From Litorivicinus sp. (GTDB lineage Bacteria; Pseudomonadota; Gammaproteobacteria; Pseudomonadales; Litorivicinaceae), in NCBI GenBank assembly GCA_018401755.1, contig JAGYKJ010000007.1:124001-188000 (forward strand): a DNA stretch of 64,000 bases. The letters run 5' to 3'. Position numbers and translations under genes: made by a program. This document shows, one piece after another, positions 1 to 64,000 of the stretch. The notes under the pieces were generated by a model that was not told the DNA's origin, made no database searches, and saw nothing but the letters and a program-made list of their open reading frames with translations. The first letter of the stretch is position 1; every line of letters begins with the position of its first letter.

Positions 1-1
1 G

Positions 2-700
2 ATTTGTCCGCTGTTATATCTCAGTTTGCCGCGTTTGACGTTACCCCAGCAGGAGAAGACCAGCCGGATGGACGCGCTGTTGGGTGGACTCGTCTATCTG
101 AAGAGGAGCCCGGTGGTTCTTGGGTCGCTCGGATTGGATCTTGTGGCTGTTTTGTTTGGATCCGTCATCGCACTGTTACCTGTGTTTGCCGTCGATGTGC
201 TGGGAGCCGATGCAGATGGGCTGGGGATTTTACGTGCGATGCCAGCAGTCGGTTCGGTGTTAGTTGGACTGATACTGACGCGATCTGCGCCGATGGAGCG
301 GGTGGGGCATAAATTATTCGTGGTCCTTGTGCTGTTTGCGATGAGTATTCTGGTGTTTGGTCTGTCGACGTCGTTTTGGTTGAGCTGCTTGGCACTGTTT
401 GTCTACGGTGCGGTTGACATGGTCAGTGTGAACATTCGTATGTCCCTGGTGCAATTGGCGACGCCAGATGCGCTGCGTGGACGTGTGAATACCGTGAACT
501 CTCTTTTTACCGCGTCCTCCAATCATTTGGGGGCGTTTCGTGCGGGATCTGTGGCAGCTTGGATTGGACCGGTTCCCGCAGTGCTCGTTGGTGGTGCCAT
601 GGCGATGGCAGTTGCTATTGGTGGTTGGTATCTATTTCCGTCGATTCGTCGCTTGAATCGTGTTCAAGATGTGGGAGAACAACATGCGCCTCAGCAGTGA
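2..700 (+). CDS. MFS transporter, C-terminal part (5' truncated by window edge)
   Basis: The reading frame is open from the first bases of the window, so this is the C-terminal part of a larger membrane protein. It shows about six hydrophobic segments in about 230 residues, with basic loops between them (for example TRSAPMERVGHK), and ends in a short polar tail. The layout, including the PDALRGRVNTVNSLF loop, resembles the second half of MFS_3/EntS-type exporters; that loop type is common in this family. An ABC-2 permease gene follows and overlaps its 3' end by 17 bp, so the two are probably co-transcribed. The substrate cannot be inferred. Confidence 0.8.
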   Translation: MCPLLYLSLPRLTLPQQEKTSRMDALLGGLVYLKRSPVVLGSLGLDLVAVLFGSVIALLPVFAVDVLGADADGLGILRAMPAVGSVLVGLILTRSAPMERVGHKLFVVLVLFAMSILVFGLSTSFWLSCLALFVYGAVDMVSVNIRMSLVQLATPDALRGRVNTVNSLFTASSNHLGAFRAGSVAAWIGPVPAVLVGGAMAMAVAIGGWYLFPSIRRLNRVQDVGEQHAPQQ

Positions 701-1502
701 CGGTCTTGCACCGCCCCGTCCAATAGACTCTACCTGGCAGCTGGCTTGGACAGGGGGATACACCATCGTCCGGACTGAGGTGCGTCGATTTATGCGGATT
801 TGGGTACAAACCCTGGTTCCACCTGCCATTACCATGCTGTTGTATCTATTCATTTTTGGGTCAATCATCGGCGCGCGTGTCGGCTCCATCGGGGAGTGGC
901 CTTATGTCACCTTCATTGGTCCCGGCATTATTGCGATGGCATTGATCAATAACGCCTATGCCAACGTGTCGAGCTCTTTTTTTAGTGCCAAGAATCATCG
1001 GTATTACGAAGAGATGTTCGTGACCCCCTTGCCCAGTAGTGCCATTACCGCTGGATATGTGATGGGCGGGGTGTTGCGTGGACTCTTGGTCGCCGTCATT
1101 GTGACTCTTGTGGTACGGGCATTTACACCGATTCCGCTGCATTCACCCGGGGTGTTGATCATCGTCTCGATCCTCACCGCATGGATCTTTGCAACCCTCG
1201 GATTTATGAATGCGTTGCTGGCGCGCAATCATGACGATGCCAATTGGGTCAGCAATTTTGTGCTGTTGCCAATGACCTATTTGGGTGGCGTATTTTTCCC
1301 GATGTCCTATCTGCCCGATGTGATTGAGCCGATCGCGAGTTTGAACCCTATTTTGTTGGTGGTGACCTCCTTCCGCTATGCGGTATTGGGGGTCGGTGCG
1401 GAGCAGGTCTGGGTTAACTTGGGTATTTTGGCGATTTTGACCACAGTGATCTTTAGTCTCGCTGCCTGGATGTTGCATCGCCGGATTGGTCTGAGCGCAT
1501 AA
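684..1502 (+). CDS. ABC-2 type transporter permease (YadH/NodJ-like)
   Basis: A 272-residue integral membrane protein with six hydrophobic segments, typical of ABC-2 permeases such as YadH. Features seen are an amphipathic N-terminus (RTEVRRFMRIWVQTL), the conserved central YYEEMFVTPL segment and the LNPILLVVTSFRY stretch near the last helices. An in-frame GTG at 660 and ATG at 669 exist, but GGGAG lies six bases before the ATG at 684, so I chose that start. Such permeases pair with a separate ATPase (YadG in E. coli). None is seen next to it here, so the ATPase may lie upstream of the window or elsewhere. Substrate unknown. Confidence 0.85.
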   Translation: MRLSSDGLAPPRPIDSTWQLAWTGGYTIVRTEVRRFMRIWVQTLVPPAITMLLYLFIFGSIIGARVGSIGEWPYVTFIGPGIIAMALINNAYANVSSSFFSAKNHRYYEEMFVTPLPSSAITAGYVMGGVLRGLLVAVIVTLVVRAFTPIPLHSPGVLIIVSILTAWIFATLGFMNALLARNHDDANWVSNFVLLPMTYLGGVFFPMSYLPDVIEPIASLNPILLVVTSFRYAVLGVGAEQVWVNLGILAILTTVIFSLAAWMLHRRIGLSA

Positions 1503-1553
1503 TGGGCGATACCGATATGGGTATGGGATGCCAAAAAAGTCCGGGAGTGAGTC

Positions 1554-2300
1554 ATGATTGAGTATGTGATTTCGCCTGAGCCTCAGGTCAGTCTTGCTGT
1601 GATTGGAGAGCGTCGGCGATTCCCTGTTCGTCGTATTTTTTGCGTGGGCCGAAACTATGCGGCGCACGCCCGTGAGATGGGCCAAGATCCGGATCGTGAG
1701 CCGCCATTTTTCTTCACCAAGCCGGCCTCCTCGATTGTGCCAGAGGGTGTCGATATTCCCTATCCGCCGCAAACAGCAGAGTTTCATTTTGAGGCGGAGT
1801 TGGTTATCGCGATTGGTCAGGAGGCGATTGCCTGTTCAGTTGCGCACGCGCGTGATTGCATTTATGGGGTTGCGATTGGGAATGATTTAACCCGACGCGA
1901 TCTGCAATCTAAGGCAAAGGACAAGGGGCAACCTTGGGATTGGGGCAAAGGTTTTGATCACTCGGCGGTGTGTGGGCCGATTCATCCGGTCGCAACAGTG
2001 GCGGATCTCTCGAGGGGGCGGATCGAATTACAACTCAATGGCCAGGTGAAGCAAGAAGGTGATTTGGCAGATCTCATCTGGTCGGTTGATGAAGTCATCT
2101 CGATTATCTCGCAGAGCATGGCATTGCGACCGGGAGATTTGATTTACACCGGAACACCGGCAGGTGTTGGCCCAATGCAGGTGGGTGATGTAGTGCAGAT
2201 TTCGATTGACGGTCTTGGCGCAATTGAGCACACCATAGTGGCGCCAGATGCTCGCTTTCAGTCCACCAATGAGGGCTCTGGCACAATCTCGATCAGTTGA
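1554..2300 (+). CDS. Fumarylacetoacetate hydrolase family protein (fumarylpyruvate hydrolase-like)
   Basis: A 248-residue FAH-superfamily enzyme. The signature elements are visible: FCVGRNYAAHA near the N-terminus, FFFTKPASS, the metal-binding FHFEAELVIAIG segment (Glu residues), GNDLTRRDLQ, KGFDHSAVCGP and the C-terminal LIYTGTPAGVGPM loop. The family cleaves C-C bonds in acylpyruvates or isomerises/hydrolyses ring-cleavage products of aromatic catabolism. Size and motif spacing fit single-domain fumarylpyruvate or acylpyruvate hydrolases. GGGAGTGAGTC precedes the ATG. No other aromatic-degradation genes are nearby, so the physiological substrate is uncertain. Its last 43 bp overlap the convergent sugar dehydrogenase gene. 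Confidence 0.85.
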   Translation: MIEYVISPEPQVSLAVIGERRRFPVRRIFCVGRNYAAHAREMGQDPDREPPFFFTKPASSIVPEGVDIPYPPQTAEFHFEAELVIAIGQEAIACSVAHARDCIYGVAIGNDLTRRDLQSKAKDKGQPWDWGKGFDHSAVCGPIHPVATVADLSRGRIELQLNGQVKQEGDLADLIWSVDEVISIISQSMALRPGDLIYTGTPAGVGPMQVGDVVQISIDGLGAIEHTIVAPDARFQSTNEGSGTISIS

Positions 2301-3367
2301 CCCCGGGGTCCGTCAGTGAGCACGTAGAGTCCTCCGTCTGGCCCGGTTCGGACATCCCGGATTCGACCCAGCTTATTTTCAAAGAGCCGCTCGCTGGCAA
2401 TCACCCGTTGGCTATCATCGAGTTGCAAACGAACCAGATGCTGCCCGCGGAGCGCGCCCAAAAATACCTGGCCAGTCCACTGAGCGAGCCGATTGCCTGT
2501 GTAGTAGGTCATTCCTGATGGGGCAATCGAAGGTACCCAGATGGTTTTTGGCTGCTCCATACCCGGCTTTTCAGTGCCCTCACCGATGGGAGTTCCGAGC
2601 CCATAGTTGCGTCCATAGGTAATGACTGGCCAACCGTAATTCTTACCGGCCTGCGTGAGGTTGAGCTCATCGCCGCCTTGAGGGCCATGCTCATGAGTCC
2701 ATAATGCGCCTGTGTCTGGGTGACGGAATGCACCTTGAATATTGCGGTGGCCAATTGAGAAGAGTTCAGGGCGGGCGCCAGTCACCGTGCGATAGGGATT
2801 GTCCTCTGGAATCCGACCGTCGGTATGCAAGCGAATCACGCTTCCTGCGTGATCATCAAGTCGCTGTGCCCGATCTTGGTCGCCACGATCGCCGAGGGTC
2901 AGCCACAGCAGGTCATCCCGCTCAAACACAATGCGACTGCCGAAGTGTCGTCCACCAGACGACTTGGGGGTCATTGCGAACAGGCGAGTCAGCTCTTGGA
3001 GCTCTGCATTGACCAATCGCGCACGCCACAGTTCTGTTCCAATCTGTCCGCCTTGTCCAGCAGTAAGACTGAAATAGATCCAGCGGTTGGTCGAAAATTG
3101 AGGATCGACGGCAACATCTAACAGACCGCCTTGGCCAATTGCGGCAATCGGTGGCAGTCCTGTGACCTCCTGTCGCGTTCCAGTCTGCAGATCGATCCGC
3201 AGTAAACGACCGGGGCGCTCTGTGATTAATACCACCTCGGAGTCGATCCATGCGACAGCCCAGGGGGAATTCAGATCACTGACGCGGACCTGGGTGCTGG
3301 GCTGTAACGCCAGTACTGACGATTGATAGAGACACCCCAGAAGGAAAGTGAGCAAGACGCTACGCAT
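2258..3367 (-). CDS. PQQ-dependent aldose sugar dehydrogenase-like protein (YliI/GSDH family)
   Basis: 369 residues. The N-terminus is a signal peptide (MRSVLLTFLLGCLYQSSVLA), so the protein is periplasmic. Beta-propeller motifs of soluble glucose/aldose dehydrogenases follow: PWAVAWI, ITERPGRLLRID, GQGGLLDVAVDP, SGGRHFGSRIVF, LGDRGDQDRAQ, FSIGHRNIQGA, EHGPQGGDELN and KNYGWPVITYG. These correspond to the PQQ- and Ca-binding loops of the family. The open frame extends upstream, but GGAGGT nine bases before 3367 and the signal peptide fix the start there. It would oxidise aldose sugars with PQQ as cofactor. No PQQ biosynthesis genes are in the window. It converges on and overlaps the preceding hydrolase gene. 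Confidence 0.88.
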   Translation of the reverse strand: MRSVLLTFLLGCLYQSSVLALQPSTQVRVSDLNSPWAVAWIDSEVVLITERPGRLLRIDLQTGTRQEVTGLPPIAAIGQGGLLDVAVDPQFSTNRWIYFSLTAGQGGQIGTELWRARLVNAELQELTRLFAMTPKSSGGRHFGSRIVFERDDLLWLTLGDRGDQDRAQRLDDHAGSVIRLHTDGRIPEDNPYRTVTGARPELFSIGHRNIQGAFRHPDTGALWTHEHGPQGGDELNLTQAGKNYGWPVITYGRNYGLGTPIGEGTEKPGMEQPKTIWVPSIAPSGMTYYTGNRLAQWTGQVFLGALRGQHLVRLQLDDSQRVIASERLFENKLGRIRDVRTGPDGGLYVLTDGPRGQLIEIVPEPSLVD

Positions 3368-3476
3368 TGATGTGACCTCCATGGCAAGATGTTGGGACGG
3401 ATGTCGAAGAAGCCAAGCATTATCGATTGTGATGCATTGGCTCAGTATGGCTCGAATCAAGTTGAGAGGATGACGT

Positions 3477-3800
3477 ATGAAGCGATGGATCATGATTGGC
3501 TTATTGGGTGTCGGCTTAGGTGGTTGCTCAATGGTTCCGATTGAGCAGATGAATACAGGCTTGGATCGTGCGTTGGGCCAACCCGTTGCACGCGTGACAG
3601 AGGCACTTGGACAACCCGATGAGGTGGCGCGTGAGTCAGATCGGGTGAAGTATCGGTGGTATGCACCGCATCATGTGCAACCTTGTTCAGTCGAGGTCTG
3701 GGTGGATAGCCAGCAAGTGGTTCGAAAGACCAGCTGGTCCGGGTATGTAGGCTCCTGTGAGGCCTATGCCAGCGGGTTATCTCGAGTGTATCCGAACTGA
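3477..3800 (+). CDS. Small outer-membrane-type lipoprotein, function unknown
   Basis: 107 residues with a lipoprotein signal peptide: positively charged MKRW, a hydrophobic core and a lipobox LGGC at about residues 14-17. The mature part has a short repeat-like turn (LGQPVARVTEALGQPDEV) reminiscent of the SmpA/OmlA (BamE-like) fold, where a GxPxxxV turn is typical, and two further cysteines that could pair. AGAGG precedes the ATG. It is divergent from the sugar dehydrogenase gene across about 110 bp. I do not recognise a specific family. Confidence 0.65.
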   Translation: MKRWIMIGLLGVGLGGCSMVPIEQMNTGLDRALGQPVARVTEALGQPDEVARESDRVKYRWYAPHHVQPCSVEVWVDSQQVVRKTSWSGYVGSCEAYASGLSRVYPN

Positions 3801-3915
3801 GGATCGAATTGGTTTTGACTCGCTGAACACCCTCGGGCTCGCATATACTGCGTGCCCGGGTCATGGATGACAGGCGATTCCCTTCGCCATCTGGCCTGTC
3901 TGTGTTGGATGGATC

Positions 3916-4965
3916 ATGGATCAAACGGTGTCTTGGCGCGCTGAGCTGCGAACCCATGGGTTGATGGGTTTTGGTGCGCTCATTTGGTGGGTGCTTGACC
4001 TTCCATTGGCGTGGATGCTCGGTCCTGCCACCGTCGGCCTCATATTCGCCATGCGTCAGCGGCCGGTCACCCGAGATCGATTTTTTGGTGATATCGGACG
4101 TGGGCTGCTTGGCGTTGCCATCGGAGCGACGATGACCGGGCAGCATTTTATCTGGATGGCGGCACACCCAGAACTGATGGTCGGGCTAGTTATCTACGTT
4201 GGACTTGCTGGGTTCGTCGGGTTCCTATGGCTCTACCGAGTCTGTCGATGGGATGCGACGACCGCGTGGTTTTCCGCATTCCCAGGTGGCCTGTCGGAAA
4301 TGATTGCGAGTGCTCAGCACTTCGGTGGGAATGTATCTCGGGTTGCGCTTGCCCATTCCTTGCGGGTTTTCTGTCTTGTGGCCGGTGCCTCAGTCGTGAG
4401 TCGATTGTTTGCAGGTGTGAATACCGGTGACTTGAGTTTTGGTGAAGTGAGTTGGGCGATTCAGCCATGGACCGCAGTAGCGATCCTTTCCGGTATTTGG
4501 TTGGGGCGGCGACTGAAGGTTCCTGCGCCAACCTTTATGGGGCCACTTATCGTCAGCCTGGCACTGAATTTAATCTTCGATATCATATTAAGACTTCCCG
4601 ATATCCTAATGATTATTGGTCAGTATTTGATAGGGTGGAGTATTGCGGCTCGGTTTATTGGGGTGACGCGTGACGAAGTGGTTCGGACCCTGAGGCAGGT
4701 ATTTGTCTCGCTTTTATCCATGGTCCCCATCTGGTTCGGCGTCGCTTTTGCACTCGATGCCTGGACCGAGGTGGATTTGCAAAGTTTGATTTTAGGGTTC
4801 GCACCGGGTGGGCAGGCTGAGGTCGCACTCTTAGCGATCGCCATGGATGCGAATATGGCGGTTGTCATGTTGTTGCATGTATTTCGGGTTTTTTTGATCA
4901 TTACATTTGGCTCGATGTTATTCGTGGTGATTCGTAACCGCTTGCGTCGCGCACTTCCTGACTAG
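3916..4965 (+). CDS. AbrB-family membrane protein (duplicated AbrB/AmoA-type domain)
   Basis: 349 residues, almost entirely hydrophobic with about ten membrane segments. Two related halves each carry a W-x-LG/LGP plus glycine-rich signature: WMLGPATVGLIFAMRQRPV near residue 35 and a second copy beginning VPAPTFMGPLIVSLAL. AFPGGLSEMIASAQHFGGN and FAPGGQAEVALLAIAMDAN are the paired P-G-G-x-x-E motifs characteristic of this family (Pfam AmoA/AbrB). Members are proposed regulators or transporters in ammonia-oxidation or other contexts, but no biochemical role is firm. A possible -10 (TATACT, 3844-3849) lies upstream, but no good -35 was found. It is followed by the Pho box of ugpB and is probably a separate unit. 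Confidence 0.85.
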   Translation: MDQTVSWRAELRTHGLMGFGALIWWVLDLPLAWMLGPATVGLIFAMRQRPVTRDRFFGDIGRGLLGVAIGATMTGQHFIWMAAHPELMVGLVIYVGLAGFVGFLWLYRVCRWDATTAWFSAFPGGLSEMIASAQHFGGNVSRVALAHSLRVFCLVAGASVVSRLFAGVNTGDLSFGEVSWAIQPWTAVAILSGIWLGRRLKVPAPTFMGPLIVSLALNLIFDIILRLPDILMIIGQYLIGWSIAARFIGVTRDEVVRTLRQVFVSLLSMVPIWFGVAFALDAWTEVDLQSLILGFAPGGQAEVALLAIAMDANMAVVMLLHVFRVFLIITFGSMLFVVIRNRLRRALPD

Positions 4966-4982
4966 GATCGCAACTGATCAAT

Positions 4983-5011
4983 TTGTGACAATCCTGTCAT
5001 TTTTTTGTCAC
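4983..5011 (+). promoter_or_regulatory. Pho box (three 11-bp-phased repeats) upstream of ugpB
   Basis: Three 7-mers at exact 11-bp spacing: TTGTGAC (4983-4989), CTGTCAT (4994-5000) and TTGTCAC (5005-5011), separated by AATC and TTTT. The last two match the E. coli Pho-box consensus CTGTCAT-N4-CTGTCAT with two mismatches. The site lies 75 bp before the ugpB ATG and points towards it. PhoB control of ugp is established in enteric bacteria. The AT-rich stretch after 5015 could hold the -10. Confidence 0.85.
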
Positions 5012-5086
5012 CAAATATTCAATAAACAGTCCCAATCATGTCATCGAGAGTTTGTACCTTCTGCCCACTATTTCGGAGGGCGACCC

Positions 5087-6397
5087 ATGTTCAAACAACT
5101 GATGTCTGTTGCGACCATTTTGGCAGCAACAACCGCATATGCTGGCGGCCATAGTGCTGCAACTGAAATCACACTCTGGCACGCCATGGGCGGTCAGTTA
5201 GGCGAGATCACCAACGAGCTCGCGAATCGCTTCAATGCAAGCCAAAGTGACTACAAACTCACACCGGTCTATAAAGGTGGCTATGAAGACACCATGACTG
5301 CAGGCATCGCTGCTTTTCGTGCGAAGCAACAGCCACACGTGATTCAAATCTTCGATGCTGGCGCGGCGACGATTATTAACGCCAAGGGCGCCGTATTGCC
5401 TGTTGAGGATCTGCTAAATCAATATGGGGTTGGTTTCGATGCCAACAACTACATCGCGGGTGTCCGGAACTTTTATGCAGACAACGCCGGTACGATGGTT
5501 GGGATGCCGTTCAACAGCTCTACACCTGTCCTGTATTACAATAAAGAAGCGTTCACCAAGGCCGGCCTGACATTGCCACCGGCGACTTGGGAAGATTTTG
5601 AGACACGCGTTGCACCTGCTTTGAAGAAGGCGGGATATGTGGCGTTAGCGCAGTCACACACACCTTGGATCTTCTCAGAAAACTTCCATTCGCGTCACAA
5701 TCTTCAGATGGCGACTGCCAATAACGGTTTTGGTGGATTGAATGCGGAAATCCTTTACAACAATCCTGCCATGCAAACTCACTTCCAGAAGCTTGTTGAT
5801 TGGCAGAAAGAAGGGTTCTACAAGTACTACGGCCGTGCTTGGGGTGATAACCAGGCACCTTTCGCGGCGGGCGAAGTCGCCATGTGGTTGGGATCGTCGG
5901 GCTCTTTTGGGGGCTTAAAGCAAGCCGCTAAGTTTGAGTTCGGCACAACCTATCTGCCATATTGGGCAGCGATTACGAACGAGCCCACAGGGACCTTCAT
6001 TGGTGGCGCGGCATTGTTTGCGATGTCAGGTCATGACAAGAAAGCATATGAGGGTGTCGCTAAGTTTTTCGAATTCTTGACTAATCCTGAGATTCAGTTC
6101 TATTGGCATCGTGAAACTGGCTATGTGCCAATTACCAATGCATCGTATGAGCTTGCCAAGTCATCTGGCTATTACAAAGAAAATCCCGATGCGGAAGTTG
6201 GAATCCAGCAATTGAACTTGCCTGTGGGCGACTGGAGTAAGGGTTACCAGCTGGGCTTTTACGTACAAGTACGCGAAGTCATGTACGGTGAGTACGACAA
6301 GCTATTTTCGGGCCAGCAAGACGTGAAGACGACCTTTGCGAATATTGAAAAGGGCGGCAATGAGTTGCTGCGCCGGTTTGAAAAGACGTATCAGTAA
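5087..6397 (+). CDS. ugpB: sn-glycerol-3-phosphate ABC transporter, periplasmic binding protein UgpB
   Basis: 436 residues with a signal peptide ending at ATTAYA-GG. The mature protein is a family 1 extracellular solute-binding protein with the UgpB-typical start ITLWHAMGGQLGEITNELANRFN, here read in two parts: ITLWHAMGGQ and LGEITNELANRFN. Further UgpB-like elements are YKGGYEDTMTAGIAAFR, VIQIFDAGAAT, MPFNSSTPVLYYNKEAF and WQKEGFYKYYGR. The frame is open further upstream, but GGAGGG six bases before 5087 and the signal peptide set the start. It delivers glycerol-3-phosphate or glycerophosphodiesters to UgpAE. It is first in an operon with ugpA, ugpE and ugpC and lies behind a strong Pho box, so expression on phosphate starvation is expected. 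Confidence 0.95.
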   Translation: MFKQLMSVATILAATTAYAGGHSAATEITLWHAMGGQLGEITNELANRFNASQSDYKLTPVYKGGYEDTMTAGIAAFRAKQQPHVIQIFDAGAATIINAKGAVLPVEDLLNQYGVGFDANNYIAGVRNFYADNAGTMVGMPFNSSTPVLYYNKEAFTKAGLTLPPATWEDFETRVAPALKKAGYVALAQSHTPWIFSENFHSRHNLQMATANNGFGGLNAEILYNNPAMQTHFQKLVDWQKEGFYKYYGRAWGDNQAPFAAGEVAMWLGSSGSFGGLKQAAKFEFGTTYLPYWAAITNEPTGTFIGGAALFAMSGHDKKAYEGVAKFFEFLTNPEIQFYWHRETGYVPITNASYELAKSSGYYKENPDAEVGIQQLNLPVGDWSKGYQLGFYVQVREVMYGEYDKLFSGQQDVKTTFANIEKGGNELLRRFEKTYQ

Positions 6398-6406
6398 GTA
6401 AGGTGA

Positions 6407-6430
6407 GGCTGGGGCATTATTGCCCCAGCC
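6407..6430 (+). terminator. Perfect hairpin between ugpB and ugpA
   Basis: A 10-bp perfect stem, GGCTGGGGCA (6407-6416) and TGCCCCAGCC (6421-6430), with a TTAT loop starts nine bases after the ugpB stop. There is no T-run, and ugpA starts eight bases later, so it is unlikely to be a strong terminator. Hairpins at this place in binding-protein operons commonly stabilise the upstream message and lower permease expression. The ugpA start region has only a weak ribosome-binding site. Confidence 0.7.
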
Positions 6431-6437
6431 AGCACTG

Positions 6438-7322
6438 ATGAAACGCGTTCAGTTCTCTCATTCGCCAATTCCCTATCTGTTTGTCTTGCCACAGATTCTG
6501 ATTATTGGCGTATTTTTTTTATGGCCGTCACTTGAAGCGTTTCGGTTATCGTTTTTTCTCGAGGATCCCTGGGGTCTTTCGAATCAGTTTGTGTGGTTTG
6601 AGAACTACATCACAATCTTCGAGGATCCGGACTACCAAAGTGTCTTTGGGTCCACGGTTGTGTTTTCGGTGGTGGTGACCTTTCTGTCCATTGGGATTGC
6701 GTTGCTGCTGGCCGTCAAGGTGGACGGTCTCTTACGTTTTTCGATGCAGTATCGCCCCTTACTGACCTGGGCATACGCGGTCGCACCGGCTGTTGCTGGC
6801 TTGGTTGCCCGCTTCCTCTACTCGCCGCAAATTGGACCGCTTTATGATTGGCTCAACGCCGGAACAGATGGATGGTTTGAGCCACGCCTTGATCCCATGG
6901 ATGCATGGTTGGTGCTGATTTCTGGGTCGGTTTGGAAACAAATTAGTGTGAACTTCATTTTCATACTCGCCGGTCTGCAGGCGATCCCTCGGACGGTACT
7001 TGAGGCAGCGCTTCTGGATAACCCCAATGGGGGGCGTCGATTCCTCTCCATCACGTTGCCACTGCTGGCTCCGACATTGTTCTTTTTATTAGTCATTAAT
7101 ATCAGCTATGCGGTGTTCGAGACCTTTGGTGTGATCGATACGGTGTATCCCTTTGGCCCACCTGCTGGCGCAGAAACGCTTGTCTATAAAGTCTATGTCG
7201 ATGGCTTTAAGGGGGCTGATCTCGGTGGATCGTCCGCGCAGTCCGTCATTCTGATGGTGATCGTACTTGCTTTGACAATGATTCAATTTAAATACATCGA
7301 AAAGCGGGTGCATTACACATGA
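6438..7322 (+). CDS. ugpA: Glycerol-3-phosphate ABC transporter permease UgpA
   Basis: 294 residues, against 295 for E. coli UgpA, with six hydrophobic segments. The EAA loop reads EAALLDNPNGG near residue 190, followed by FLSITLPLLAPTLFFLLV; the usual Gly after the Asp is replaced by Asn. The C-terminal half, with YAVFETFGVIDTVYP and VDGFKGADLGGSSAQSVILM, matches UgpA closely. A TTG at 6420 lies inside the hairpin, so the ATG at 6438 is the likely start. It forms the inner-membrane channel with UgpE and overlaps ugpE by four bases (ATGA). Confidence 0.94.
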   Translation: MKRVQFSHSPIPYLFVLPQILIIGVFFLWPSLEAFRLSFFLEDPWGLSNQFVWFENYITIFEDPDYQSVFGSTVVFSVVVTFLSIGIALLLAVKVDGLLRFSMQYRPLLTWAYAVAPAVAGLVARFLYSPQIGPLYDWLNAGTDGWFEPRLDPMDAWLVLISGSVWKQISVNFIFILAGLQAIPRTVLEAALLDNPNGGRRFLSITLPLLAPTLFFLLVINISYAVFETFGVIDTVYPFGPPAGAETLVYKVYVDGFKGADLGGSSAQSVILMVIVLALTMIQFKYIEKRVHYT

Positions 7323-8182
7323 ATGGATTTGCATATTGGTGGCACCGTACCCAGCCAGTTGATCACGCGATCTTGATCATTGGCGTACTGTTTCTTGCGC
7401 TACCGATCTGGATGATCTTTGCCTCCTCAGGCTATCCGCCTGAGTATTTGATTCAGAATGGAGTGCAGTTCTGGCCCGGAGATCAGTTGATTCAGACTTA
7501 CGATAGCGTGTTGCATGACAGACGTGGATTTACCCAACAGATCACTGCGACCCGGATGCTGATGAACAGCTTTATTTTAGGAATAGGGTTCGCAGTCGGA
7601 AAGATCGTAGTCTCGATGATGGCAGCCTATGCGATTGTCTACTTCCGATTCCCGCTCGCGAGCCTGCTATTTTGGTTAATTTTCTCCACATTGCTGTTAC
7701 CACTCGAGGTCCGGATAATTCCCTCTTATAAGGTGGTTGCCGACCTTGGATTGCTCAATAGCTACACTGGTTTGATCGTGCCCTTGATCGCCTCAGCAAC
7801 TGGAACATTCTTTTTCCGTCAATTTTTCCGATCGGTCCCTGAGGAGATTCTTGAGGCGGCTCGGCTTGATGGTGCAGGGCCTTGGAAGTTCTTTATCGAC
7901 ATTTTGGTACCTATCTCAAAAACGATGATTGCAGCGTTATTCATCATTATGTTTGTGGTGGGTTGGAATCAGTATCTTTGGCCGCTTCTCATGACCACCA
8001 ACGATGATTACGTGACCATCGTGTATGGCATCAAGTCGGTTATGCAAAATATCGATGAATCGCGTATTCCAGAATATAACCGTGGTTTCGCGTTGGCGAT
8101 TCTCGCGTTATTGCCACCGATTGGCGTGGTGTTGATTTTCCAAAAAATGTTTATCAAAGGATTGCTGGAGAGCGACAAGTAA
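7319..8182 (+). CDS. ugpE: Glycerol-3-phosphate ABC transporter permease UgpE
   Basis: 287 residues (E. coli UgpE has 281), six membrane segments, and a canonical EAA loop [20 protein letters not shown] near residue 180 that docks onto the ATPase UgpC. Other family marks are SSGYPPEYL in the first periplasmic loop, [20 protein letters not shown] and the C-terminal [10 protein letters not shown]. The start overlaps the ugpA stop (ATGA) and its stop overlaps the ugpC start (TAATG), so translation is coupled. Confidence 0.95.
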
Positions 8183-9198
8183 TGGCGCGTTTAGAATTGA
8201 CCAATATCAGCAAAGTCTTCGCTGGACAGACCCGTGCGGTTGATCGGGTCAGCCTCACTGTCGAGGATGGTGAGTTTGTGGCTTTGCTTGGTCCATCGGG
8301 ATGTGGGAAATCAACATTGCTCCGGATGATCGCAGGGCTTGAGACCCTCACAGAGGGACAGGTTGATTTGGCTGGTATGCGCTTGGATACCGTGCCGCCA
8401 TCCAAGCGTGATGTTGCGATGGTATTTCAGAACTATGCGCTCTATCCCCATATGACGGCATTCGGGAATATGGCCTATGCATTGAAGAACCGAGGAGTCA
8501 CCCGCGATGCGATTCGGGTCCGGGTCGAACAGGCAGCCCAGTTATTGCAGTTGACTGAGTTGTTAGATCGTAAACCCAGTCAATTGTCAGGTGGGCAACG
8601 CCAACGTGTGGCCATGGGCCGCGCACTTGTGCGAGAGCCACAGGTTTTTTTATTTGATGAGCCACTGTCGAATCTCGATGCGGCCTTGCGTGGTCAGATG
8701 CGTGTTGAAATTCGGCAGCTACAACGGACATTGAGGATCACCTCTGTGTTTGTGACGCATGATCAAATTGAAGCCATGACCATGGCGGATCGGTTGGCTG
8801 TCATGAATCAGGGACGCCTTGAGCAGTTTGGGACGCCGTTGGAGATTTATCATCGTCCGGCGACCCAGTTCGTCGCCTCATTCATTGGGTCGCCACCGAT
8901 GAACTTTCTCTCACCATCGCTGCTGCCAATCCCGTTGCCCGAGGGGACTGTGACAGTCGGCATTCGGCCCGAACATCTGACCGCTGAGGGCGCGCACAGA
9001 CTTCCCGCTGGACACTGTCTGTTAATTGAAGAATTAGGGTCGGAAGCGATCGTGCATGGGCAGTTACCGGATAATCAAATGATTTTGGTTCGGGTGGCCG
9101 GTGATCACCGGCGAGTGATTGGCGATTCCGTCGATGTCGGCTTTGATGTGCATCACTTGCATTGCTTCGATGCGCAAGGTCTGCGTGTTGAGCAGTAA
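8182..9198 (+). CDS. ugpC: Glycerol-3-phosphate ABC transporter ATP-binding protein UgpC
   Basis: 338 residues, a MalK/UgpC-type ATPase. Visible motifs: Walker [11 protein letters not shown]-loop [11 protein letters not shown], signature LSGGQRQR, Walker [14 protein letters not shown] and the switch histidine in [11 protein letters not shown]-terminal TOBE-like regulatory domain starts after about residue 235 ([12 protein letters not shown]). It energises glycerol-3-phosphate import. In E. coli UgpC can replace MalK, so it could conceivably also serve other family 1 transporters. It is the last gene of the ugp operon and is followed by a small GC hairpin. Confidence 0.95.
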
Positions 9199-9213
9199 GC
9201 CGCCCGAGGCGGC
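9199..9213 (+). terminator. Short GC hairpin after ugpC
   Basis: GCCGCC (9199-9204), loop CGA, GGCGGC (9208-9213), starting at the ugpC stop codon. There is no clear T-run, so it may stop transcription weakly or protect the 3' end of the ugp message. Confidence 0.4.
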
Positions 9214-9278
9214 CGGTTGGTTCGCTGGTGTCAATATGATGATTGTTAGGCAGTCACTACAGACGCGCTTGAATCATG

Positions 9279-9473
9279 TCACTCAGATTTTAGTTCGCAA
9301 GTTTTGATTCCCAGTAGGCTGTAAGCAGGACAATAGTTCAGAGTGCCTGTGAGCAGTGGAATCAGTCCAAGATATCCCCATGCCCCAATGGTGCTGGTGA
9401 TGGCGAGAATAATCAGCAGTGCACCCCCAGCAATACGGGCCCATTTGTCGATGTTACCTACGTTTTTGTTCAT
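9279..9473 (-). CDS. DUF2892 (YgaP-type transmembrane) small protein
   Basis: 64 residues: a polar N-terminus (NVGNIDKWARIAGG), two hydrophobic helices and the family-typical NYCPAYSLLGIKTC motif at the end, with two cysteines flanking the loop. This is the membrane domain that in E. coli YgaP is fused to rhodanese; standalone copies often accompany sulfur and redox genes. AAGGAG lies eight bases before the ATG. Upstream are a perfect FNR/ANR-type palindrome and an element shared with the SQR-like gene at 12127. The molecular function of the family is not settled. Confidence 0.85.
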   Translation of the reverse strand: MNKNVGNIDKWARIAGGALLIILAITSTIGAWGYLGLIPLLTGTLNYCPAYSLLGIKTCELKSE

Positions 9474-9532
9474 CTCATGCTCCTTGTGATGACCCTGGAC
9501 ATTCCATCCTATCGTGTGGGCGATGTGTGCGC

Positions 9533-9565
9533 GACCGAGGTATCGTCAAAGTTGATACACATCAA
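9533..9565 (-). promoter_or_regulatory. FNR/ANR-type palindrome plus shared GATACCTCGGTC element
   Basis: TTGATACACATCAA (9552-9565) matches the FNR/ANR consensus TTGAT-N4-ATCAA exactly. Read on the minus strand, it is followed after seven bases by GATACCTCGGTC (element at 9533-9545 in plus coordinates). The same 12-mer recurs at the same spacing from an ATCAA half-site before the SQR-like gene at 12127. The site is 60-90 bp upstream of the DUF2892 gene and about 100 bp before the FabI-like gene, so it could serve either. Confidence 0.65.
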
Positions 9566-9663
9566 TGTTCAACGCGCTTTGTGCAGTTGCGAGAAATGCA
9601 CCGGCTGACCTGTCATGATTCAGCGTGATACTCGCGCTATATCGAGTACAGGGAGGGAAACCG

Positions 9664-10419
9664 ATGTTGACAGGGAAGCGCGGCATTGTGATCGGGGTCG
9701 CGAATGATCAGAGTATTGCCTTTGCAGTTGCAAAGATGCTGAAGGCGGATGGGGCAGACGTCTTGGCGACCTGCTTAAACATCAAGGCAAGGTCGTATGT
9801 GGAGCCCATCCTGAGTCCCCTCGGTATTCCAGTGATGACTTGTGACGTTGAGCAGCCTGGGGCGCTCGAGCACGTCATTGAAGATGCTGTGGTTCGATTT
9901 GGTCCGCTCGACTTTGTGGTTCATTCGATTGCGTTTGCACCACTTGTTGACTTGCACGCGCCTTTGCATGCAACCAGTCGTGAGGGGTTCTTGAGAGCGA
10001 TGGACATTTCGTGTCATTCGCTGGCGCGGGTTGCCCATCTGGTCGCCCCAAAGATGCAGCATGGCGGGACCTTGGTAACGATGACCTATATCGGGTCAAA
10101 GTTGGCTGTTCCAGATTATGGATTGATGGGGCCGGTGAAAGCAGCGCTGGAATCGTCGGTACGGTATTTGGCGAGTGAATTCGGGGCACGGCAAATCCGA
10201 GTGCACGCTGTATCGCCTGGACCGATCGCCACACGCGCGGCTTCTGGGATTCAGAATTTCGATCAGTTGATGGCGCGGGTTGAATCGCGAGTGCCACTGA
10301 AGCGCTTGGTATCTCAGGATGAAGTCGCAGGATTAGTGGCGTTTTTGGTCTCTGATCGGGCCACAGGAATGACTGGGCAGACGATTTATGTGGATGCCGG
10401 AGAACACAGTGTTCCCTAG
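9664..10419 (+). CDS. FabI-like enoyl-ACP reductase (SDR family)
   Basis: 251 residues, a divergent short-chain reductase of the FabI type. The N-terminus has the FabI cofactor motif variant GIVIGVANDQSIAFAVA, and HSIAFAP occurs near residue 90. The catalytic pattern is Y142, Y152 and K159 (YGLMGPVK), the FabI Y-x6-K. The SAGPIRT-like segment reads VSPGPIATRAASGI. FabI reduces trans-2-enoyl-ACP with NADH in fatty-acid elongation. The sequence is diverged enough, for example TYIGSKLAVPDY, that a secondary or alternative reductase role is possible. GGGAGG precedes the ATG at 9664; upstream in-frame codons lack a ribosome-binding site. Confidence 0.8.
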   Translation: MLTGKRGIVIGVANDQSIAFAVAKMLKADGADVLATCLNIKARSYVEPILSPLGIPVMTCDVEQPGALEHVIEDAVVRFGPLDFVVHSIAFAPLVDLHAPLHATSREGFLRAMDISCHSLARVAHLVAPKMQHGGTLVTMTYIGSKLAVPDYGLMGPVKAALESSVRYLASEFGARQIRVHAVSPGPIATRAASGIQNFDQLMARVESRVPLKRLVSQDEVAGLVAFLVSDRATGMTGQTIYVDAGEHSVP

Positions 10420-10426
10420 TCCTAGG

Positions 10427-10459
10427 GTCGATGAGGGGAACTGGAGTCTCCTCATCGAC
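10427..10459. terminator. Bidirectional hairpin between convergent genes
   Basis: GTCGATGAGG (10427-10436) pairs perfectly with CCTCATCGAC (10450-10459) across a 13-base loop. It sits exactly between the stop of the FabI-like gene and the stop of the convergent small membrane protein gene, as expected for a shared terminator, though flanking T-runs are poor. Confidence 0.5.
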
Positions 10460-10464
10460 TCGAC

Positions 10465-10812
10465 TCAACGGCGACTGTCTCTGAGGCCAAGAAGAAGATA
10501 GGTGAACATTGGCGCAACGAGTGCGCCGCCGCAACCGATGGCAATTAAAAGAATCAGATCAATGGGGCCTCCAAGATCTTTAAACCCTGAATCAGTCATG
10601 ATCTGAACAAATAGGATGGCTGCCAGTGCGCCAATGGGCGCGGTGATCTCAGACCACAAAAAACGCCCTGCAATGAGGCCCTTGTCACGAATGATGAGGA
10701 GCACAAACAGGCCAATCACCACTAAGGCACAGATCACCATCGCCCAAAACAGGCCTGCACCGAAGATTTCTTCGAAGATGGCTAATAACATCCCAATACT
10801 TAATTCTTTCAT
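10465..10812 (-). CDS. Small membrane protein, DUF5368-like, partner of the SQR-like flavoprotein
   Basis: 115 residues with three hydrophobic segments: IFEEIFGAGLFWAMVI, the region around LAAILFVQI, and the C-terminal LILLIAIGCGGALVAPM. The start MKELSIGMLLAIFEE follows AAGGAG by six bases; an upstream in-frame ATG lacks this. From memory it resembles the DUF5368 family, but I cannot confirm that. The gene begins 10 bases after the SQR-like gene ends, so the two are almost certainly one transcript. An obvious hypothesis is a membrane anchor or quinone-side partner for that flavoprotein. Confidence 0.6.
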   Translation of the reverse strand: MKELSIGMLLAIFEEIFGAGLFWAMVICALVVIGLFVLLIIRDKGLIAGRFLWSEITAPIGALAAILFVQIMTDSGFKDLGGPIDLILLIAIGCGGALVAPMFTYLLLGLRDSRR

Positions 10813-10822
10813 GATCGACTCC

Positions 10823-12127
10823 TTATGCCCGGCCGCGCAGCATCGCATTGTAGGTGGCTTTGAGGGCAACCTCTTTCATCAACCACGAGATCCACAGCTC
10901 TTCGAGTGGCGCAATAATGCCTGGGAACGAGGGTGTGAGATTGTTCTTGTAATCGAACTCAATCAGCATTGCGCGTCCAATTTTGGTGATCAGCGGGCAA
11001 GAGGTGTATCCATTGTATTGCTCGACACTTTCTCGACCAGAGAGATCAGCGATGATGTGATCGACGACCACGGGTACTTGCCATTTGACGCTTGCTGCCG
11101 TCTTACCTTTTGGAACTCCAGCCACATCACCCACGGCAAAGACGTTGGGATAGCGTTTGTGGCGCAGGGTTGCAGGATCGACATCAACCCAACCTTGAGC
11201 TGCCCAAGGCCCTGTTTGCCAAGGGAGTGGCGATTGCCGGACGACATCGTGTGCGACCATTGGTGGAATGACGTTTATGAAGTCGAAGGATTTCTCGACA
11301 GCACCCTGTGGTGTTTGGAATGTCGCGATCTGTCGGTCGGCATCGATCGCTGTCATGATGTGATTGTAATGGGTGTCAATGCCACGCTCAGCAAATAGCA
11401 TGCGCACTTTTTCAGAGACAATCGGCACACCAAACAGGCTGTTGTTGTTGGCACAGTAATCAATCGTGATTCGGTCTCGCGTTCCGCGTCGGGTCGCATA
11501 GTCCTCAGTGATGAAGGCATATTTTAAGGGTGCGCCGGCACACTTCATCTCGGTGTCTGGGCGGCTGAAGAGTGCATGCCCGCCGGTTTGTGTGAACTGA
11601 TCGAGGAGTTGCCATGTTTTTTCTGCCAACGCCGGTCCAGCGTAGACCGACCCGATCCCTCGGGTTCCGATGAGATCCAAAGACATGCCTTCGATGGACT
11701 CGTAATCGAGCCTCAATCCTGTGGCAACGATCAGAATGTCATACGCGATTTTTCGCCCTTGGATGGTTGTGACGGTTTGCGAATCCGGATCGATTTCGGC
11801 AGCTGCTTCAGAGAGTAAGGTGGCTGACCGAGGTAACCACTGGGCTGTCTGGGAAATCGAATAGCTTGCTGGCTTCAGGCCGGCCGCGATGAGCGTAAAT
11901 CCTGGCTGATACCAATGCTCTGGCCTTGGATCCAACAGCGTAATGGAGCCACCCACAAGCTGTTCACTGAGTCGATTTGCGAGCGCAGCGCCTGCTGCCC
12001 CTGCGCCTAAAATTAGAATTCGAGCGTTGGTTTGCGCCGCGGCTGCACGCGACAGCAGCGATCCGCTTGTCGCGATCGCTGTTGCTTGGCCAACAAGTTT
12101 GAGCCACTCCCGGCGAGAGATATCCAT
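10823..12127 (-). CDS. Tat-exported sulfide:quinone oxidoreductase-like flavoprotein
   Basis: 434 residues. The N-terminus carries a twin-arginine-type signal (SRREWLKL, residues 4-11, then a hydrophobic stretch to SRAAAA), implying export. An FAD-binding GAGAAGAAL (residues 41-49) follows, then VATGLRL near 135 and the second FAD contact VFAVGDVAG near 330. Cys196 in KCAGAP and Cys377 in YNGYTSCPL match the cysteine pair and sequence context of type II (mitochondrial-type) sulfide:quinone oxidoreductases. It probably oxidises sulfide or a related thiol and passes electrons to the quinone pool. A periplasmic location is unusual for type II SQR and closer to flavocytochrome c arrangements. A 12-bp promoter element is shared with the DUF2892 gene. 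Confidence 0.78.
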   Translation of the reverse strand: MDISRREWLKLVGQATAIATSGSLLSRAAAAQTNARILILGAGAAGAALANRLSEQLVGGSITLLDPRPEHWYQPGFTLIAAGLKPASYSISQTAQWLPRSATLLSEAAAEIDPDSQTVTTIQGRKIAYDILIVATGLRLDYESIEGMSLDLIGTRGIGSVYAGPALAEKTWQLLDQFTQTGGHALFSRPDTEMKCAGAPLKYAFITEDYATRRGTRDRITIDYCANNNSLFGVPIVSEKVRMLFAERGIDTHYNHIMTAIDADRQIATFQTPQGAVEKSFDFINVIPPMVAHDVVRQSPLPWQTGPWAAQGWVDVDPATLRHKRYPNVFAVGDVAGVPKGKTAASVKWQVPVVVDHIIADLSGRESVEQYNGYTSCPLITKIGRAMLIEFDYKNNLTPSFPGIIAPLEELWISWLMKEVALKATYNAMLRGRA

Positions 12128-12169
12128 TGATCCTCCTGATGCTTGATGTCACCTGACCGCATCATGAAT

Positions 12170-12208
12170 GACCGAGGTATCGATTTCCTTGATCTAATAC
12201 AGGAAATC
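12170..12208 (-). promoter_or_regulatory. Second copy of GATACCTCGGTC element with ATCAA half-site and inverted repeat
   Basis: Plus-strand GACCGAGGTATCG at 12170-12182 is identical to 9533-9545. It is followed after six bases by TTGAT (12189-12193), the same spacing as in the other copy. Overlapping it is an inverted repeat, GATTTCCT (12182-12189) and AGGAAATC (12201-12208). It lies 43 bp upstream of the SQR-like start. Read on the minus strand, a CATGAT sits 22 bases after ATCAA, the distance expected for a -10 in a class II FNR/CRP promoter. Confidence 0.5.
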
Positions 12209-12217
12209 AATGGATTG

Positions 12218-12865
12218 CTAGAGCGTTGGTGTGTGCCCCTTAGGCAGATAGTCATCGGACCATTTCAGGACAATATTGAAACTCACTGAAATCCGTGGGG
12301 TGTGACTGAGGTTTGGATGCACCGAATGGTGTAGGAACGCGGGCCACAGCATGATCAAACCATTGTGCGGATGTAAACGATGCTCTGGATCGACCTGTGG
12401 ATCATCGGCGATGGCGAGCATATTCGCCTGAGGGCGGGGGTCGTAAAAGCTGATGCAGTTTGGCGTGCGATCATTTCGACCTGGGGGAAGGTCGTCCGTT
12501 TGCGGGACTTGCACGTAATAGGTTCCACTGAGCCAGGCGTGAGGATGGTTATGGAGATTGTGATAGTCGCCGAGTTGATTGACGTTCGCCCAGCCTTGGA
12601 TTGCAAACTCGAGTGGATACTGAATGCCCGCGTGACGCGCGTAATCAATCACCGCCCGTTGTACGGATTGTTTCAACCATTGAACCACGGGATGGGCTTC
12701 AGCAAAAAAGTTGGTATCCAGATACTGTGTGGTGAGCTGCCGGGCGGCTTGATCTGCATCTAGAATCCATTGCGCGAGCAGAGGGTTCGCCTTGTCATGC
12801 CCCGGAAGATCGAACTTAAATAATTGAGTCGGCCATAGATTCAGGAATTCAGGAGTTGCTGCCAT
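12218..12865 (-). CDS. Putative 2OG-Fe(II) oxygenase (TIGR02466-like)
   Basis: 215 residues. It contains the double-stranded beta-helix metal pattern: HNHPHAWLSGTYYVQVP (the H-x-H region near residue 122), FYDPRP, and a distal HPHNGLIMLWPAFLHHSVHPN with the second His and nearby basic residues for 2-oxoglutarate (TPRISVSFNI). This closely resembles the putative 2OG-Fe(II) oxygenase family found widely in marine bacteria and phages. GGAG eight bases before the ATG at 12865 sets the start; an upstream in-frame Met at 12913 lacks a site. Substrate unknown. Confidence 0.82.
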   Translation of the reverse strand: MAATPEFLNLWPTQLFKFDLPGHDKANPLLAQWILDADQAARQLTTQYLDTNFFAEAHPVVQWLKQSVQRAVIDYARHAGIQYPLEFAIQGWANVNQLGDYHNLHNHPHAWLSGTYYVQVPQTDDLPPGRNDRTPNCISFYDPRPQANMLAIADDPQVDPEHRLHPHNGLIMLWPAFLHHSVHPNLSHTPRISVSFNIVLKWSDDYLPKGHTPTL

Positions 12866-13167
12866 CGTATGGCTCCATGAAGCTGATGGATTGAGCGTAC
12901 TGCACTCGATCAATCAAAACGGTGAAGGATAAAAACGCGCCTGGCGTAATCATCCCAAAGCCAATCGCATGGTTCCACCGAAAACTGTCACAGAGAGACT
13001 CGATAGACGCTACCGCGACGCTGGATCAACTGAGGATTTCTTGAATCGGTTTCACTGTCACATCACGAAAGATCCGATCATCGCGACGAGCGACTGGTGG
13101 GTAGAACGCGTTAATAAAACACTGAGACTACGAGATCGACAGCAACCATGTGTGAACGACGCGCTCG
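12866..13167. other. Intergenic stretch, no gene supported
   Basis: About 300 bp between the oxygenase start and the GntR stop. Open frames here overlap the GntR gene on the other strand and have no recognisable product. Two isolated CTGTCAC half-sites occur (near 12986 and 13054), but neither has an 11-bp-phased partner. Confidence 0.5.
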
Positions 13168-13731
13168 CTATGCGTCTTGCGAGCTTGCGTTTCGGTGGAT
13201 ACGAAGGAGTGTCATCAGTTGGCTTAACGGATCCCTTGGAACGCCATTGAATTCGGTGTGTAGCGCCTGCCAAACACGTTGCCCGCCGCGACGCAGGTCA
13301 GCAAGCGCCCATCGAGTGTCGCGCCAAGCGGCTGCAACCAGTGCCGACTGTAAAATTGAGTCATCAATCTGCTGCGTGGCTTGATCAATCAACATGCCGC
13401 GGAATGTGAGATAGGCCTCGGTCTCCTTTGGCAGGGAGATTGTCTGAGCTAGAACGGGGTTGACTTGCTGTCTTGCGAACTTGAGCAACATCTCAAACAT
13501 GTGTTCCTGTTCGGTGCGCGCGCCTGCATTTAACGGGATGACCACTGTGCCCACACCGGAGACGGTGCGCACTAACTGCTCATACGCCAGTCGTTGTAAG
13601 ACCTGACGAATCGGGGTCCGAGAGACTTGGAATTCCCGCGATAGCTCTGTCTCGAATAAGACGGTCTCGGCAGTTGGATCATCGGTACAAATCCGTTCTC
13701 GAATACAACGCGTGATCTCCTCGAATGTCAT
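13168..13731 (-). CDS. GntR-family transcriptional regulator
   Basis: 187 residues. The N-terminal winged helix reads FEEITRCIRERICTD, then LFETELSREFQVSRTPIRQVLQRLAYEQLVRTVSGVG in pieces: LSREFQVSRTPIRQVL is the recognition helix, followed by the wing GVGTVVIPL. A helical effector-binding part follows (FCD-like) but is short; most FCD regulators are 210-240 residues. The start at 13731 follows AAAGAG; two in-frame upstream codons lack good sites. It is divergent from the Aap-like importer across 123 bp that contain the phased Pho-type repeats, so it is a candidate local regulator of that operon. Confidence 0.82.
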   Translation of the reverse strand: MTFEEITRCIRERICTDDPTAETVLFETELSREFQVSRTPIRQVLQRLAYEQLVRTVSGVGTVVIPLNAGARTEQEHMFEMLLKFARQQVNPVLAQTISLPKETEAYLTFRGMLIDQATQQIDDSILQSALVAAAWRDTRWALADLRRGGQRVWQALHTEFNGVPRDPLSQLMTLLRIHRNASSQDA

Positions 13732-13780
13732 TCGAGTCTCTTTTTGCATCGGGATCGGCTCGCCCACCACTACTGTCTTC

Positions 13781-13820
13781 CTGTCATGTATTCGTCATCA
13801 AATCGCCACAATACTGTGAC
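13781..13820 (+). promoter_or_regulatory. Four 11-bp-phased Pho-box-like repeats before the Aap-like operon
   Basis: CTGTCAT (13781-13787), TCGTCAT (13792-13798), TCGCCAC (13803-13809) and CTGTGAC (13814-13820), each separated by exactly four bases. The first unit is a perfect consensus half-site and the others deviate at one to three positions. The array ends 35 bp before the start of the first permease gene and points towards it. An overlapping GTGAC-N4-GTCAC palindrome (13816-13829) could be the GntR operator. Confidence 0.7.
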
Positions 13821-13854
13821 GTAGGTCACCTTCGGGCTCAAGGAATTTGGCGCC

Positions 13855-14943
13855 ATGCGTGTAAAGCACACCGTACTCTCGGGTCTGTTCGTGATCACGC
13901 TTGGCGTGGCGTTCACCCTCATTGCTTGGTCTGTCCACAATAACTTAAAGAGTGCCGGGCTCGAACTGGATTTTGGCGTATTTTGGGACAGTGCTGGATT
14001 TGATGTTAGCGAACGGTTGATTCCATATGATGCAGGCGACAGCTATGCACGGGTCATTATCACGGGCTTTCTCAATACCCTGTTACTTGCATTAACGAGC
14101 ATTATCACCGCGTCAATTTTGGGGGTTTGGGTGGGATTTTTGTCGGTCAGCTCGCGTTGGTCGATTCGCACATTGGCATGGGGTTTTGTCGAATTACTGC
14201 GTAATCAACCCAAAATTTTGGTCCTTCTGATTTTATTCGTCGTGATGGTGCAGACGTTGCCACCGGTGTCATCTGCCTGGTCGATCGGTGGGGTCGTCTT
14301 GTCGAATCGTGCACTTTTGATCCCTGCGATTCCCCTAGGGGACGGCATCCTGATACTCGGGTATGTTGCGGCTGTCCTTGTGTGGCTTCGTCGGAGACCA
14401 CACCTTACGCCATCCCTGCTTTGGAGCAGTTTAGTCATCATTGCGGTTGCTGGATGGCTGTTACTTCGCACCGAAGTGCCGATCGATCGGCCGATCCGTG
14501 AGGGGTTTGATTATCGCGGCGGACTTCGGATTTCGACGCAATTCTTGATTATGCTGTTGTGTCTGACGCTATACCATGGCGCACAAATTGCTGAAGTTGT
14601 GCGCGGTGGTATCCAAGCGATCCCGATGGGCCAAATTGATGCCGCTCGAGCGCTCGGATTGCCGCCGAATCGAGTGCGCTGGCTGATCATTTGGCCGCAA
14701 ACACTCCGTTTAATTTTTCCGCCCCTGTCCAATCAATACATCAATACCTTCAAAAACACCTCGATTGCCATCGCAGTGGGTTATTCCGATCTGATGTCGG
14801 TGACAGGAACGATGATTAACCAGACCTTTCGGCCGATTGAAGCAATGTCAGTCACCATTGGGTTGTACATGGTGAGCTGTCTCATCATAGCTGCGGGCTT
14901 GAATCGCTTGAATCACCGACTCAATCGGCATTCGCGCGCATGA
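13855..14943 (+). CDS. Polar amino-acid-type ABC permease (AapQ-like)
   Basis: 362 residues. The HisM/AapQ family pattern is clear: LIPYDAGDSYARVIITGFLNTLL in pieces (LIPYDAGDSYARV, ITGFLNTLL), FVELLRNQPKILVLL, an EAA-type loop GQIDAARALGLPPNRVRWLIIWPQ near residue 265, and NTFKNTSIAIAVGYSDL. It has about eight hydrophobic segments, and the insert around residues 150-220 is typical of AapQ. AAGGAA precedes the ATG. Canonical Aap takes up general L-amino acids, but the promoter here looks phosphate-controlled and the binding protein is diverged, so the substrate is open. Confidence 0.85.
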   Translation: MRVKHTVLSGLFVITLGVAFTLIAWSVHNNLKSAGLELDFGVFWDSAGFDVSERLIPYDAGDSYARVIITGFLNTLLLALTSIITASILGVWVGFLSVSSRWSIRTLAWGFVELLRNQPKILVLLILFVVMVQTLPPVSSAWSIGGVVLSNRALLIPAIPLGDGILILGYVAAVLVWLRRRPHLTPSLLWSSLVIIAVAGWLLLRTEVPIDRPIREGFDYRGGLRISTQFLIMLLCLTLYHGAQIAEVVRGGIQAIPMGQIDAARALGLPPNRVRWLIIWPQTLRLIFPPLSNQYINTFKNTSIAIAVGYSDLMSVTGTMINQTFRPIEAMSVTIGLYMVSCLIIAAGLNRLNHRLNRHSRA

Positions 14944-15974
14944 CCTGGCGAGCAGCTTATTTCCGCGACAGGTTACTCAATGGCATCGGTCTGGTGGCAT
15001 TGGTCTGGATCCTCTGGTGGGCCTTTGACTGGCTTATCGTTTCAGCAATTGGTTGGGGAGGGGACCGGGCATCCTGTCTGAACGCCACAGGTGCTTGTTG
15101 GCCATTTTGGGCTGAGAAATGGCGGCTGATGTTATTTGGGACCTATCCGTTCGAGTCGCACTGGCGCCCCATGGCTGCATCTCTGATCTTGTTGACGCTC
15201 GTGGGGGTCACTGGATGCCAGTGTGCGCGAGTGATCTTTCGATTCTCTGTACGCACCTTGAGTGTCTTCTGGGTGCTCGGTTGTATCGTCAGTGTGATCC
15301 TGATGGCAGGTGGTATTTTCGGACTGTCGCCTGTACCAACCACTCGTTGGAATGGTCTGCCTGTGCTCCTGTTGCTGGCAATCTTGTCGTTGATACTCGC
15401 CTTGCCTCTTGGCATTGGTTTGGCCATTGCGCGGGTGAAAAGTCAGTCTGCAGTGATCCGAATCGCTGCTGCGATTTTTGTGGATGGCATGCGCGCTATT
15501 CCAATGGTAAGTGTCCTTTTTGTTGGGATTTTTGTGCTACCACTGGTCTTTCCACGACAAGTGAACTTGGATCCCATGTGGTCAACCCTCTTGGTGTTAA
15601 TTGTCTTCCATGCAGCCTACGTCGCAGAGGATGTGAGGGCTGGTCTTGAATCGGTTCCAGCAGGACAGTCTGACGCTGCCTTGGCGCTAGGGCTCACACG
15701 AATGCAAGTGATTCGGCACGTGGTGTTACCGCAAGCCCTGACGCAGGCGCTTCCCGCACTTTTGAACACCATTATCGGCGCGTACAAAGATACATCTTTA
15801 GTCTTAATTCTAGGGTTGTTTGATCTAGTCGCGACGGCACGAATGGCCTTTAGTGACCCGCTCTGGCAACGCCAAGCGCTCGAAGCCTACGTCTTGGTAG
15901 GTCTTTGGTTCTTTGTGTCATGCCGCTTTCTGAGCTGGGTGGGTCGACGGATTGATCAATCCAGCGTGCGTTAA
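14940..15974 (+). CDS. Polar amino-acid-type ABC permease (AapM-like)
   Basis: 344 residues, second permease of the pair, overlapping the first by four bases. AapM-type features: WRLMLFGTYPFESHWRP before the permease core, DGMRAIPMVSVLFVGIFVLPL, AYVAEDVRAGLESVPAGQSDAALALGLTRMQ (the EAA loop, here read as GQSDAALALGLTRM), and NTIIGAYKDTSLVLILGLFDL. It heterodimerises with the AapQ-like protein in the inner membrane. No ATPase gene follows; a binding-protein gene does, which differs from the canonical aapJQMP order. Confidence 0.85.
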   Translation: MTWRAAYFRDRLLNGIGLVALVWILWWAFDWLIVSAIGWGGDRASCLNATGACWPFWAEKWRLMLFGTYPFESHWRPMAASLILLTLVGVTGCQCARVIFRFSVRTLSVFWVLGCIVSVILMAGGIFGLSPVPTTRWNGLPVLLLLAILSLILALPLGIGLAIARVKSQSAVIRIAAAIFVDGMRAIPMVSVLFVGIFVLPLVFPRQVNLDPMWSTLLVLIVFHAAYVAEDVRAGLESVPAGQSDAALALGLTRMQVIRHVVLPQALTQALPALLNTIIGAYKDTSLVLILGLFDLVATARMAFSDPLWQRQALEAYVLVGLWFFVSCRFLSWVGRRIDQSSVR

Positions 15975-15992
15975 CCGTCATCGGGGCGTCAT
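15975..15992 (+). promoter_or_regulatory. Pho-box-like repeat before the binding-protein gene
   Basis: CCGTCAT (15975-15981), CGGG, GCGTCAT (15986-15992): two half-sites with 11-bp phasing starting right at the permease stop codon, 70 bp before the binding-protein start. Each differs from CTGTCAT by two bases at most. A perfect 12-bp palindrome CCTGTATACAGG (15999-16010) follows at once. Confidence 0.5.
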
Positions 15993-16061
15993 ATGTCACC
16001 TGTATACAGGTTTTGGGGCGTCGATGTGGGCGTCAAAGAAAAACCAAATGGAGTACAGAAC

Positions 16062-17102
16062 ATGGCGCGGCGTAATTTGAATTGGATGGTGGGTGCGGTC
16101 GCAACGTTGATGTGTGGCCACGTAATTGCTGGACCCGTGATGGATGAGGTGAAATCGAAAGGGTCACTGGTTTGCTTGGTTAGCCCAAATGCACCGGGAT
16201 TTTCGGTGCCAGATAGCCAGGGTGTTTTCCAGGGCTTCAATGCGGATTTTTGCCGCATGGCTGCTGCTGCAATTCTAGGAGATGCATCAAAAGCTGATAT
16301 TCGTGGTGTTGGATTTTCGGACTCGTTAAAGACGATCGTCGCACGTCAAGCGCACTTGGCATCGCGCTCAATCACCTCAACTGGGACGCGGGATGCGGAT
16401 CCTGGTGTGAGCTTTGTGGTGACCAGCTTTTTCGACGGTCAAGGTTTCATGGTGCCGAAGTCACTTGGTGTGAAGAATGCAAGCCAGCTCAACGGTGCCA
16501 CAGTCTGTGCTGAAGAGGGCTCAACCACGTTATTGAATATCGCAGATTATTTTGGCGATCGTGGGATGCAGTATCGGGTTGAGAACATCGCCGATAAAAC
16601 AGCTCGTCTTGCAGCCTTCTTCTCGGGAAAGTGTGATGTCTATGCATCCGATGTGACCGCACTGACGTCTGATCGGTTACTTGCGACTGAGCCCGCGGCC
16701 TATCAAATTTTGCCTGAAGTGATCTCTGCAGAGCCATTGACCTTGGTGAGCCAGCCTGATGCAGCGTTTGAGAAGGCAGTCTACTGGGCATTCCAGGTCA
16801 TGCTGAATGCTGAGCAATTTGGCGTAAATCAAGCCAATGTGGATCAAGTCGTTGCCTCGTTGGCGACTCAGCCAAAGGGTGTCGCTCGGTTATTTGCGAA
16901 AGATGGAGCAACCGCTGATATGGGGCAGAAACTGGGTCTACCCACTGACTGGGCCTATCAAGTCATCAAGCAAGTTGGTAACTATAACGACGTGTTCGAG
17001 CGTCACCTGGGGGCGTCAACGGCCTTTGGGATGCAGCGTGCAGGAGGCGTCAACGCGCTTGTACGTGATGGCGGATTGATGTATCCATATCCGATTCGTT
17101 AA
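16062..17102 (+). CDS. ABC transporter substrate-binding protein (AapJ-like, diverged ligand region)
   Basis: 346 residues with a signal peptide (MARRNLNWMVGAVATLMCGHVIAG). It matches the AapJ layout: KSKGSLVCLVSPNAPGFS, GFNADFCRMAAAAILGD, YFDGQGFM-like FFDGQGFMVPKSLGVK, LNGATVCAEEGSTTLLN, GKCDVYASDVTALTSDR and LPEVISAEPL. In canonical AapJ the ligand loop reads like SGEVDVLSRNTTWT; here it is ARQAHLASRSITSTGTR, so several ligand-contact positions differ. The start at 16062 has GGAG upstream; a longer in-frame start overlaps the palindrome. It is the third gene of the importer operon and is followed by a strong hairpin and a phosphatase gene. Confidence 0.85.
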   Translation: MARRNLNWMVGAVATLMCGHVIAGPVMDEVKSKGSLVCLVSPNAPGFSVPDSQGVFQGFNADFCRMAAAAILGDASKADIRGVGFSDSLKTIVARQAHLASRSITSTGTRDADPGVSFVVTSFFDGQGFMVPKSLGVKNASQLNGATVCAEEGSTTLLNIADYFGDRGMQYRVENIADKTARLAAFFSGKCDVYASDVTALTSDRLLATEPAAYQILPEVISAEPLTLVSQPDAAFEKAVYWAFQVMLNAEQFGVNQANVDQVVASLATQPKGVARLFAKDGATADMGQKLGLPTDWAYQVIKQVGNYNDVFERHLGASTAFGMQRAGGVNALVRDGGLMYPYPIR

Positions 17103-17109
17103 TACCCCG

Positions 17110-17132
17110 TGAGGCGGCCGCTGGCCGCCTCA
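17110..17132 (+). terminator. Strong GC hairpin after the AapJ-like gene
   Basis: TGAGGCGGCC (17110-17119) and GGCCGCCTCA (17123-17132) form a perfect 10-bp stem with a GCT loop, seven bases after the stop codon. The following sequence is only moderately T-rich and the phosphatase ATG is 17 bases on. It may therefore stabilise or attenuate rather than terminate fully. Confidence 0.6.
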
Positions 17133-17148
17133 TTCACTGGATTTATTC

Positions 17149-17709
17149 ATGTTCCAAGAAAATTTCGCGGAGACTTCGATCCGTGCGGTGATTCCTTGTC
17201 CCGCTGGGGGGGCAATCATCCTGCTGGCATACCCAGGCATGATCATTGGAGTCGATGGTCGAGCGTGTATTGATCCTGAACAGTGTGCCTCGACATTCCA
17301 AGCCTTGGCATCTGCGCCCTGTGAGCGCCTGTATCGCTTAATCGAGCCAGGTGAACGGATTGAGCCTGGTGATTCACGCATCAGGCAGGATGCGATGCAT
17401 GCAAAGATCGTGATCCGTGATTTTCCCATTCAAGACTATTCGGTCCCGTCAGCGTCGGTCTGTCAGGCCATCTGGGAAGACAAGCCGGCTCGCGACCATT
17501 TGTGGGCCAATGGTTCTGGCTTAGCCTTGCATTGTCATGCAGGTGCAGGACGCAGCGGGCTCGTGGCGGCCTTACTGCTGGCGGAACAAGGTCTTTCCAT
17601 TGAGGCGGCTATTATCCATGTTCGCCAATATCACGCAGAAGCGATCGAGACGGAGGCGCAGATGGCGTGGCTTCAATCGACCTTGGGGGCCCTCGCGACG
17701 GGCGTCTAG
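17149..17709 (+). CDS. Cysteine-based phosphatase (dual-specificity/PTP type)
   Basis: 186 residues. The active-site P-loop HCHAGAGRSG (Cys129 to Arg135, the C-x5-R signature) is complete, and a general-acid loop IRDFPIQDYSVP precedes it at about residues 89-100. The N-terminal half fits the KAP/DSP-like fold (YPGMIIGVDGRACI, RLYRLIEPGE). It is soluble with no signal peptide, so it acts in the cytoplasm. The position directly behind a Pho-type importer suggests it could dephosphorylate the imported compound or a signalling partner; this is inference. Small-molecule substrates are known for some members. Confidence 0.8.
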   Translation: MFQENFAETSIRAVIPCPAGGAIILLAYPGMIIGVDGRACIDPEQCASTFQALASAPCERLYRLIEPGERIEPGDSRIRQDAMHAKIVIRDFPIQDYSVPSASVCQAIWEDKPARDHLWANGSGLALHCHAGAGRSGLVAALLLAEQGLSIEAAIIHVRQYHAEAIETEAQMAWLQSTLGALATGV

Positions 17710-17740
17710 CCTGATCACCTGTCCTTTTTGGCAATACTTG

Positions 17741-18379
17741 TCATTCCATACGCCATTGTGGAATCCGCCAATTGAACCACAGCGCCAACAGCCGCAATAG
17801 GGCGGCAAAGGTGGCTGCACCAACGAGGGCGAACCATCCCGGTAGTTGCATCCAAGTCAGACCAATCAGAACCCAGCCTCCTAGAAACGCGCACAGTGCA
17901 TAGGGTTGATGATCTGCGAAGACCTGTGGAATTTCATTACACACAATGTCGCGAAGGACGCTGCCAAAGATCGCGCTTATCACACCCATCAAGACCGCAA
18001 TTAAAGGAGGCATCTCCATGGCGATCGCCAGTTGTGTTCCAGTTGCACAGAACAGGCCTAAGCCAACGGCATCCGGAATTAACACCGCTCGCTGAGTCAA
18101 TGCCATGTGGCGGGTTCGCATGAACGAAATGGACAGGATCGCAAGCGCAAAAATCAGCCATAGTAATTCAGGGTTTTCCACCCAGAAAAATGGTCGACGA
18201 TCGAGAAGAAGATCGCGCAACGTTCCGCCGCCAAAGGCGGTGAGTCCGGCGACTGCACACACCCCAATGGCATCGAGCTTTTGGCGCGCTGCCTGAACGA
18301 TCCCGGCCAGCGCAAAAGCAATAATACCAATTGTTTCGACAACATATTGCGCTTGGGTAAATAGTGGAATGGGTTCCAT
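17741..18379 (-). CDS. TRIC-type (UPF0126/YadS) membrane protein
   Basis: 212 residues with seven hydrophobic segments and an internal duplication. The family hallmarks are GIIAFALAGIVQA, TAFGGGTLRDLLLDRRPFFWVEN (GGGTxRD motif) in the first half and VISAIFGSVLRDIVCNEIPQVF in the second. Prokaryotic members form trimeric cation channels related to TRIC; some are annotated as glycine transporters. GAGG six bases before the ATG at 18379 sets the start rather than 18418. It converges on the phosphatase gene with 31 bp between. Confidence 0.88.
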   Translation of the reverse strand: MEPIPLFTQAQYVVETIGIIAFALAGIVQAARQKLDAIGVCAVAGLTAFGGGTLRDLLLDRRPFFWVENPELLWLIFALAILSISFMRTRHMALTQRAVLIPDAVGLGLFCATGTQLAIAMEMPPLIAVLMGVISAIFGSVLRDIVCNEIPQVFADHQPYALCAFLGGWVLIGLTWMQLPGWFALVGAATFAALLRLLALWFNWRIPQWRME

Positions 18380-18468
18380 GTCTGCCTCAATCCGGCGAAA
18401 GGCGATTTGCTCGAGCACGATAAAAGACGGACCGTAGAAACACCACTGATTCCTGGTGTCGGTGGTGG

Positions 18469-19182
18469 TTACAGATGTCGAGACCAGAAGGTCATGCGTA
18501 CTCTTGGAAACTGCGGTTGGATACTTTGCTCAGACATCAACACGACGCCTTGACGGGTTATCCAGTAGACATTGTTGATTCGCCAGCTCAGTTCGGGAAT
18601 CCACCAATCTTCGACGACCTGACGAACGTGATGATTGCGCCCTGCAATCATCATCTCGGTCTCTGGATTGACTTGGTATCTGGCAATACTGCGAGCGTAA
18701 AACTGTCCGAAGGAATCCTGAAGGATCCATTGCACAGATCGCGATCCGAAGTCATCGAAGTTACCCAACTTGAACGGGTTCGGACCAACCGTTGCAAGCC
18801 CTCCAATATCTGCACCAAAGCCAAGAGATCCAACAATGCGTCCGTTAAAGACCTGCAGCGTGCGGCGATCCTCCGCGAGAAAAGTCATGACGTCGGTCGC
18901 TGGATTATGGTCAGCTACAGCCATCGAGATGGAGACCTCGTCACTGGTTGTAATCTCCAGAATCCCAAATCCTTGGTCATACCAACGTTGCTTACTGGTC
19001 TCACGGAGTGGATTGTTTTCGTATCCGATCACCAGTTTTGGTGTGCTGAGAGTGACAACTGGGTAGGTACTCGATGTTCCGCACCCAGCCAGACTCAACG
19101 CCACCACGCTGAAGCTCAGTAGTCTGGTGAGCCGATTAGCCAATTGCAGAGTGAGTCTCTCCGGGTGAACGCGCAAACGCAT
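18469..19182 (-). CDS. YjbF/GfcB-like lipoprotein
   Basis: 237 residues with a lipoprotein signal ending in the lipobox LAGC (Cys about residue 34) after a long basic N-region. The mature part is beta-rich, with LVIGYENNPLRETSKQRWYDQGFG, here read as ENNPLRETSKQRWYDQ, and a C-terminal EDWWIPELSWRINNVYWI. This resembles the YjbF family of exopolysaccharide-export-associated outer-membrane lipoproteins (group 4 capsule). No yjbEGH partners are adjacent, so this is a family-level call only. The opposite-strand open frame over the same region is judged a shadow. Confidence 0.6.
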   Translation of the reverse strand: MRLRVHPERLTLQLANRLTRLLSFSVVALSLAGCGTSSTYPVVTLSTPKLVIGYENNPLRETSKQRWYDQGFGILEITTSDEVSISMAVADHNPATDVMTFLAEDRRTLQVFNGRIVGSLGFGADIGGLATVGPNPFKLGNFDDFGSRSVQWILQDSFGQFYARSIARYQVNPETEMMIAGRNHHVRQVVEDWWIPELSWRINNVYWITRQGVVLMSEQSIQPQFPRVRMTFWSRHL

Positions 19183-19420
19183 ACGGCGTTATTTTTCCTG
19201 TTCTTGGTTTATTAGTGATGTCGTTACTGTATCGGGTAAGACAACAAAAGGTTGAGCTCATATTCAATCCGTTGGATGCCCGCAGAATCTGATCCGAGAG
19301 GCTAATCAGGTGTCAAACGTCCCTAATTACCTAAGCCGTGAGTTGCAAAGTGGTCGAGTACAGGTATGTTTAGCAGGGAAGGCCAGTGTGCTGTGACACG
19401 AGATGTGAAGGGAGGCCCGG
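19183..19420. other. Intergenic region before the thiocyanate hydrolase genes
   Basis: About 240 bp, relatively AT-rich near 19190-19260. It must hold promoters for the divergent lipoprotein gene and for the hydrolase operon, but I found no convincing -35/-10 pair, Pho box or palindrome. GGGAGG six bases before 19421 is the ribosome-binding site of the first hydrolase gene. Confidence 0.5.
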
Positions 19421-19744
19421 ATGCGCGGACCACATGATTTAGGTGGGTTGGATTTTGGGCCGATTGATCCTGATGAGCATCCTTTGACCTTTTGGGAGAA
19501 GCAAATTGATGCCATTCGTGCGGTGATTGGTGCGAAAAAAATTGTCTCAACCCATGAAAATCGTCGAACCATTGAGCAGCTTGGTCATGATGTATATGAC
19601 ACGCTGAACTACTACGAACGTTGGACAGCTGCGTTGCAGCGTCAGATGATCGATAAAGGCATTTTGACGCAGGACGAGATTGACCAGAGGGTTGCAGAAG
19701 TCAGGCAAAGACTCCTCGAGACTGGAGAGATGGAGGTGCCATGA
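19421..19744 (+). CDS. scnB: Thiocyanate hydrolase beta-type subunit (nitrile hydratase beta N-terminal half)
   Basis: 107 residues corresponding to the N-terminal half of nitrile hydratase beta: GPHDLGGLDFGPI (usually HDxGG), then FWEKQIDAIRAVI, HENRRTIEQL and the helix YYERWTAALQRQMIDKGIL. In thiocyanate hydrolase the nitrile hydratase beta chain is split into separate ScnB and ScnA subunits, as here. It is shorter than the T. thioparus ScnB I recall (about 157 residues). GGGAGG precedes the ATG, and it overlaps the next gene by four bases. Beta N-terminal-like proteins also act as activators (P15K, NhhG), which is the main alternative. Confidence 0.7.
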   Translation: MRGPHDLGGLDFGPIDPDEHPLTFWEKQIDAIRAVIGAKKIVSTHENRRTIEQLGHDVYDTLNYYERWTAALQRQMIDKGILTQDEIDQRVAEVRQRLLETGEMEVP

Positions 19745-20037
19745 TGACCTGTTCGCGTTATCGGTCCGGCGATCGTGTGCGAGTCCGTGATGATTATCCA
19801 ATCGGACATATTCGCACGCCTGTTTACATTCGGGGATGTGAAGGGCAGGTCGTGCGTTATTTAGGACACTTTGGCAATCCCGAGACACTGGCTTTTTGTC
19901 TGCCTACGGAGCCACGTGAGCTCTATAAAGTGCAGTTTCGGCAAGTCGATGTGTGGCCGAATTATGAGGGCTCTTTGATGGACACTGTCGAGCTCGACCT
20001 TTATGACCACTGGTTGGAAGGAGATCACAGTCAATGA
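19741..20037 (+). CDS. scnA: Thiocyanate hydrolase alpha-type subunit (nitrile hydratase beta C-terminal half)
   Basis: 98 residues matching the SH3-like C-terminal domain of nitrile hydratase beta: FRSGDxV-type start RYRSGDRVRVRDDYPIGHIRTP, here seen as RSGDRVRVRDDYP and GHIRTPVYIRG, then CEGQVVRYLGHFGNPE and the closing LYKVQFRQVDVWPNY and VELDLYDHWLE. It encases the active site of the catalytic chain. A ribosome-binding site GGAGGTGCC precedes tandem ATGs. The four-base overlaps on both sides indicate a translationally coupled three-gene operon. Confidence 0.75.
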   Translation: MMTCSRYRSGDRVRVRDDYPIGHIRTPVYIRGCEGQVVRYLGHFGNPETLAFCLPTEPRELYKVQFRQVDVWPNYEGSLMDTVELDLYDHWLEGDHSQ

Positions 20038-20657
20038 ATCATAATGACCATGACCATGACCATGACCATGACCATGACCATCAAGGCGATGATAAGGTCC
20101 ATGCCTATTACCAGATTCTAGGGCAGGCGCTGAAAGAACTCCTGATCGAGAAGGGTGTCGTGAGTGCATCCGAGATTCGTACTGCAATGGAGCGTCGCGA
20201 CACCATTACGCCTGCCAATGGGGCGAAGGTGGTTGCACGCGCTTGGGTTGATGGGGACTACCGTGCACGATTGCTCCATGATGCAAATTCAGCGGTGGCT
20301 GAGTTTGGGATCGAGATGCCCACCACGCATCTGGTGGCTCTTGAAAACACGCCAGCGGTTCATAACGTGGTCGTCTGTACGCTTTGCTCATGCTATCCGC
20401 GGGATCTACTTGGGCTTCCACCAGCTTGGTACAAAAGCAAAGCGTATCGATCGAGGGTGGTGCACTCGCCGCGTGCTGTATTGCACGAGTTTGGAACCGA
20501 TCTACCAGAGACTGTCGAAGTGCGCGTGCACGATTCCACTGCAGACATGCGCTATTTGGTGATTCCGATGCGACCGGAGGGAACTGACGGTTGGGATGAG
20601 GATGCGCTGCGATCATTGATCACGCGAGATACCATGATTGGAGTGGCTTCGATTTGA
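20034..20657 (+). CDS. scnC: Cobalt-type nitrile hydratase/thiocyanate hydrolase catalytic (gamma) subunit
   Basis: 207 residues. The metal claw CTLCSC (Cys115-Cys120) with Thr in the second position is the cobalt-type signature; the cysteines become sulfinic/sulfenic acids in the mature enzyme. Three residues after the last Cys is Arg123 (CSCYPR). Nitrile hydratases normally have Trp there, and thiocyanate hydrolase has an Arg (gamma Arg136 in T. thioparus, from memory) that binds the thiocyanate anion. This favours SCN- hydrolysis to COS and NH3. Downstream motifs GLPPAWYKSKAYRSRVV and DSTADMRYLVIP are typical. The N-terminus is a (Asp-His)6 tract, possibly a metal store. Confidence 0.82.
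   Translation: MNHNDHDHDHDHDHDHQGDDKVHAYYQILGQALKELLIEKGVVSASEIRTAMERRDTITPANGAKVVARAWVDGDYRARLLHDANSAVAEFGIEMPTTHLVALENTPAVHNVVVCTLCSCYPRDLLGLPPAWYKSKAYRSRVVHSPRAVLHEFGTDLPETVEVRVHDSTADMRYLVIPMRPEGTDGWDEDALRSLITRDTMIGVASI
20044..20079 (+). repeat. Hexanucleotide tandem repeat (ATGACC)6 encoding Asp-His repeats
   Basis: Six perfect copies of ATGACC in phase with the coding frame just after the start of the catalytic subunit gene, giving Asp-His dipeptides. Being a multiple of three, gain or loss of units by slippage would change tract length without a frameshift. Confidence 0.9.
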
Positions 20658-20744
20658 CTGTTTCAGGCGCTCCGTCCCGCTAATATGGGATGTGATAAAC
20701 GTCGTGGAATCTAAAATGTAGACCAAACGTGACGTTCAGCTAGG

Positions 20745-20762
20745 TTGTTATAAAACTGTAAT
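20745..20762 (+). promoter_or_regulatory. Pho box before the AfuABC-like operon
   Basis: TTGTTAT-AAAA-CTGTAAT: the AT-rich N4 spacer and both half-sites match the E. coli consensus (CTGTCAT-AAAA-CTGTCAT style) except for three bases. It lies 43 bp before the binding-protein ATG and points towards it. The sequence after it is AT-rich, suitable for a -10. Confidence 0.75.
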
Positions 20763-20805
20763 ATTTAAAGAGTAGCGTTCAGATTTTAACCTCGAGGATA
20801 CTTTG

Positions 20806-21819
20806 ATGAGTCGAAAAAATCTGTTCATTGGTGCAGCTTTTGCGCTGTTTCCATTAACTCTGGTTGCACAGCCTAAGGAACTTGTACTGTACTGTTCGGT
20901 CGGCGAGGAGTGGTGTCGCGCGCAGTCAGAGGCTTTTAGCCGTGAAACCGGAATCAACGTGCTTATGACTCGGAAATCGTCAGGTGAAACCTTCGCCCAG
21001 ATCAAAGCCGAGCAAGGACAGCCTCGGGGTGATGTGTGGTGGGGTGGTACTGGCGATCCACACCTACAGGCAGCACAGGAAGATTTAACGCAAGAGTATC
21101 GATCGCCTTCGCTGAGCGACGTGCAAGATTGGGCCCTTCGCCAAGCCGAGACTTCGGGTTACAGAACCGTTGGGATTTATGCCGGTGCCTTGGGATTTGG
21201 ATATAATTCAACGCTAGTCACTGCAAATCCACCAGCTTGTTGGGCTGATTTATTGGATGCGCGTTATGCCGACGATATTCAGGTCGCAAATCCAAATTCA
21301 TCAGGCACCTCGTACACCATGCTTGCAACGATGGTACAGATCATGGGTGAGAACCCTGCGTTTGACTATCTTAAGAAGCTCAACTCAAATATTAGCCAAT
21401 ACACCAAGTCAGGTTCGGCGCCAATTCGGGCAGCGGCAACTGGTGAGACAGCAATCGGAATTGTGTTTATGCACGATGCCGTTGCTCAAGCCGTTGGTGG
21501 TGCGCCTATCATGACCGTCGCGCCATGTGAGGGTACTGGTTACGAAGTGGGCTCCATGTCAATCATCAAGGGCGGCCCTAATCCTGAAGCGGCAAAATTG
21601 TGGTATGACTGGGCGCTATCTGCCAAAGCACAAGAAATTGGTGCGACAGCAAAGAGCTATCAAGTGCCGTCAAACAAAAACGCTGTGACACCTCCTGAGG
21701 CTCCAAAGCTGAGTGATGTGAAGTTGATCGACTACGATTTTGCAAAATATGGTTCGTCTGAGGTGCGTACAGCTTTACTCGCTCGTTGGGATGCTGAGAT
21801 CGGCACGCTTGGAAAGTAA
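20806..21819 (+). CDS. ABC transporter substrate-binding protein (AfuA/FbpA type)
   Basis: 337 residues with a signal peptide (MSRKNLFIGAAFALFPLTLVAQ). The fold is that of iron/AfuA-type binding proteins: LVLYCSVGEEWCRAQSEAFSRETG in pieces (LVLYCSVGEEW, FSRETGINVLM), KAEQGQPRGDVWWGG, the YNSTLV motif and SMSIIKGGPNPEAAKLWYDW. The paired tyrosines that bind Fe3+ in FbpA are not present at the usual place, where GIVFMHDAV is found instead. AfuA in Actinobacillus binds hexose phosphates, and the Pho box plus the downstream phosphatase support a phosphorylated ligand here. GAGG precedes the ATG at 20806. Confidence 0.82.
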   Translation: MSRKNLFIGAAFALFPLTLVAQPKELVLYCSVGEEWCRAQSEAFSRETGINVLMTRKSSGETFAQIKAEQGQPRGDVWWGGTGDPHLQAAQEDLTQEYRSPSLSDVQDWALRQAETSGYRTVGIYAGALGFGYNSTLVTANPPACWADLLDARYADDIQVANPNSSGTSYTMLATMVQIMGENPAFDYLKKLNSNISQYTKSGSAPIRAAATGETAIGIVFMHDAVAQAVGGAPIMTVAPCEGTGYEVGSMSIIKGGPNPEAAKLWYDWALSAKAQEIGATAKSYQVPSNKNAVTPPEAPKLSDVKLIDYDFAKYGSSEVRTALLARWDAEIGTLGK

Positions 21820-23973
21820 TTGAATCGTGTCAGTCTGACCTGGGCCAGGTTTTCCTGGCCCACTTTTTTGGTTTTTTTAACCCTGATTCTGCCCTGGTAT
21901 GACAGCGGATCAGAGTCAGTTTTCGCCGAAGCAATTGGTGATAAAAGTTGGCTTTTTCCGATTGTTTTGCTCACTGGGATCCTGTCTATCCTTGCCCTGA
22001 TTGATCCGAACTGGCGCCGGCATGCACTCGCCGGTCCACTGGTCATTACCGGCCTGTGTTGGTTATTTCTCCAGGCCTTTACAATTGGTTTACGCGGACC
22101 TCATTGGTTGTTGATTTTGGATCTTTTTCCGTCCGCAGTTGATGGTCAAACCGGATTTGGTTTCGGCGCTTGGGCTCTCGTCCTCGCATTGGTCGGAGCG
22201 CTCTCGGAAGTACTCGCCGCTCGAGGCTTTTGCCGCGGAGATAGATTTGCATCATTTTCTGTAATAGGCATTGCTTCCTTGCTTGGCCTCTTTGTTTTAT
22301 TCCCGATTTTGAAGCTGGTGTTCGCGGCCTTTGTTTCTAATGATGGGGTGATTTCCATTTATCCATTTTTCTCCCGACTTGTCGCTCCAGACCTCTGGGG
22401 TGCTGCGTGTTTAATTGGCGCAGGGCGTTGCGGCGTTGTCATTAATTCGGTTGTACTCGGAATCCTTGCGGGAATTAGTGCAACCGGACTCGGGCTTGCA
22501 TTGGCGTTACTTGTTTCACGTACGGATTTCCGTATGAAGCGTTGGCTGCGTGCGTTGTCAATTCTTCCGATCATCACTCCACCATTCGTTGTGGGTGTCG
22601 CGATCATTGTCTTATTTGGACGAACCGGCATCATCACTGTTGAGGTTGCTAGTCTTCTGGAGATACGGCCATCACGCTGGGTGTATGGGCTACCTGGAAT
22701 ATTGATGGCTCAGATTCTTGCGTTCACACCTGTGGCGTTTCTCGTGATTTTATCTGCATTGGAGGCCATTAATCCAACCTTGGAAGAAGCCTCGACCACT
22801 CTTGGGGCAAGGCCGCTGACAACATTTCGAAAAGTGACTTTGCCATTACTTCGACCCGCCTTGGCCGCCGCATTCCTGCTTACATTCATCGAAAGTCTCG
22901 CTGATTTCGGTAATCCAATAGTGCTTGGTGGCGGATATGATGTGCTGTCGACAAAGATTTTCTTTGCTGTCGTTGGCGCGCAATATGATCTTGGACGCGC
23001 AGCCACTTTGTCAGTTGTTTTGTTATTGCTGACGGTGACCGCGTTCGCAATTCAGCAAGTGTGGGTGGGTCGTTCAACCTATGTCACTGTCAGTGGCCGC
23101 TCAGATGCAGGACTAGTTTCCCCGGCGCCCCCGGTGATCAAGTGGATTGCTGTACTAATGGTCGCTCCTTTCGTATTTTTTACGTTTGGCGTATACCTCA
23201 TCGTACTTATTGGTGGATTTGTGCATGATATTGCCCGGATGGAGTTAGCACCAACTTTTACCCATCTCTGGACTGCATTTTCGTTCGAGATCTCAGACAC
23301 CGGCTTACAGTTATATGGCTCCGCGTGGAACAGTATGATCACGACGCTGTGGGTTTCAGCGCTCTCTGCTCCCTTGACGATGGGAATTGGCATCTTGACT
23401 GCCTGGTTGATCGCTCGACAAGAGTTTGCGGGAAAACACATCTTTGAATTTATCACCCTGCTCTCGTTCGCGATCCCAGGTACTGTGGTTGGTGTGAGCT
23501 ATATAGCAGCATTCAATATCCCTCCCATTGATATGACAGGGACTCTCTGGATTCTGGTGATTTGCTTTGTATTTCGCAACATGCCCGTTGGCATGCGTGC
23601 AGGCCTTGCAGCGCTTGCGCAGATCGATCGAAGTATGGAAGAAGCAAGCCAAACCATGGGGGCAGGTGGGGCGCGCGTTCTGCGTGATGTTGTTCTACCT
23701 CTGATCAAACCATCAGTTTTTACAGCTTTGGTTTATGCATTTGTTACTGCGATGACGGCTGTATCTGCCGTGATATTTTTAGTTTCCGCCAGACATAATA
23801 TGGCCACAGCGTACATCATGGGACGCGTGGAGAATGGCGAGTATGCGCTCGCGATAGCTTACTCGACGGTACTGATGCTGGTGATGATTGTTTGTGTTGC
23901 TCTGATGAATCTGATGATTGGCAGGCGCATCCTGGGACGCAGATTATCATTTAAGGAGGGTTCTCCATCTTGA
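21820..23973 (+). CDS. ABC transporter fused double permease (AfuB/FbpB type)
   Basis: 717 residues with about 15 hydrophobic segments. After an N-terminal extension of about 145 residues with several helices come two complete permease modules. The EAA loops are EEASTTLGARPLTTFRKVTLP near residue 322 (written here in part: EEASTTLGARPL) and EEASQTMGAGGARVLRDVVLP near 606 (EEASQTMGAGGARV). Fusion of both permeases in one chain is typical of AfuB/FbpB. TTG at 21820, with GGAAAG just upstream, is the only plausible start. A terminator-like hairpin lies within its first 15 codons. Confidence 0.85.
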   Translation: MNRVSLTWARFSWPTFLVFLTLILPWYDSGSESVFAEAIGDKSWLFPIVLLTGILSILALIDPNWRRHALAGPLVITGLCWLFLQAFTIGLRGPHWLLILDLFPSAVDGQTGFGFGAWALVLALVGALSEVLAARGFCRGDRFASFSVIGIASLLGLFVLFPILKLVFAAFVSNDGVISIYPFFSRLVAPDLWGAACLIGAGRCGVVINSVVLGILAGISATGLGLALALLVSRTDFRMKRWLRALSILPIITPPFVVGVAIIVLFGRTGIITVEVASLLEIRPSRWVYGLPGILMAQILAFTPVAFLVILSALEAINPTLEEASTTLGARPLTTFRKVTLPLLRPALAAAFLLTFIESLADFGNPIVLGGGYDVLSTKIFFAVVGAQYDLGRAATLSVVLLLLTVTAFAIQQVWVGRSTYVTVSGRSDAGLVSPAPPVIKWIAVLMVAPFVFFTFGVYLIVLIGGFVHDIARMELAPTFTHLWTAFSFEISDTGLQLYGSAWNSMITTLWVSALSAPLTMGIGILTAWLIARQEFAGKHIFEFITLLSFAIPGTVVGVSYIAAFNIPPIDMTGTLWILVICFVFRNMPVGMRAGLAALAQIDRSMEEASQTMGAGGARVLRDVVLPLIKPSVFTALVYAFVTAMTAVSAVIFLVSARHNMATAYIMGRVENGEYALAIAYSTVLMLVMIVCVALMNLMIGRRILGRRLSFKEGSPS
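21841..21869 (+). terminator. Terminator-like hairpin inside the start of the permease gene
   Basis: TGGGCCAGG (21841-21849), TTTT loop, CCTGGCCCA (21854-21862): a perfect 9-bp GC-rich stem followed by C and six T residues. This has the full form of an intrinsic terminator, 22 bases after the binding-protein stop and inside the first codons of the permease frame. It would let most transcripts end after the binding protein and allow partial read-through. Confidence 0.75.
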
Positions 23974-23982
23974 GAGGTAGCT

Positions 23983-24996
23983 ATGGATCAGCCTGCTATT
24001 GAGTTCAGGCGCGTTGTAAAGCGGTACGGTGACACGACGGCGGTTGCTGGCATTGATCTGCAAATCGAACAAGGCGAATTGGTTACGTTCCTAGGGCCTT
24101 CGGGATGTGGCAAGACGACCTCTTTACGGTTGATTGCCGGGCTGGAATTGCCATCCAGCGGACAGGTGTACATTGCTGGACGGGATGTGAGCCATGATCC
24201 AGCATCCTCGCGGAATATTGGCATGGTATTTCAGTCTTATGCGCTGTTCCCTCATATGTCCGTTCTCGAAAATGTGATCTATGGTCCTACCCTTCGAGGC
24301 CTGTCAAAAAGAGCGGCAATCGATAGTGCGCGAGAACTTCTTGATCTTATTGGTTTGCAAGGATTAGGCGACCGATTACCTTCGGAATTGTCAGGAGGAC
24401 AGCAGCAACGCGTTGCGGTAGCTCGTGCCATTATCCAGCAGCCCGATGTGATTTTATTTGATGAGCCACTTTCCAATGTCGATGCCAAGCTTCGGCGTAA
24501 AGTGCGAGATGAGATTCGATCATTGCAACGCCGATTTGGCTTAACCGCTGTATATGTGACGCATGATCAGGAGGAGGCGCTCGCTGTCTCTGATCGCATT
24601 GTTGTGATGAATCAAGGCCAAATTGAGCAAGTGGGACCTCCAAGCATGCTGTATGAGCGCCCGAAAAATGCTTTTATTGCTAATTTTATCGGTGATGCGA
24701 ACCTGATTTCTGGAGTGATTCAGGGTGGAATATTTAAGGCGACAGATGTACTGATACCCCTTCAGGATCAAGATGGGCCTGCAGTGATTTCGGTGCGCCC
24801 CGAGCGAATTGGGCTCCTTTCGGGTGGGAGTGCGACAATCCTTTCCGCCAGCTATTTAGGAAGTCGTATTGAATATTTGGTAGATGCATTGATTGGCGAA
24901 GTACTGGTGTCACGTCCCATTTTTGAGCCTCGTTTTGAAGCGCAGGATTCAGTCACTTTGCAGTTTGACCCTACAACAATTATTCGAGTTGGTTAA
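23983..24996 (+). CDS. ABC transporter ATP-binding protein (AfuC/FbpC/PotA type)
   Basis: 337 residues. Walker A GPSGCGKTT, Q-loop VFQSYALFPHM, signature LSGGQQQR, Walker [14 protein letters not shown] and the switch VTHDQEEALAVSDR are all intact. A C-terminal TOBE-like domain begins about residue 240 (VISVRPERIGLL). It is the energy-coupling subunit of the preceding binding protein and double permease; GAGG precedes the ATG nine bases after the permease stop. Assignment to sugar-phosphate rather than iron uptake rests on context. Confidence 0.88.
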   Translation: MDQPAIEFRRVVKRYGDTTAVAGIDLQIEQGELVTFLGPSGCGKTTSLRLIAGLELPSSGQVYIAGRDVSHDPASSRNIGMVFQSYALFPHMSVLENVIYGPTLRGLSKRAAIDSARELLDLIGLQGLGDRLPSELSGGQQQRVAVARAIIQQPDVILFDEPLSNVDAKLRRKVRDEIRSLQRRFGLTAVYVTHDQEEALAVSDRIVVMNQGQIEQVGPPSMLYERPKNAFIANFIGDANLISGVIQGGIFKATDVLIPLQDQDGPAVISVRPERIGLLSGGSATILSASYLGSRIEYLVDALIGEVLVSRPIFEPRFEAQDSVTLQFDPTTIIRVG

Positions 24997-25005
24997 TTGG
25001 ATGTG

Positions 25006-25791
25006 ATGAATTCAGCATTGAATGACCGTTACTTGTTCGCTCTTGAACTTACTCGGCGGGCTTCAGTGATTGCACTTGATTATTTCGCTGAATATGAACT
25101 GTTAGCGGTGGATATGAAGGCGAATCCTCAAGATGTTGTGAGCCGAGCGGATCGAGAGATTGAGGGTTTTATTCGAGTTCAAATCGCTCAAAGCTTCCCT
25201 TTCGACGAAATCGTTGGTGAGGAAGGCTCAAAAGATTTTGGTAACGCCGACTTTACTTGGGTGATTGATCCCATTGATGGAACGATGCCATTCATCTCAG
25301 GATTACCTCATTGGTGCATAGCCATCGCGTTAGTCCAGCGCGGAGATATCGTGCTTGCCGTAACCCACGCGCCGGTTATCGATCAATTTTACGATGCGAT
25401 GTTGGGTGCTGGCGCTCGTCTAAATGGTGTTCCAATTAAGGTCAACCAGAGTCAGGGTGTCGTGGGCAGGATGACGGGCATCGGTGCTAGCCATCGTGTC
25501 AACGCCACCGAAGTAGCCACGACGATACGTCGTCTACTTCGCGCAGGAGGCATATTTTATCGGAATGGCTCCGGCGCGCTCATGCTTGCTGAAGTTGCCT
25601 CGGGAAAGCTCGCTGGCTATTACGAGGGTCATATGAATGCTTGGGATTGCCTCGGAGGCATACTTTTAGTTCAAGAGGCTGGGGGGAAAGTAGCTCCGGT
25701 ACTGATAGGTCAGATGCTGCGACATGGCGGATCCGTTCTTGCTGCCGCACCCCAGGCCTTTGATCAAATAAATATGCTTGTTCGCAAATAG
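25006..25791 (+). CDS. Inositol monophosphatase family phosphatase
   Basis: About 261 residues. The metal-dependent IMPase motifs are present: IVGEEGS (first Glu ligands), WVIDPIDGTMPFISGLPHWC (the D-P-I-D-G-T box, near residue 90) and MNAWDCLGGILLVQEAGG (the WD motif). The family covers inositol-1-phosphatase, histidinol-phosphatase (HisN) and fructose-1,6-bisphosphatase-like enzymes. As last gene of the Pho-controlled importer operon, the likely job is to release phosphate from the imported sugar phosphate; this is inference. TTG 24997 and GTG 25003 are alternative starts ahead of ATG 25006. Confidence 0.83.
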   Translation: MNSALNDRYLFALELTRRASVIALDYFAEYELLAVDMKANPQDVVSRADREIEGFIRVQIAQSFPFDEIVGEEGSKDFGNADFTWVIDPIDGTMPFISGLPHWCIAIALVQRGDIVLAVTHAPVIDQFYDAMLGAGARLNGVPIKVNQSQGVVGRMTGIGASHRVNATEVATTIRRLLRAGGIFYRNGSGALMLAEVASGKLAGYYEGHMNAWDCLGGILLVQEAGGKVAPVLIGQMLRHGGSVLAAAPQAFDQINMLVRK

Positions 25792-25823
25792 TTATTGCCG
25801 TCATATGGCGGCCCATCGCTATG

Positions 25824-25918
25824 ACGGAGTGATCAATCGTGTCTAGTGAATATTGGTCATCCCCCATTAATGGGGAAGAGCCTGAATATCGGCCATCCCC
25901 CGTTTATGGAGTAGAGCC
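25824..25918. repeat. 59-bp repeat copy A plus a second tandem 36-bp unit
   Basis: 25824-25882 is the reverse complement of 28542-28600 with one mismatch in 59 bp. Its last 36 bp (25847-25882) are followed directly by a second, diverged copy of the same unit (25883-25918, 30 of 36 identical). The first unit carries the perfect palindrome CCCCATTAATGGGG. The array ends nine bases from the 3' end of tRNA-Ser. No coding capacity is apparent. Confidence 0.9.
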
Positions 25919-25927
25919 CCTGATTAT

Positions 25928-26020
25928 TGGCGGAGAGAGAGGGATTCGAACCCTCGATAGGGCTATAAACCCTATACTCCCTTAGCAGGGGAGCGCCTTC
26001 AGCCACTCGGCCATCTCTCC
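25928..26020 (-). tRNA. tRNA-Ser(GCU)
   Basis: A 93-nt type II tRNA with an encoded CCA end. The acceptor stem pairs GGAGAGA with TCTCTCC. The anticodon stem CTCCC/GGGAG encloses CTGCTAA, giving anticodon GCU (serine AGC/AGU codons). A long variable arm (TATAGGGTTTATAGCCCTA) and the T-loop GGTTCGAATC are present. Confidence 0.97.
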
Positions 26021-26098
26021 GGGGCCGCGGATTCTATCATGGTCTGAGACGGAGGTAAGCCCCGTTTCGTGACAAATTCACGCACTTTTTAGATCTCT

Positions 26099-26833
26099 TT
26101 ATGCGCCTGAGAACCATTGCCAAATTGCAAAGGCGATGGGGATCATGGCCGCGGTTGCGAGACCATTCAGTCCGATTGCAAGCGATGCAAAGGCACCTGC
26201 TTCTTTATTAATCTGGATAGCACGAGCGGTACCAATGCCGTGCGCAGCGACTCCCATGGCAAATCCACGCGCGTCCCAGTGCGTAATTTTCGCAAAGTTC
26301 AAGAGATAGGGTCCGATGACCGCCCCGATAATGCCGGTCATGATGACGCACACTGCGGTTAGGGAGGGAAGTCCACCAATGCGCTCCGCGATTCCCATTG
26401 CGATCGGAGTTGTCACACTTTTTGGAGCCAGTGAGAGGACGGTTTGTGTGGACGCATTCAAAAGCTCCGCAATGACTACGGCGGAGACTGCTGCTGTTAG
26501 AGACCCACAAAAGAGGGCAGCCGCGATTGCGCGATAAGACCCCTTGAGCGAACGAATCAATGCACTGACCGGGATTGCCAGTGCTACGGTGGCAGGTCCT
26601 AACAAGAAATGAACGAACTGTGCCCCTTCAAAGTAGGTCCAGTAGTCGATGTCTGTTACCCAAAGAATGACGGTGATGAGGCAGACAGCAATGAGTACCG
26701 GATTGAGAATAGGCTTCTTTCCGGAGCGTTGATAAATCCAGTCACCAATGAGGTACGCGACAAGAGTTGCTGATAATGCGGTTAAGGGGCTTGCAGATAG
26801 GTAGACCCAGACTTCCTGAAAATTAGGCTCCAT
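26099..26833 (-). CDS. lrgB: LrgB/CidB-family membrane protein
   Basis: 244 residues, mostly hydrophobic. Family marks: FLLGPATVALAIPV, SLAPKSVTTPIAMGIAERIGG (in part: LAPKSVTTPIAMGI), LTAVCVIMTGIIGAVIGP and the strongly conserved GVAAHGIGTARAI near the C-terminus. LrgB partners LrgA in the holin/antiholin-like system that affects murein hydrolase export, autolysis and, in plants and some bacteria, glycolate/pyruvate transport. It overlaps lrgA by 11 bases. Confidence 0.93.
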   Translation of the reverse strand: MEPNFQEVWVYLSASPLTALSATLVAYLIGDWIYQRSGKKPILNPVLIAVCLITVILWVTDIDYWTYFEGAQFVHFLLGPATVALAIPVSALIRSLKGSYRAIAAALFCGSLTAAVSAVVIAELLNASTQTVLSLAPKSVTTPIAMGIAERIGGLPSLTAVCVIMTGIIGAVIGPYLLNFAKITHWDARGFAMGVAAHGIGTARAIQINKEAGAFASLAIGLNGLATAAMIPIAFAIWQWFSGA

Positions 26834-27173
26834 CGCGATGGCCCTTGTGTAGTTTTTGTAGGACCCACCCTGTGACCAATACGGTCAGCGCGGTTGAGCC
26901 AATCAGTGAGCCAAGGATGGCTTGCCACTCGTTACCCAAGAGTGCGAGGTGAGCAATCACTCCAACCCCAGCTGGCACGAAAAGTAATGACAGATGAGAC
27001 AGTAATCCAGTGGCTGTTTCATCCAACTTTCGAGGGATTTCCGGACGTCGCAGCAGGACCAGGATGAGCAAAAATAATCCAATCACAGGTCCGGGAATGG
27101 CGATATCAAAGGCGCGCGCAAGGATTTCGCCTAAGAGCTGAAACAGCAGTAAAACGGTGATTGATCCTAACAT
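26823..27173 (-). CDS. lrgA: LrgA/CidA-family holin-like protein
   Basis: 116 residues with four hydrophobic helices. The CidA/LrgA pattern is clear: LLFQLLGEILARAF, IPGPVIGLFLLILVLL, then the conserved LLSHLSLLFVPAGVGVI loop, and a basic tail. It probably oligomerises in the inner membrane and works with LrgB, either on murein hydrolase activity or on small organic acid transport. It overlaps both the upstream MFS gene (7 bp) and lrgB, so the three form one transcript. Confidence 0.93.
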   Translation of the reverse strand: MLGSITVLLLFQLLGEILARAFDIAIPGPVIGLFLLILVLLRRPEIPRKLDETATGLLSHLSLLFVPAGVGVIAHLALLGNEWQAILGSLIGSTALTVLVTGWVLQKLHKGHRDGA

Positions 27174-28318
27174 GGGCGTGTCTCTCGAGAGTCGTGAAGG
27201 CTGATGATCACTCCGACACAGAGTGCGATAGCCACGCCCAAAAAGCCAATATAGATGATCGACAGTCCTGCAGTCGCTGCTGTAAGACCCAGCAGAGCAG
27301 GAATTGCTGCTGCACCCAATGAGAACGCAACAATCTGTAGACTTGTGAGCGTCATGTGTTGCTGCCTCGGTACCATTTGGCTACCTAGACTGAGAAGGAA
27401 AGGGGCCAGGGGTGCCATCGCCAGCCCTGCGGTGGTCAGAGCGATGATTGCAAGAGCCGGGGAGGGCGCAACCAGCAAGCCAAGTAAAGTAAGGCAGAGG
27501 ACCACACTCGAGACGACCAAAAGTGTACGCTCTGTCATTGGGAGTAACCCAAGGGTAAAGCGTCCGACTGTCAGCGCTCCCCAGAAGAGACCGATGGCAA
27601 TACCTGTCAGGCCACCATCTAAAGAAAATTGATTCATTAATAGAGAGCCTGTCCAGTTGCCCACACTTTGCTCAAGGCCAACATATAAGGCACCGGATAC
27701 AATGACAGCAACGATTCCCAGCGACCATGTGATACGGTCGCTAGACTGATTTAGAGAAGCTAAAGGCTCGAGTACATCAAACCGCTGACGAATCCGAAAT
27801 AGCAGAGCAATACCGACAGCGCACAGTAAGGCACCCATTAGATAGGCGACAAACCATGGTGCTTTCAGATCCAGTGCGATCCCCGCAATAATGCCTGCCG
27901 TAGCCGTACCGATACCCCATGAACCATGCACGGTCATCAACTTTTTGGCGCCGATCCGCGGTCCGAAGTACCCATTCAAAGTGGCATGTGCCATCCCATT
28001 TGCAAGACCTCTCAACCCATAAAATATGGCAAGCCCAGCAATGGATGGAACAGTAAAGATCATGAGCATGAGACACATTTGCACCATCAAAGCGCCTCTT
28101 AGAACCACCAGCGGATGATAAGTGCGCGTGAGCCAAGGTGCGGTAACTGCGCCGAGGGCAGATCCAATCCCCATGAATCCGAGTATCCAGCCAAGTTGAT
28201 CAATCGATGCGTTCAGCGCAGTGTGCGCGGCGATCCATGCAACGCCAAGGATGCCATCAAAAAATCCCAGTGAGAGCATGCAGACACTAGAGACCATTCG
28301 CGGCGAGAGAGAACGCAC
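27167..28318 (-). CDS. MFS transporter (FucP/YbjJ-like)
   Basis: About 383 residues with 12 hydrophobic segments. A first-half loop FYGLRGLANGMAHATLNGYFGPRIGAKKL (in part: LRGLANGMAHATLN) resembles fucose-permease/YbjJ-type MFS proteins; GSWGIGTATAGIIAG is also family-like. The open frame continues backwards across tRNA-Arg, which cannot be coding. GTG at 28318 has AAGG nine bases upstream and gives a full-length MFS protein; ATG 28297 is the alternative. It is the first gene of the MFS-lrgA-lrgB unit. Substrate unknown. Confidence 0.8.
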   Translation of the reverse strand: MRSLSPRMVSSVCMLSLGFFDGILGVAWIAAHTALNASIDQLGWILGFMGIGSALGAVTAPWLTRTYHPLVVLRGALMVQMCLMLMIFTVPSIAGLAIFYGLRGLANGMAHATLNGYFGPRIGAKKLMTVHGSWGIGTATAGIIAGIALDLKAPWFVAYLMGALLCAVGIALLFRIRQRFDVLEPLASLNQSSDRITWSLGIVAVIVSGALYVGLEQSVGNWTGSLLMNQFSLDGGLTGIAIGLFWGALTVGRFTLGLLPMTERTLLVVSSVVLCLTLLGLLVAPSPALAIIALTTAGLAMAPLAPFLLSLGSQMVPRQQHMTLTSLQIVAFSLGAAAIPALLGLTAATAGLSIIYIGFLGVAIALCVGVIISLHDSRETRPC

Positions 28319-28357
28319 GATAATTCGCCTTAAGACACTGGGGATTGGGAAAACGCC

Positions 28358-28385
28358 TTGCAATTTACCAGAAAATTCGTAGTAT
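28358..28385 (+). promoter_or_regulatory. Promoter of tRNA-Arg(ACG)
   Basis: TTGCAA (28358-28363), a 16-base spacer and TAGTAT (28380-28385), placed 13 bases before the mature 5' end of the tRNA. A sigma70-type promoter with a GC-rich discriminator (GCGCGG), as is usual for stable RNA. Confidence 0.65.
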
Positions 28386-28398
28386 GCGCGGTCTTGAC

Positions 28399-28475
28399 GC
28401 GCTCGTAGCTCAGCTGGATAGAGTACCTGGCTACGAACCAGGCGGTCAGAGGTTCGAATCCTCTCGAGCGCGCCA
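28399..28475 (+). tRNA. tRNA-Arg(ACG)
   Basis: A 77-nt cloverleaf with encoded CCA. Acceptor GCGCTCG pairs with CGAGCGC. The anticodon stem CCTGG/CCAGG encloses CTACGAA, giving ACG (read as ICG, arginine CGN). The D-arm TAGCTCAGCTGGATAGAG and T-arm AGAGGTTCGAATCCTCT are canonical. Confidence 0.98.
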
Positions 28476-28490
28476 ACTTTTCTTGGTCTG

Positions 28491-28535
28491 TTCCGAGCAC
28501 ATAGGTAACAGATCATTCCGGGAACATGGGTAACA
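28491..28535. mobile_element. Insertion-sequence end-like direct repeats (remnant, no transposase)
   Basis: TTCCGAGCACATAGGTAACA (28491-28510) and TTCCGGGAACATGGGTAACA (28516-28535) match at 17 of 20 positions with a 25-bp period. Paired CATAGGTAACA-type repeats are reminiscent of the ends of some insertion-sequence families (IS481-like, from memory). No transposase frame is nearby, so this would be a decayed end just downstream of tRNA-Arg. Confidence 0.5.
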
Positions 28536-28541
28536 CTTTTG

Positions 28542-28600
28542 GGCTCTTCCCCATTAATGGGGGATGACGAATATTCACTAGACACGATTGATCACTCCGT
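28542..28600. repeat. 59-bp repeat copy B (inverted relative to copy A)
   Basis: Reverse complement of 25824-25882, 58 of 59 identical (single difference G/C in the GAATATT-GTCAT junction). Relative to the neighbouring tRNA genes both copies read the same way: the GGCTCTTCCCCATTAATGGG side faces the tRNA 3' end. It separates tRNA-Arg and the insertion-sequence-like repeats from the egtD/selenoneine gene block. Confidence 0.9.
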
Positions 28601-28695
28601 CCCAGCCACAATGGGCAAGGACCCTGAGTCGGTAATTATTAAAGTTCCTAAATCCAAATGCACGTCGAGACATCATTCCCGTCTAAAGAGTCCTC

Positions 28696-29658
28696 CTATG
28701 TCCTTGCGGTTGCCTTTAAAAGCAGGACGGCGAAGTGATTTTGAGCATCACACCAATATTGGGTTAATTGCCAACCCGCTTGTTTAGCGAGTTGCGAGAA
28801 GCCCTTAATCGTATACTTATGTGAAGTTTCTGTGTGAAAGCTTTCACCTGCAGCCAGCGTGTAAGTCTGGCCTGCAACCGCTAGTGTCTGATCGGTGAGT
28901 GCGACCAAGTGCATTTCGATTCGAGCGGGGTCTGTTAAATAGCGGGCCTCGTGAGCGAAGGCTTGCACATCAATCGCAAGTCCCAATTCGTGATTGATCC
29001 GCTTGAGCAAGTTGCGGTTAAATTCAGCTGTGACACCCTCGGGGTCATCATAAGCAGGAATCAACACCTCGGGCGATTTATCCAAATCAACACCAATTAA
29101 AAATGCAGCCTCATCACCCAAAACCTCGTGGCAGTGTTCCAACAAGGATTGCGCTTCTGACTCGGAGAGGTTGCCAATGGTTGAGCCTGGGAAGAAACCC
29201 AATCGATTGCGATGTGCAGGTAGTGACGGTGGAAGTGAAAACGCGGTGGTGAAGTCGGCAACCAACGCCATCACAGGTAGATTCGGTAGTTGTTTGGATA
29301 GGTCAGCTGCCGCTTGATGCAGGTAGTCAGCTGAAATATCGACTGGTATGTAGCCTGACGGCCGATCGAGAGCCTTGAGTAAAGGCACTGTTTTTCGGCT
29401 TGATCCGCTACCAAGTTCCACCACTAAACGATCAGAGCCAATGGCCTTGGCAATCGCGTCTAAATTTTCGTCAAGGATGCTAATTTCGGTTCGTGTTGGG
29501 TAGTAGCTCGGCAGTTGGGTGATGTCTTCGAAAAGTGCTGAGCCTCGTTGGTCGTAAAACCAGATCGGGGAGATGCGATGATCAGGTCGTATCAGTGCCT
29601 CAACAAGTGCTTGTTGCAGATCGTCAGCGTTGTTGGGTTCGGAGTTGGTTGGAAACAT
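28696..29658 (-). CDS. egtD: L-histidine N(alpha)-methyltransferase EgtD
   Basis: 320 residues. EgtD-family motifs: WFYDQRGSALFEDITQLPSYYPTRTE near residue 33 (in part: FYDQRGSALFEDIT, YYPTRTE), the SAM-binding ELGSGSSRKT (81-90), PVDIS, FFPGSTIGN and a C-terminal GESFHTETSHKY. EgtD trimethylates histidine to hercynine with three SAM. Here it is the last gene of a unit with a PhnCDE-like transporter and senA; hercynine is the acceptor for selenium in selenoneine synthesis. GAGG lies 10 bases before the ATG. No egtB/egtE for ergothioneine proper is seen. Confidence 0.93.
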   Translation of the reverse strand: MFPTNSEPNNADDLQQALVEALIRPDHRISPIWFYDQRGSALFEDITQLPSYYPTRTEISILDENLDAIAKAIGSDRLVVELGSGSSRKTVPLLKALDRPSGYIPVDISADYLHQAAADLSKQLPNLPVMALVADFTTAFSLPPSLPAHRNRLGFFPGSTIGNLSESEAQSLLEHCHEVLGDEAAFLIGVDLDKSPEVLIPAYDDPEGVTAEFNRNLLKRINHELGLAIDVQAFAHEARYLTDPARIEMHLVALTDQTLAVAGQTYTLAAGESFHTETSHKYTIKGFSQLAKQAGWQLTQYWCDAQNHFAVLLLKATART

Positions 29659-29670
29659 AACAAATGAGCC

Positions 29671-31191
29671 TCAAGGTTGGAGCGGTGTTTGTGTTGTTGG
29701 CGTTGTGCGTAACTGCAGCTGTCGCCGGATAGCGCGCGCTAGAGAATCAACCGCAATATTCAGCAGTGCGGTGATCAATATTAGTATCATGGCTCGATCA
29801 AAGCGCAGCTCTTGGATGGCACTGTCGACATAGAATCCAAGCGTTGTGATGCCTAAAATGCCAAGAATCGCGGTCTCGCGCATGATGATTTCCCAGCGGT
29901 AGAGTAAGAAGGCAAGAAACGATCGATAAAGCCGGGGTACCACTTCATAGATATAGCGATTAAAGCCACCAACGGCATCAGGTCTGAGTTTGAGCTCACT
30001 GCTCTGGCGGCCGATCAAGTGACCAATGATGGTGCCATTGTGAATAGCCAAGGCCACTACTGCTGGCAGCATGGAAGGCCCCCAGAGCTGAAGTAAGATG
30101 TAAGCGAGCAGATATTCAGGCACTGAACGGCCAATCACTAAAAGGCTATGCCCAGCTAATTGGCCACTGCGGCTAACAAACTGTCGCGAAATCAGGGGAA
30201 AGCTTAATAACGCAATGATACCAGTGCCCACCAGAGCAATCTGTGTGAGTACGATCGTAGTGCCGATCCCAGGTAACGCTTGGTACCAAAGTAAATCGCT
30301 TAACCATGGACCGAGGCCCGCTATCCCCTCGCCATTGCGCAGTGGCACGGGGATGATGTCTTCGGTGATGAAACGAGTGGCATTGCCCCAGACAATCGGC
30401 AGACCCGTACCCAGAAAAAACGGCGCGGCCAGCAGGTAAAGGATGACTAGTTTTGGACGGACCCAAAATCTTAGGCTGGCGATCGTGACTAAAAAAATCA
30501 CTAACAACATGCCAACTTCGCCGTATTGACCTTCTCCATAAGCACTCTCTAGGTAAAACCCAAGCGTTGGCATGCCGACAAAGCCAAGTACGGCGCTTGA
30601 GCGCATACCGCACTCAAACCGGTAGCTGATGTAGCTGATCAAGTGCGCCCATACATCGGGCACACGGGCATACCAAAACGTTGAAATAACACCGCTGCCA
30701 GCAGGTAGTGCCTTTACAGCGCGTTGATCACCCTCTTCGAGGATTTCACTGAAGACTCGGGCGAATATCGCGGCATAGGGTAGTGCGATGGCCAGAACCC
30801 CGGTGATGGGGTGCAGACCGAAAAACTGTAGGAAAATGAGTGCCCAAAAAAGTTCATGGATGGCGCGAATAAACGCACAAACAGCTTGCACAATGCGGTA
30901 ATGAAAAATAAAGGCCAAACCCATACCCAAAACGGCCGCAGCGCCGACGCCTGTAAACGCAAATGAAACTGTTCGGAGAAGTGCAACAATAGCGGTGTCA
31001 AAAGTCGCAAAGTCAGGTTGGATTAGACCATGGCCAAGACGAATCAACTCCGCCCATGGAGAGACGGATCGAATTTGAAGATCGGCCAACCAAACACAAA
31101 TCAGCGCTATTCCAAATAGCCATAGGCTGGTCCGTACCAAGGGCGCCGATAGTGCGTTCCATCTGGTTTTATCTTGGCTAGTAGAGTGCAT
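29671..31191 (-). CDS. PhnE-like fused double ABC permease (candidate selenium oxyanion transport)
   Basis: About 506 residues carrying two PhnE-like permease modules in tandem: the first with FIRAIHELFWALIFLQFFG, RAVKALPAGS and SSAVLGFVGMPTLGFYLESA, the second with GRSVPEYLLAYILLQLWGP, HNGTIIGHLIGR and RETAILGILGITTLGFYVDSA (each quoted in part). Duplicated PhnE chains occur in transporters labelled phosphonate or, in genomes with selD, putative selenate. ATG 31191 overlaps the phnC-like gene by 14 bp; the longer frame adds 15 residues. Co-transcription with senA and egtD argues for selenium rather than phosphonate. Confidence 0.8.
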   Translation of the reverse strand: MHSTSQDKTRWNALSAPLVRTSLWLFGIALICVWLADLQIRSVSPWAELIRLGHGLIQPDFATFDTAIVALLRTVSFAFTGVGAAAVLGMGLAFIFHYRIVQAVCAFIRAIHELFWALIFLQFFGLHPITGVLAIALPYAAIFARVFSEILEEGDQRAVKALPAGSGVISTFWYARVPDVWAHLISYISYRFECGMRSSAVLGFVGMPTLGFYLESAYGEGQYGEVGMLLVIFLVTIASLRFWVRPKLVILYLLAAPFFLGTGLPIVWGNATRFITEDIIPVPLRNGEGIAGLGPWLSDLLWYQALPGIGTTIVLTQIALVGTGIIALLSFPLISRQFVSRSGQLAGHSLLVIGRSVPEYLLAYILLQLWGPSMLPAVVALAIHNGTIIGHLIGRQSSELKLRPDAVGGFNRYIYEVVPRLYRSFLAFLLYRWEIIMRETAILGILGITTLGFYVDSAIQELRFDRAMILILITALLNIAVDSLARAIRRQLQLRTTPTTQTPLQP

Positions 31192-31828
31192 CGAGATCGT
31201 GGCTACTGACCGAATGACTCGGTAAATCGAGGGCAATGGTGCCGTTTTGAATGCCGATCAGCCGGCTCGCATACCGACGGGCTAAATCGAGATCATGCAT
31301 CGCAATGATGGTCGTGGTGTACTGTGTGGTGAGTGCTTGCATGACAGCTTCAGATCGTGGCCCATCGAGTGCTGAAACCGGTTCATCGGCCAAGAGCACG
31401 TCCCCACCTTGGAACAATGATCGGGCGACAGCCACACGCTGGCGCTGACCGCCCGAGAGCTCGCCGGCGCGAGTCCAAAGGGTTGGTAACATGTCTAGCT
31501 GTTCGAGTACGGCAGTCACCGCTAGGATTTGACGGCGGAATGGTCGAATGAGGTTGATTAAGTTGTAAGCACCTGAGTGCATGGGCAGTTGCCCCATGTA
31601 CACATTATGAAAAACGCTAAGCGTATCGACTAAGCCCAGGTTTTGCGGAATGAGCGCCATGTCGCGACGACGGCGATCAAGCAGCAACGATAGCAGCGTT
31701 GATTTACCCGCCCCACTGCGACCTACCAGCGCCACGTGCTCACCAGGCTTAATGATTAAATCAATGGGCCCTAAGACAGTGGTGCCGCCAAAATTAGCAT
31801 AGGCTTGATCGAGGATTAGGGCGCTCAT
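31178..31828 (-). CDS. PhnC-like ABC transporter ATP-binding protein, shortened
   Basis: 216 residues, against roughly 250-270 for usual PhnC. Walker A GRSGAGKST, Q-loop ALIPQNLGLVDTLS, signature LSGGQRQR, Walker B VLLADEPVSALDG and switch IAMHDLDLARR are intact. The segment between Walker A and the Q-loop is only LLSLLLDRRRRDM, missing about 25 residues that normally form a beta-rich part of the core domain. It overlaps the binding-protein gene by one base and the permease gene by 14. It energises the PhnDE-like proteins next to it. Confidence 0.82.
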   Translation of the reverse strand: MSALILDQAYANFGGTTVLGPIDLIIKPGEHVALVGRSGAGKSTLLSLLLDRRRRDMALIPQNLGLVDTLSVFHNVYMGQLPMHSGAYNLINLIRPFRRQILAVTAVLEQLDMLPTLWTRAGELSGGQRQRVAVARSLFQGGDVLLADEPVSALDGPRSEAVMQALTTQYTTTIIAMHDLDLARRYASRLIGIQNGTIALDLPSHSVSSHDLDALY

Positions 31829-32682
31829 CAGTCAATCAAGCCTACCTCTTGGGCGGTTCGCTTAATGGGCTCGTAATCTGAATTCTGGGCGGGGATAAAA
31901 GCGCTACGCGCAAAACTCTTGAGTAATGTCTTGTCATCCAGCGCTAATAGGGCACCTCTAACTTTTTCGGTAAATCCCGCTCCAAAACGCGCATCCACGT
32001 CTCCACGGATACTCCACTGATAGTTCGGATAAGCGGGGGTCTTCCAGATAATTTTGACGGCATCTGTGTCAATATTGCCCGCCGCAAGCTCTCGATCCCA
32101 AACGACGTAGTTGATGGCCCCCACGGCGTAGCTGCCACTTTCCACTAAGCGCAGAGTGCGACTGTGGTTGCCGCTGTAACCGACTCGCTCAAATACTTTA
32201 TTAGGTGACTCGCCAAACCGCTCAGTCAAATAAAACTCGGGAATCAGTCTGCCTGAGGTCGAGCTTTTCGAGCCAAATGTAAACGTCATGCCACGCATAC
32301 GTTCGTCAATGACATCACCGGCCTCCAGACCGGCGCTTTTATGTGCAATCAAGTAAGTCCAAAACGCTTGATCTTCGGTACCTTGTGCGAGGGCTTGCGA
32401 ATTTGGAACTCTGGCGCGTGCTTGGACACCGGATAACGCACCAAACCAAGCAAGTTGGACTTGATCATTACGAAATGCGCTCACTGCAGCAGCGTAAGAC
32501 TTCACAGGCACATAACGAACCTCAATATTGAGAGCTTTTGACAGGTATTCGCCCATTGGTCCAAAGCGCTCTTGAAGCTTACTTTCATCTTCATCGGGGA
32601 TGGCGGTAAAGACAAGCACTTGTGCGCTCGCGGGCAGTAACAGAAAAAGATTGAGAACGAATGCACATAAAAAGGCTTTCAT
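31828..32682 (-). CDS. PhnD-like substrate-binding protein (candidate selenate/selenite-binding)
   Basis: 284 residues with a signal peptide (MKAFLCAFVLNLFLLLPASAQ). PhnD-family elements: AIPDEDESKLQERFGPMGEYLS (in part: FGPMGEYLSKAL), VPVKSYAAAVSAFRNDQVQLAWFG, TFTFGSKSSTSGRLIPEFYL and GAINYVVWDRE. The SKSSTSG loop corresponds to the S-x-S-x-SG anion-binding motif. From memory, RefSeq names close relatives found beside selD as putative selenate ABC transporter binding protein. AAGGAAA precedes the ATG, 29 bp after senA. No Pho box is near, unlike the phosphorus loci of this window. Confidence 0.8.
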   Translation of the reverse strand: MKAFLCAFVLNLFLLLPASAQVLVFTAIPDEDESKLQERFGPMGEYLSKALNIEVRYVPVKSYAAAVSAFRNDQVQLAWFGALSGVQARARVPNSQALAQGTEDQAFWTYLIAHKSAGLEAGDVIDERMRGMTFTFGSKSSTSGRLIPEFYLTERFGESPNKVFERVGYSGNHSRTLRLVESGSYAVGAINYVVWDRELAAGNIDTDAVKIIWKTPAYPNYQWSIRGDVDARFGAGFTEKVRGALLALDDKTLLKSFARSAFIPAQNSDYEPIKRTAQEVGLID

Positions 32683-32711
32683 GGATGTTTCCTTAAGTTT
32701 GTGTGGTTAGC

Positions 32712-34034
32712 TCACAGAGCACAGGTGCGAAATCCAGCGATGATGTCGTTACGCTCTGGTGGGAAAAAATTACGTGTATTGTTGTTTAAATAGCGACTCC
32801 GCGTAGCCCAGGAGCCCCCGCGAAGCACAACGCGGCCGTCGGCAAACCAAGGTTCAGAGTACTCCGCATAGAGGTCCGCGCTGAAGCCAGGATAGGGTTC
32901 AAATAGGCTTGATGTCCATTGCCAAACATTGCCGAGCATTTGACGGCAACCCAGGGCGCTGTCACCGTCTGGATAGGCCGCCACATCGACACAACCCAGT
33001 CGATACCCATCAGTATTTGCCAGTGATCCATCCTGAGGTTCGTTACCCCACGGGTAGAGCGTTTTGTAAGCGCTGAGTGCGTGCCCCACGGCTTGTCGGC
33101 TTGCAGCCACTTCCCATTCGATTTCGGTCGGTAAGCGACGGCCTGCCCATTTGCAGTATGCGAGAGCTTCGTGCTGGCTGACGTGGCTGACTGGTGCATG
33201 AGGGGGCAAAGATTGCCAGCGGTCGAAGATACGGACTTGCCAACCCACATCATGACGGCGCCAGTAACGCGGGGCGGTAAGTGCTTCGGCATCGCGCCAG
33301 GCCCAGCCGAGGCTTGACCAATAGGAGGGGTTTTCATAACCGCCGGCCTCAACAAAACGCGCAAATGCGGTATTGGTAACTGGGGTGATATCAATCGTAA
33401 ATGAATCAAAGGCCCGCGTGTCAGTGGGTTTTTCATTGTCAAAACGAAAGCCAACGGTCTCATCTGCTCCGAGTGTGTGTTCTCCGCCAGGAATAAACAC
33501 TTCGCCATCTAGAGCGCCCACATTTAGAGAGGCCAAACCACCGATTGGAGGTGCGATTATAGGCGTTGGATCGGCTAAGGTCTGGCGCGTATAGGCAAAG
33601 GCTTCGCCGTGCATGTCCTCATGAAAGGTGGCCAGTTGCCAGACATAACTTGTGGAAGAATCGGTCAAGCCCTCTGGTAATTGACTCACCATAGCGTCAC
33701 GAACAGTGCGCAAGTAGTTGAACGTATCATCCATACTTGGTAGATCGAGCGTCCAACGTTTATCGTGTGCAACATCCATTGAATCGTAGAGCGCTTGGGC
33801 GTTTGCGATTTGATAGTTTGGCAAACCGTAGAGCTTATGAAGGACAAAATGATCATGGAAAAAACCGACATGACCAATCTCCCATTGAGGGGGATTGACG
33901 GTGCTAAGCTTCGGTCCCATGTGCCTTGTAATCGGCAAATCTTGCGTGAGCTCAAGTGTACGCTGCCGGGCATCATCAAGCATCGCAATCAGGGTATCGG
34001 AGGTTAAGCAATGAGTGGGTGGTGTAATAATCAT
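32712..34034 (-). CDS. senA: Selenoneine synthase SenA (EgtB-like nonheme iron enzyme)
   Basis: 440 residues. The N-terminal DinB-like domain supplies the iron ligands: His55 in WEIGHVGFFHDHF and the H-x3-H of FHEDMHGEAF (His138, His142). The C-terminal formylglycine-generating-enzyme-like domain reads GRRLPTEIEWEVA, YPWGNE, MLGNVWQWTSS and RGGSWATRSRYLNNNTRNFF (in part). EgtB joins hercynine to cysteine/gamma-Glu-Cys; SenA joins hercynine to a selenosugar. The SenA call rests on the adjacent senB and selD. ATG 34034 has GGAGAG five bases upstream; TTG 34049 is less likely. Confidence 0.85.
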   Translation of the reverse strand: MIITPPTHCLTSDTLIAMLDDARQRTLELTQDLPITRHMGPKLSTVNPPQWEIGHVGFFHDHFVLHKLYGLPNYQIANAQALYDSMDVAHDKRWTLDLPSMDDTFNYLRTVRDAMVSQLPEGLTDSSTSYVWQLATFHEDMHGEAFAYTRQTLADPTPIIAPPIGGLASLNVGALDGEVFIPGGEHTLGADETVGFRFDNEKPTDTRAFDSFTIDITPVTNTAFARFVEAGGYENPSYWSSLGWAWRDAEALTAPRYWRRHDVGWQVRIFDRWQSLPPHAPVSHVSQHEALAYCKWAGRRLPTEIEWEVAASRQAVGHALSAYKTLYPWGNEPQDGSLANTDGYRLGCVDVAAYPDGDSALGCRQMLGNVWQWTSSLFEPYPGFSADLYAEYSEPWFADGRVVLRGGSWATRSRYLNNNTRNFFPPERNDIIAGFRTCAL

Positions 34035-34060
34035 TGTGCTCTCCAGCAAGGTAATTGGTC

Positions 34061-35026
34061 ATGAAAGTGGCTTTGGTCACACCAGCACCACCGCGATCAC
34101 GTGCCGGTAACCGCGCGACAGCCGCACGTTGGTCCAGGCTTTTGCGAGCGGCTGGGTATCAGGTCGACATTCTCGAGCAGTGGGGTGCTGATGATCGATC
34201 GTATGATTTGATGATTGCCCTGCATGCTTGGCGCAGCGCAAGTAGCATCGCGGCATTTTCGCGGCGTTTTCCAGGTCGGCCTTTGATTGTAGTTCTCACC
34301 GGCACAGATATTTATCATTTTCAGCACACTCATCCTGAAGAGACACAAGCGAGCTTGCATCGCGCCAGCGCTTTGATAGGGTTGCATGATCATGTCGCTC
34401 AAGATATTCCTTCGACTTATCACGCGAGATTGCACATTGTTCATCAATCGGCACAGCCTTTGCCGGCCAGCTACCCTGGGCCATCGGTGCGGCGTTTCAC
34501 GTTGTGTGTGGTGGGTCATTTGCGTGAAGAAAAAGATAGTTTGCGTGCCGCTGATGCCGCACGTCTGTTGCCGGCGGAGTCGCGCATCCAAATCATTCAC
34601 GCTGGACGCTCGCACACTCCAGACTGGGCGCTTGCGGCACAAGCACAGATGAGGGATAACGAGCGGTATAGCTGGTTGGGTGAGGTCTCGCAAACGGTCA
34701 TTCGTCGTTTGTACGCGCGAAGTCAGGCCATGGTGATCAGTTCTCTCATGGAGGGTGGCGCTAATGTGGTCTCGGAGGCTTGTGTGGCAGGTCTGCCGGT
34801 CATCGCTAGCGATATTCCGGGTAACACTGGATTGCTTGGGCAAGATTATCCTGGTCTTTTCCCCGCGGGCGATTCGGCTGCTTTGGCGAAGTTGATGGCA
34901 AGATTTGAGTCTGATTTGGCGCTTCGAGCCGCATTGACTGATCGGTGTTGTGCACAGGCACGACGCCATACGCCAGAGGCTGAACGAGCAGGTTTGTTGG
35001 CAGTAATCCATGGGGCTAGTCTCTGA
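34061..35026 (+). CDS. senB: Selenosugar synthase SenB (glycosyltransferase-like)
   Basis: 321 residues, a GT-B-like protein. N-terminal KVALVTPAPPRSRAGNRATAARWSRLLR (in part: TPAPPRSRAGNRATAARW) is typical of the SenB/TIGR04348 family. Next come LIALHAWRS-like MIALHAWRSASS, VVLTGTDIYHF and, in the nucleotide-binding half, VVGHLREEKDSLRAADAARLLP (in part), SSLMEGGANVVSEACVAGLPV and SDIPGNTGLLG. SenB makes 1-seleno-N-acetylglucosamine from UDP-GlcNAc and selenophosphate. It is divergent from senA with only 26 bp between start codons and overlaps the 3' end of selD by 11 bp. Confidence 0.86.
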   Translation: MKVALVTPAPPRSRAGNRATAARWSRLLRAAGYQVDILEQWGADDRSYDLMIALHAWRSASSIAAFSRRFPGRPLIVVLTGTDIYHFQHTHPEETQASLHRASALIGLHDHVAQDIPSTYHARLHIVHQSAQPLPASYPGPSVRRFTLCVVGHLREEKDSLRAADAARLLPAESRIQIIHAGRSHTPDWALAAQAQMRDNERYSWLGEVSQTVIRRLYARSQAMVISSLMEGGANVVSEACVAGLPVIASDIPGNTGLLGQDYPGLFPAGDSAALAKLMARFESDLALRAALTDRCCAQARRHTPEAERAGLLAVIHGASL

Positions 35027-37295
35027 GTAAAATCGGTTCGAGAGCATCGCCCTGCGGATGAATGGTGCCAATGATGCAGGTGCGGGGGTAACCGAGCGCA
35101 ATGAGCTCTCGCACACAAGCATCCGCCTGGTTTGCAGGGATGCTGGCCAATAAGCCGCCCGCAGTTTGTGGGTCAAATATCAGGGGATAGCGGGGATGAT
35201 TGACCGTGACCTTTGCATCGCGAATCGCCCGACGTAAACGCACATTGGCGGGTTGTAATGAACTCAGGATACCTGCTGCCACGGTTTCTTCGGCCCCGTC
35301 TAAAATCGGTAGTGCGGACAGATAGAGGGTGGCGTCTACTCCTGAGGGCCGTGTCATTTCAACCAAGTGCCCCAGTAACCCAAACCCGGTCAAATCCGTG
35401 CACGCAGTGGCCCCGAACCGACGCAGGCACTCCGCTCCCAAACGATTCGAGTGACGCATTGATTGCAATGCGTCATCAATCCAGCGTCCCTTGGCTTCAA
35501 GACGTGCATGCGCGGCAAACAGCGTACCGGTGCCGATGGGCTTTGTCAGAATTAAGACATCGCCCGGGCACATGCCCCCTTTGCGCATGACGTGGTCCGG
35601 TCGGTCATCGATTAGACCGTTGATGGCAAAGCCCAAGGCAAGTTCTTGGCCTTCGCCAGTGTGTCCCCCAACGAGCGCACAGTTGGCTTCGTTGAGTATC
35701 TCTATGGCACCCGACATCATCTGATACAGAGTATCTTCGACCTTGGATTCAAGCCCCTGTGGCACGGTTGCAATGGCGGTCGCGGATTGCGCTTCGGCGC
35801 CCATGGCAAAGATATCGCCAAGGGCGTGGTTAGCTGCGATTTGCCCGAAGATGAAGGGGTCGTCGATAAACGAGCGAAAGAAGTCAACCGAGTGCACCAT
35901 GGCCTTACCAGGGGGCACCCGAACGACAGCGGCATCATCAGGCGCGTGCAGTCCGATCACCACATCATCGCGCTCGACGGGACGTAGCGCACCCAGCGCT
36001 CGTGATAGCGTTGTGGCACCAACTTTTGCGCCGCAGCCACCACAGCGCATGGCAATTGCTGAAATGGCCTGTTGGGCTTCTTCGCCGGCCAATGCGACTG
36101 TCGAGCGGGGCGCTGAGTTTGGTTTCTCTTGCATCGCTGGTAAGTCATTAAACTTGGACATGAAGCGTCGGTCGATGTGGTCTTTCCAGCGCCACAGCCA
36201 AGCGCCAGCCGCCGAGAAATCACCGCGGGACGCGACCGCATATTGATTACCCGTACTGATCAGCGCTAGCCAGCGACGCTGCGGGTAATAGTTGCGTAGC
36301 GGTTTGTCCTCTAGCGATAAGCGCAGATTACGCGCCAGTGGCGGGCCCTGACGCACGGCAAAGACGCCCGCTTTTTCGCGGGGATGGTTGATCATGGTCG
36401 CAATGTCACCTGCCGCAAAAATATGAGGATCAGTGACTGTTTGCAGGGTGTCGGTGACTTGAATAAACCCATCGGCATCAAGTGCCAGACCTGTGTCTTG
36501 CAGCCAACTTGCGCCACCAGCACGGGTGACCCAAATCACTTCGTCGGCTAAATGATGTTCGCCGTTGCTGGTTGTTAACCCTTGCTCGTCAACGGCTGTC
36601 ACGGCGGCATTGATATGCAGGCTCACGCCACGGGCTTGCAACGTGCGCGTAAAGCGCTGCTGTACCCGGTGACTGTGGGTGGGCAAGATGGTTGTACCGC
36701 GGGTAAATAAGCTAAATTTGAGTGCGTTTGGGTCTTGGCCAAGACGTTTTAATTGGTGACACAGACGGTATTGCATGGCGAGCAGCAGTTCCACTCCGCC
36801 CGCGCCGCCGCCCACCAGGGCAATGTGCATCGGTCCTGGTCGCGTTTGTACTCGCGCCAGCAGCGCCAGCCAGCGTGCGTTGAATTGATTGATGGGTTTA
36901 ACAGCGACGGCGCGGGTGCTCTGACTGCCAGCGTCGGTGAGCTTGGGCGTCGAACCAATATTGATCGAAAGCCGGTCATAGCGCACGGCGGGTCGATCAT
37001 GACAGAGGACTTGGTGGGTGCGCCGATCAAGACCCACGACTTCACTGCGAAAAAACCGTGCGCCGGCAAACTCCGCCAATCGGCGCAAATCAATGTGAAC
37101 GTCGTCGTAGGTATAATGACCCGCAACATAGCCAGGTAACATGCCGGAGTAGGGCGTGTGCGTATCGCGGCAAACCACGGTCAGGCGAACGCCTGGCATG
37201 GGCTTCATTGCAAAATTTCGAAGCACGCCCACATGGGTGTGGCCGCCACCGACCAGGACAATGTCGCGTAAGACTGGCTGCGTGATCTGTTTCAT
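35016..37295 (-). CDS. selD: Fused FAD-dependent oxidoreductase-selenide, water dikinase (SelD/SenC)
   Basis: 759 residues. Residues 1-380 form an NDH-2-like flavoprotein: VLVGGGHTHVGVL (FAD site, 13-25), ALVGGGAGGVEL (second nucleotide site, 159-170) and IFAAGDIAT (292-300). From about 410 comes SelD, with the active-site CGAK (Cys421, Lys424), APDDAAVV, GHTGEGQEL and TDLTGFGLLGHLVEM. SelD makes selenophosphate from selenide and ATP; the oxidoreductase part may supply or protect the selenide. This fusion is known. With senA and senB adjacent it fills the SenC role. GAGGGA precedes the ATG. No selA/selB or SelU is in the window. Confidence 0.92.
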   Translation of the reverse strand: MKQITQPVLRDIVLVGGGHTHVGVLRNFAMKPMPGVRLTVVCRDTHTPYSGMLPGYVAGHYTYDDVHIDLRRLAEFAGARFFRSEVVGLDRRTHQVLCHDRPAVRYDRLSINIGSTPKLTDAGSQSTRAVAVKPINQFNARWLALLARVQTRPGPMHIALVGGGAGGVELLLAMQYRLCHQLKRLGQDPNALKFSLFTRGTTILPTHSHRVQQRFTRTLQARGVSLHINAAVTAVDEQGLTTSNGEHHLADEVIWVTRAGGASWLQDTGLALDADGFIQVTDTLQTVTDPHIFAAGDIATMINHPREKAGVFAVRQGPPLARNLRLSLEDKPLRNYYPQRRWLALISTGNQYAVASRGDFSAAGAWLWRWKDHIDRRFMSKFNDLPAMQEKPNSAPRSTVALAGEEAQQAISAIAMRCGGCGAKVGATTLSRALGALRPVERDDVVIGLHAPDDAAVVRVPPGKAMVHSVDFFRSFIDDPFIFGQIAANHALGDIFAMGAEAQSATAIATVPQGLESKVEDTLYQMMSGAIEILNEANCALVGGHTGEGQELALGFAINGLIDDRPDHVMRKGGMCPGDVLILTKPIGTGTLFAAHARLEAKGRWIDDALQSMRHSNRLGAECLRRFGATACTDLTGFGLLGHLVEMTRPSGVDATLYLSALPILDGAEETVAAGILSSLQPANVRLRRAIRDAKVTVNHPRYPLIFDPQTAGGLLASIPANQADACVRELIALGYPRTCIIGTIHPQGDALEPILLRD

Positions 37296-37799
37296 GACAT
37301 TCCCTCACACAACTCAACGACAAATGCACAACAGCGATGCAATGCGGAAGGGGCTTCTGTGTTTCGTCTGACCAGGAGTGGCTGTCGGCGGATAGAGAGA
37401 AGGGATCTGCCTGAGTTGAACAGGAGTTCGAGGCAAGTCAGTAAACGGCATGAATCGATCATATTTTGCCGCTTCCGTCAGCATCTGTTAGTGAGAGTAA
37501 AGCGCACCGAGTGTCAGCTAAGCAAGTGCACGAGGTCTGCTTTTTCAGTATTAACACCCGAAGGGCAGGCGTCTGATTTCGTCTAGAGTCACGCATTATG
37601 ACTCGCCTAAGCGCTCTGCGCCGCAAAGATGCGTGACTTTTTTCACATATTGGATTCCATAGTGTGGCCACATGGAGGGATGTATTGATGAGACGGTCGT
37701 TGAATTAGTCGTGTGGGCTTGCTAGATCGTGTGCTTCAGCTCTTTATCCATCTCGCGAAGCGGACATGCACTTGGTTCCGCTTCCCGAAAATCTAAGTA
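37296..37799. other. About 500 bp without a supported gene
   Basis: Between selD and a small Pro-rich gene. Open frames on both strands are short, without ribosome-binding sites or recognisable products. It should contain the selD promoter (minus strand), but I could not assign boxes. A GGAGG at 37674-37678 precedes a tiny ATG frame of six codons (37688), probably meaningless. Confidence 0.5.
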
Positions 37800-37976
37800 T
37801 TACGCTTTGGCTGGCTCTGTGCCAGGGGCCTTCGGAAGCGCGGTGGAATCATCACTCGTCTCAGGCTCTGCTGACTTATCCGTTTCCACGGGTGCTGGCG
37901 CTGGAGGCGTCACATCTTTTTCTGGATGAGCCGCATTTTTTGGTTCTGTTTTAGTCGACATTGTGTTGAAAGACAT
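37800..37976 (-). CDS. Small Pro/Ala/Glu-rich protein, unknown
   Basis: 58 residues, highly polar and low complexity: alternating acidic, proline and alanine residues (VTPPAPAPVETDKSAEPE in the middle), ending in GTEPAKA. No hydrophobic segment or signal. The case for a real gene is the ribosome-binding site AAGGAGA five bases before the ATG at 37976; the longer frame upstream has none. Probably intrinsically disordered. No family recognised. Confidence 0.5.
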   Translation of the reverse strand: MSFNTMSTKTEPKNAAHPEKDVTPPAPAPVETDKSAEPETSDDSTALPKAPGTEPAKA

Positions 37977-38101
37977 CACTGTCTCCTTTTGATTCCTAAA
38001 ATGATATTTAGGAAATCGATTAATGTGGACAATCGATTGGATTACAAGGGGCTCTTGCCAAGTGACTCTGAGAAGTGTCGGGTGCCGCGTGCGTTCAGAT
38101 C

Positions 38102-38120
38102 CATGTCTCGCCGAGACATG
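38102..38120. promoter_or_regulatory. 19-bp perfect palindrome, possible operator
   Basis: CATGTCTCG-C-CGAGACATG is perfectly symmetric around one base. It lies about 90 bp beyond the 3' end of the metallophosphoesterase gene and about 125 bp upstream of the small Pro-rich gene. The form suits a dimeric regulator; a short hairpin with no loop would be unlikely. Confidence 0.4.
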
Positions 38121-38211
38121 AAAGACTGTGCGACGCTTCACCCAACCGATCTAAAAAGAATCATCGCTCTTAAAGACTGGGTGCCGGTGACGACAACACC
38201 TCCGAAAGGAA

Positions 38212-39030
38212 TCAAAGAGGATCGTCATTGATCGTAATCAACTCCCAGCCTGGCTTGGTGGACGGTCCAAAACGAAATGGAAGGATAGATGTGCCCAATC
38301 CCCCTGACGTGATACCTGAAAATCCATCTGTATAGATCCCGCAGTGCATCGACGATGGCGCTTGGGTGGGAACAATGGGTGCCCCAATCCAAGGAAGAGT
38401 TATCTGCCCACAGTGGGTGTGCGCTGCAAAACCGGGTGTCTCGAGTTGACCCGTGGCTGCGACCAATCCAAAGGGATCATGGGTTAGGGTCAATATACGT
38501 CCTTCACACTCGATTGGGATCGGTGTATGACGCCAGGCATTCGACGAGTAGTCCCCAAGACCGCGAATACAGATGGCTTGATTTGCGATGCGAACAAACG
38601 TGACTCGGTTCTCGATGAGAGTGATGTTCGCGCCTGCAAAGGCATCGAGCCATGCCTCTCGATCATCCCAGTTGTCATGATTACCAAGCACAGCAAAGGC
38701 AGGTATTGGATAGGCCAGGGCTTCGAGTGCGGCGACAATTTGGGCGCGTGACGTGGTCTCATATAAGCGCTTGTCGCCCAGGTAGTCGCCAGCAAGCAAA
38801 ATCAGATCTGGACGGGTATTGATCAGTTGCCGCTTGAGTTGCCCCAGAGTTTCCAAATCTTGTGATGAGTCAAAATGAAAGTCGCTAAGGAGTGCGATTT
38901 TTAGGGAGGGCAAATGAGTGGTCGACATCGACCAGTGGCGCACCTCTGGAGTCGTATCGTGCAGATTTTTACTGATCCAGATCGTCACTGCAGCAAGGGT
39001 GATGACCGCAAAAATGACAAGTCGCCTCAT
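38212..39030 (-). CDS. Membrane-anchored metallophosphoesterase (YkuE-like)
   Basis: 272 residues. An N-terminal hydrophobic anchor (LVIFAVITLAAVTIWI) precedes a calcineurin-type dimetal core: LLSDFHFD (D-x-H), LAGDYLGDK, VLGNHDNWDD, THDPF and the C-terminal HTHCGQI. These are all the usual metal-ligand motifs. The core faces the periplasm or lies at the membrane. The layout resembles YkuE-type phosphoesterases acting on phospholipid or nucleotide-like substrates. It is head-to-head with the phoX region; the intervening Pho-type repeat points towards phoX, not this gene. Confidence 0.85.
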   Translation of the reverse strand: MRRLVIFAVITLAAVTIWISKNLHDTTPEVRHWSMSTTHLPSLKIALLSDFHFDSSQDLETLGQLKRQLINTRPDLILLAGDYLGDKRLYETTSRAQIVAALEALAYPIPAFAVLGNHDNWDDREAWLDAFAGANITLIENRVTFVRIANQAICIRGLGDYSSNAWRHTPIPIECEGRILTLTHDPFGLVAATGQLETPGFAAHTHCGQITLPWIGAPIVPTQAPSSMHCGIYTDGFSGITSGGLGTSILPFRFGPSTKPGWELITINDDPL

Positions 39031-39086
39031 GCCGAGAGTCTAGAGACATTCCGTCTATCATTCATTGTGTTTCCCATTGTGCTGAC

Positions 39087-39284
39087 TCACGACTGTTGAC
39101 TCGATCTGCCAGATTCTGCTCCATTTGGGGAAATATCGATGCCCACTAAGAGCGAGCCGCGCGGGTTGAGAGGTGATCGGTACATTATCCAAGGATAGGT
39201 CTTAAAGATGACGTTTCGGGTGGCGGCATGGATCTTTGTGGCATGCGCCATTCGGTAGACCAAATTGGTCTCACGATACCGCAT
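39087..39284 (-). CDS. Possible small protein, unknown
   Basis: About 65 residues from ATG 39284, ending in a Ser/Gln tail. It has a basic N-terminal half and an aromatic middle (FKTYPWIMYRSPLNPRG), and third codon positions are rich in G/C, as in neighbouring genes. Only a weak GAAGAAA precedes the start and I recognise no family. It may also be a chance frame in the phoX upstream region. Confidence 0.3.
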   Translation of the reverse strand: MRYRETNLVYRMAHATKIHAATRNVIFKTYPWIMYRSPLNPRGSLLVGIDISPNGAESGRSSQQS

Positions 39285-39297
39285 CATTTTCTTCGAA

Positions 39298-39326
39298 CTG
39301 TCACTGGGCTGACTCAAATAAGTCAT
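39298..39326 (+). promoter_or_regulatory. Pho-box-like repeat before phoX
   Basis: CTGTCAC (39298-39304), TGGG, CTGACTC (39309-39315), AAAT, AAGTCAT (39320-39326): three units with exact 11-bp phasing, each with one to three mismatches to CTGTCAT. It lies 57 bp before the phoX ATG in the right orientation. The AT-rich TAATAGGTATCAAT after it may contain the -10. Confidence 0.65.
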
Positions 39327-39382
39327 GGTTAATAGGTATCAATAGGTCGACTCCTATTCAACCACTTTGCGAGGATCGCATC

Positions 39383-41245
39383 ATGACTGATCAAATATTG
39401 TCATTCGACGAATTTGACGATCTGCACGCCCCAGAGCGTCAGCAGGAATCTGAATTTCAAGCCATTGTGTCCCGTCGTTCATTTTTGAAAGGTACATCCG
39501 CGTTAGGCTTGACTGCCTTTGTCGCTGCGGCTGGATTGCCTTCCAAGAAGGCCATGGCGAAAACCGTCTCTGGACTGTCTTTTCAACCAGTTGCTGCGAA
39601 TAGCACTGACGACATTACTGTTCCTCCTGGATTCACATCGCAGGTTGTGGTGCGCTGGGGCGATCCTCTGGTATCAGGTATTGCTGAGTTTGATCATGCG
39701 ACGCGCGGATCTGCAGCAACGCAGTTGTTGTCTTGGGGTGACAATAACGATGGCATGGACATGTTTGTTGTTGATGATGGCCGTACGGTCTTAGTGTGCA
39801 ACCATGAATATACGAACATAGGCGTGACATTCGGGAATAACCCTGAGGGTAAGCCTGTCTCTGATGATGATGTCAATAAGGGTAAAGCCGCACACGGGCT
39901 AGCAGTTGTTGAGTTGATCGAGCGTAATGGCCAGTGGGAAACTGTCAAAGACAGCCCATACAACCGTCGTATTACGCCGGACTCAGAATTTGACGTTGTT
40001 GGACCCGCTCGTGGTAGTGATTTGATCAAAACAGCTGCAGATCCAGAAGGCGTGAAGATTCTGGGGACGTTCAATAACTGCGGAAACGGCAGCACGCCAT
40101 GGGGAACCTACCTCGCGTGCGAAGAGAATTTCAATAGCTACTTCCGATCGTCCGAAGGTGAAGCGTTCCAGCAAACGGCTGAATTGAAGCGGTATGGCGT
40201 AGCTCCGAAAGGAAAAGAGCGTGGCTATAACTGGGCGCAGACTGACGAGCGCTTTGACGTATCCAAGCACCCGAATGAGCCGAATCGTCATGGCTGGGTG
40301 GTCGAAGTTGACCCAACGGGTCGTCGGATGCCTAAGAAGTTAACAGCACTGGGTCGCTTCAAGCATGAAAACGCAGAAGTTACCATTGCGAAGGACGGAC
40401 GCGCGGTGGTCTATTCTGGCGACGACGAGCGTGGCGAGTTTTTGTACAAGTTTGTCAGCGTCAACCGCTATGTCCCTGGTGGAGATAACTGGAATCTGCT
40501 TGATGAAGGTGAGCTGTTCGTCGCGAAGTTCGATGAAACAGGTCGTGGTGAGTGGGTTTCTTTGAATGGTGCCGGCATGTCAGCTGACGAAACGATGGTC
40601 TTTGCACGGATTGCAGCGTCGAAAGTTGGTGCAACGTCGATGGATCGTCCTGAGTGGGTTGCTGCGCATCCGAAGAAAGCTGAAGCCTATGTTGCGCTGA
40701 CCAACAACAGCCGTCGTGGCACAGAAGGTCAGGCAGTGAACGCGGCTAATCCACGTGAAAAGAATGTTTACGGCCATATCCTTCGCTGGATCCCAGAGGG
40801 TGGCGATCATGCTGCGACCACATTTAAGTGGGATTTCTACGTGATGGCTGGTAACCCGACGATTCACTCTGATGTGTATGCAGGATCTAGCAACATTACG
40901 CCGGATAACATGTTCAACAGCCCGGATGGAATTAAGTTTGATTCTGAAGGCAATCTCTGGATTCAGACAGATGGAAACTACTCCAATGCGAAGGATTTCG
41001 TTGGCATGGGGAATAACCAGATGTTGTTGGGAGACACTGAGACTGGGGAAATCCATCGCTTCATGGTGGGCCCTAATGAGTGTGAGATCACGGGTCTGAC
41101 CTGGAGTCCAGATAAGCGGACCATGTTCGTTGGGATTCAGCATCCTGGTGAAAAGAAAAATAGCCACTGGCCTGATGGTGGCAATTTGACGCCACGCTCA
41201 GCAGTCGTCGCTGTACGTCGCACGGATGGTGGCCTGATCGGCTAA
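39383..41245 (+). CDS. phoX: PhoX-family alkaline phosphatase, Tat-exported
   Basis: 620 residues. A twin-arginine signal SRRSFLKG (30-37) with a following hydrophobic stretch ends at KKAMA. The PhoX (DUF839) core shows VPPGFTSQVVVRWGDP, WGDNNDGMDMF, LVCNHEYTN, NNCGNGSTPWGTYLACEENF (in part: GNGSTPWGTYLACEEN) and the C-terminal IWIQTDG-like LWIQTDGNYS and PGEKKNSHWPDGG. PhoX is a Ca/Fe-dependent monoesterase common in marine bacteria that releases phosphate from organic esters in the periplasm. The upstream Pho-type repeat fits induction by phosphate starvation. GAGG-ATCGCATC precedes the ATG at 39383. Confidence 0.94.
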   Translation: MTDQILSFDEFDDLHAPERQQESEFQAIVSRRSFLKGTSALGLTAFVAAAGLPSKKAMAKTVSGLSFQPVAANSTDDITVPPGFTSQVVVRWGDPLVSGIAEFDHATRGSAATQLLSWGDNNDGMDMFVVDDGRTVLVCNHEYTNIGVTFGNNPEGKPVSDDDVNKGKAAHGLAVVELIERNGQWETVKDSPYNRRITPDSEFDVVGPARGSDLIKTAADPEGVKILGTFNNCGNGSTPWGTYLACEENFNSYFRSSEGEAFQQTAELKRYGVAPKGKERGYNWAQTDERFDVSKHPNEPNRHGWVVEVDPTGRRMPKKLTALGRFKHENAEVTIAKDGRAVVYSGDDERGEFLYKFVSVNRYVPGGDNWNLLDEGELFVAKFDETGRGEWVSLNGAGMSADETMVFARIAASKVGATSMDRPEWVAAHPKKAEAYVALTNNSRRGTEGQAVNAANPREKNVYGHILRWIPEGGDHAATTFKWDFYVMAGNPTIHSDVYAGSSNITPDNMFNSPDGIKFDSEGNLWIQTDGNYSNAKDFVGMGNNQMLLGDTETGEIHRFMVGPNECEITGLTWSPDKRTMFVGIQHPGEKKNSHWPDGGNLTPRSAVVAVRRTDGGLIG

Positions 41246-41255
41246 CTGCTCCTTG

Positions 41256-41282
41256 ATACCGGGATCGTTAAGGTCCCGGTAT
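41256..41282 (+). terminator. Hairpin after phoX
   Basis: ATACCGGGA (41256-41264) and TCCCGGTAT (41274-41282) form a perfect 9-bp stem with a 9-base loop, 11 bases after the phoX stop. A modest T-rich tail follows (TCGCCTTATTTCC). It is the probable phoX terminator. Confidence 0.6.
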
Positions 41283-41419
41283 TCGCCTTATTTCCTGTGC
41301 ACTATCCATTTCATCCTGAGCCAAGTTGTGGCATACATAGCGGCTGTTTGTCGACTGCCCGCAGCTGGGTGGTTGTGCCATGAATACGCACGTGCGCGTG
41401 CGGACAACGGAAGGCCTGT

Positions 41420-42562
41420 ATGAAGATAGCCATTATTAAAGAGCCAGATACGGCGGAGTCGCGTGTTGCGGGAACCCCGGATACGGTGAAGAAGCTCATG
41501 ACACGTGGATTTGAGGTGTGTGTCGAGACCGGAGCAGGTGTTGCAAGTGCCATTTCAGACACTGATTTCGAGGCGGCGGGTGCGAGCATCGCAAAAAACG
41601 CATCCAGTGCATTGAAGGATGCGGATGTGGTGTTGGCTGTGCGCCGCCCAGATACATTAGTGAAGCACTTCAAATCAGGTGCTGTGCTTGTTTGCCAACT
41701 GGATCCCTATGGCCACGAAGAGGCGTTGCAACGCTTTGCTGATGCTGGTGTGATGACTTGCGCGATGGAATTGATGCCTCGAGTAACCCGAGCCCAGGTG
41801 ATGGATGTGCTGTCCTCTCAGGCCAATTTGGCAGGCTATCAAGCGGTGATCGAAGCATCACATACCTATGGACGTGCACTGCCGATGATGATGACAGCAG
41901 CAGGAACAGTGCCTGCGGCAAAGATTTTTGTCATGGGAGCGGGGGTCGCTGGGTTACAAGCAATTGCGACCGCGCGCCGTATGGGTGCTGTTGTCACAGC
42001 GACAGACGTTCGGCCGGCTGCGAAGGAGCAGGTGGCATCGTTGGGCGCCAAGTTCGTCGCTGTTGAAGATGATGAATTTAAGGCAGCCGAAACGGCGGGT
42101 GGATATGCCAAGGAAATGTCCAAGGAGTATCAAGCCAAACAGGCTGAGCTCGTCGCGACCCATATTGCGAAGCAAGACATTGTGATTACAACAGCATTGA
42201 TCCCGGGTCGTCCGGCGCCACGTTTGATTAGTGCCAGTATGGTCGAGGCCATGCGGGCAGGTTCTGTGATCGTGGATATGGCGGTCGAGCGTGGTGGTAA
42301 TTGCGAGTTAGCAAAGCCTGGCGAAATTGTCATGCATCAAGGCGTTCTTATTGTCGGGAAGTTAAATCTTGCTGGGGAGATCGCAGCAACGGCATCACAG
42401 TTGTATGCCAAGAATCTGGCAGCCTTTGTCGAGATTTTGGTCAAAAGCGAAGAGGATTCCCTGCACGTGAGTTTGGCCGACGAGTTGGTGACTGCAGTGA
42501 CAGTCACTCGCGAAGGGGCCATTGTTCATCCACAGTTTCAGCCTAAGGAGGCCAACGCATGA
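41420..42562 (+). CDS. pntAA: NAD(P) transhydrogenase subunit alpha part 1 (PntAA)
   Basis: 380 residues, the soluble NAD(H)-binding domain I of proton-translocating transhydrogenase. Motifs: [19 protein letters not shown] at the N-terminus (K-E-x-x-x-x-E-x-R type), [13 protein letters not shown], the Rossmann [18 protein letters not shown] near 175, [10 protein letters not shown] and [14 protein letters not shown]. Separate pntAA and pntAB genes, rather than a fused E. coli-type pntA, are found in alphaproteobacteria and some others. It overlaps pntAB by four bases. Confidence 0.95.
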
Positions 42563-42999
42563 GTCAAGCGGATCTCTCAACAGCGTTTGCGACCGCGCAA
42601 GACGCGCTCGCTCAGGCACAGCAAGCCTTGGTTCAGGCTGAAGAAACTGCCATTGCACAAACATTGGCACAAACTGTCTCGGCAGCCACTGGCGGAGTCG
42701 TTGATCCCTTTGTCTTTCAGTTAGCGATTTTTGTTCTTGCAATCTTTGTTGGTTATTACGTGGTTTGGTCTGTAACACCGGCTTTGCATACACCGTTAAT
42801 GAGTGTGACCAATGCGATTTCATCGGTGATCGTGGTCGGTGCGTTACTTGCGGTCGGGGTTGATGCAGCGGTGTCTGAGGGAGCTGCTTGGGCGCAGGGT
42901 TTCGGGTTCGTTGGCCTCATTTTGGCTTCAATTAATATTTTCGGCGGCTTCTTGGTAACCCAGCGAATGCTCGCAATGTACAAAAAGAAGGTGAGGTAA
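42559..42999 (+). CDS. pntAB: NAD(P) transhydrogenase subunit alpha part 2 (PntAB)
   Basis: 146 residues. An N-terminal polar, alanine/glutamine-rich extension of about 45 residues ([20 protein letters not shown]) is followed by membrane domain IIa with four helices: [34 protein letters not shown] and [23 protein letters not shown] (each in part). The extension is longer than in many PntAB proteins and looks coiled. It forms the proton channel with PntB. Confidence 0.93.
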
Positions 43000-43005
43000 G
43001 TCGTT

Positions 43006-44412
43006 ATGTTATCAGCAAATATTACGGCTATTCTGTATCTTGTTTCGGCAGTGTTATTTATTTCAGCGCTGCGCGGACTCTCAAGCCCTGAAACCTCTCG
43101 CCAAGGCAACGTGTTCGGCATGGTGGGGATGGGAATCGCCATCTTAACGACCTTATTGGCCTTCCCACCATCCGGCTTTGGATGGGTTCTGTTGCTCGGC
43201 GGATTGGGCATTGGTGGGGCGATTGGTGCGGTCACCGCGAATCGTATTCCGATGACTGCAATGCCTCAGTTGGTCGCCTTCTTTCACTCGTTAGTGGGGC
43301 TGGCAGCTGTCATGGTGGCAGCGGGTGCATTGTATGCGCCAGAGGCCTTTGGAATTGGTCAGGCAGGATCGATTAAAGGTGTCGCCCTAGTCGAGATGAG
43401 TCTCGGTGTTGCGATCGGGGCCATCACATTTACTGGATCTGTAATTGCCTTCCTAAAACTCGATGGTCGGATGTCTGGTAAACCGATTCTATTACCCGCG
43501 CGTCACCTGGTGAACCTCGCCTTACTCGGCAGCTTAGTGGTGTTGATTGGGATTTTGGTGGGCACCGAGAGTCATACGGTGTTTTGGTTAATTGTGCTGG
43601 TTGCTTTGGTTTTGGGCGTCTTGATCATTGTTCCGATCGGTGGCGCGGATATGCCTGTGGTTGTCTCGATGCTGAATTCCTATTCAGGCTGGGCCGCGGC
43701 AGGGATTGGGTTTACTGTCGGGAATACGGCTTTGATTGTCACGGGTGCACTGGTCGGTTCATCTGGAGCTATTCTGTCTTACATCATGTGTAAGGGTATG
43801 AATCGATCCTTCATCTCAGTCATTCTCGGAGGCTTCGGTGGCGATGCATCGGCTGGCTCAGGTGCGGCTGGCGGCGAGGATGAGCGTCCAGTCAAGCAAG
43901 GGTCTGCAGAAGATGCGGCCTTCATTATGAAGAACTCAAGCAAAGTGATCATTGTGCCGGGCTATGGGATGGCCGTTGCCCAAGCACAGCATGCTCTGCG
44001 TGAAATGTGCGATCTTCTCAAAGAAGAGGGTGTTGAGGTCAAATATGCAATCCATCCAGTGGCTGGACGGATGCCGGGGCACATGAACGTACTACTGGCA
44101 GAAGCTAACGTCCCCTACGACGAGGTCTTTGAACTTGAAGATATCAACTCGGAGTTTGGTCAGGCAGATGTGGCCTTCGTCATCGGTGCAAACGACGTCA
44201 CCAATCCATCAGCGAAAACAGATCCAGCCTCGCCGATTTATGGGATGCCGATTCTTGACGTGGAACGAGCAGGAACGGTCTTATTCATCAAGCGAGGAAT
44301 GGCTGCTGGGTATGCAGGGGTGCAGAATGAGTTGTTCTTCAAGGACAACACCATGATGTTATTTGGTGATGCAAAGAAGATGGTTGAAAGCATCGTCAAG
44401 TCGTTGGGTTGA
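43006..44412 (+). CDS. pntB: NAD(P) transhydrogenase subunit beta (PntB)
   Basis: 468 residues: membrane domain IIb with about nine helices, for example MTAMPQLVAFFHSLVGLAAV (channel His), followed from about residue 290 by the soluble NADP(H)-binding domain III. There VIIVPGYGMAVAQAQHAL, YAIHPVAGRMPGHMNVLLAEA (in part), IGANDVTNPSAKTDP and KRGMAAGYAGVQNELF are classic. The enzyme uses the proton-motive force to drive NADPH formation from NADH. It starts six bases after pntAB. Confidence 0.96.
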   Translation: MLSANITAILYLVSAVLFISALRGLSSPETSRQGNVFGMVGMGIAILTTLLAFPPSGFGWVLLLGGLGIGGAIGAVTANRIPMTAMPQLVAFFHSLVGLAAVMVAAGALYAPEAFGIGQAGSIKGVALVEMSLGVAIGAITFTGSVIAFLKLDGRMSGKPILLPARHLVNLALLGSLVVLIGILVGTESHTVFWLIVLVALVLGVLIIVPIGGADMPVVVSMLNSYSGWAAAGIGFTVGNTALIVTGALVGSSGAILSYIMCKGMNRSFISVILGGFGGDASAGSGAAGGEDERPVKQGSAEDAAFIMKNSSKVIIVPGYGMAVAQAQHALREMCDLLKEEGVEVKYAIHPVAGRMPGHMNVLLAEANVPYDEVFELEDINSEFGQADVAFVIGANDVTNPSAKTDPASPIYGMPILDVERAGTVLFIKRGMAAGYAGVQNELFFKDNTMMLFGDAKKMVESIVKSLG

Positions 44413-44413
44413 T

Positions 44414-44788
44414 ATGAACTCGTCGCAACGAAATGTGTTAGGGGATCCGCTGATCCCCTGCTCAATGGATCCGTTAACTGGATATTTTCGGTCTGGATGT
44501 TGCGAAACCGATGCAGGTGATCGAGGTTCACACATCGTCTGTTGCGTGATGACTGGAGAGTTTTTGACGTACTCCGCACGGCAGGGAAATGATCTGATTA
44601 CGCCTCGTCCCGAATTTCAGTTTCCTGGATTGAAACCGGGTGATCGCTGGTGTGTTTGCGCCTTGCGCTGGATGGAAGCGTTGAAAGATGGGGTGGTCGC
44701 GCCAGTGATTCTTGAGGGAACCCACGAGAAGATTCTCGAGCATTTGAGTTTAGAAACACTCGTGCATCATGCCTATCGGTTGCAGTAG
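44414..44788 (+). CDS. DUF2237 family protein
   Basis: 124 residues. DUF2237 signatures are plain: NVLGDPLIPCSMDPLTGYFRSGCCET (in part: DPLTGYFRSGCC), DRGSHIVCCVMTGEFLTYS, GNDLITPRPEFQFPGLKPGDRWC (in part) and the cysteine-rich WCVCALRW. The family is widespread in marine bacteria and cyanobacteria, and its function is unknown. The start codon lies one base after the pntB stop, so it is read with the pnt operon; upstream in-frame ATGs lie inside pntB. Confidence 0.88.
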   Translation: MNSSQRNVLGDPLIPCSMDPLTGYFRSGCCETDAGDRGSHIVCCVMTGEFLTYSARQGNDLITPRPEFQFPGLKPGDRWCVCALRWMEALKDGVVAPVILEGTHEKILEHLSLETLVHHAYRLQ

Positions 44789-44817
44789 ATGGCCCATGTT
44801 CGAAAAGGATTGGATCG

Positions 44818-45489
44818 ATGTCTGAGGTGATTATTTCCCCCTCCATTTTGTCGGCTAACTTTGCAGCCTTGGGGGATGAAATCCGTGCGATTGATGCTGC
44901 CGGATGTGATTGGGTGCATCTGGATGTGATGGATGGGCACTTCGTACCTAATCTCACTTTTGGGCCGCCTGTGATTCGCGCACTCAGCGCATTGACGCAA
45001 AAACCCTTTGACGCACATCTGATGGTCACCAACCCAGATCGATTACTGGCGGCCTATGCCGAGGCAGGCTGTCAGTTGATTACTGTCCACGCAGAGGTCT
45101 GCGATCATTTGGACCGTACCTTGTCGCAGATTCGGGATTTGGGCTGTCGGGCAGGGGTGTCGTTAAATCCACACTGTTCTCCTGAGGTGTTGCGCTATGT
45201 GGTCGATCGCGTGGATTTAGTTTTGGTAATGAGTGTCAATCCCGGTTTCGGTGGACAATCATTTCTCAACAGTCAGGTGGCTAAAGTACGCGATATCCGA
45301 GCGCTTTTTGGCGATCGGGAGGTGATCATCGAGGTGGATGGTGGCATCACTCCTGAAACCGCGCCTTTGGTTGTTGAGGCCGGAGCGAATGCACTTGTGG
45401 CAGGGTCTGCTGTCTTTCGTGGAGGGCCCTCCGAATACCAGAAAAATATCCAGGCGCTGCGGGATGCAGTCGCCCACTGCGCGGGGTGA
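44818..45489 (+). CDS. rpe: Ribulose-phosphate 3-epimerase
   Basis: 223 residues, full length. The TIM-barrel motifs are IISPSILSANFAALGDE, WVHLDVMDGHFVPNLTFGPPVI (in part: HLDVMDGHFVPNLT), FDAHLMVTNPD, VMSVNPGFGGQSF and the phosphate-binding VDGGITPET. It interconverts ribulose-5-phosphate and xylulose-5-phosphate in the pentose phosphate pathway. It is followed by a phosphoglycolate phosphatase gene 10 bases downstream, the common rpe-gph order. Confidence 0.96.
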   Translation: MSEVIISPSILSANFAALGDEIRAIDAAGCDWVHLDVMDGHFVPNLTFGPPVIRALSALTQKPFDAHLMVTNPDRLLAAYAEAGCQLITVHAEVCDHLDRTLSQIRDLGCRAGVSLNPHCSPEVLRYVVDRVDLVLVMSVNPGFGGQSFLNSQVAKVRDIRALFGDREVIIEVDGGITPETAPLVVEAGANALVAGSAVFRGGPSEYQKNIQALRDAVAHCAG

Positions 45490-45499
45490 CAGGAGAATG

Positions 45500-46228
45500 A
45501 TGCAACACCATGAATCTGGCAATGACTGGGTTAGTTTGGCCGATCGATTTGCGTTGGTGTTTGATCTGGACGGAACCCTGGTCGACTCCGCTGAAAATCT
45601 CAGGCATGCCGCCAATCGACTGTTTGAGCCAAGGGGTATCCCAGCGTTATCTCGAGCAGATGTGATTCGCCACGTCGCAGACGGTCAGCCGCTATTAATT
45701 CAGCGCGCTGTCGCCGAATGGGGTGGTTCAATTGAGTTGGGCGAATCCATGAATGCTGAGTTTCGTGCGTTACTTGCTGATGATCCAGTGGCACACATGA
45801 CCTTGATGCCGGGAACAGAGACATTTTTAGCATGGGCGAGCGCGGTGAGTTTACCCATGGCGATTTGTACGAACAAAATTGAGACACTTGCAATTGATAC
45901 CCTGTGTCATCTTGCGATTGATCATCATTTTCGCGTCATTATTGGGGCGGTGCCCGGACGCCCCCTGAAACCACATCCTGATCCTCTCGATTTGGCGATT
46001 CGGAAAATGGCAGTGGGGCATCGGCAGCCAGTCATGGTTGGCGATGCCCTGGCCGATTGTCGTGTTGCGGATGCGGCAGGTGTTCCCAGCATCCTCATTG
46101 AAGGTGGTTATACCGTCGATCACGTGTCGTCCTTAGGTGCGACCGAGACCGTCGCGCGGATCGATTTGCTGGGGGATGCTTTGACGCGGTTATCCAAACA
46201 CACGGATCGAATGCTGCTAGAGTCCTGA
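45500..46228 (+). CDS. gph: Phosphoglycolate phosphatase-like HAD hydrolase
   Basis: 242 residues. HAD motifs: FDLDGTLVDS (Asp22 nucleophile, Asp24), a T/S motif in ICTNK, the Lys in RPLKPHPDPLDLA and VGDALADCRVADAAGVP. The cap domain sits between the first two motifs. The canonical VGDSxxD reads VGDALAD here. It removes 2-phosphoglycolate formed by repair or oxygenation. AGGAG at 45491 suits the second ATG (45500). The position after rpe supports Gph over other HAD enzymes. Confidence 0.87.
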   Translation: MQHHESGNDWVSLADRFALVFDLDGTLVDSAENLRHAANRLFEPRGIPALSRADVIRHVADGQPLLIQRAVAEWGGSIELGESMNAEFRALLADDPVAHMTLMPGTETFLAWASAVSLPMAICTNKIETLAIDTLCHLAIDHHFRVIIGAVPGRPLKPHPDPLDLAIRKMAVGHRQPVMVGDALADCRVADAAGVPSILIEGGYTVDHVSSLGATETVARIDLLGDALTRLSKHTDRMLLES

Positions 46229-46241
46229 GCCTTCGGTGATA

Positions 46242-46259
46242 ACGTCATCAAATTGTCAT
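46242..46259 (+). promoter_or_regulatory. Pho-box-like repeat before the methyltransferase-like gene
   Basis: ACGTCAT (46242-46248), CAAA, TTGTCAT (46253-46259): 11-bp phasing and three mismatches in 14 consensus positions. It lies 42 bp before the GTG start at 46301, directly after gph. TTTTAAAA at 46275-46282 could contribute a -10. Confidence 0.5.
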
Positions 46260-46300
46260 CTTCGGCGAGTAGCGTTTTAAAAAGATCACAGGAAACCTTC

Positions 46301-46891
46301 GTGGCAGCTCCCCTCCCTCAAATTGCCGATAGTCCTTGGATGCCGAGTAAAACGGCGGGTGCGCTTGCAGATTTATTGAGTGGGTCTGATACCTATCTGG
46401 AATATGGTGTGGGTGGTTCGACCCGATTGGCAGTGAACTCTGGGCTCAATACGGTCATTGCTGTCGAGTCGGATCGTTGTTATTTGGATGCAGCAACAGC
46501 CATGGTTGAGGCATCAAATCGCCCAGTTCATTGGATTCCGGTGCATGTGGATATTGGTCCGACTGGCTATCTCGGATTTCCAAAAACGCTCAAATCTCGC
46601 TTGAAGTGGGCACACTATGCAGCAGCACCGTGGTCATTATCATTGTCACCGGATCTAATTTTAGTGGATGGCCGCTTTCGGTTGGCCTGTGCTTTGATGG
46701 CTGCCCACCATGCAAAACCTGGAACCCTGGTATTTTTCGATGATTATGCAACCCGTCCCTGGTACTGGTCGGCGCGTCATTTTCTCAGTTTAGTGGCTCG
46801 TGCCGGTCGTGCTGCGATTTTTGAAGTCCAACAGCGCCCCAACGCGCGTTTAGACCAAGCCATTCTAAAAGCTGCGCGCGACCCTCGGTAG
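46301..46891 (+). CDS. Methyltransferase-like Rossmann-fold protein, unknown
   Basis: About 196 residues. YLEYGVGGSTRLAV followed by VIAVESDRCYLDAA looks like the SAM motif I and acidic motif II of class I methyltransferases. DLILVDGRFRLACAL and LVFFDDYATRPWY recall the macrocin-O-methyltransferase/TylF-like group. GTG 46301 has AGGAAA five bases upstream; the longer TTG start at 46253 would overlap the Pho-type repeat. Its 3' end meets the convergent S24 gene. Target unknown. Phosphate control, if real, would hint at envelope or lipid remodelling. Confidence 0.65.
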   Translation: MAAPLPQIADSPWMPSKTAGALADLLSGSDTYLEYGVGGSTRLAVNSGLNTVIAVESDRCYLDAATAMVEASNRPVHWIPVHVDIGPTGYLGFPKTLKSRLKWAHYAAAPWSLSLSPDLILVDGRFRLACALMAAHHAKPGTLVFFDDYATRPWYWSARHFLSLVARAGRAAIFEVQQRPNARLDQAILKAARDPR

Positions 46892-46892
46892 C

Positions 46893-47351
46893 TTAGATTT
46901 GATCACGGATGACGCCGCGTACAATGCCTAAGACCTCGACATCTGCGTTGTTCAGAACGATAGGTGCCATGTCTTGGTTTGCTGGAATCAGTTGCACCCC
47001 GTCTGGGCCCAAGTGCAGAGTTTTGAGTGTGACCTCGCGTTGGTTAATGCGAACAACCACTTTTTCGCCATGCTCCGCCGCTTGCGATTGTTCGATAATG
47101 ACCAAATCACCATCCAATATATTGGCATCTTGCATCGAGTCACCTTTGGCACGCAGTGCATAGGTATTTTTTCGATACAGGCGTTTTGGAATGTGAATGG
47201 TGTCTGCTTGCGTGAACATATCGATGGGAGTGCCACAGGCGACCCATCCGAGAATTGGGATTTCGATGAAGCCTTCGGTAAATATTTCATGCACTGGAAC
47301 CCCTTCAAAGGGCACTGCGTGCTTGCGGGCGGGCAATAAAATCGCGACCAT
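46893..47351 (-). CDS. S24/LexA-UmuD-type autoprotease domain protein without DNA-binding domain
   Basis: 152 residues. The self-cleavage fold is complete: cleavage site WVACG (Cys39-Gly40, as in UmuD), catalytic Ser72 in KGDSMQDANILDGD and Lys110 in REVTLK. LexA's winged helix is absent; only about 30 residues precede the cleavage region. AGGAGG seven bases before the ATG confirms this short start. The sequence is closer to the LexA C-terminal half than to UmuD. A near-perfect SOS box lies 19-38 bp upstream, so SOS induction is expected. No umuC is adjacent. Confidence 0.83.
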   Translation of the reverse strand: MVAILLPARKHAVPFEGVPVHEIFTEGFIEIPILGWVACGTPIDMFTQADTIHIPKRLYRKNTYALRAKGDSMQDANILDGDLVIIEQSQAAEHGEKVVVRINQREVTLKTLHLGPDGVQLIPANQDMAPIVLNNADVEVLGIVRGVIRDQI

Positions 47352-47369
47352 GTAGAACCTCCTGACACC

Positions 47370-47389
47370 TACTGGATATATATACAGTC
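47370..47389. promoter_or_regulatory. SOS (LexA) box between the S24 gene and rnj
   Basis: CTGGATATATATACAG (47372-47387) matches the gammaproteobacterial consensus CTGT-N8-ACAG with a single mismatch and the ideal alternating AT core; flanking TA and TC extend the match to TACTG...CAGT. It lies in the 39-bp gap between divergent starts and could control both genes. Confidence 0.85.
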
Positions 47390-47390
47390 A

Positions 47391-49076
47391 ATGAAGCCAA
47401 TTGCCAACCTGCTTGATGCGTCCCTTGCACGGGACGTGCTGTATTTCCTGCCCTTGGGTGGATCCGGCGAGATTGGAATGAATTTCAATCTGTACGGATT
47501 GAATGACCAATGGATTGCAGTGGATGTTGGAATCACCTTTGCGGATGACACCACGCCGCCCGGTATAGAGATCATTACGCCAGATCCTTCGGCACTCAAA
47601 CAACTGGGTGATCGATTGATTGCCATCATCATCACCCATGCACACGAAGATCATGTTGGGGCACTTGGATATCTCTGGCCAAAGTTGAAAGCGCCAGTCT
47701 ATTGCACCGGGTTTACAGCGTCTGTCGCGGAGCGCAAGCTCGGTGAGGCGGGCTTGTTGGACCAGGTTGCGTTGCATCGCGTGCATCCCGGCGATCGTCG
47801 GGCCTTTGGACCGTTCTGGGTGGAATGGATTTCATTGACACATTCGATTCCAGAGTCGCATGCGCTCTGTATCGAAGCGGCGGGACTTCGCGTTGTCCAT
47901 ACCGGTGATTGGAAATTGGATCCCCATCCAGTGGAGGGAGTTCACTACGACGACCGGCGCTTAATGGCGTTGGGTGAAACCGGTGTGGATGTGGTGATTG
48001 GGGACTCAACCAATGCCACAGTTGAGGGATGGTCGGGTAGTGAAGCGGAATGCCATCGCGGGTTGTTAGACGTCATCGCAAAAGAAACCAATCGCGTGTG
48101 TGTGACCTGTTTCTCATCAAATACAGCACGTTTGGCCAGTCTGGGTCGGATCGCTCAGGAAACCGGGCGCCGCATTACTATCTTGGGACGGAGCTTATTC
48201 CAGTATGTGGCTACGGCCAAAGCAAATGGTTACCTCCGCGATTTCCCCGAGTTAGTCCCACCGGAAGATCTCGATTATCTGCCAAAGTCTGAGCAGCTTA
48301 TTTTGGCGACGGGTTCGCAGGGCGAAGCGCGCGCAGCCATGGCACGGTTGGCTCGCGGCGAACATCATAGCCTTGTCTTGGAAGCAGATGATTGCGTTGT
48401 ATTTTCTTCAAAGGTCATTCCCGGAAATGAGAAAAAACTGTTTCGGCTGTATGACCTGCTGTCAGCTAAGCGAGTTCACGTGGTGACAGAGGCGGATGCC
48501 TTGGTCCATGTCTCTGGACATCCATGCCGTGATGAACTTGCTTGGATGTATCGCGCGCTACAGCCAACCACGGTCATTCCAGTGCATGGCGAGGGGCGAC
48601 ACATGACAGCACATGCCGAGCTGGCACGTGGTTTGGGATGCACTGCGCTGACAGTCCAAAACGGCGATTTGGTCTCGTTATCAGGGACCACACCAACCAT
48701 CAAAGCGAAGATCGCATCAGGTCGATTGGGACTGTCTGGATCATCGTTGGTACCTTTGTCAGACCGTGCGCTCTCGGAGCGTCGAGCCTTGGCGCTTGGC
48801 GGCGTGATTAGTGTGACTGTGATTCTTGATAAGAAATCGCGCCTTGTGGGGCGAGCCCAGATTGAGTTGATGGGCGTTCCCAGTGGAGAGCTCGGCGTTG
48901 ACGCATTGAAGTCTGAATTAGCCTTTGCGGTGGAAGAGATCATCTCTGAGTTGTCCTCTCGGGTCCTACAGTCTGACGATGCGATACGCGAGACTATTCA
49001 GCGGGAGCTGGGGCACTCAATCCATCAGTGGATGGGGGTTAGACCACGTCAACTGGTGCAAGTGATTCGGATTTAA
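47391..49076 (+). CDS. rnj: Ribonuclease J
   Basis: 561 residues. Metallo-beta-lactamase/beta-CASP RNase: FLPLGGSGEIGMNFNLYG, ITHAHEDHVGAL (H83-x-H-x-D-H), HTGDWKLDP, GDSTNAT, CFSSNTARL, ATGSQGEARAAM and the C-terminal VIPVHGEGRHMTAHA, plus a C-terminal domain (VSVTVILDKK). It performs endo- and 5'-exonucleolytic RNA decay. RNase J is standard in alphaproteobacteria and Gram-positives, less so in gammaproteobacteria. The ATG follows the SOS box by three bases and has no ribosome-binding site, so the message may be leaderless, or GTG 47437 could be the start. Confidence 0.92.
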   Translation: MKPIANLLDASLARDVLYFLPLGGSGEIGMNFNLYGLNDQWIAVDVGITFADDTTPPGIEIITPDPSALKQLGDRLIAIIITHAHEDHVGALGYLWPKLKAPVYCTGFTASVAERKLGEAGLLDQVALHRVHPGDRRAFGPFWVEWISLTHSIPESHALCIEAAGLRVVHTGDWKLDPHPVEGVHYDDRRLMALGETGVDVVIGDSTNATVEGWSGSEAECHRGLLDVIAKETNRVCVTCFSSNTARLASLGRIAQETGRRITILGRSLFQYVATAKANGYLRDFPELVPPEDLDYLPKSEQLILATGSQGEARAAMARLARGEHHSLVLEADDCVVFSSKVIPGNEKKLFRLYDLLSAKRVHVVTEADALVHVSGHPCRDELAWMYRALQPTTVIPVHGEGRHMTAHAELARGLGCTALTVQNGDLVSLSGTTPTIKAKIASGRLGLSGSSLVPLSDRALSERRALALGGVISVTVILDKKSRLVGRAQIELMGVPSGELGVDALKSELAFAVEEIISELSSRVLQSDDAIRETIQRELGHSIHQWMGVRPRQLVQVIRI

Positions 49077-50262
49077 TTGACCGTTCAAGCCACCACATGA
49101 TCAGGGGCTGGCTGGCAACAATCAGGATGTAGGCTGCCAATAGCCACTCGATGTGCTCCAATGCACCTGTCGGTCCAGTCGACAGAATCCACGCACCCAT
49201 GACAGCACCAATACCAGTGCCCAGATGCCTCACCGTTACCTGAAATGCCATGTGGGCTCCACGCTCTTCTGGCACTGGGACGAGACTAGAGCCGGTGTGA
49301 GCAACCACACTGCGCGCTGAATTAAAGACCATCATGATCGGGAATAGCACCATCAGTGGGGCAATCAGTGGATCAAAACCAAACAACACGATCGCTGAGA
49401 TGACTGATCCCAAACTGACTACCACGCTGGCGCGGGCAATCCCGAATCGATCTGCATTCCAACCGGCAATTTGCATCGACATCAGCGTGCACGTGCCGCC
49501 AATCGCATAGAGCAAGCCAATCAGCTCCCGTGGGTATCCAAGATTCATTTGAAAATAGGTGAACATGTTTGGAATAAATAGAAAGCTCGCGATGGGGGTG
49601 ATACCGACAATGAGGTAGGCGACCGCCGTTTTCTTCCTCGCTAAAAATGTCCAGGTTCCCTGCCAGCGCCCGTTGCGTCGCGTTTGTAGATGGTTTGGAA
49701 TAAATAAGAGCGTTGCGAGCATCGCCAATCCACTTGCCACTGCGACACTGTAAAAGGGTAACTGCCAGCCGCCGATGCGAGCGAGTTCGAGTCCCAATGG
49801 TACCCCCGCGATGGCGGCAACGGAAAAAGCAGCGCCAGCTAAGCCGACCGCGCGACCGCGTTTTTCCGGCGCAATGGCATCAGTGAGAATAGTCATGGCC
49901 AGGCCAGTCGCAGGTCCCCCAAACATCCCCGCCAAGGCGCGCCCGACTAGCAAGCCAGTTAGGCCATAGGATTCACCTAGGCTCGGCGTGATCACAGCAA
50001 TGCACAGAAGTCCCGCGAGGCAGCAAGCCAGGGCCCGTTTCCGGGGAAGGATATCCATGTAGCGCGCACTCATGAAGCTCACGGTAGCTGCTGAAAATAC
50101 GTAGGCGGCCGTGATCAATCCCAGGGCGTCAAGGCGTAAGCCGAGTTCCCTCGCAAAATCGGGTCCCAGTGGCATGATCATCATGAAGTCGACGATTGTG
50201 ACAAACTGAATTCCGAGCACTAATAAGGTAATTTTCAGTTCGAAGCGCGAGAGACCAAACAT
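49039..50262 (-). CDS. MFS transporter (AraJ/drug efflux type)
   Basis: 407 residues with 12 hydrophobic segments. DHA1-like features: a first-helix FVTIVDFMMIMPLGPDFA, MSARYMDILPRKRAL (motif A-like loop), GRALAGMFGGPATGLAM and AIAPEKRGRAVGLAG, then a second half starting FLARKKTAVAYL. This arrangement is common in AraJ/YdhP-like efflux proteins. Substrate unknown. Its 3' end overlaps rnj by 38 bp in convergent orientation, so the two messages share complementary ends. Confidence 0.85.
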   Translation of the reverse strand: MFGLSRFELKITLLVLGIQFVTIVDFMMIMPLGPDFARELGLRLDALGLITAAYVFSAATVSFMSARYMDILPRKRALACCLAGLLCIAVITPSLGESYGLTGLLVGRALAGMFGGPATGLAMTILTDAIAPEKRGRAVGLAGAAFSVAAIAGVPLGLELARIGGWQLPFYSVAVASGLAMLATLLFIPNHLQTRRNGRWQGTWTFLARKKTAVAYLIVGITPIASFLFIPNMFTYFQMNLGYPRELIGLLYAIGGTCTLMSMQIAGWNADRFGIARASVVVSLGSVISAIVLFGFDPLIAPLMVLFPIMMVFNSARSVVAHTGSSLVPVPEERGAHMAFQVTVRHLGTGIGAVMGAWILSTGPTGALEHIEWLLAAYILIVASQPLIMWWLERSIKSESLAPVDVV

Positions 50263-50717
50263 GCAGTAATCCGGATGGAGGAGGGAAACCCAAGGCGTTT
50301 AAGGTAGCGGATTTCCAATCAAGGAGCTATGCGCGAGGCATTGTGAGTTGGTCTTGGGAATACACATCGACGGATCTAGATGGTCCCCCGGGCAAGAATC
50401 GAACTTGCATCTAACCCTTAGGAGGGGCTTGTTCTATCCGTTGAACTACCGGGAGTGACCTAAGTTTAGCTGATTTACGGGATGTGGTCCGCATCTCTCT
50501 GGAGTGCATCCAAATTTGGACCGCTCACGGGGGCTATTGTTTCGTTCCAATGAAATTGAGTACGAGCGATTAAGCATCTAAGGTCGCGATAGCCTGTAAC
50601 GCGATGCGAGTGTCAGCACTGCCCAGGGTGTTGCAGAGTTGTGACCCTCTTATTAGGGATGCGCCGACCGCGCAGAGTTTCCGGTACACTCGCGGCGGAT
50701 AAACGGATTGGCGCGGC
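50263..50717. other. Intergenic region with tRNA-Arg(CCU) and the ccm promoter region
   Basis: About 455 bp. Apart from the tRNA at 50381-50455, no gene is supported; a minus-strand frame from 50845 to 50570 is an antisense shadow of ccmA that runs on by chance. GGTACACT at 50683-50690 could hold the ccm -10 (TACACT), but no good -35 was found 16-18 bases upstream. Confidence 0.5.
50381..50455 (-). tRNA. tRNA-Arg(CCU)
   Basis: A 75-nt cloverleaf with encoded CCA. The anticodon loop CTCCTAA gives CCU (arginine AGG). The T-arm GCAAG-TTCGATT-CTTGC is canonical. The acceptor pairs CTCCCGG with CCGGGGG (one G-U), so position 1 is C, unusual for a bacterial tRNA 5' end. Confidence 0.93.
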
Positions 50718-51308
50718 ATGACCCTTGAACTGAAACATCTACATTGTGAACGGGATGATCGGGTGTTATTTCGTGACATCTCACAGTGCGTTAAGCGTGG
50801 TGAGATCTTACGTGTTGCTGGACCCAACGGTGCTGGAAAGACCACCCTATTACGGATGATTGCAGGCCTTTTTGAGGCGGATGGTGAGGTGCTCTGGGAG
50901 GGCGCACCACTGAGCGCAATACCAGAATCCGTCCTCTACATTGGACACGCACCGCAAGTGACTCGGGAGTTAACCGTCCAAGCGAATTTACAGTTTCTGT
51001 CCGGAGCCACTTTGGAAGCAGTACGTCATGCACTGCAGGCAGTGGGCTTACGTGGTTACGATGACAGCCTGGTTCGTGAGCTCTCACAGGGACAGAAACG
51101 GCGGGTTGCGCTGGCGCGACTGTGGCTGGAATCAAGGCCTCTGTGGATTTTGGATGAGCCATACACAGCCTTGGATGTGGAAATGGTTGCCGTGCTTGAT
51201 CAACGTATCAAGCAACATACTCAAGCACAGGGTGTGTGCTTACTCACCACCCATCAGCCCCCGCAGCAACTTGACTACCGCACCTTGGAGTTGGGCCATG
51301 GGCATTGA
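50718..51308 (+). CDS. ccmA: Cytochrome c maturation ABC ATPase CcmA
   Basis: 196 residues, small for an ABC ATPase, as usual for CcmA. Walker [17 protein letters not shown], signature LSQGQKRRVALARL (the CcmA variant with SQGQ), Walker B LWILDEPYTALD and switch LLTTHQP. With CcmB, CcmC and CcmD it releases holo-CcmE. It is the first gene of the complete ccm operon and overlaps ccmB by 11 bases. Confidence 0.94.
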   Translation: MTLELKHLHCERDDRVLFRDISQCVKRGEILRVAGPNGAGKTTLLRMIAGLFEADGEVLWEGAPLSAIPESVLYIGHAPQVTRELTVQANLQFLSGATLEAVRHALQAVGLRGYDDSLVRELSQGQKRRVALARLWLESRPLWILDEPYTALDVEMVAVLDQRIKQHTQAQGVCLLTTHQPPQQLDYRTLELGHGH

Positions 51309-51972
51309 GTGGCGGATCATTCAGCGGGAGTGGCGGCTGGTCATGGCACGCCCGGGCGAGGTCCTCAAACCCATGTGGTTTCTACTACTGGTGATCAGCC
51401 TGATTCCACTGGCGCTCTCGCCAGACTCGACGCTGCTCGCCGAGATTGGGCCTGCGATGATTTGGGTTGCGACCTTGTTGGCGATCTTGCTCAATATGGA
51501 TCATCTGTTTAAGGATGATTATTCAGAGGGCGTACTCGAGCAATGGTTGTTTTGGTCGCGTCCTTTTGCGTGGTGTGTGGCCATTAAACTATTAACCCAT
51601 TGGCTGTTTTATATCCTCCCTTTGATCTTGATGACGCCTATTGTCGGCCTAATGTTATCAATTGAAGCTGACGTGATTGCAGTGCTTTTGGTAACCTTGC
51701 TCGTCGCGACACCTGCACTGACTTGTTTCAGTGGCTTGGGCGGGGCGTTGACCTTAGGTGCAGCGCGATCGGGCGTCCTCGGTGTCTTGGTCATGTTGCC
51801 GTTATTCGTTCCAGTGGTGATTTTGGCGGCTGGCGTGATCACGCGTACCACGGATGGTGCAGGCGTTGGGCCATTGCTGGCTCTGTTAGCAGCGTTTAGT
51901 CTCGGTGCGGCGATATTGATGCCGCTTGCGATTGCAGCAGCGATTCGGCTGAATATTGGAGGTTCAACCTAA
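51298..51972 (+). CDS. ccmB: Heme exporter permease CcmB
   Basis: 224 residues with six helices. CcmB marks: IIQREWRLVMARPGEVLKPM (in part: REWRLVMARPGEVLKP), LFKDDYSEGVLEQWL, HWLFYILPLIL and GGALTLGAARSGVLG VLVMLPLFVPVVI around the fifth helix. ATG 51298 gives the family length; the much longer open frame upstream is read out of ccmA. Its stop overlaps the ccmC start (TAATG). Confidence 0.93.
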   Translation: MGIEWRIIQREWRLVMARPGEVLKPMWFLLLVISLIPLALSPDSTLLAEIGPAMIWVATLLAILLNMDHLFKDDYSEGVLEQWLFWSRPFAWCVAIKLLTHWLFYILPLILMTPIVGLMLSIEADVIAVLLVTLLVATPALTCFSGLGGALTLGAARSGVLGVLVMLPLFVPVVILAAGVITRTTDGAGVGPLLALLAAFSLGAAILMPLAIAAAIRLNIGGST

Positions 51973-52715
51973 TGGCTTGGCGTTGGTTTCATCAGTGGGG
52001 ATCTCCGCGTTGGTTCTATGAGCGCGCATCTCGTTGGCAAGCGTGGGCGGGCTGGATTGCGGTTATTCTTCTTGCCGTCGGCACCGTATGGGGTTTGGCC
52101 ATTGCGCCTGTGGATTATCAGCAAGGCCATAGCTACCGAATCATTTATCTGCATGTGCCTGTTTCGTTTTTAGCACAAGCGCTCTATTTGGCGATGGCCA
52201 TTGCGGCTGCGGTGTTGTTGGTGTGGCGGATGAAGCTTGCTGATGTCGCAATGCAGTCACTTGCGATCGTGGGTTTTGCCTTTTGTGTGTTGGCATTGGC
52301 CAGTGGTGCGATCTGGGGGAAGCCAACCTGGGGAACCTATTGGGTGTGGGATGCGCGCCTGACCTCAATGCTGATTCTGGCCTTTCTGTATTTGGGCATC
52401 ATTGGCTTGCGTTCTGCGATGTTGGACCCAAATACAGCAGGGAAAGCGTGCGCAATCCTCGCTCTGGTTGGAGCGATTAATCTACCAATCATTAAATATT
52501 CAGTGGAGTGGTGGAATACATTGCATCAACCTGCGAGTCTGACACTGACCGAAAAACCTGCGATGCCTGCATCGATGTGGGTTCCTCTTTTGATCAATAT
52601 TTGTGGCTATTACGCGGCGGCTGCCTATCTTGTGTTTGCGTCCATGCGCGGACTGGTCCTGCATCGCGAACGTCGGGCCCAATGGGTTCGAGAGTTGGTG
52701 GGTGCCCATGATTGA
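51972..52715 (+). CDS. ccmC: Heme transporter/handling protein CcmC
   Basis: 247 residues with six helices. The periplasmic WWD domain is present (WGTYWVWDARLTSMLILAFLYLG, in part WGTYWVWDARLTSML) between two conserved histidines: IIYLHVPVSFLAQ and WWNTLHQPASLTL. It loads heme onto CcmE with help from CcmD. It overlaps ccmD by eight bases. Confidence 0.95.
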   Translation: MAWRWFHQWGSPRWFYERASRWQAWAGWIAVILLAVGTVWGLAIAPVDYQQGHSYRIIYLHVPVSFLAQALYLAMAIAAAVLLVWRMKLADVAMQSLAIVGFAFCVLALASGAIWGKPTWGTYWVWDARLTSMLILAFLYLGIIGLRSAMLDPNTAGKACAILALVGAINLPIIKYSVEWWNTLHQPASLTLTEKPAMPASMWVPLLINICGYYAAAAYLVFASMRGLVLHRERRAQWVRELVGAHD

Positions 52716-52905
52716 GTGGCAGTTTGAGTCGCTTGCTGCCTTGATCGCGATGGCACCTCACGGCCCCTTTGTCTGGTCTGTATACGGACTGGGTGCGCTC
52801 GTACTGGGTGGGCTGACCTGGCATGTACGGCACGCGCATTCGCACGCCATCACACGTATCCAACGTCAATTTGAACGAGAAGGTGGACATGAATCCGAAA
52901 CGTAA
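52708..52905 (+). CDS. ccmD: Heme exporter small protein CcmD
   Basis: 65 residues with one membrane helix ([17 protein letters not shown]) preceded by the CcmD-typical MAPHGPF and followed by a basic coiled tail. Its ATG lies inside the ccmC 3' end and its 3' end overlaps ccmE by 17 bases. CcmD stabilises the CcmC-CcmE complex. Confidence 0.87.
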
Positions 52906-53338
52906 GCAACGGTTACTGATCATCTTAGGGATGGTATTCGGGCTTGGTATCGCGGTGGGCTTGGTCATGTATGCGCTGAGTCAAAATATCAATTTATTTT
53001 TTACACCGACGCAAATCGCCACTGGGACAGCACCTGACGATCAGTTTATTCGGGTGGGCGGCATGGTCCGCGAAGGCTCTATGACCCGTGACCCCTCGTC
53101 GTTACAAGTGGCCTTTGATGTGACCGATTTTGATCACAATGTGCGTGTCACCTACACCGGGATCCTGCCTGATTTATTTCGGGAAGGCCAAGGCGTTGTC
53201 GTGCAAGGTCGTGTCCATAATGGTTTATTCGCAGCTACCGAAGTACTTGCCAAGCATGACGAGAATTACATGCCTCCAGAGGTCACTGAAGCGCTTAAGC
53301 AATCGGGTCAACTTGACAAGATAATGGGACGGAACTGA
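52889..53338 (+). CDS. ccmE: Heme chaperone CcmE
   Basis: 149 residues: basic N-terminus (MNPKRKQRL), one membrane anchor ([20 protein letters not shown]) and a periplasmic OB-fold domain with [29 protein letters not shown] and the covalent heme-binding motif HDENY (His123, Tyr127, the H-x3-Y pair). AGGTGG precedes the ATG at 52889; the longer frame begins inside ccmD. It carries heme from CcmC to CcmF/H. Confidence 0.95.
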
Positions 53339-55314
53339 TGTTTGCCGAATTCGGACATTTTGCCCTAGTTACCGCCTTTGCAATTGCGATTTGCCAGTCT
53401 GTGATCCCACTGTATGGGTACTTCACCCAGCAAGACACGTTGATTGCGACAGCGAAGCCCTTAGCACTCCTGCAGGGGTTTGCGTTGGCTGTGTCCTTTG
53501 CGGTGTTGATGCACGGGTTTTTGGTCCATGATTTTTCGATCAGTTATGTTGCCAATAACTCGAACTTGTACCTCCCTTGGTATTTTCGGCTCAGCGCAGT
53601 CTGGGGTGCGCATGAGGGGTCATTACTCTTGTGGGCGCTGATTCTCGCAGTCTGGGGTGTTGCTGTTTCCCTGTTTAGCCGAGGTATTCCAGATGAGATG
53701 GCATCCTTGGTTCTGTCTGTATTGGGGATGATTGGGATTGGCTTTATCGCCTTCATGTTGTTTACCAGTAACCCCTTTGAGCGGCTGCTCCCCTTCGCGC
53801 CCGCGAATGGACAAGATCTCAATCCACTTCTTCAAGATCCCGGACTCATCTTTCATCCCCCGATGTTGTATATGGGGTATGTGGGCCTGTCGGTTGCCTA
53901 TGCGTTCGCGATGGCAGCCCTGATTGCCGGTCGTTTAGATGCAACCTGGGCACGCTGGTCTCGGCCTTGGACGACGATCGCATGGTCGTTTTTAACATTC
54001 GGGATCGCGCTTGGATCCTGGTGGGCGTATTACGAGCTCGGATGGGGTGGTTGGTGGTTCTGGGATCCCGTCGAAAACGCCTCATTAATCCCGTGGCTTG
54101 TGGCGACAGCCTTGATGCATTCGCTGGCGGTGACTGAGAAGCGAGGTTTGTTCCGGAGTTGGACAGTATTACTGGCGATCGCTGCGTTTTCGTTGTCGTT
54201 ACTCGGAACCTTTTTAGTCCGCTCTGGGGTCTTGACCTCGGTGCATGCCTTTGCCAATGATCCAGAACGTGGTGTATTTATCCTAGGGTTCTTGATTGTG
54301 GTGATTGGGGGATCCTTAACGCTCTATGCAATTCGTGCGGCCGCTGTGTCTGAACCTGGACGCTTTGGTTGGCTGTCTCGTGAGTCATGGCTACTCTTCA
54401 ACAACTTGATCCTGACGGTCATGGCGATCTCGGTATTACTCGGCACCCTCTACCCGCTGTTGGTGGATTCCCTGGGTGGCGGCAAGGTATCCGTTGGTCC
54501 TCCGTTCTTTAATGCGGTGTTCGTCCCTTTGACCGCGATTTTGGTCAGCTTCATGGTGTTTGGTCCATTGACCTCCTGGCAACAGATGAAGGATACCCGG
54601 CAGTATCGTCCATTGATTGTCGCTGGCCTTGTGAGTGTGATCGCGGGCCTTGTCTGGCCAACCCAAATGTTGGGAGCGTATTCCATCGCTTCGGCCTTGG
54701 GGACGGTGCTCGCCCTGTGGTTGGCACTGGGCACTGTCATCGATATTCGCCAGCGTATCCTGGAGTACGGTAGCGTCCGTGTCATGTCTCGAAAGGTCGG
54801 CGCTGGATTTTTTGGCATGTGGACCGCGCACATTGGCGTGGCAGTCACCATTTTTGGTGTTGCCATGGTGGAAAATCATACCGAGCATCGTGACTTGCGC
54901 ATGGGTCCTGGAGATGTGCAGGCATTGGGGCCCTATGAAGTGCGATTTATTCAATTGGAGAAAATCCAAGGGCCTAACTATGTCGCGGATCGCGTCACCT
55001 TCGAGGTATGGGAGGGGACTCGTTTGTATCAGGCAGTGATGCCAGAGAAGCGGCTCTATAACGCGTCGCAAATGGTGATGACCGAAGCGGCCATCGATCC
55101 TGGATTTACGCGGGATTTGTATATTGCGCTGGGTGAACCGCTCGGTGATGGGGATTGGGCAGTACGTTTGTCCATTAAGCCCTTTGTCGACTGGATTTGG
55201 GCTGGTTCATTTTTGATGGGGTTTGGAGGCATTGTGGCCATTACGGATCGGCGCTACCGCCGGGTCCGAGCTCGAAAAGCGGCGCTTCTTGAGGACCGGG
55301 TGGCTCCTGCATGA
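53338..55314 (+). CDS. ccmF: Cytochrome c heme lyase subunit CcmF
   Basis: 658 residues with about 14 helices. The WWD domain reads YYELGWGGWWFWDPVENASL, and SRPWTTIAWSFLTFGIALGSWW, RSGVLTSVHAFANDP and HIGVAVTIFGVAMVENH (each in part) are typical. It ligates heme to apocytochrome CxxCH motifs together with CcmH and CcmI. Starts within the ccmE stop (TGATG-type overlap). Confidence 0.96.
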   Translation: MFAEFGHFALVTAFAIAICQSVIPLYGYFTQQDTLIATAKPLALLQGFALAVSFAVLMHGFLVHDFSISYVANNSNLYLPWYFRLSAVWGAHEGSLLLWALILAVWGVAVSLFSRGIPDEMASLVLSVLGMIGIGFIAFMLFTSNPFERLLPFAPANGQDLNPLLQDPGLIFHPPMLYMGYVGLSVAYAFAMAALIAGRLDATWARWSRPWTTIAWSFLTFGIALGSWWAYYELGWGGWWFWDPVENASLIPWLVATALMHSLAVTEKRGLFRSWTVLLAIAAFSLSLLGTFLVRSGVLTSVHAFANDPERGVFILGFLIVVIGGSLTLYAIRAAAVSEPGRFGWLSRESWLLFNNLILTVMAISVLLGTLYPLLVDSLGGGKVSVGPPFFNAVFVPLTAILVSFMVFGPLTSWQQMKDTRQYRPLIVAGLVSVIAGLVWPTQMLGAYSIASALGTVLALWLALGTVIDIRQRILEYGSVRVMSRKVGAGFFGMWTAHIGVAVTIFGVAMVENHTEHRDLRMGPGDVQALGPYEVRFIQLEKIQGPNYVADRVTFEVWEGTRLYQAVMPEKRLYNASQMVMTEAAIDPGFTRDLYIALGEPLGDGDWAVRLSIKPFVDWIWAGSFLMGFGGIVAITDRRYRRVRARKAALLEDRVAPA

Positions 55315-55835
55315 GGCGGATGTTGTTGTGGCTTCCGCTGGCCATCTTTGGGATCTTAGCGGTCTTCTTTTTTCGCGGACTAAGTCTCGATCCCAACGCC
55401 CAACCGTCTGCATTGATCGGTCGAACATTGCCCGCTTTTCAATTGATGGAGCTCCATACTGGAGCGATGCTTACAGAGGCTGATTTGCCGTCTGGACCCT
55501 ATCTCCTGAATGTCTGGGCCAGTTGGTGTATTACCTGTCAAGTGGAGCATCCCTATCTCACTGAGTTGTCGAAGACCTTGCCAGTCGTCGGGTTGAATTA
55601 CAAAGACCAGCGAACGGCTGCGCAAAATTGGCTGGCTAAGCTCGGAGACCCCTATGTCCTTCATCTGTTTGATGACAGTGGTCAGTTAGGTCTGGACTTA
55701 GGCGTGGCCGGTGCACCTGAAACCTTTGTGGTGGATGCGTCAGGGGTGATTCGGGCGCGTATTCAGGGTGAAGTGAACGTGCGTGCTTTTGAACGAGAGA
55801 TTGCGCCAGTCCTGGCGGCTGGGGGATCTCGATGA
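55311..55835 (+). CDS. ccmG: Thiol:disulfide oxidoreductase CcmG (DsbE)
   Basis: 174 residues with an N-terminal anchor and a thioredoxin-like domain exposed to the periplasm. The active site is WCITC (Cys73, Cys76) in LNVWASWCITCQVEHP; the GAPETFVVD cis-Pro loop follows near 143. It keeps apocytochrome cysteines reduced for heme ligation. Overlaps ccmF and ccmH by four bases each. Confidence 0.94.
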   Translation: MRRMLLWLPLAIFGILAVFFFRGLSLDPNAQPSALIGRTLPAFQLMELHTGAMLTEADLPSGPYLLNVWASWCITCQVEHPYLTELSKTLPVVGLNYKDQRTAAQNWLAKLGDPYVLHLFDDSGQLGLDLGVAGAPETFVVDASGVIRARIQGEVNVRAFEREIAPVLAAGGSR

Positions 55836-56248
55836 TGCGCGCGTTGGTAGGTCTGCTGGCCGGATTATTGATGGCTACCGCGGTCTGGGCTGCGATTGAA
55901 ACCTATCAATTTGATTCGCCTGACCAGGAAGCCCGCTTTCGTCAGTTAGGGCTGGAATTGCGTTGCCCGAAATGCCAAAACCAAGCAATTGGCGATTCCG
56001 ATGCACCGATTTCGAAAGATTTGCGGGCTGAAGTTCATCGGTTACTGCTGGAGGGGGCGACAGATCAAGAGATTAAAGCCTTTATGGTGGCGCGCTATGG
56101 TCGTTATGTCCTCTATCGTCCTCCACTGGATCGTCAAACGGTCTATTTATGGGTGGGGCCGGGACTCTTTCTCGCGTTGGGTATCGGCTTAGTCGCTTAC
56201 CGAATCCGTCTCTCGAAACGCGCCTTGATGCAGGAGACGCCGTCTTGA
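55832..56248 (+). CDS. ccmH: Cytochrome c maturation protein CcmH
   Basis: 138 residues: signal peptide, then the redox motif LRCPKCQNQ (Cys45, Cys48) with DSDAPISKDLR, an MVARYGRYVLYRPP segment and a C-terminal membrane helix (VYLWVGPGLFLALGIGLVAYRIR in part). This is the short CcmH; the CcmI/TPR part is a separate gene, as in Pseudomonas rather than fused as in E. coli. Confidence 0.93.
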   Translation: MMRALVGLLAGLLMATAVWAAIETYQFDSPDQEARFRQLGLELRCPKCQNQAIGDSDAPISKDLRAEVHRLLLEGATDQEIKAFMVARYGRYVLYRPPLDRQTVYLWVGPGLFLALGIGLVAYRIRLSKRALMQETPS

Positions 56249-57075
56249 TTTTGATGCTTGGTTTTTCGCTCGTCTGCGTGGCGGCCTTGGCATGGGCACT
56301 GCGTCGATTCGGCCGACAGGGTGTCGTGGTCGGTACGTTGATTGGTTTGATTTCGATCGGAGGCGCAGGCTATCTGTATTGGAATCTCGGTGCCTATGAG
56401 ATGGCGCTATCCACAGAGGCACTGAATACCCTGCCCCCCGAGGAGCGAGCCTTTGTGATTGCACAGGCTGCCCAAGAGGAGTTCATGGCGCGAAATCGGG
56501 TTGCCGATCAAGAGATCATTAATTTATTTCAGTTGGTCCTTGAACTGGATCCTAAGCAAATTACGGCCCTGGGTTCCCTGGGTATTATTGCTTTTGAGGC
56601 CAGCGAGTATGCAATGGCGGCGGACTACTGGGGACGGATGCTGGCACAGTTACCGCCAGACTCGGATCAAGCACGCGCAATTGCAGGAGGTATTGCACGA
56701 GCAGAGCGTCTTGTTGCTTCGGTACCCTCTGGCGAGGCGGTCACGGTTCAAGTCAAGCTCCGGTTTGGTGAGGCCCCGGAGGTGTGGTCAGCGGAGCACC
56801 AACTCTTTATTTTCGCCCGCGCGCTCGAGTCAAATGGACCGCCCTTGGCGGCGAAACGTCTCGCTCCGAGCGCGATACCCGGGGAGATTATCCTCAGTAG
56901 TGATGATGCCGTGATGGGGCAACCGCTGGCCTTGGGGCAACGGATCGAGATCGTCGCCCGCCTGACTACCCATGGCCCCTCTGGTGGCACCGGAGATTGG
57001 GTGGCGACGTCTGGCGCAATGACAATGGAGTCGGGTGCTGCACTTGAGTTGGTCTTGACCCCTGTCAAACTGTAG
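56245..57075 (+). CDS. ccmI: Cytochrome c biogenesis protein CcmI
   Basis: About 276 residues. Two N-terminal membrane helices (LMLGFSLVCVAALAWAL; VVVGTLIGLISIGGAGYLYW) flank a short loop, then a TPR-like stretch (LELDPKQITALGSLGIIAFEASEYAMAADYW in part) and a C-terminal beta domain with LAAKRLAPSAIPGEI. TTG 56245 has AGGAGA eight bases upstream and overlaps the ccmH stop; ATG 56254 is the alternative. It presents apocytochrome to the lyase. Last gene of the operon. Confidence 0.87.
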   Translation: MILMLGFSLVCVAALAWALRRFGRQGVVVGTLIGLISIGGAGYLYWNLGAYEMALSTEALNTLPPEERAFVIAQAAQEEFMARNRVADQEIINLFQLVLELDPKQITALGSLGIIAFEASEYAMAADYWGRMLAQLPPDSDQARAIAGGIARAERLVASVPSGEAVTVQVKLRFGEAPEVWSAEHQLFIFARALESNGPPLAAKRLAPSAIPGEIILSSDDAVMGQPLALGQRIEIVARLTTHGPSGGTGDWVATSGAMTMESGAALELVLTPVKL

Positions 57076-57164
57076 GACGTCTACGACTAAGGAAGGTTGC
57101 AACTGGTTGCTGGGTCGTCATACTAGACTCTGCGTTGAAGGATCGGCGCATAGCAGGTGACGTC

Positions 57165-57827
57165 ATGGCGGATGGACAACAGTTAGTACATTTTCGGATT
57201 TCCACTGGATTATCCGAGCAAATAGCCTCGCATCTCGAAACTCAGATTATTGCAGGAGTCCTGCGATCTGGGCAGCGCATTCAAGAATCCAAGGTTGTTC
57301 AAGAACTGTCCGTATCACGGGGACCTGTTCGGGAAGCCCTCCTTATTCTGTCTCGACGACGCTTGATTCAATTGTTCCCACGTCGTGGTGCAGTCGTGAT
57401 GCCACTAAATGCTCCCTTGGTGCATAGCTTGTCTCAAGCTGTTGAACTGTTGATGCGCGAAGTATTGCGAGATCAGGCGGGTCGCTGGATGGAACTGAAG
57501 GGGCGGCAACTGGATGATGTGGCAGCGCAATCACGCGCCCAATACGGGATCACGAATCCGTTTTGTATCCTGAAATTTCTCGCAAAAGATCACCCGAACC
57601 CAATCTATGGTGATGTGATTTCCGATCTGTTACCGACCTTAGATCGCGTCTTCGGAAAGCTGACTAGGCATCATCCCGAGTGTGCGCGTTACCTCAAAGA
57701 ATTAGTGATGCATGATCTCGTGCCCGCCCTGGAGGCGCATTCTGTTGAAGGGGTGTCGCGGGTGATCGGTGCGCTCTGTCGGGGTGTTGAGCGTAAATAT
57801 CTTGAAAGTCTGGAGCGCACTGGCTAG
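57165..57827 (+). CDS. GntR-family (FCD-type) transcriptional regulator
   Basis: 220 residues. Winged helix: LSEQIASHLETQIIAGVLRSGQRIQE in pieces (QIIAGVLRSGQRI), SKVVQELSVSRGPVREALLIL as recognition helix and RRGAVVMPL as wing, all close to the FadR/GntR pattern. The C-terminal helical domain contains LVMHDLVPALEAHSVEGVSRV, an FCD-like end. AGGTGA six bases before the ATG at 57165 sets the start. It stands alone between ccmI and smc, so its target genes are not obvious. Confidence 0.83.
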   Translation: MADGQQLVHFRISTGLSEQIASHLETQIIAGVLRSGQRIQESKVVQELSVSRGPVREALLILSRRRLIQLFPRRGAVVMPLNAPLVHSLSQAVELLMREVLRDQAGRWMELKGRQLDDVAAQSRAQYGITNPFCILKFLAKDHPNPIYGDVISDLLPTLDRVFGKLTRHHPECARYLKELVMHDLVPALEAHSVEGVSRVIGALCRGVERKYLESLERTG

Positions 57828-57856
57828 TTTTCGCTTGTCATGACAAGGAATCGCCG

Positions 57857-60800
57857 TTGCGCTTAAAGAGCATCAAGCTTGCTGGATTCAAATCCTTTGT
57901 GGATCCGACCCACGTCCCGCTGACGTCAAATATGACGGCCGTCGTGGGTCCGAACGGCTGTGGTAAATCCAATATCATTGACGCAGTCCGTTGGGTGATG
58001 GGTGAGTCTAGCGCCAAGCACCTCCGTGGTGAGTCCATGGCTGACGTGATCTTTAACGGATCGGTGTCTCGGAAGCCGGTGTCACGGGCTGCCATCGAGT
58101 TGGTGTTCGATAACCAAGACGGACGAGCGCCTGGTGAATTTGCGAAGTACGCGGAAATCTCAGTCAAGCGCGAAGTAACCCGCGATGGCCAGTCTAAATA
58201 CTCACTCAACGGCACCGTTTGCAGACGTCGGGATGTGACTGACTTGTTTTTGGGGACAGGTCTTGGTCCCCGCAGTTATGCGATTATTGAGCAGGGCATG
58301 ATTGCCCGTTTGGTTGAAGCGAAGCCAGAGGAGCTCCGGACGTATGTTGAGGAAGCGGCTGGGGTCTCGAAATACAAGGAACGTCGCCGCGAGACTGAAT
58401 CACGGATCGCCCGGACGCGCGACAACTTAGCCCGACTGACGGATCTTTCCGATGAGTTAGGACGTCAACTGGATCGTTTGAAGAGGCAGGCCGAGTCAGC
58501 TAAACGGTATCAGGAGCTAAAGCGCGACGAGCGACGCGCTGAGGCTGCCGTCTTATGGATTAATATCCAGGTGCATCAAACCCAACAGGCAGAGCTCGAT
58601 GCGCAGCTCTCGGAGTATGCCAGGATGCTGGCAACCGCCGAGGTCGATCGGATTGAGAATGAGCGGTTGCGTATCGATGCGCAAGTTGCTCGCACTGCGG
58701 CGGCTGAAGCGCTTGACCACGCCAATACCCGCTATTACGCACATAGTGCGACTATTTCCCGCATGGAAGCGCAAGCAGCGGAGTATGATCGCGCGCTCAC
58801 CGATCGGCGCCAACGACAAACAAGCATGGCGGAAGAGCTTGTGACCCTTGAAGACCTGATCCAAGGTGACCGCATTGCCATGAGGGATGCGCACGCCAGA
58901 AGGGACGCTTTGGTCCCTGATTATGCAGCCTTAGATGCAAGCAAGCAGACATTGCAGACTGTCCTTGGTGAACAGACCAGTCGACGAGATGCACTTCAGC
59001 GGTCTCGCCAGTCGGTGCAGTCAGAACAGCAGCGTGTGACTCAGAACGTACAATCGGCGCAGTCACAGTGTGCGTCGCTCGAACGACAGTACAACCGCGA
59101 TCAGTCTCGACATATACAAATTCAGGATGCACTCACGCATCTCGCTGATACCGATCCCGCAGTGATTGAAGATGCGAAGCGTGAAGCTGATGAAGCCGCA
59201 CGCCGTCTTGCCGAGCGCGAACAGTCTGTCACGGATTGTCGGACGATTCTGGCAGATGCAGAGGCGAATTGGGGTCAGGCACAGGGCATCTTTCGCGCCG
59301 CTCAGAGTGACGAGGAATCAGCTCTGTTGGCTGTGCAACGGATCGAACGACAATTGGATGCGGAGTTCAATGCACCGAGTGAGATGACGGCTTGGGCAGC
59401 GACGCGAGATGAGATTCAGGGCCAAGTGATCGACTCGATCGATGTTCCTCTCGTCCATCGTGACGCCTTTGAGGCAGCGCGAGGGCACTGGTTGTCTGCC
59501 TGGATTGTTTCGGCGCTGACACCTGAACTTGTCGCATCAATGCCGCCCGGTGTCACCCTGGTGACGTCTGAGCAGGCTCAGCAATTGGTTGAGGAGATCC
59601 CGTATTATGCTGCCTTTGATGCAGCGCTTGGGTCCGGCTATTCCGATCAGGGCCTAGTCTTTGGGCGTGGTTGGTGTCATCGTCAACAACCCACCACACA
59701 AGGCATATTGGCGCTTCAGGCAGCAAGGCCGGCAGCCAGTCACGCGTTAGAAATTGCGAGTCAGACGCGCGTTGCCGCGATGCATGCAATGCAGACGGCT
59801 GAGGCAGCAGTGCAGCAAGCCAAGCAGACGCTGCAGACCCATGAACGTGCGCTCAATGACGCACGTACATTGGAGATGCAGGCAAGTCATCGTGTCATTG
59901 GTTTGACCGCAAAGGCACAAGAAATGGTGGATTTACGTGCCCGACTGACCGAGGAATATGCCCAGCTGGCAAGCGAGCTCACCGACCTGGAACAGCAAGT
60001 GAGTGACGCCCAGACAACGCACTCGAATTTAATTCGACAGCGTGATCGTTTGGGCTTGGATCTCGCTCCGGTGGATGCTGAGCTCTCCTCTGTCGTGCGG
60101 GCAGTTCAGACCTTGCAGCAGCAGCGGGATGCCATTGATCGACAGCGATCCCAACTCGATCTGCGGCAGGAGCGTGTTCGTGCTGAGATCGAGGGTCTGG
60201 AGCGCCAATTGATCCGGTCGACTGAGCAGTTGGCTGCCAGTCGGTCCCGCTATGAAGCGATGTGTGGTGAGATCGCACACCTCGAGCAACATCCGCCCTT
60301 TGATCGTGCAGACTTGAGTCGTGCAGTTCAGGACAGTGCGCAGTTGGAAGTTGCACTGGCTGATGCTCGCCGTGTGGTTGAGGATCACGATGAACAACTG
60401 CGCACGCTAGAGCGAACCCGTGATCAATTGGAGCAGCAACGCAGTCAATGGCTTGACGCGCAACAACGGGCGCAGATGGCTCAGCAAGCATTGGTGATTC
60501 AGTGTCAGCAATGGCAGGCTCAGTTGGCGCCGCTGCTGGATGCGCATCCGGTTGTGCAGTTGGAGGAATATCTTCAGACCCACGACGCGGTGGAGACCAT
60601 CGAGGCTGAGCTCACCCAGATTCGAGCTCGCATCGAGCGCTTGGGGCCCATTAATCTAGTCGCGGTTGATGAGTATCAGCGGGAGCTGGAGCGGAAGACC
60701 GAACTCGATACACAACATGCCGAGCTGATTGAAGCGCTAGAAACGCTTGAGGATGCGATTCGGAAAATTGATCGTGAAACACGGCAGTTATTTCGGCAGA

Positions 60801-61258
60801 CCTTTGAGGCCATCAATCAATCTTTTGGTGCGCTTTTTCCGACACTTTTTGGGGGCGGTGAAGCCTGGCTGGAATTAACAGATGATGACTTATTGAGCAC
60901 GGGAGTCACCATCATGGCGCGACCCCCAGGGAAACGAAACTCAACAATTTATTTGCTTAGTGGTGGTGAGAAGGCACTGACCGCATTAGCGTTAGTGTTT
61001 AGTATTTTCCAACTGAATCCAGCCCCATTTTGTTTACTAGACGAGGTGGATGCGCCGCTTGACGATGCCAATGTCGGTCGATATGCGGATGCCGTAGCGG
61101 CGATGAGCGAGCGTGTACAGTTCATCTTTATCACCCATAATAAGCTCGCGATGGAGCGGGCAGAATGCTTGATGGGTGTTACCATGTCGGAGCCGGGTGT
61201 CTCCCGACTGGTGTCGGTGGACATCGAGCGTGCGGTGGAATTGGTGACAACGGAGTAA
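57857..61258 (+). CDS. smc: Chromosome segregation ATPase SMC
   Basis: 1133 residues. Head N-part: FKSFVDPTHVPL, Walker A VVGPNGCGKSNIIDAVRWVMG (in part GPNGCGKSN), MADVIFNGS and a Q-loop region. Long Ala/Gln/Arg-rich coiled coils run from about 165 to 490 and 620 to 960, separated by a hinge at about 500-600. Head C-part: LLSGGEKALTALALVF (signature) and PFCLLDEVDAPLDDANV (Walker B). The hinge lacks the usual glycine-rich dimerisation motif and looks short. Start is TTG with AAGGAA seven bases before. smc-zipA-ligA is the classic gammaproteobacterial order. Confidence 0.95.
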   Translation: MRLKSIKLAGFKSFVDPTHVPLTSNMTAVVGPNGCGKSNIIDAVRWVMGESSAKHLRGESMADVIFNGSVSRKPVSRAAIELVFDNQDGRAPGEFAKYAEISVKREVTRDGQSKYSLNGTVCRRRDVTDLFLGTGLGPRSYAIIEQGMIARLVEAKPEELRTYVEEAAGVSKYKERRRETESRIARTRDNLARLTDLSDELGRQLDRLKRQAESAKRYQELKRDERRAEAAVLWINIQVHQTQQAELDAQLSEYARMLATAEVDRIENERLRIDAQVARTAAAEALDHANTRYYAHSATISRMEAQAAEYDRALTDRRQRQTSMAEELVTLEDLIQGDRIAMRDAHARRDALVPDYAALDASKQTLQTVLGEQTSRRDALQRSRQSVQSEQQRVTQNVQSAQSQCASLERQYNRDQSRHIQIQDALTHLADTDPAVIEDAKREADEAARRLAEREQSVTDCRTILADAEANWGQAQGIFRAAQSDEESALLAVQRIERQLDAEFNAPSEMTAWAATRDEIQGQVIDSIDVPLVHRDAFEAARGHWLSAWIVSALTPELVASMPPGVTLVTSEQAQQLVEEIPYYAAFDAALGSGYSDQGLVFGRGWCHRQQPTTQGILALQAARPAASHALEIASQTRVAAMHAMQTAEAAVQQAKQTLQTHERALNDARTLEMQASHRVIGLTAKAQEMVDLRARLTEEYAQLASELTDLEQQVSDAQTTHSNLIRQRDRLGLDLAPVDAELSSVVRAVQTLQQQRDAIDRQRSQLDLRQERVRAEIEGLERQLIRSTEQLAASRSRYEAMCGEIAHLEQHPPFDRADLSRAVQDSAQLEVALADARRVVEDHDEQLRTLERTRDQLEQQRSQWLDAQQRAQMAQQALVIQCQQWQAQLAPLLDAHPVVQLEEYLQTHDAVETIEAELTQIRARIERLGPINLVAVDEYQRELERKTELDTQHAELIEALETLEDAIRKIDRETRQLFRQTFEAINQSFGALFPTLFGGGEAWLELTDDDLLSTGVTIMARPPGKRNSTIYLLSGGEKALTALALVFSIFQLNPAPFCLLDEVDAPLDDANVGRYADAVAAMSERVQFIFITHNKLAMERAECLMGVTMSEPGVSRLVSVDIERAVELVTTE

Positions 61259-61267
61259 TAACGACCC

Positions 61268-64000
<2,733 letters not shown>

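Follow-up and report, generated by a model that had tools for sequence, protein, structure and literature searches.

Among the closest described counterparts of the gene set analysed here is the SenA-SenB-SenC(SelD) pathway of Variovorax paradoxus. For the binding protein encoded within this set, the best match in both sequence and fold is PhnD1 of marine Synechococcus and Prochlorococcus (7s6g, 5lq5, 5lq8), a phosphite or phosphate transporter component according to the cited passages of PMC10284923 and PMC5700983. The solved members of its family carry phosphate, phosphite or methylphosphonate, and phosphorus binding is thus factual in these two accounts. In the binding data of PMC10284923, the affinity of PhnD1 was 0.05-4.3 µM for phosphite and 7-182 µM for phosphate, the printed values favouring phosphite at least six-fold, and in the ligand screen the melting point was raised only by mixtures containing phosphorus sources. 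The same account describes PhnD1 as not induced by phosphate starvation and the strains studied as being without known phosphite or phosphonate enzymes, two tested strains showing no growth on these compounds; the affinity for phosphite is called 'fortuitous' by the authors. PhnD1-PhnC1-PhnE1, whose function in these common marine cyanobacteria has been puzzling, is reported in 97/97 picocyanobacterial genomes in one database. The PhnD1 genera are reported to carry ybbB and an NDH-SelD fusion, in a statement that covers early genomes and not all 97 (PMC1273633), and Prochlorococcus W7-W9 are listed with SelD but no known selenium trait (PMC5029168).

NCBIfam already names the binding protein family, TIGR04553, as a putative selenate ABC transporter component, so that the selenium-transport idea of the original prediction is not new. 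The model is classed as a hypothetical equivalog; a literature search found no experiment behind the 'selenate' name and no measurement of selenium binding or uptake for any TIGR04553 member. Where the phrase 'selenate ABC transporter' was encountered, it was a product label in the relevant part of PMC9426549 and denoted the E. coli sulfate/selenite/selenate transporter in that of PMC3781023; it also occurs in PMC13077682.

Gene content and layout of the locus

The locus lies in a 64,000-nucleotide stretch of a Litorivicinus sp. genome, referred to as the window. Family models and ORF coordinates agreed with the positions and identities proposed for egtD, a PhnCDE-like importer, senA, senB and an oxidoreductase-SelD gene (Table 1). 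As in V. paradoxus, the SenA, SenB and SelD families occur together, each above its NCBIfam cut-off; unlike the V. paradoxus set, that of the window includes egtD and the importer, and its SelD is fused to an oxidoreductase.

Table 1. Features of the locus with their family-model scores (bits)
Feature	Position	Strand	Evidence
egtD, histidine N-alpha-methyltransferase (hercynine)	28696..29658	-	TIGR03438 370.6 (cut-off 290.9); Pfam Methyltransf_33
PhnE-like permease, 521 aa, two halves in one chain	29671..31236	-	TIGR01097 201.5 (cut-off 216.7)
PhnC-like ABC ATPase, short, 216 aa	31178..31828	-	TIGR02315 161.7 (cut-off 266.1); ABC_tran 78.6
Periplasmic binding protein, 284 aa, TIGR04553 family, putative selenium oxyanion binder	31828..32682	-	TIGR04553 393.6 (cut-off 250), full length
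senA, selenoneine synthase	32712..34049	-	NF041186 474.6 (cut-off 420); likely ATG 34034
senB, selenosugar synthase	34055..35026	+	TIGR04348 392.4 (cut-off 300); likely ATG 34061
NAD(P)H/FAD oxidoreductase-SelD fusion, 759 aa	35016..37295	-	TIGR03169 507.4 (cut-off 310); TIGR00476 287.6 (cut-off 125)

Spacing on the minus strand is tight: senA is 29 bp from the binding protein gene, the permease gene is 12 bp from egtD, and the remaining pairs overlap. The divergent senA and senB are 26 bp apart if the ATG starts at 34034 (-) and 34061 (+) are used, and a promoter scan of the interval between them found none. The oxidoreductase-SelD gene is convergent with senB.

All six solved sequences matched by the egtD product are EgtD, and the residues that we take to form the EgtD active site are kept. 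TIGR01097 matches the permease in two stretches, with a score just below its cut-off; the TTG start of this gene overlaps the ATPase gene and the real start is possibly later. The fused form of the permease is common to the clade A relatives. Solved relatives of the window SenB are SenB 8fbx and 8jjn. The SelD half of the fusion matched solved SelD relatives, and its GGCGAK aligns with AGCGCK of 3u0o, the catalytic Cys and the Lys of the glycine-rich loop (Cys17 and Lys20 in E. coli) both being present. Against the fusion model TIGR04369, labelled 'fusion_not_SelD', the protein scored 472.3 bits, below the cut-off of 700. It is the only SelD above the cut-off in the genome, which also encodes SelU for tRNA selenouridine.

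The binding protein and its relatives

Membership of the binding protein in TIGR04553 is clear-cut: in a sample of 299 Pseudomonadota genomes, the lowest of 25 members scored 326.6 bits and the next protein 171.2, on either side of the cut-off. Against the PhnD model TIGR03431, the window protein reached 143.1 bits, below the cut-off of 261.1. Its structure model was nearest to PhnD1 (7s6g, 5lq8, 5lq5); PhnD1 likewise passes the TIGR04553 cut-off (335.6, 301.6) and is nested in the tree group of the window protein.

Of the residues that contact the ligand, Y44, S124-T125-S126 and H156 are kept in 69/69 aligned member rows and Y204 in 68/69, the window protein being included in both counts. This set of pocket residues, with its capping tyrosine, matches a binding site for small oxyanions. 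Position 203 is Asp in 59/69 rows and in PhnD1 but Asn in the window protein, so the window pocket is not identical to that of PhnD1. The phosphite- and hypophosphite-binding proteins PtxB and HtxB have the same fold, and PtxB shares the Tyr, STS, His and capping Tyr site. Unlike the window protein, however, PtxB 5o2j and 5jvb fall below the TIGR04553 cut-off (166.4 and 152.6 vs 250), and in three PtxB position 203 is Gln and position 174 is Ser or Ala, where TIGR04553 members have Asp/Asn and Asn, respectively. AioX and ArrX, which bind arsenite and arsenate, show that this fold also serves non-phosphorus oxyanions, with 17-19% identity to the window protein; they are sensory partners, not importers. 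Three further PhnD-like binding proteins are encoded in the window genome next to permease genes; one of the three scores above the PhnD cut-off.

Genomic linkage to selenium and phosphonate genes

In the sample, 24 genomes carry a TIGR04553 member and 275 do not. SelD was found in 22/24 member genomes vs 62/275 others (Fisher p 1.4e-11; the genomes include related ones, so that the Fisher values given here overstate independence). In SelD genomes, a distance of 10 kb or less to selD was found for 10/23 members vs 0/61 of the PhnD-like non-members listed (p 4e-7), and with the window left out the figures were 9/22 vs 0/61 of those listed (p 1.5e-6). Among 80 named relatives, selD was present in the stretch examined for 40 and in another part of the genome for 38 of the remaining 40, giving 78/80. 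The importer recurs with selD and/or sen genes in many genomes; both split-permease (L080, L083) and fused-permease importers (L116, L134) adjoin sen and selD genes in varying order, and in Litoricola (L096) the importer stands beside egtD. The arrangement of importer and selenium genes is more than chance.

The reverse dependence does not hold: the importer is absent from the E. coli control and from 62 of the 84 SelD genomes of the sample, and SelD is therefore not dependent on it. The two member genomes without selD are G143, whose binding protein gene has no detected ATPase or permease gene in the surrounding 10 kb or so, and G263, which is 78% complete. In the SAR324 phylum, selD was present in 13/14 member vs 30/38 other genomes (p 0.41), a replicate without power because 43/52 genomes have selD.

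Among the 24 member genomes, selU occurs in 21, selA in 13 and senB in 6, and 16 of the 18 without SenB have SelA and/or SelU. The proposed dedication of the importer to selenoneine was consequently rejected as an exclusive reading, since the window genome has its own SelU and SenB is missing from 18/24 member genomes.

The absence of C-P lyase genes from the neighbourhood was borne out, the sole PhnJ found in the genome being on another contig (C2). Nor is the clade mainly a neighbour of such genes: PhnJ occurs in 2/24 member genomes but never lies within 10 kb of a TIGR04553 gene, although the comparison within 10 kb of phnJ (0/2 members vs 10/21 non-members, p 0.49) is not significant alone. 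Neighbours were also tallied by Pfam family for the 35/80 relatives without selD or senB matches nearby. This tally comprised 123 proteins, from ORFs that were called mechanically and are in some cases possibly spurious, and left out 5 of 128 selected neighbours (egtD of L096, one each of L141 and L146, two of L159). The commonest families were G6PD and an RpiR-type regulator with six members each, which probably reflects local synteny; the tally held no further selenium gene, no C-P lyase family among the best 25 of 147 families, and TauD-type dioxygenases in 2/123 neighbours. One of ten neighbours scanned (L143) resembled TmpA, of the phosphonate dioxygenase family, at 396.6 bits (cut-off 400); this protein and the TauD-type dioxygenases count against the selenium reading. 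A main role in phosphonate or C-P lyase metabolism was rejected on gene linkage and kept as a rival on biochemistry.

Compatibly with the original prediction, none of the window's Pho box consensus matches lies at 28-38 kb. The contrast drawn with other loci of the window carries little weight, since the whole window gave 9 matches vs 6.5 expected by chance; with the scan at chance level, the Pho box was used neither for nor against any substrate.

Proposed role of the importer

The original view of the importer as a candidate for selenium transport gained support from this analysis, which makes it a strong one. Judging from family, gene order and selD association, the three-gene unit is probably an ABC importer of an inorganic selenium oxyanion that serves as a general supply line for SelD within a selenoneine gene set, with selenite likelier than selenate. 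After capture by the binding protein in the periplasm, the oxyanion would enter the cell by way of the permease with its two fused halves and the short ATPase and would there be reduced to selenide, perhaps with the help of the oxidoreductase half of the fusion. SelD would turn selenide into selenophosphate for SenB and SenA, which with hercynine from EgtD would yield selenoneine, and also for SelU to make tRNA selenouridine. Substrate, direction of transport, redox steps and products are all predictions of this scheme.

That the importer takes phosphite, phosphate or a small phosphonate, its site among selenium genes being incidental, is suggested by the ligands bound in the nearest structures, those of PhnD1, and by the conserved pocket residues. 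In table 1 of PMC9426549, a Pseudomonas putida 'Phosphonate/selenate ABC transporter periplasmic phosphonate-binding protein' made up 0.309% of the exoproteome and, on phosphate depletion, 0.959%, a rise of about three-fold; if this protein is a TIGR04553 member, its rise would be a phosphate response that speaks against selenium, though the table also has several non-phosphate proteins up about two-fold. We nevertheless regard a phosphorus substrate as unlikely, given the association of TIGR04553 members with selD, the three other PhnD-like binding proteins of the window genome, and the behaviour of PhnD1 under phosphate starvation and on phosphite or phosphonate described above (PMC10284923). 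Selenate instead of selenite, a variant of the selenium reading and not exclusive of it, seems a possible but lesser candidate: the family name favours it, but that name belongs to a hypothetical equivalog, and trigonal selenite would by analogy suit the site better than tetrahedral selenate, since PhnD1 prefers trigonal phosphite, with three oxygens, over phosphate with four.

Salvage of hercynine, ergothioneine, selenoneine or some organic selenium compound would fit the position of the importer between egtD and senA, and beside egtD in Litoricola, but is highly improbable in view of a pocket suited to small oxyanions and of the many member genomes that have SelA and/or SelU and no SenB. As for the product, ovoselenol, mentioned in passing in PMC13188914, deserves consideration. 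The solved relatives of the window synthase are OvsA, SenA and EgtB, OvsA being the nearest at 302 bits and SenA following at 229 bits. However, the synthase passes the SenA model NF041186 and has YS and RNFF as in solved SenA, where OvsA 8u41, which rather than 8ux5 is probably the natural sequence, has MS and RQAY. With an egtD that retains its presumed active site in the same minus-strand unit, ovoselenol in place of selenoneine appears distinctly unlikely.

If the selenium reading is extended to the whole TIGR04553 clade, its importers, PhnD1-PhnC1-PhnE1 among them, would provide a high-affinity selenium uptake that has so far been missing, with selenite as the likeliest substrate, a proposal that we consider evenly balanced. 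The phosphite affinity of PhnD1 would then be a by-product of a pocket for three-oxygen anions, and the combination of importer, oxidoreductase-SelD fusion and a selenouridine and/or selenoneine sink would recur in marine bacteria. The TIGR04553 family thus offers a concrete candidate for a selenium importer for which solved structures already exist. If the clade-wide proposal is true, the 'phosphonate' transporter of the marine picocyanobacterial core genome is misassigned, which would affect the reading of phnD genes and transcripts as phosphorus markers and would bear on how scarce selenium is shared in the surface ocean.

Gene content of the importer locus

The seven genes of the original prediction were all found where it had placed them. 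In the profile search, EgtD, SenA, SenB and the SelD fusion passed the curated NCBIfam cut-offs, and the PhnE-like permease and PhnC-like ATPase scored under the equivalog cut-offs of true PhnE and PhnC. The ATPase comprises only 216 aa, the stretch from Walker A to Q-loop being ~25-30 residues shorter than in PhnC; it retains what we take to be the Walker A, signature and Walker B motifs and the switch His. Among the best 80 of 583 confirmed named relatives of the binding protein, ATPases of 214-236 aa were found in many of clade A, which is 50-70% identical to the window and has a fused permease. The closest of these 80, from an uncultured Litoricola, shows 87% identity, and its locus order is binding protein-ATPase-permease-egtD.

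Features of the importer locus and its flank
Feature	Position	Strand
MFS ORF (mechanically called start)	27167-28585	-
tRNA-Arg	28399-28475	+
egtD	28696-29658	-
permease	29671-31236	-
ATPase	31178-31828	-
binding protein	31828-32682	-
senA	32712-34049	-
senB	34055-35026	+
oxidoreductase-SelD fusion	35016-37295	-

The likely ATG starts of the divergent senA and senB, at 34034 and 34061, leave a gap of just 26 bp, too little room for their promoters, which must sit within the facing gene or at some other place; a promoter scan of 33800-34300 revealed no sigma-70-like site. Downstream of egtD, the MFS ORF overlaps the tRNA-Arg gene at its called start, and its real start is probably later. The genome (7 contigs, 2.19 Mb) carries the C-P lyase gene phnJ on contig C2, where a comparison of the surrounding 20 kb with the proteins of the window's importer gave no match above the thresholds applied; a PhnD passing the PhnD cut-off sits on contig C4.

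Association of the TIGR04553 family with SelD

The family of the binding protein, TIGR04553, was sharply bounded in 299 Pseudomonadota genomes, with 25 matches in 24 genomes at or above 326.6 bits and the next at 171.2. Of the 24 member genomes, 22 had SelD over cut-off, versus 62 of 275 others (Fisher 1.4e-11; 4e-11 without the window), and 10 of 23 members in SelD genomes, the window among them, lay within 10 kb of selD versus 0 of 61 non-member PhnD-like proteins in SelD genomes among the 125 non-members listed (p 4e-7; 1.5e-6 without the window), these p values being indicative only because the genomes are related. The importer is dispensable for SelD, being absent from 62 of 84 SelD genomes. 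In the SAR324 phylum, SelD was present in 13 of 14 members versus 30 of 38 others, an uninformative comparison. As for the predicted distance from C-P lyase genes, a phnJ search of 80 genomes gave linkage (≤10 kb) for 0 of 2 members versus 10 of 21 non-members among the 125 listed; with two members only, the difference is not significant (p 0.49).

In a second sample, the best 80 relatives, which is biased to the window's own subclade, the fetched stretch held selD in 40 cases (29 of them oxidoreductase-SelD fusions), senB in 23, senA in 10 and egtD in 6; an ATPase was present in 78 and a permease in 76. Where a complete selD was missing nearby, 38 of 40 relatives carried it elsewhere in the genome; the remaining two are MAGs (Sedimenticola and an alphaproteobacterium), and the alphaproteobacterial locus breaks off shortly past the start of an oxidoreductase half. 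Clade B is 36-39% identical to the window, its permease being mostly two genes and a single long ORF at loci L070 and L073. Both clades occur with sen and selD genes in differing gene orders, which argues for functional coupling rather than a single inherited block.

Several locus variants were observed. In genome G271 (L085), a tandem pair of TIGR04553 binding-protein genes precedes one ATPase and permease, with a divergent selD 275 bp off. In Halomonas sp. McH1-25 (L108:7687-9837), a VTT (DedA/TVP38-type)-pyridine nucleotide-disulphide oxidoreductase fusion lies just upstream of the importer. No ATPase or permease was detected beside the TIGR04553-type binding proteins of L086, L126 and L168, which could be sensory, as AioX/ArrX; that of L168 adjoins a CheA-like kinase that also carries a cyclic-nucleotide domain.

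The selD association supports the importer as a strong candidate for selenium, an idea that is not new, as NCBIfam already gives the family a hypothetical name to that effect, a putative selenate ABC transporter component; the window importer is ordinary in membership, with a putatively named family and a recurrent gene set. One paper using the full product name of the family was found, PMC13077682, which echoes the annotation and guesses export. The literature searched, which covered a minor part of the subscription journals, yielded no study that measured binding or transport of selenium by the family.

Selenoneine and other selenium sinks

A dedication of the importer to selenoneine, as originally proposed, was not borne out. 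The window's own genome contains SelU, and profile searches of 80 of 86 chosen genomes, including all 24 member genomes, revealed SenB in just 6 of the latter, with SelU in 21 and SelA in 13. In the window's genome, SelA was absent by profile search and the only SelD over cut-off was the fusion. SenB lay within 8 kb of the importer in 6 of 6 genomes having both, so that this link is real. SenB was also found in 4 of 56 non-member genomes tested. Of the 299 genomes, 8 had SenA over cut-off, and 5 of these 8 carried the importer as well (p 1e-4, likewise indicative).

The window's synthase scores over the SenA cut-off, but among solved proteins it comes closest to OvsA, an enzyme of ovoselenol synthesis (302 bits vs 229 for SenA). 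At positions differing between the OvsA entries 8u41/8ux5, the window has the solved-SenA letters at YS and RNFF. EgtD, encoded in the same unit as the synthase, retains its histidine-binding residues. Selenoneine is the likelier product of the gene set.

The binding protein and PhnD1

The nearest solved chains were picocyanobacterial PhnD1 of Synechococcus MITS9220 (7s6g, 226.7 bits) and Prochlorococcus MIT9301 (5lq5, 196.9 bits), and a structure predicted for the window's binding protein, at a mean pLDDT of 92.1, gave 7s6g, 5lq8 and 5lq5 as top fold matches. Against TIGR04553, both PhnD1 proteins score over the cut-off (335.6, 301.6) and two PtxB fall below it (166.4, 152.6). In a 44-sequence tree, PhnD1 grouped with clade A (92/98) within the family (87/76, moderate support), PtxB and the remaining PhnD-like proteins lying outside; the tree program flagged 5lq5 as long-branched and atypical in composition. 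Nine of the 11 contact positions listed for 7s6g are kept in the window, the exceptions being T65 to Ser and D203 to Asn. Among 69 member rows, near copies included, position 203 holds Asp in 59 rows and Asn in the other 10, and N174 is kept as Asn in 65, unlike three PtxB with Gln at 203 and Ser/Ala at 174.

According to PMC10284923, PhnD1 occurs in every one of the 97 picocyanobacterial genomes in Cyanorak, phosphate starvation does not induce it, the four strains studied lack known phosphite/phosphonate enzymes, and the two strains tested there cannot grow on phosphite or methylphosphonate. Its table, partly from other papers, gives KD values of 0.05-4.3 µM for phosphite and 7-182 µM for phosphate. 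The authors regard phosphite/methylphosphonate binding as fortuitous and propose a phosphate transporter; in their ligand screen, phosphorus sources alone gave shifts, and 'selen' is absent from the main text, which thus leaves selenium anions aside. PMC9426549 reports for P. putida a protein under the label 'Phosphonate/selenate ABC transporter periplasmic phosphonate-binding protein', whose share of the exoproteome grows from 0.309 to 0.959% upon phosphate depletion; this would speak against the selenium reading if that protein is a TIGR04553 member. PMC1273633 describes SelD with an N-terminal NADH-dehydrogenase-like extension in Prochlorococcus marinus and Synechococcus species and places selD in all ybbB-containing organisms, cyanobacteria included. 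With PhnD1 over the TIGR04553 cut-off, these picocyanobacteria would thus share the window's set of TIGR04553 importer, oxidoreductase-SelD fusion and selenium sink. Selenite resembles phosphite in having three oxygens; by this analogy, a pocket disfavouring a fourth oxygen may suit selenite better than selenate.

With this evidence the family name becomes a supported general hypothesis, one that bears on a question still open and on structures that are already available.
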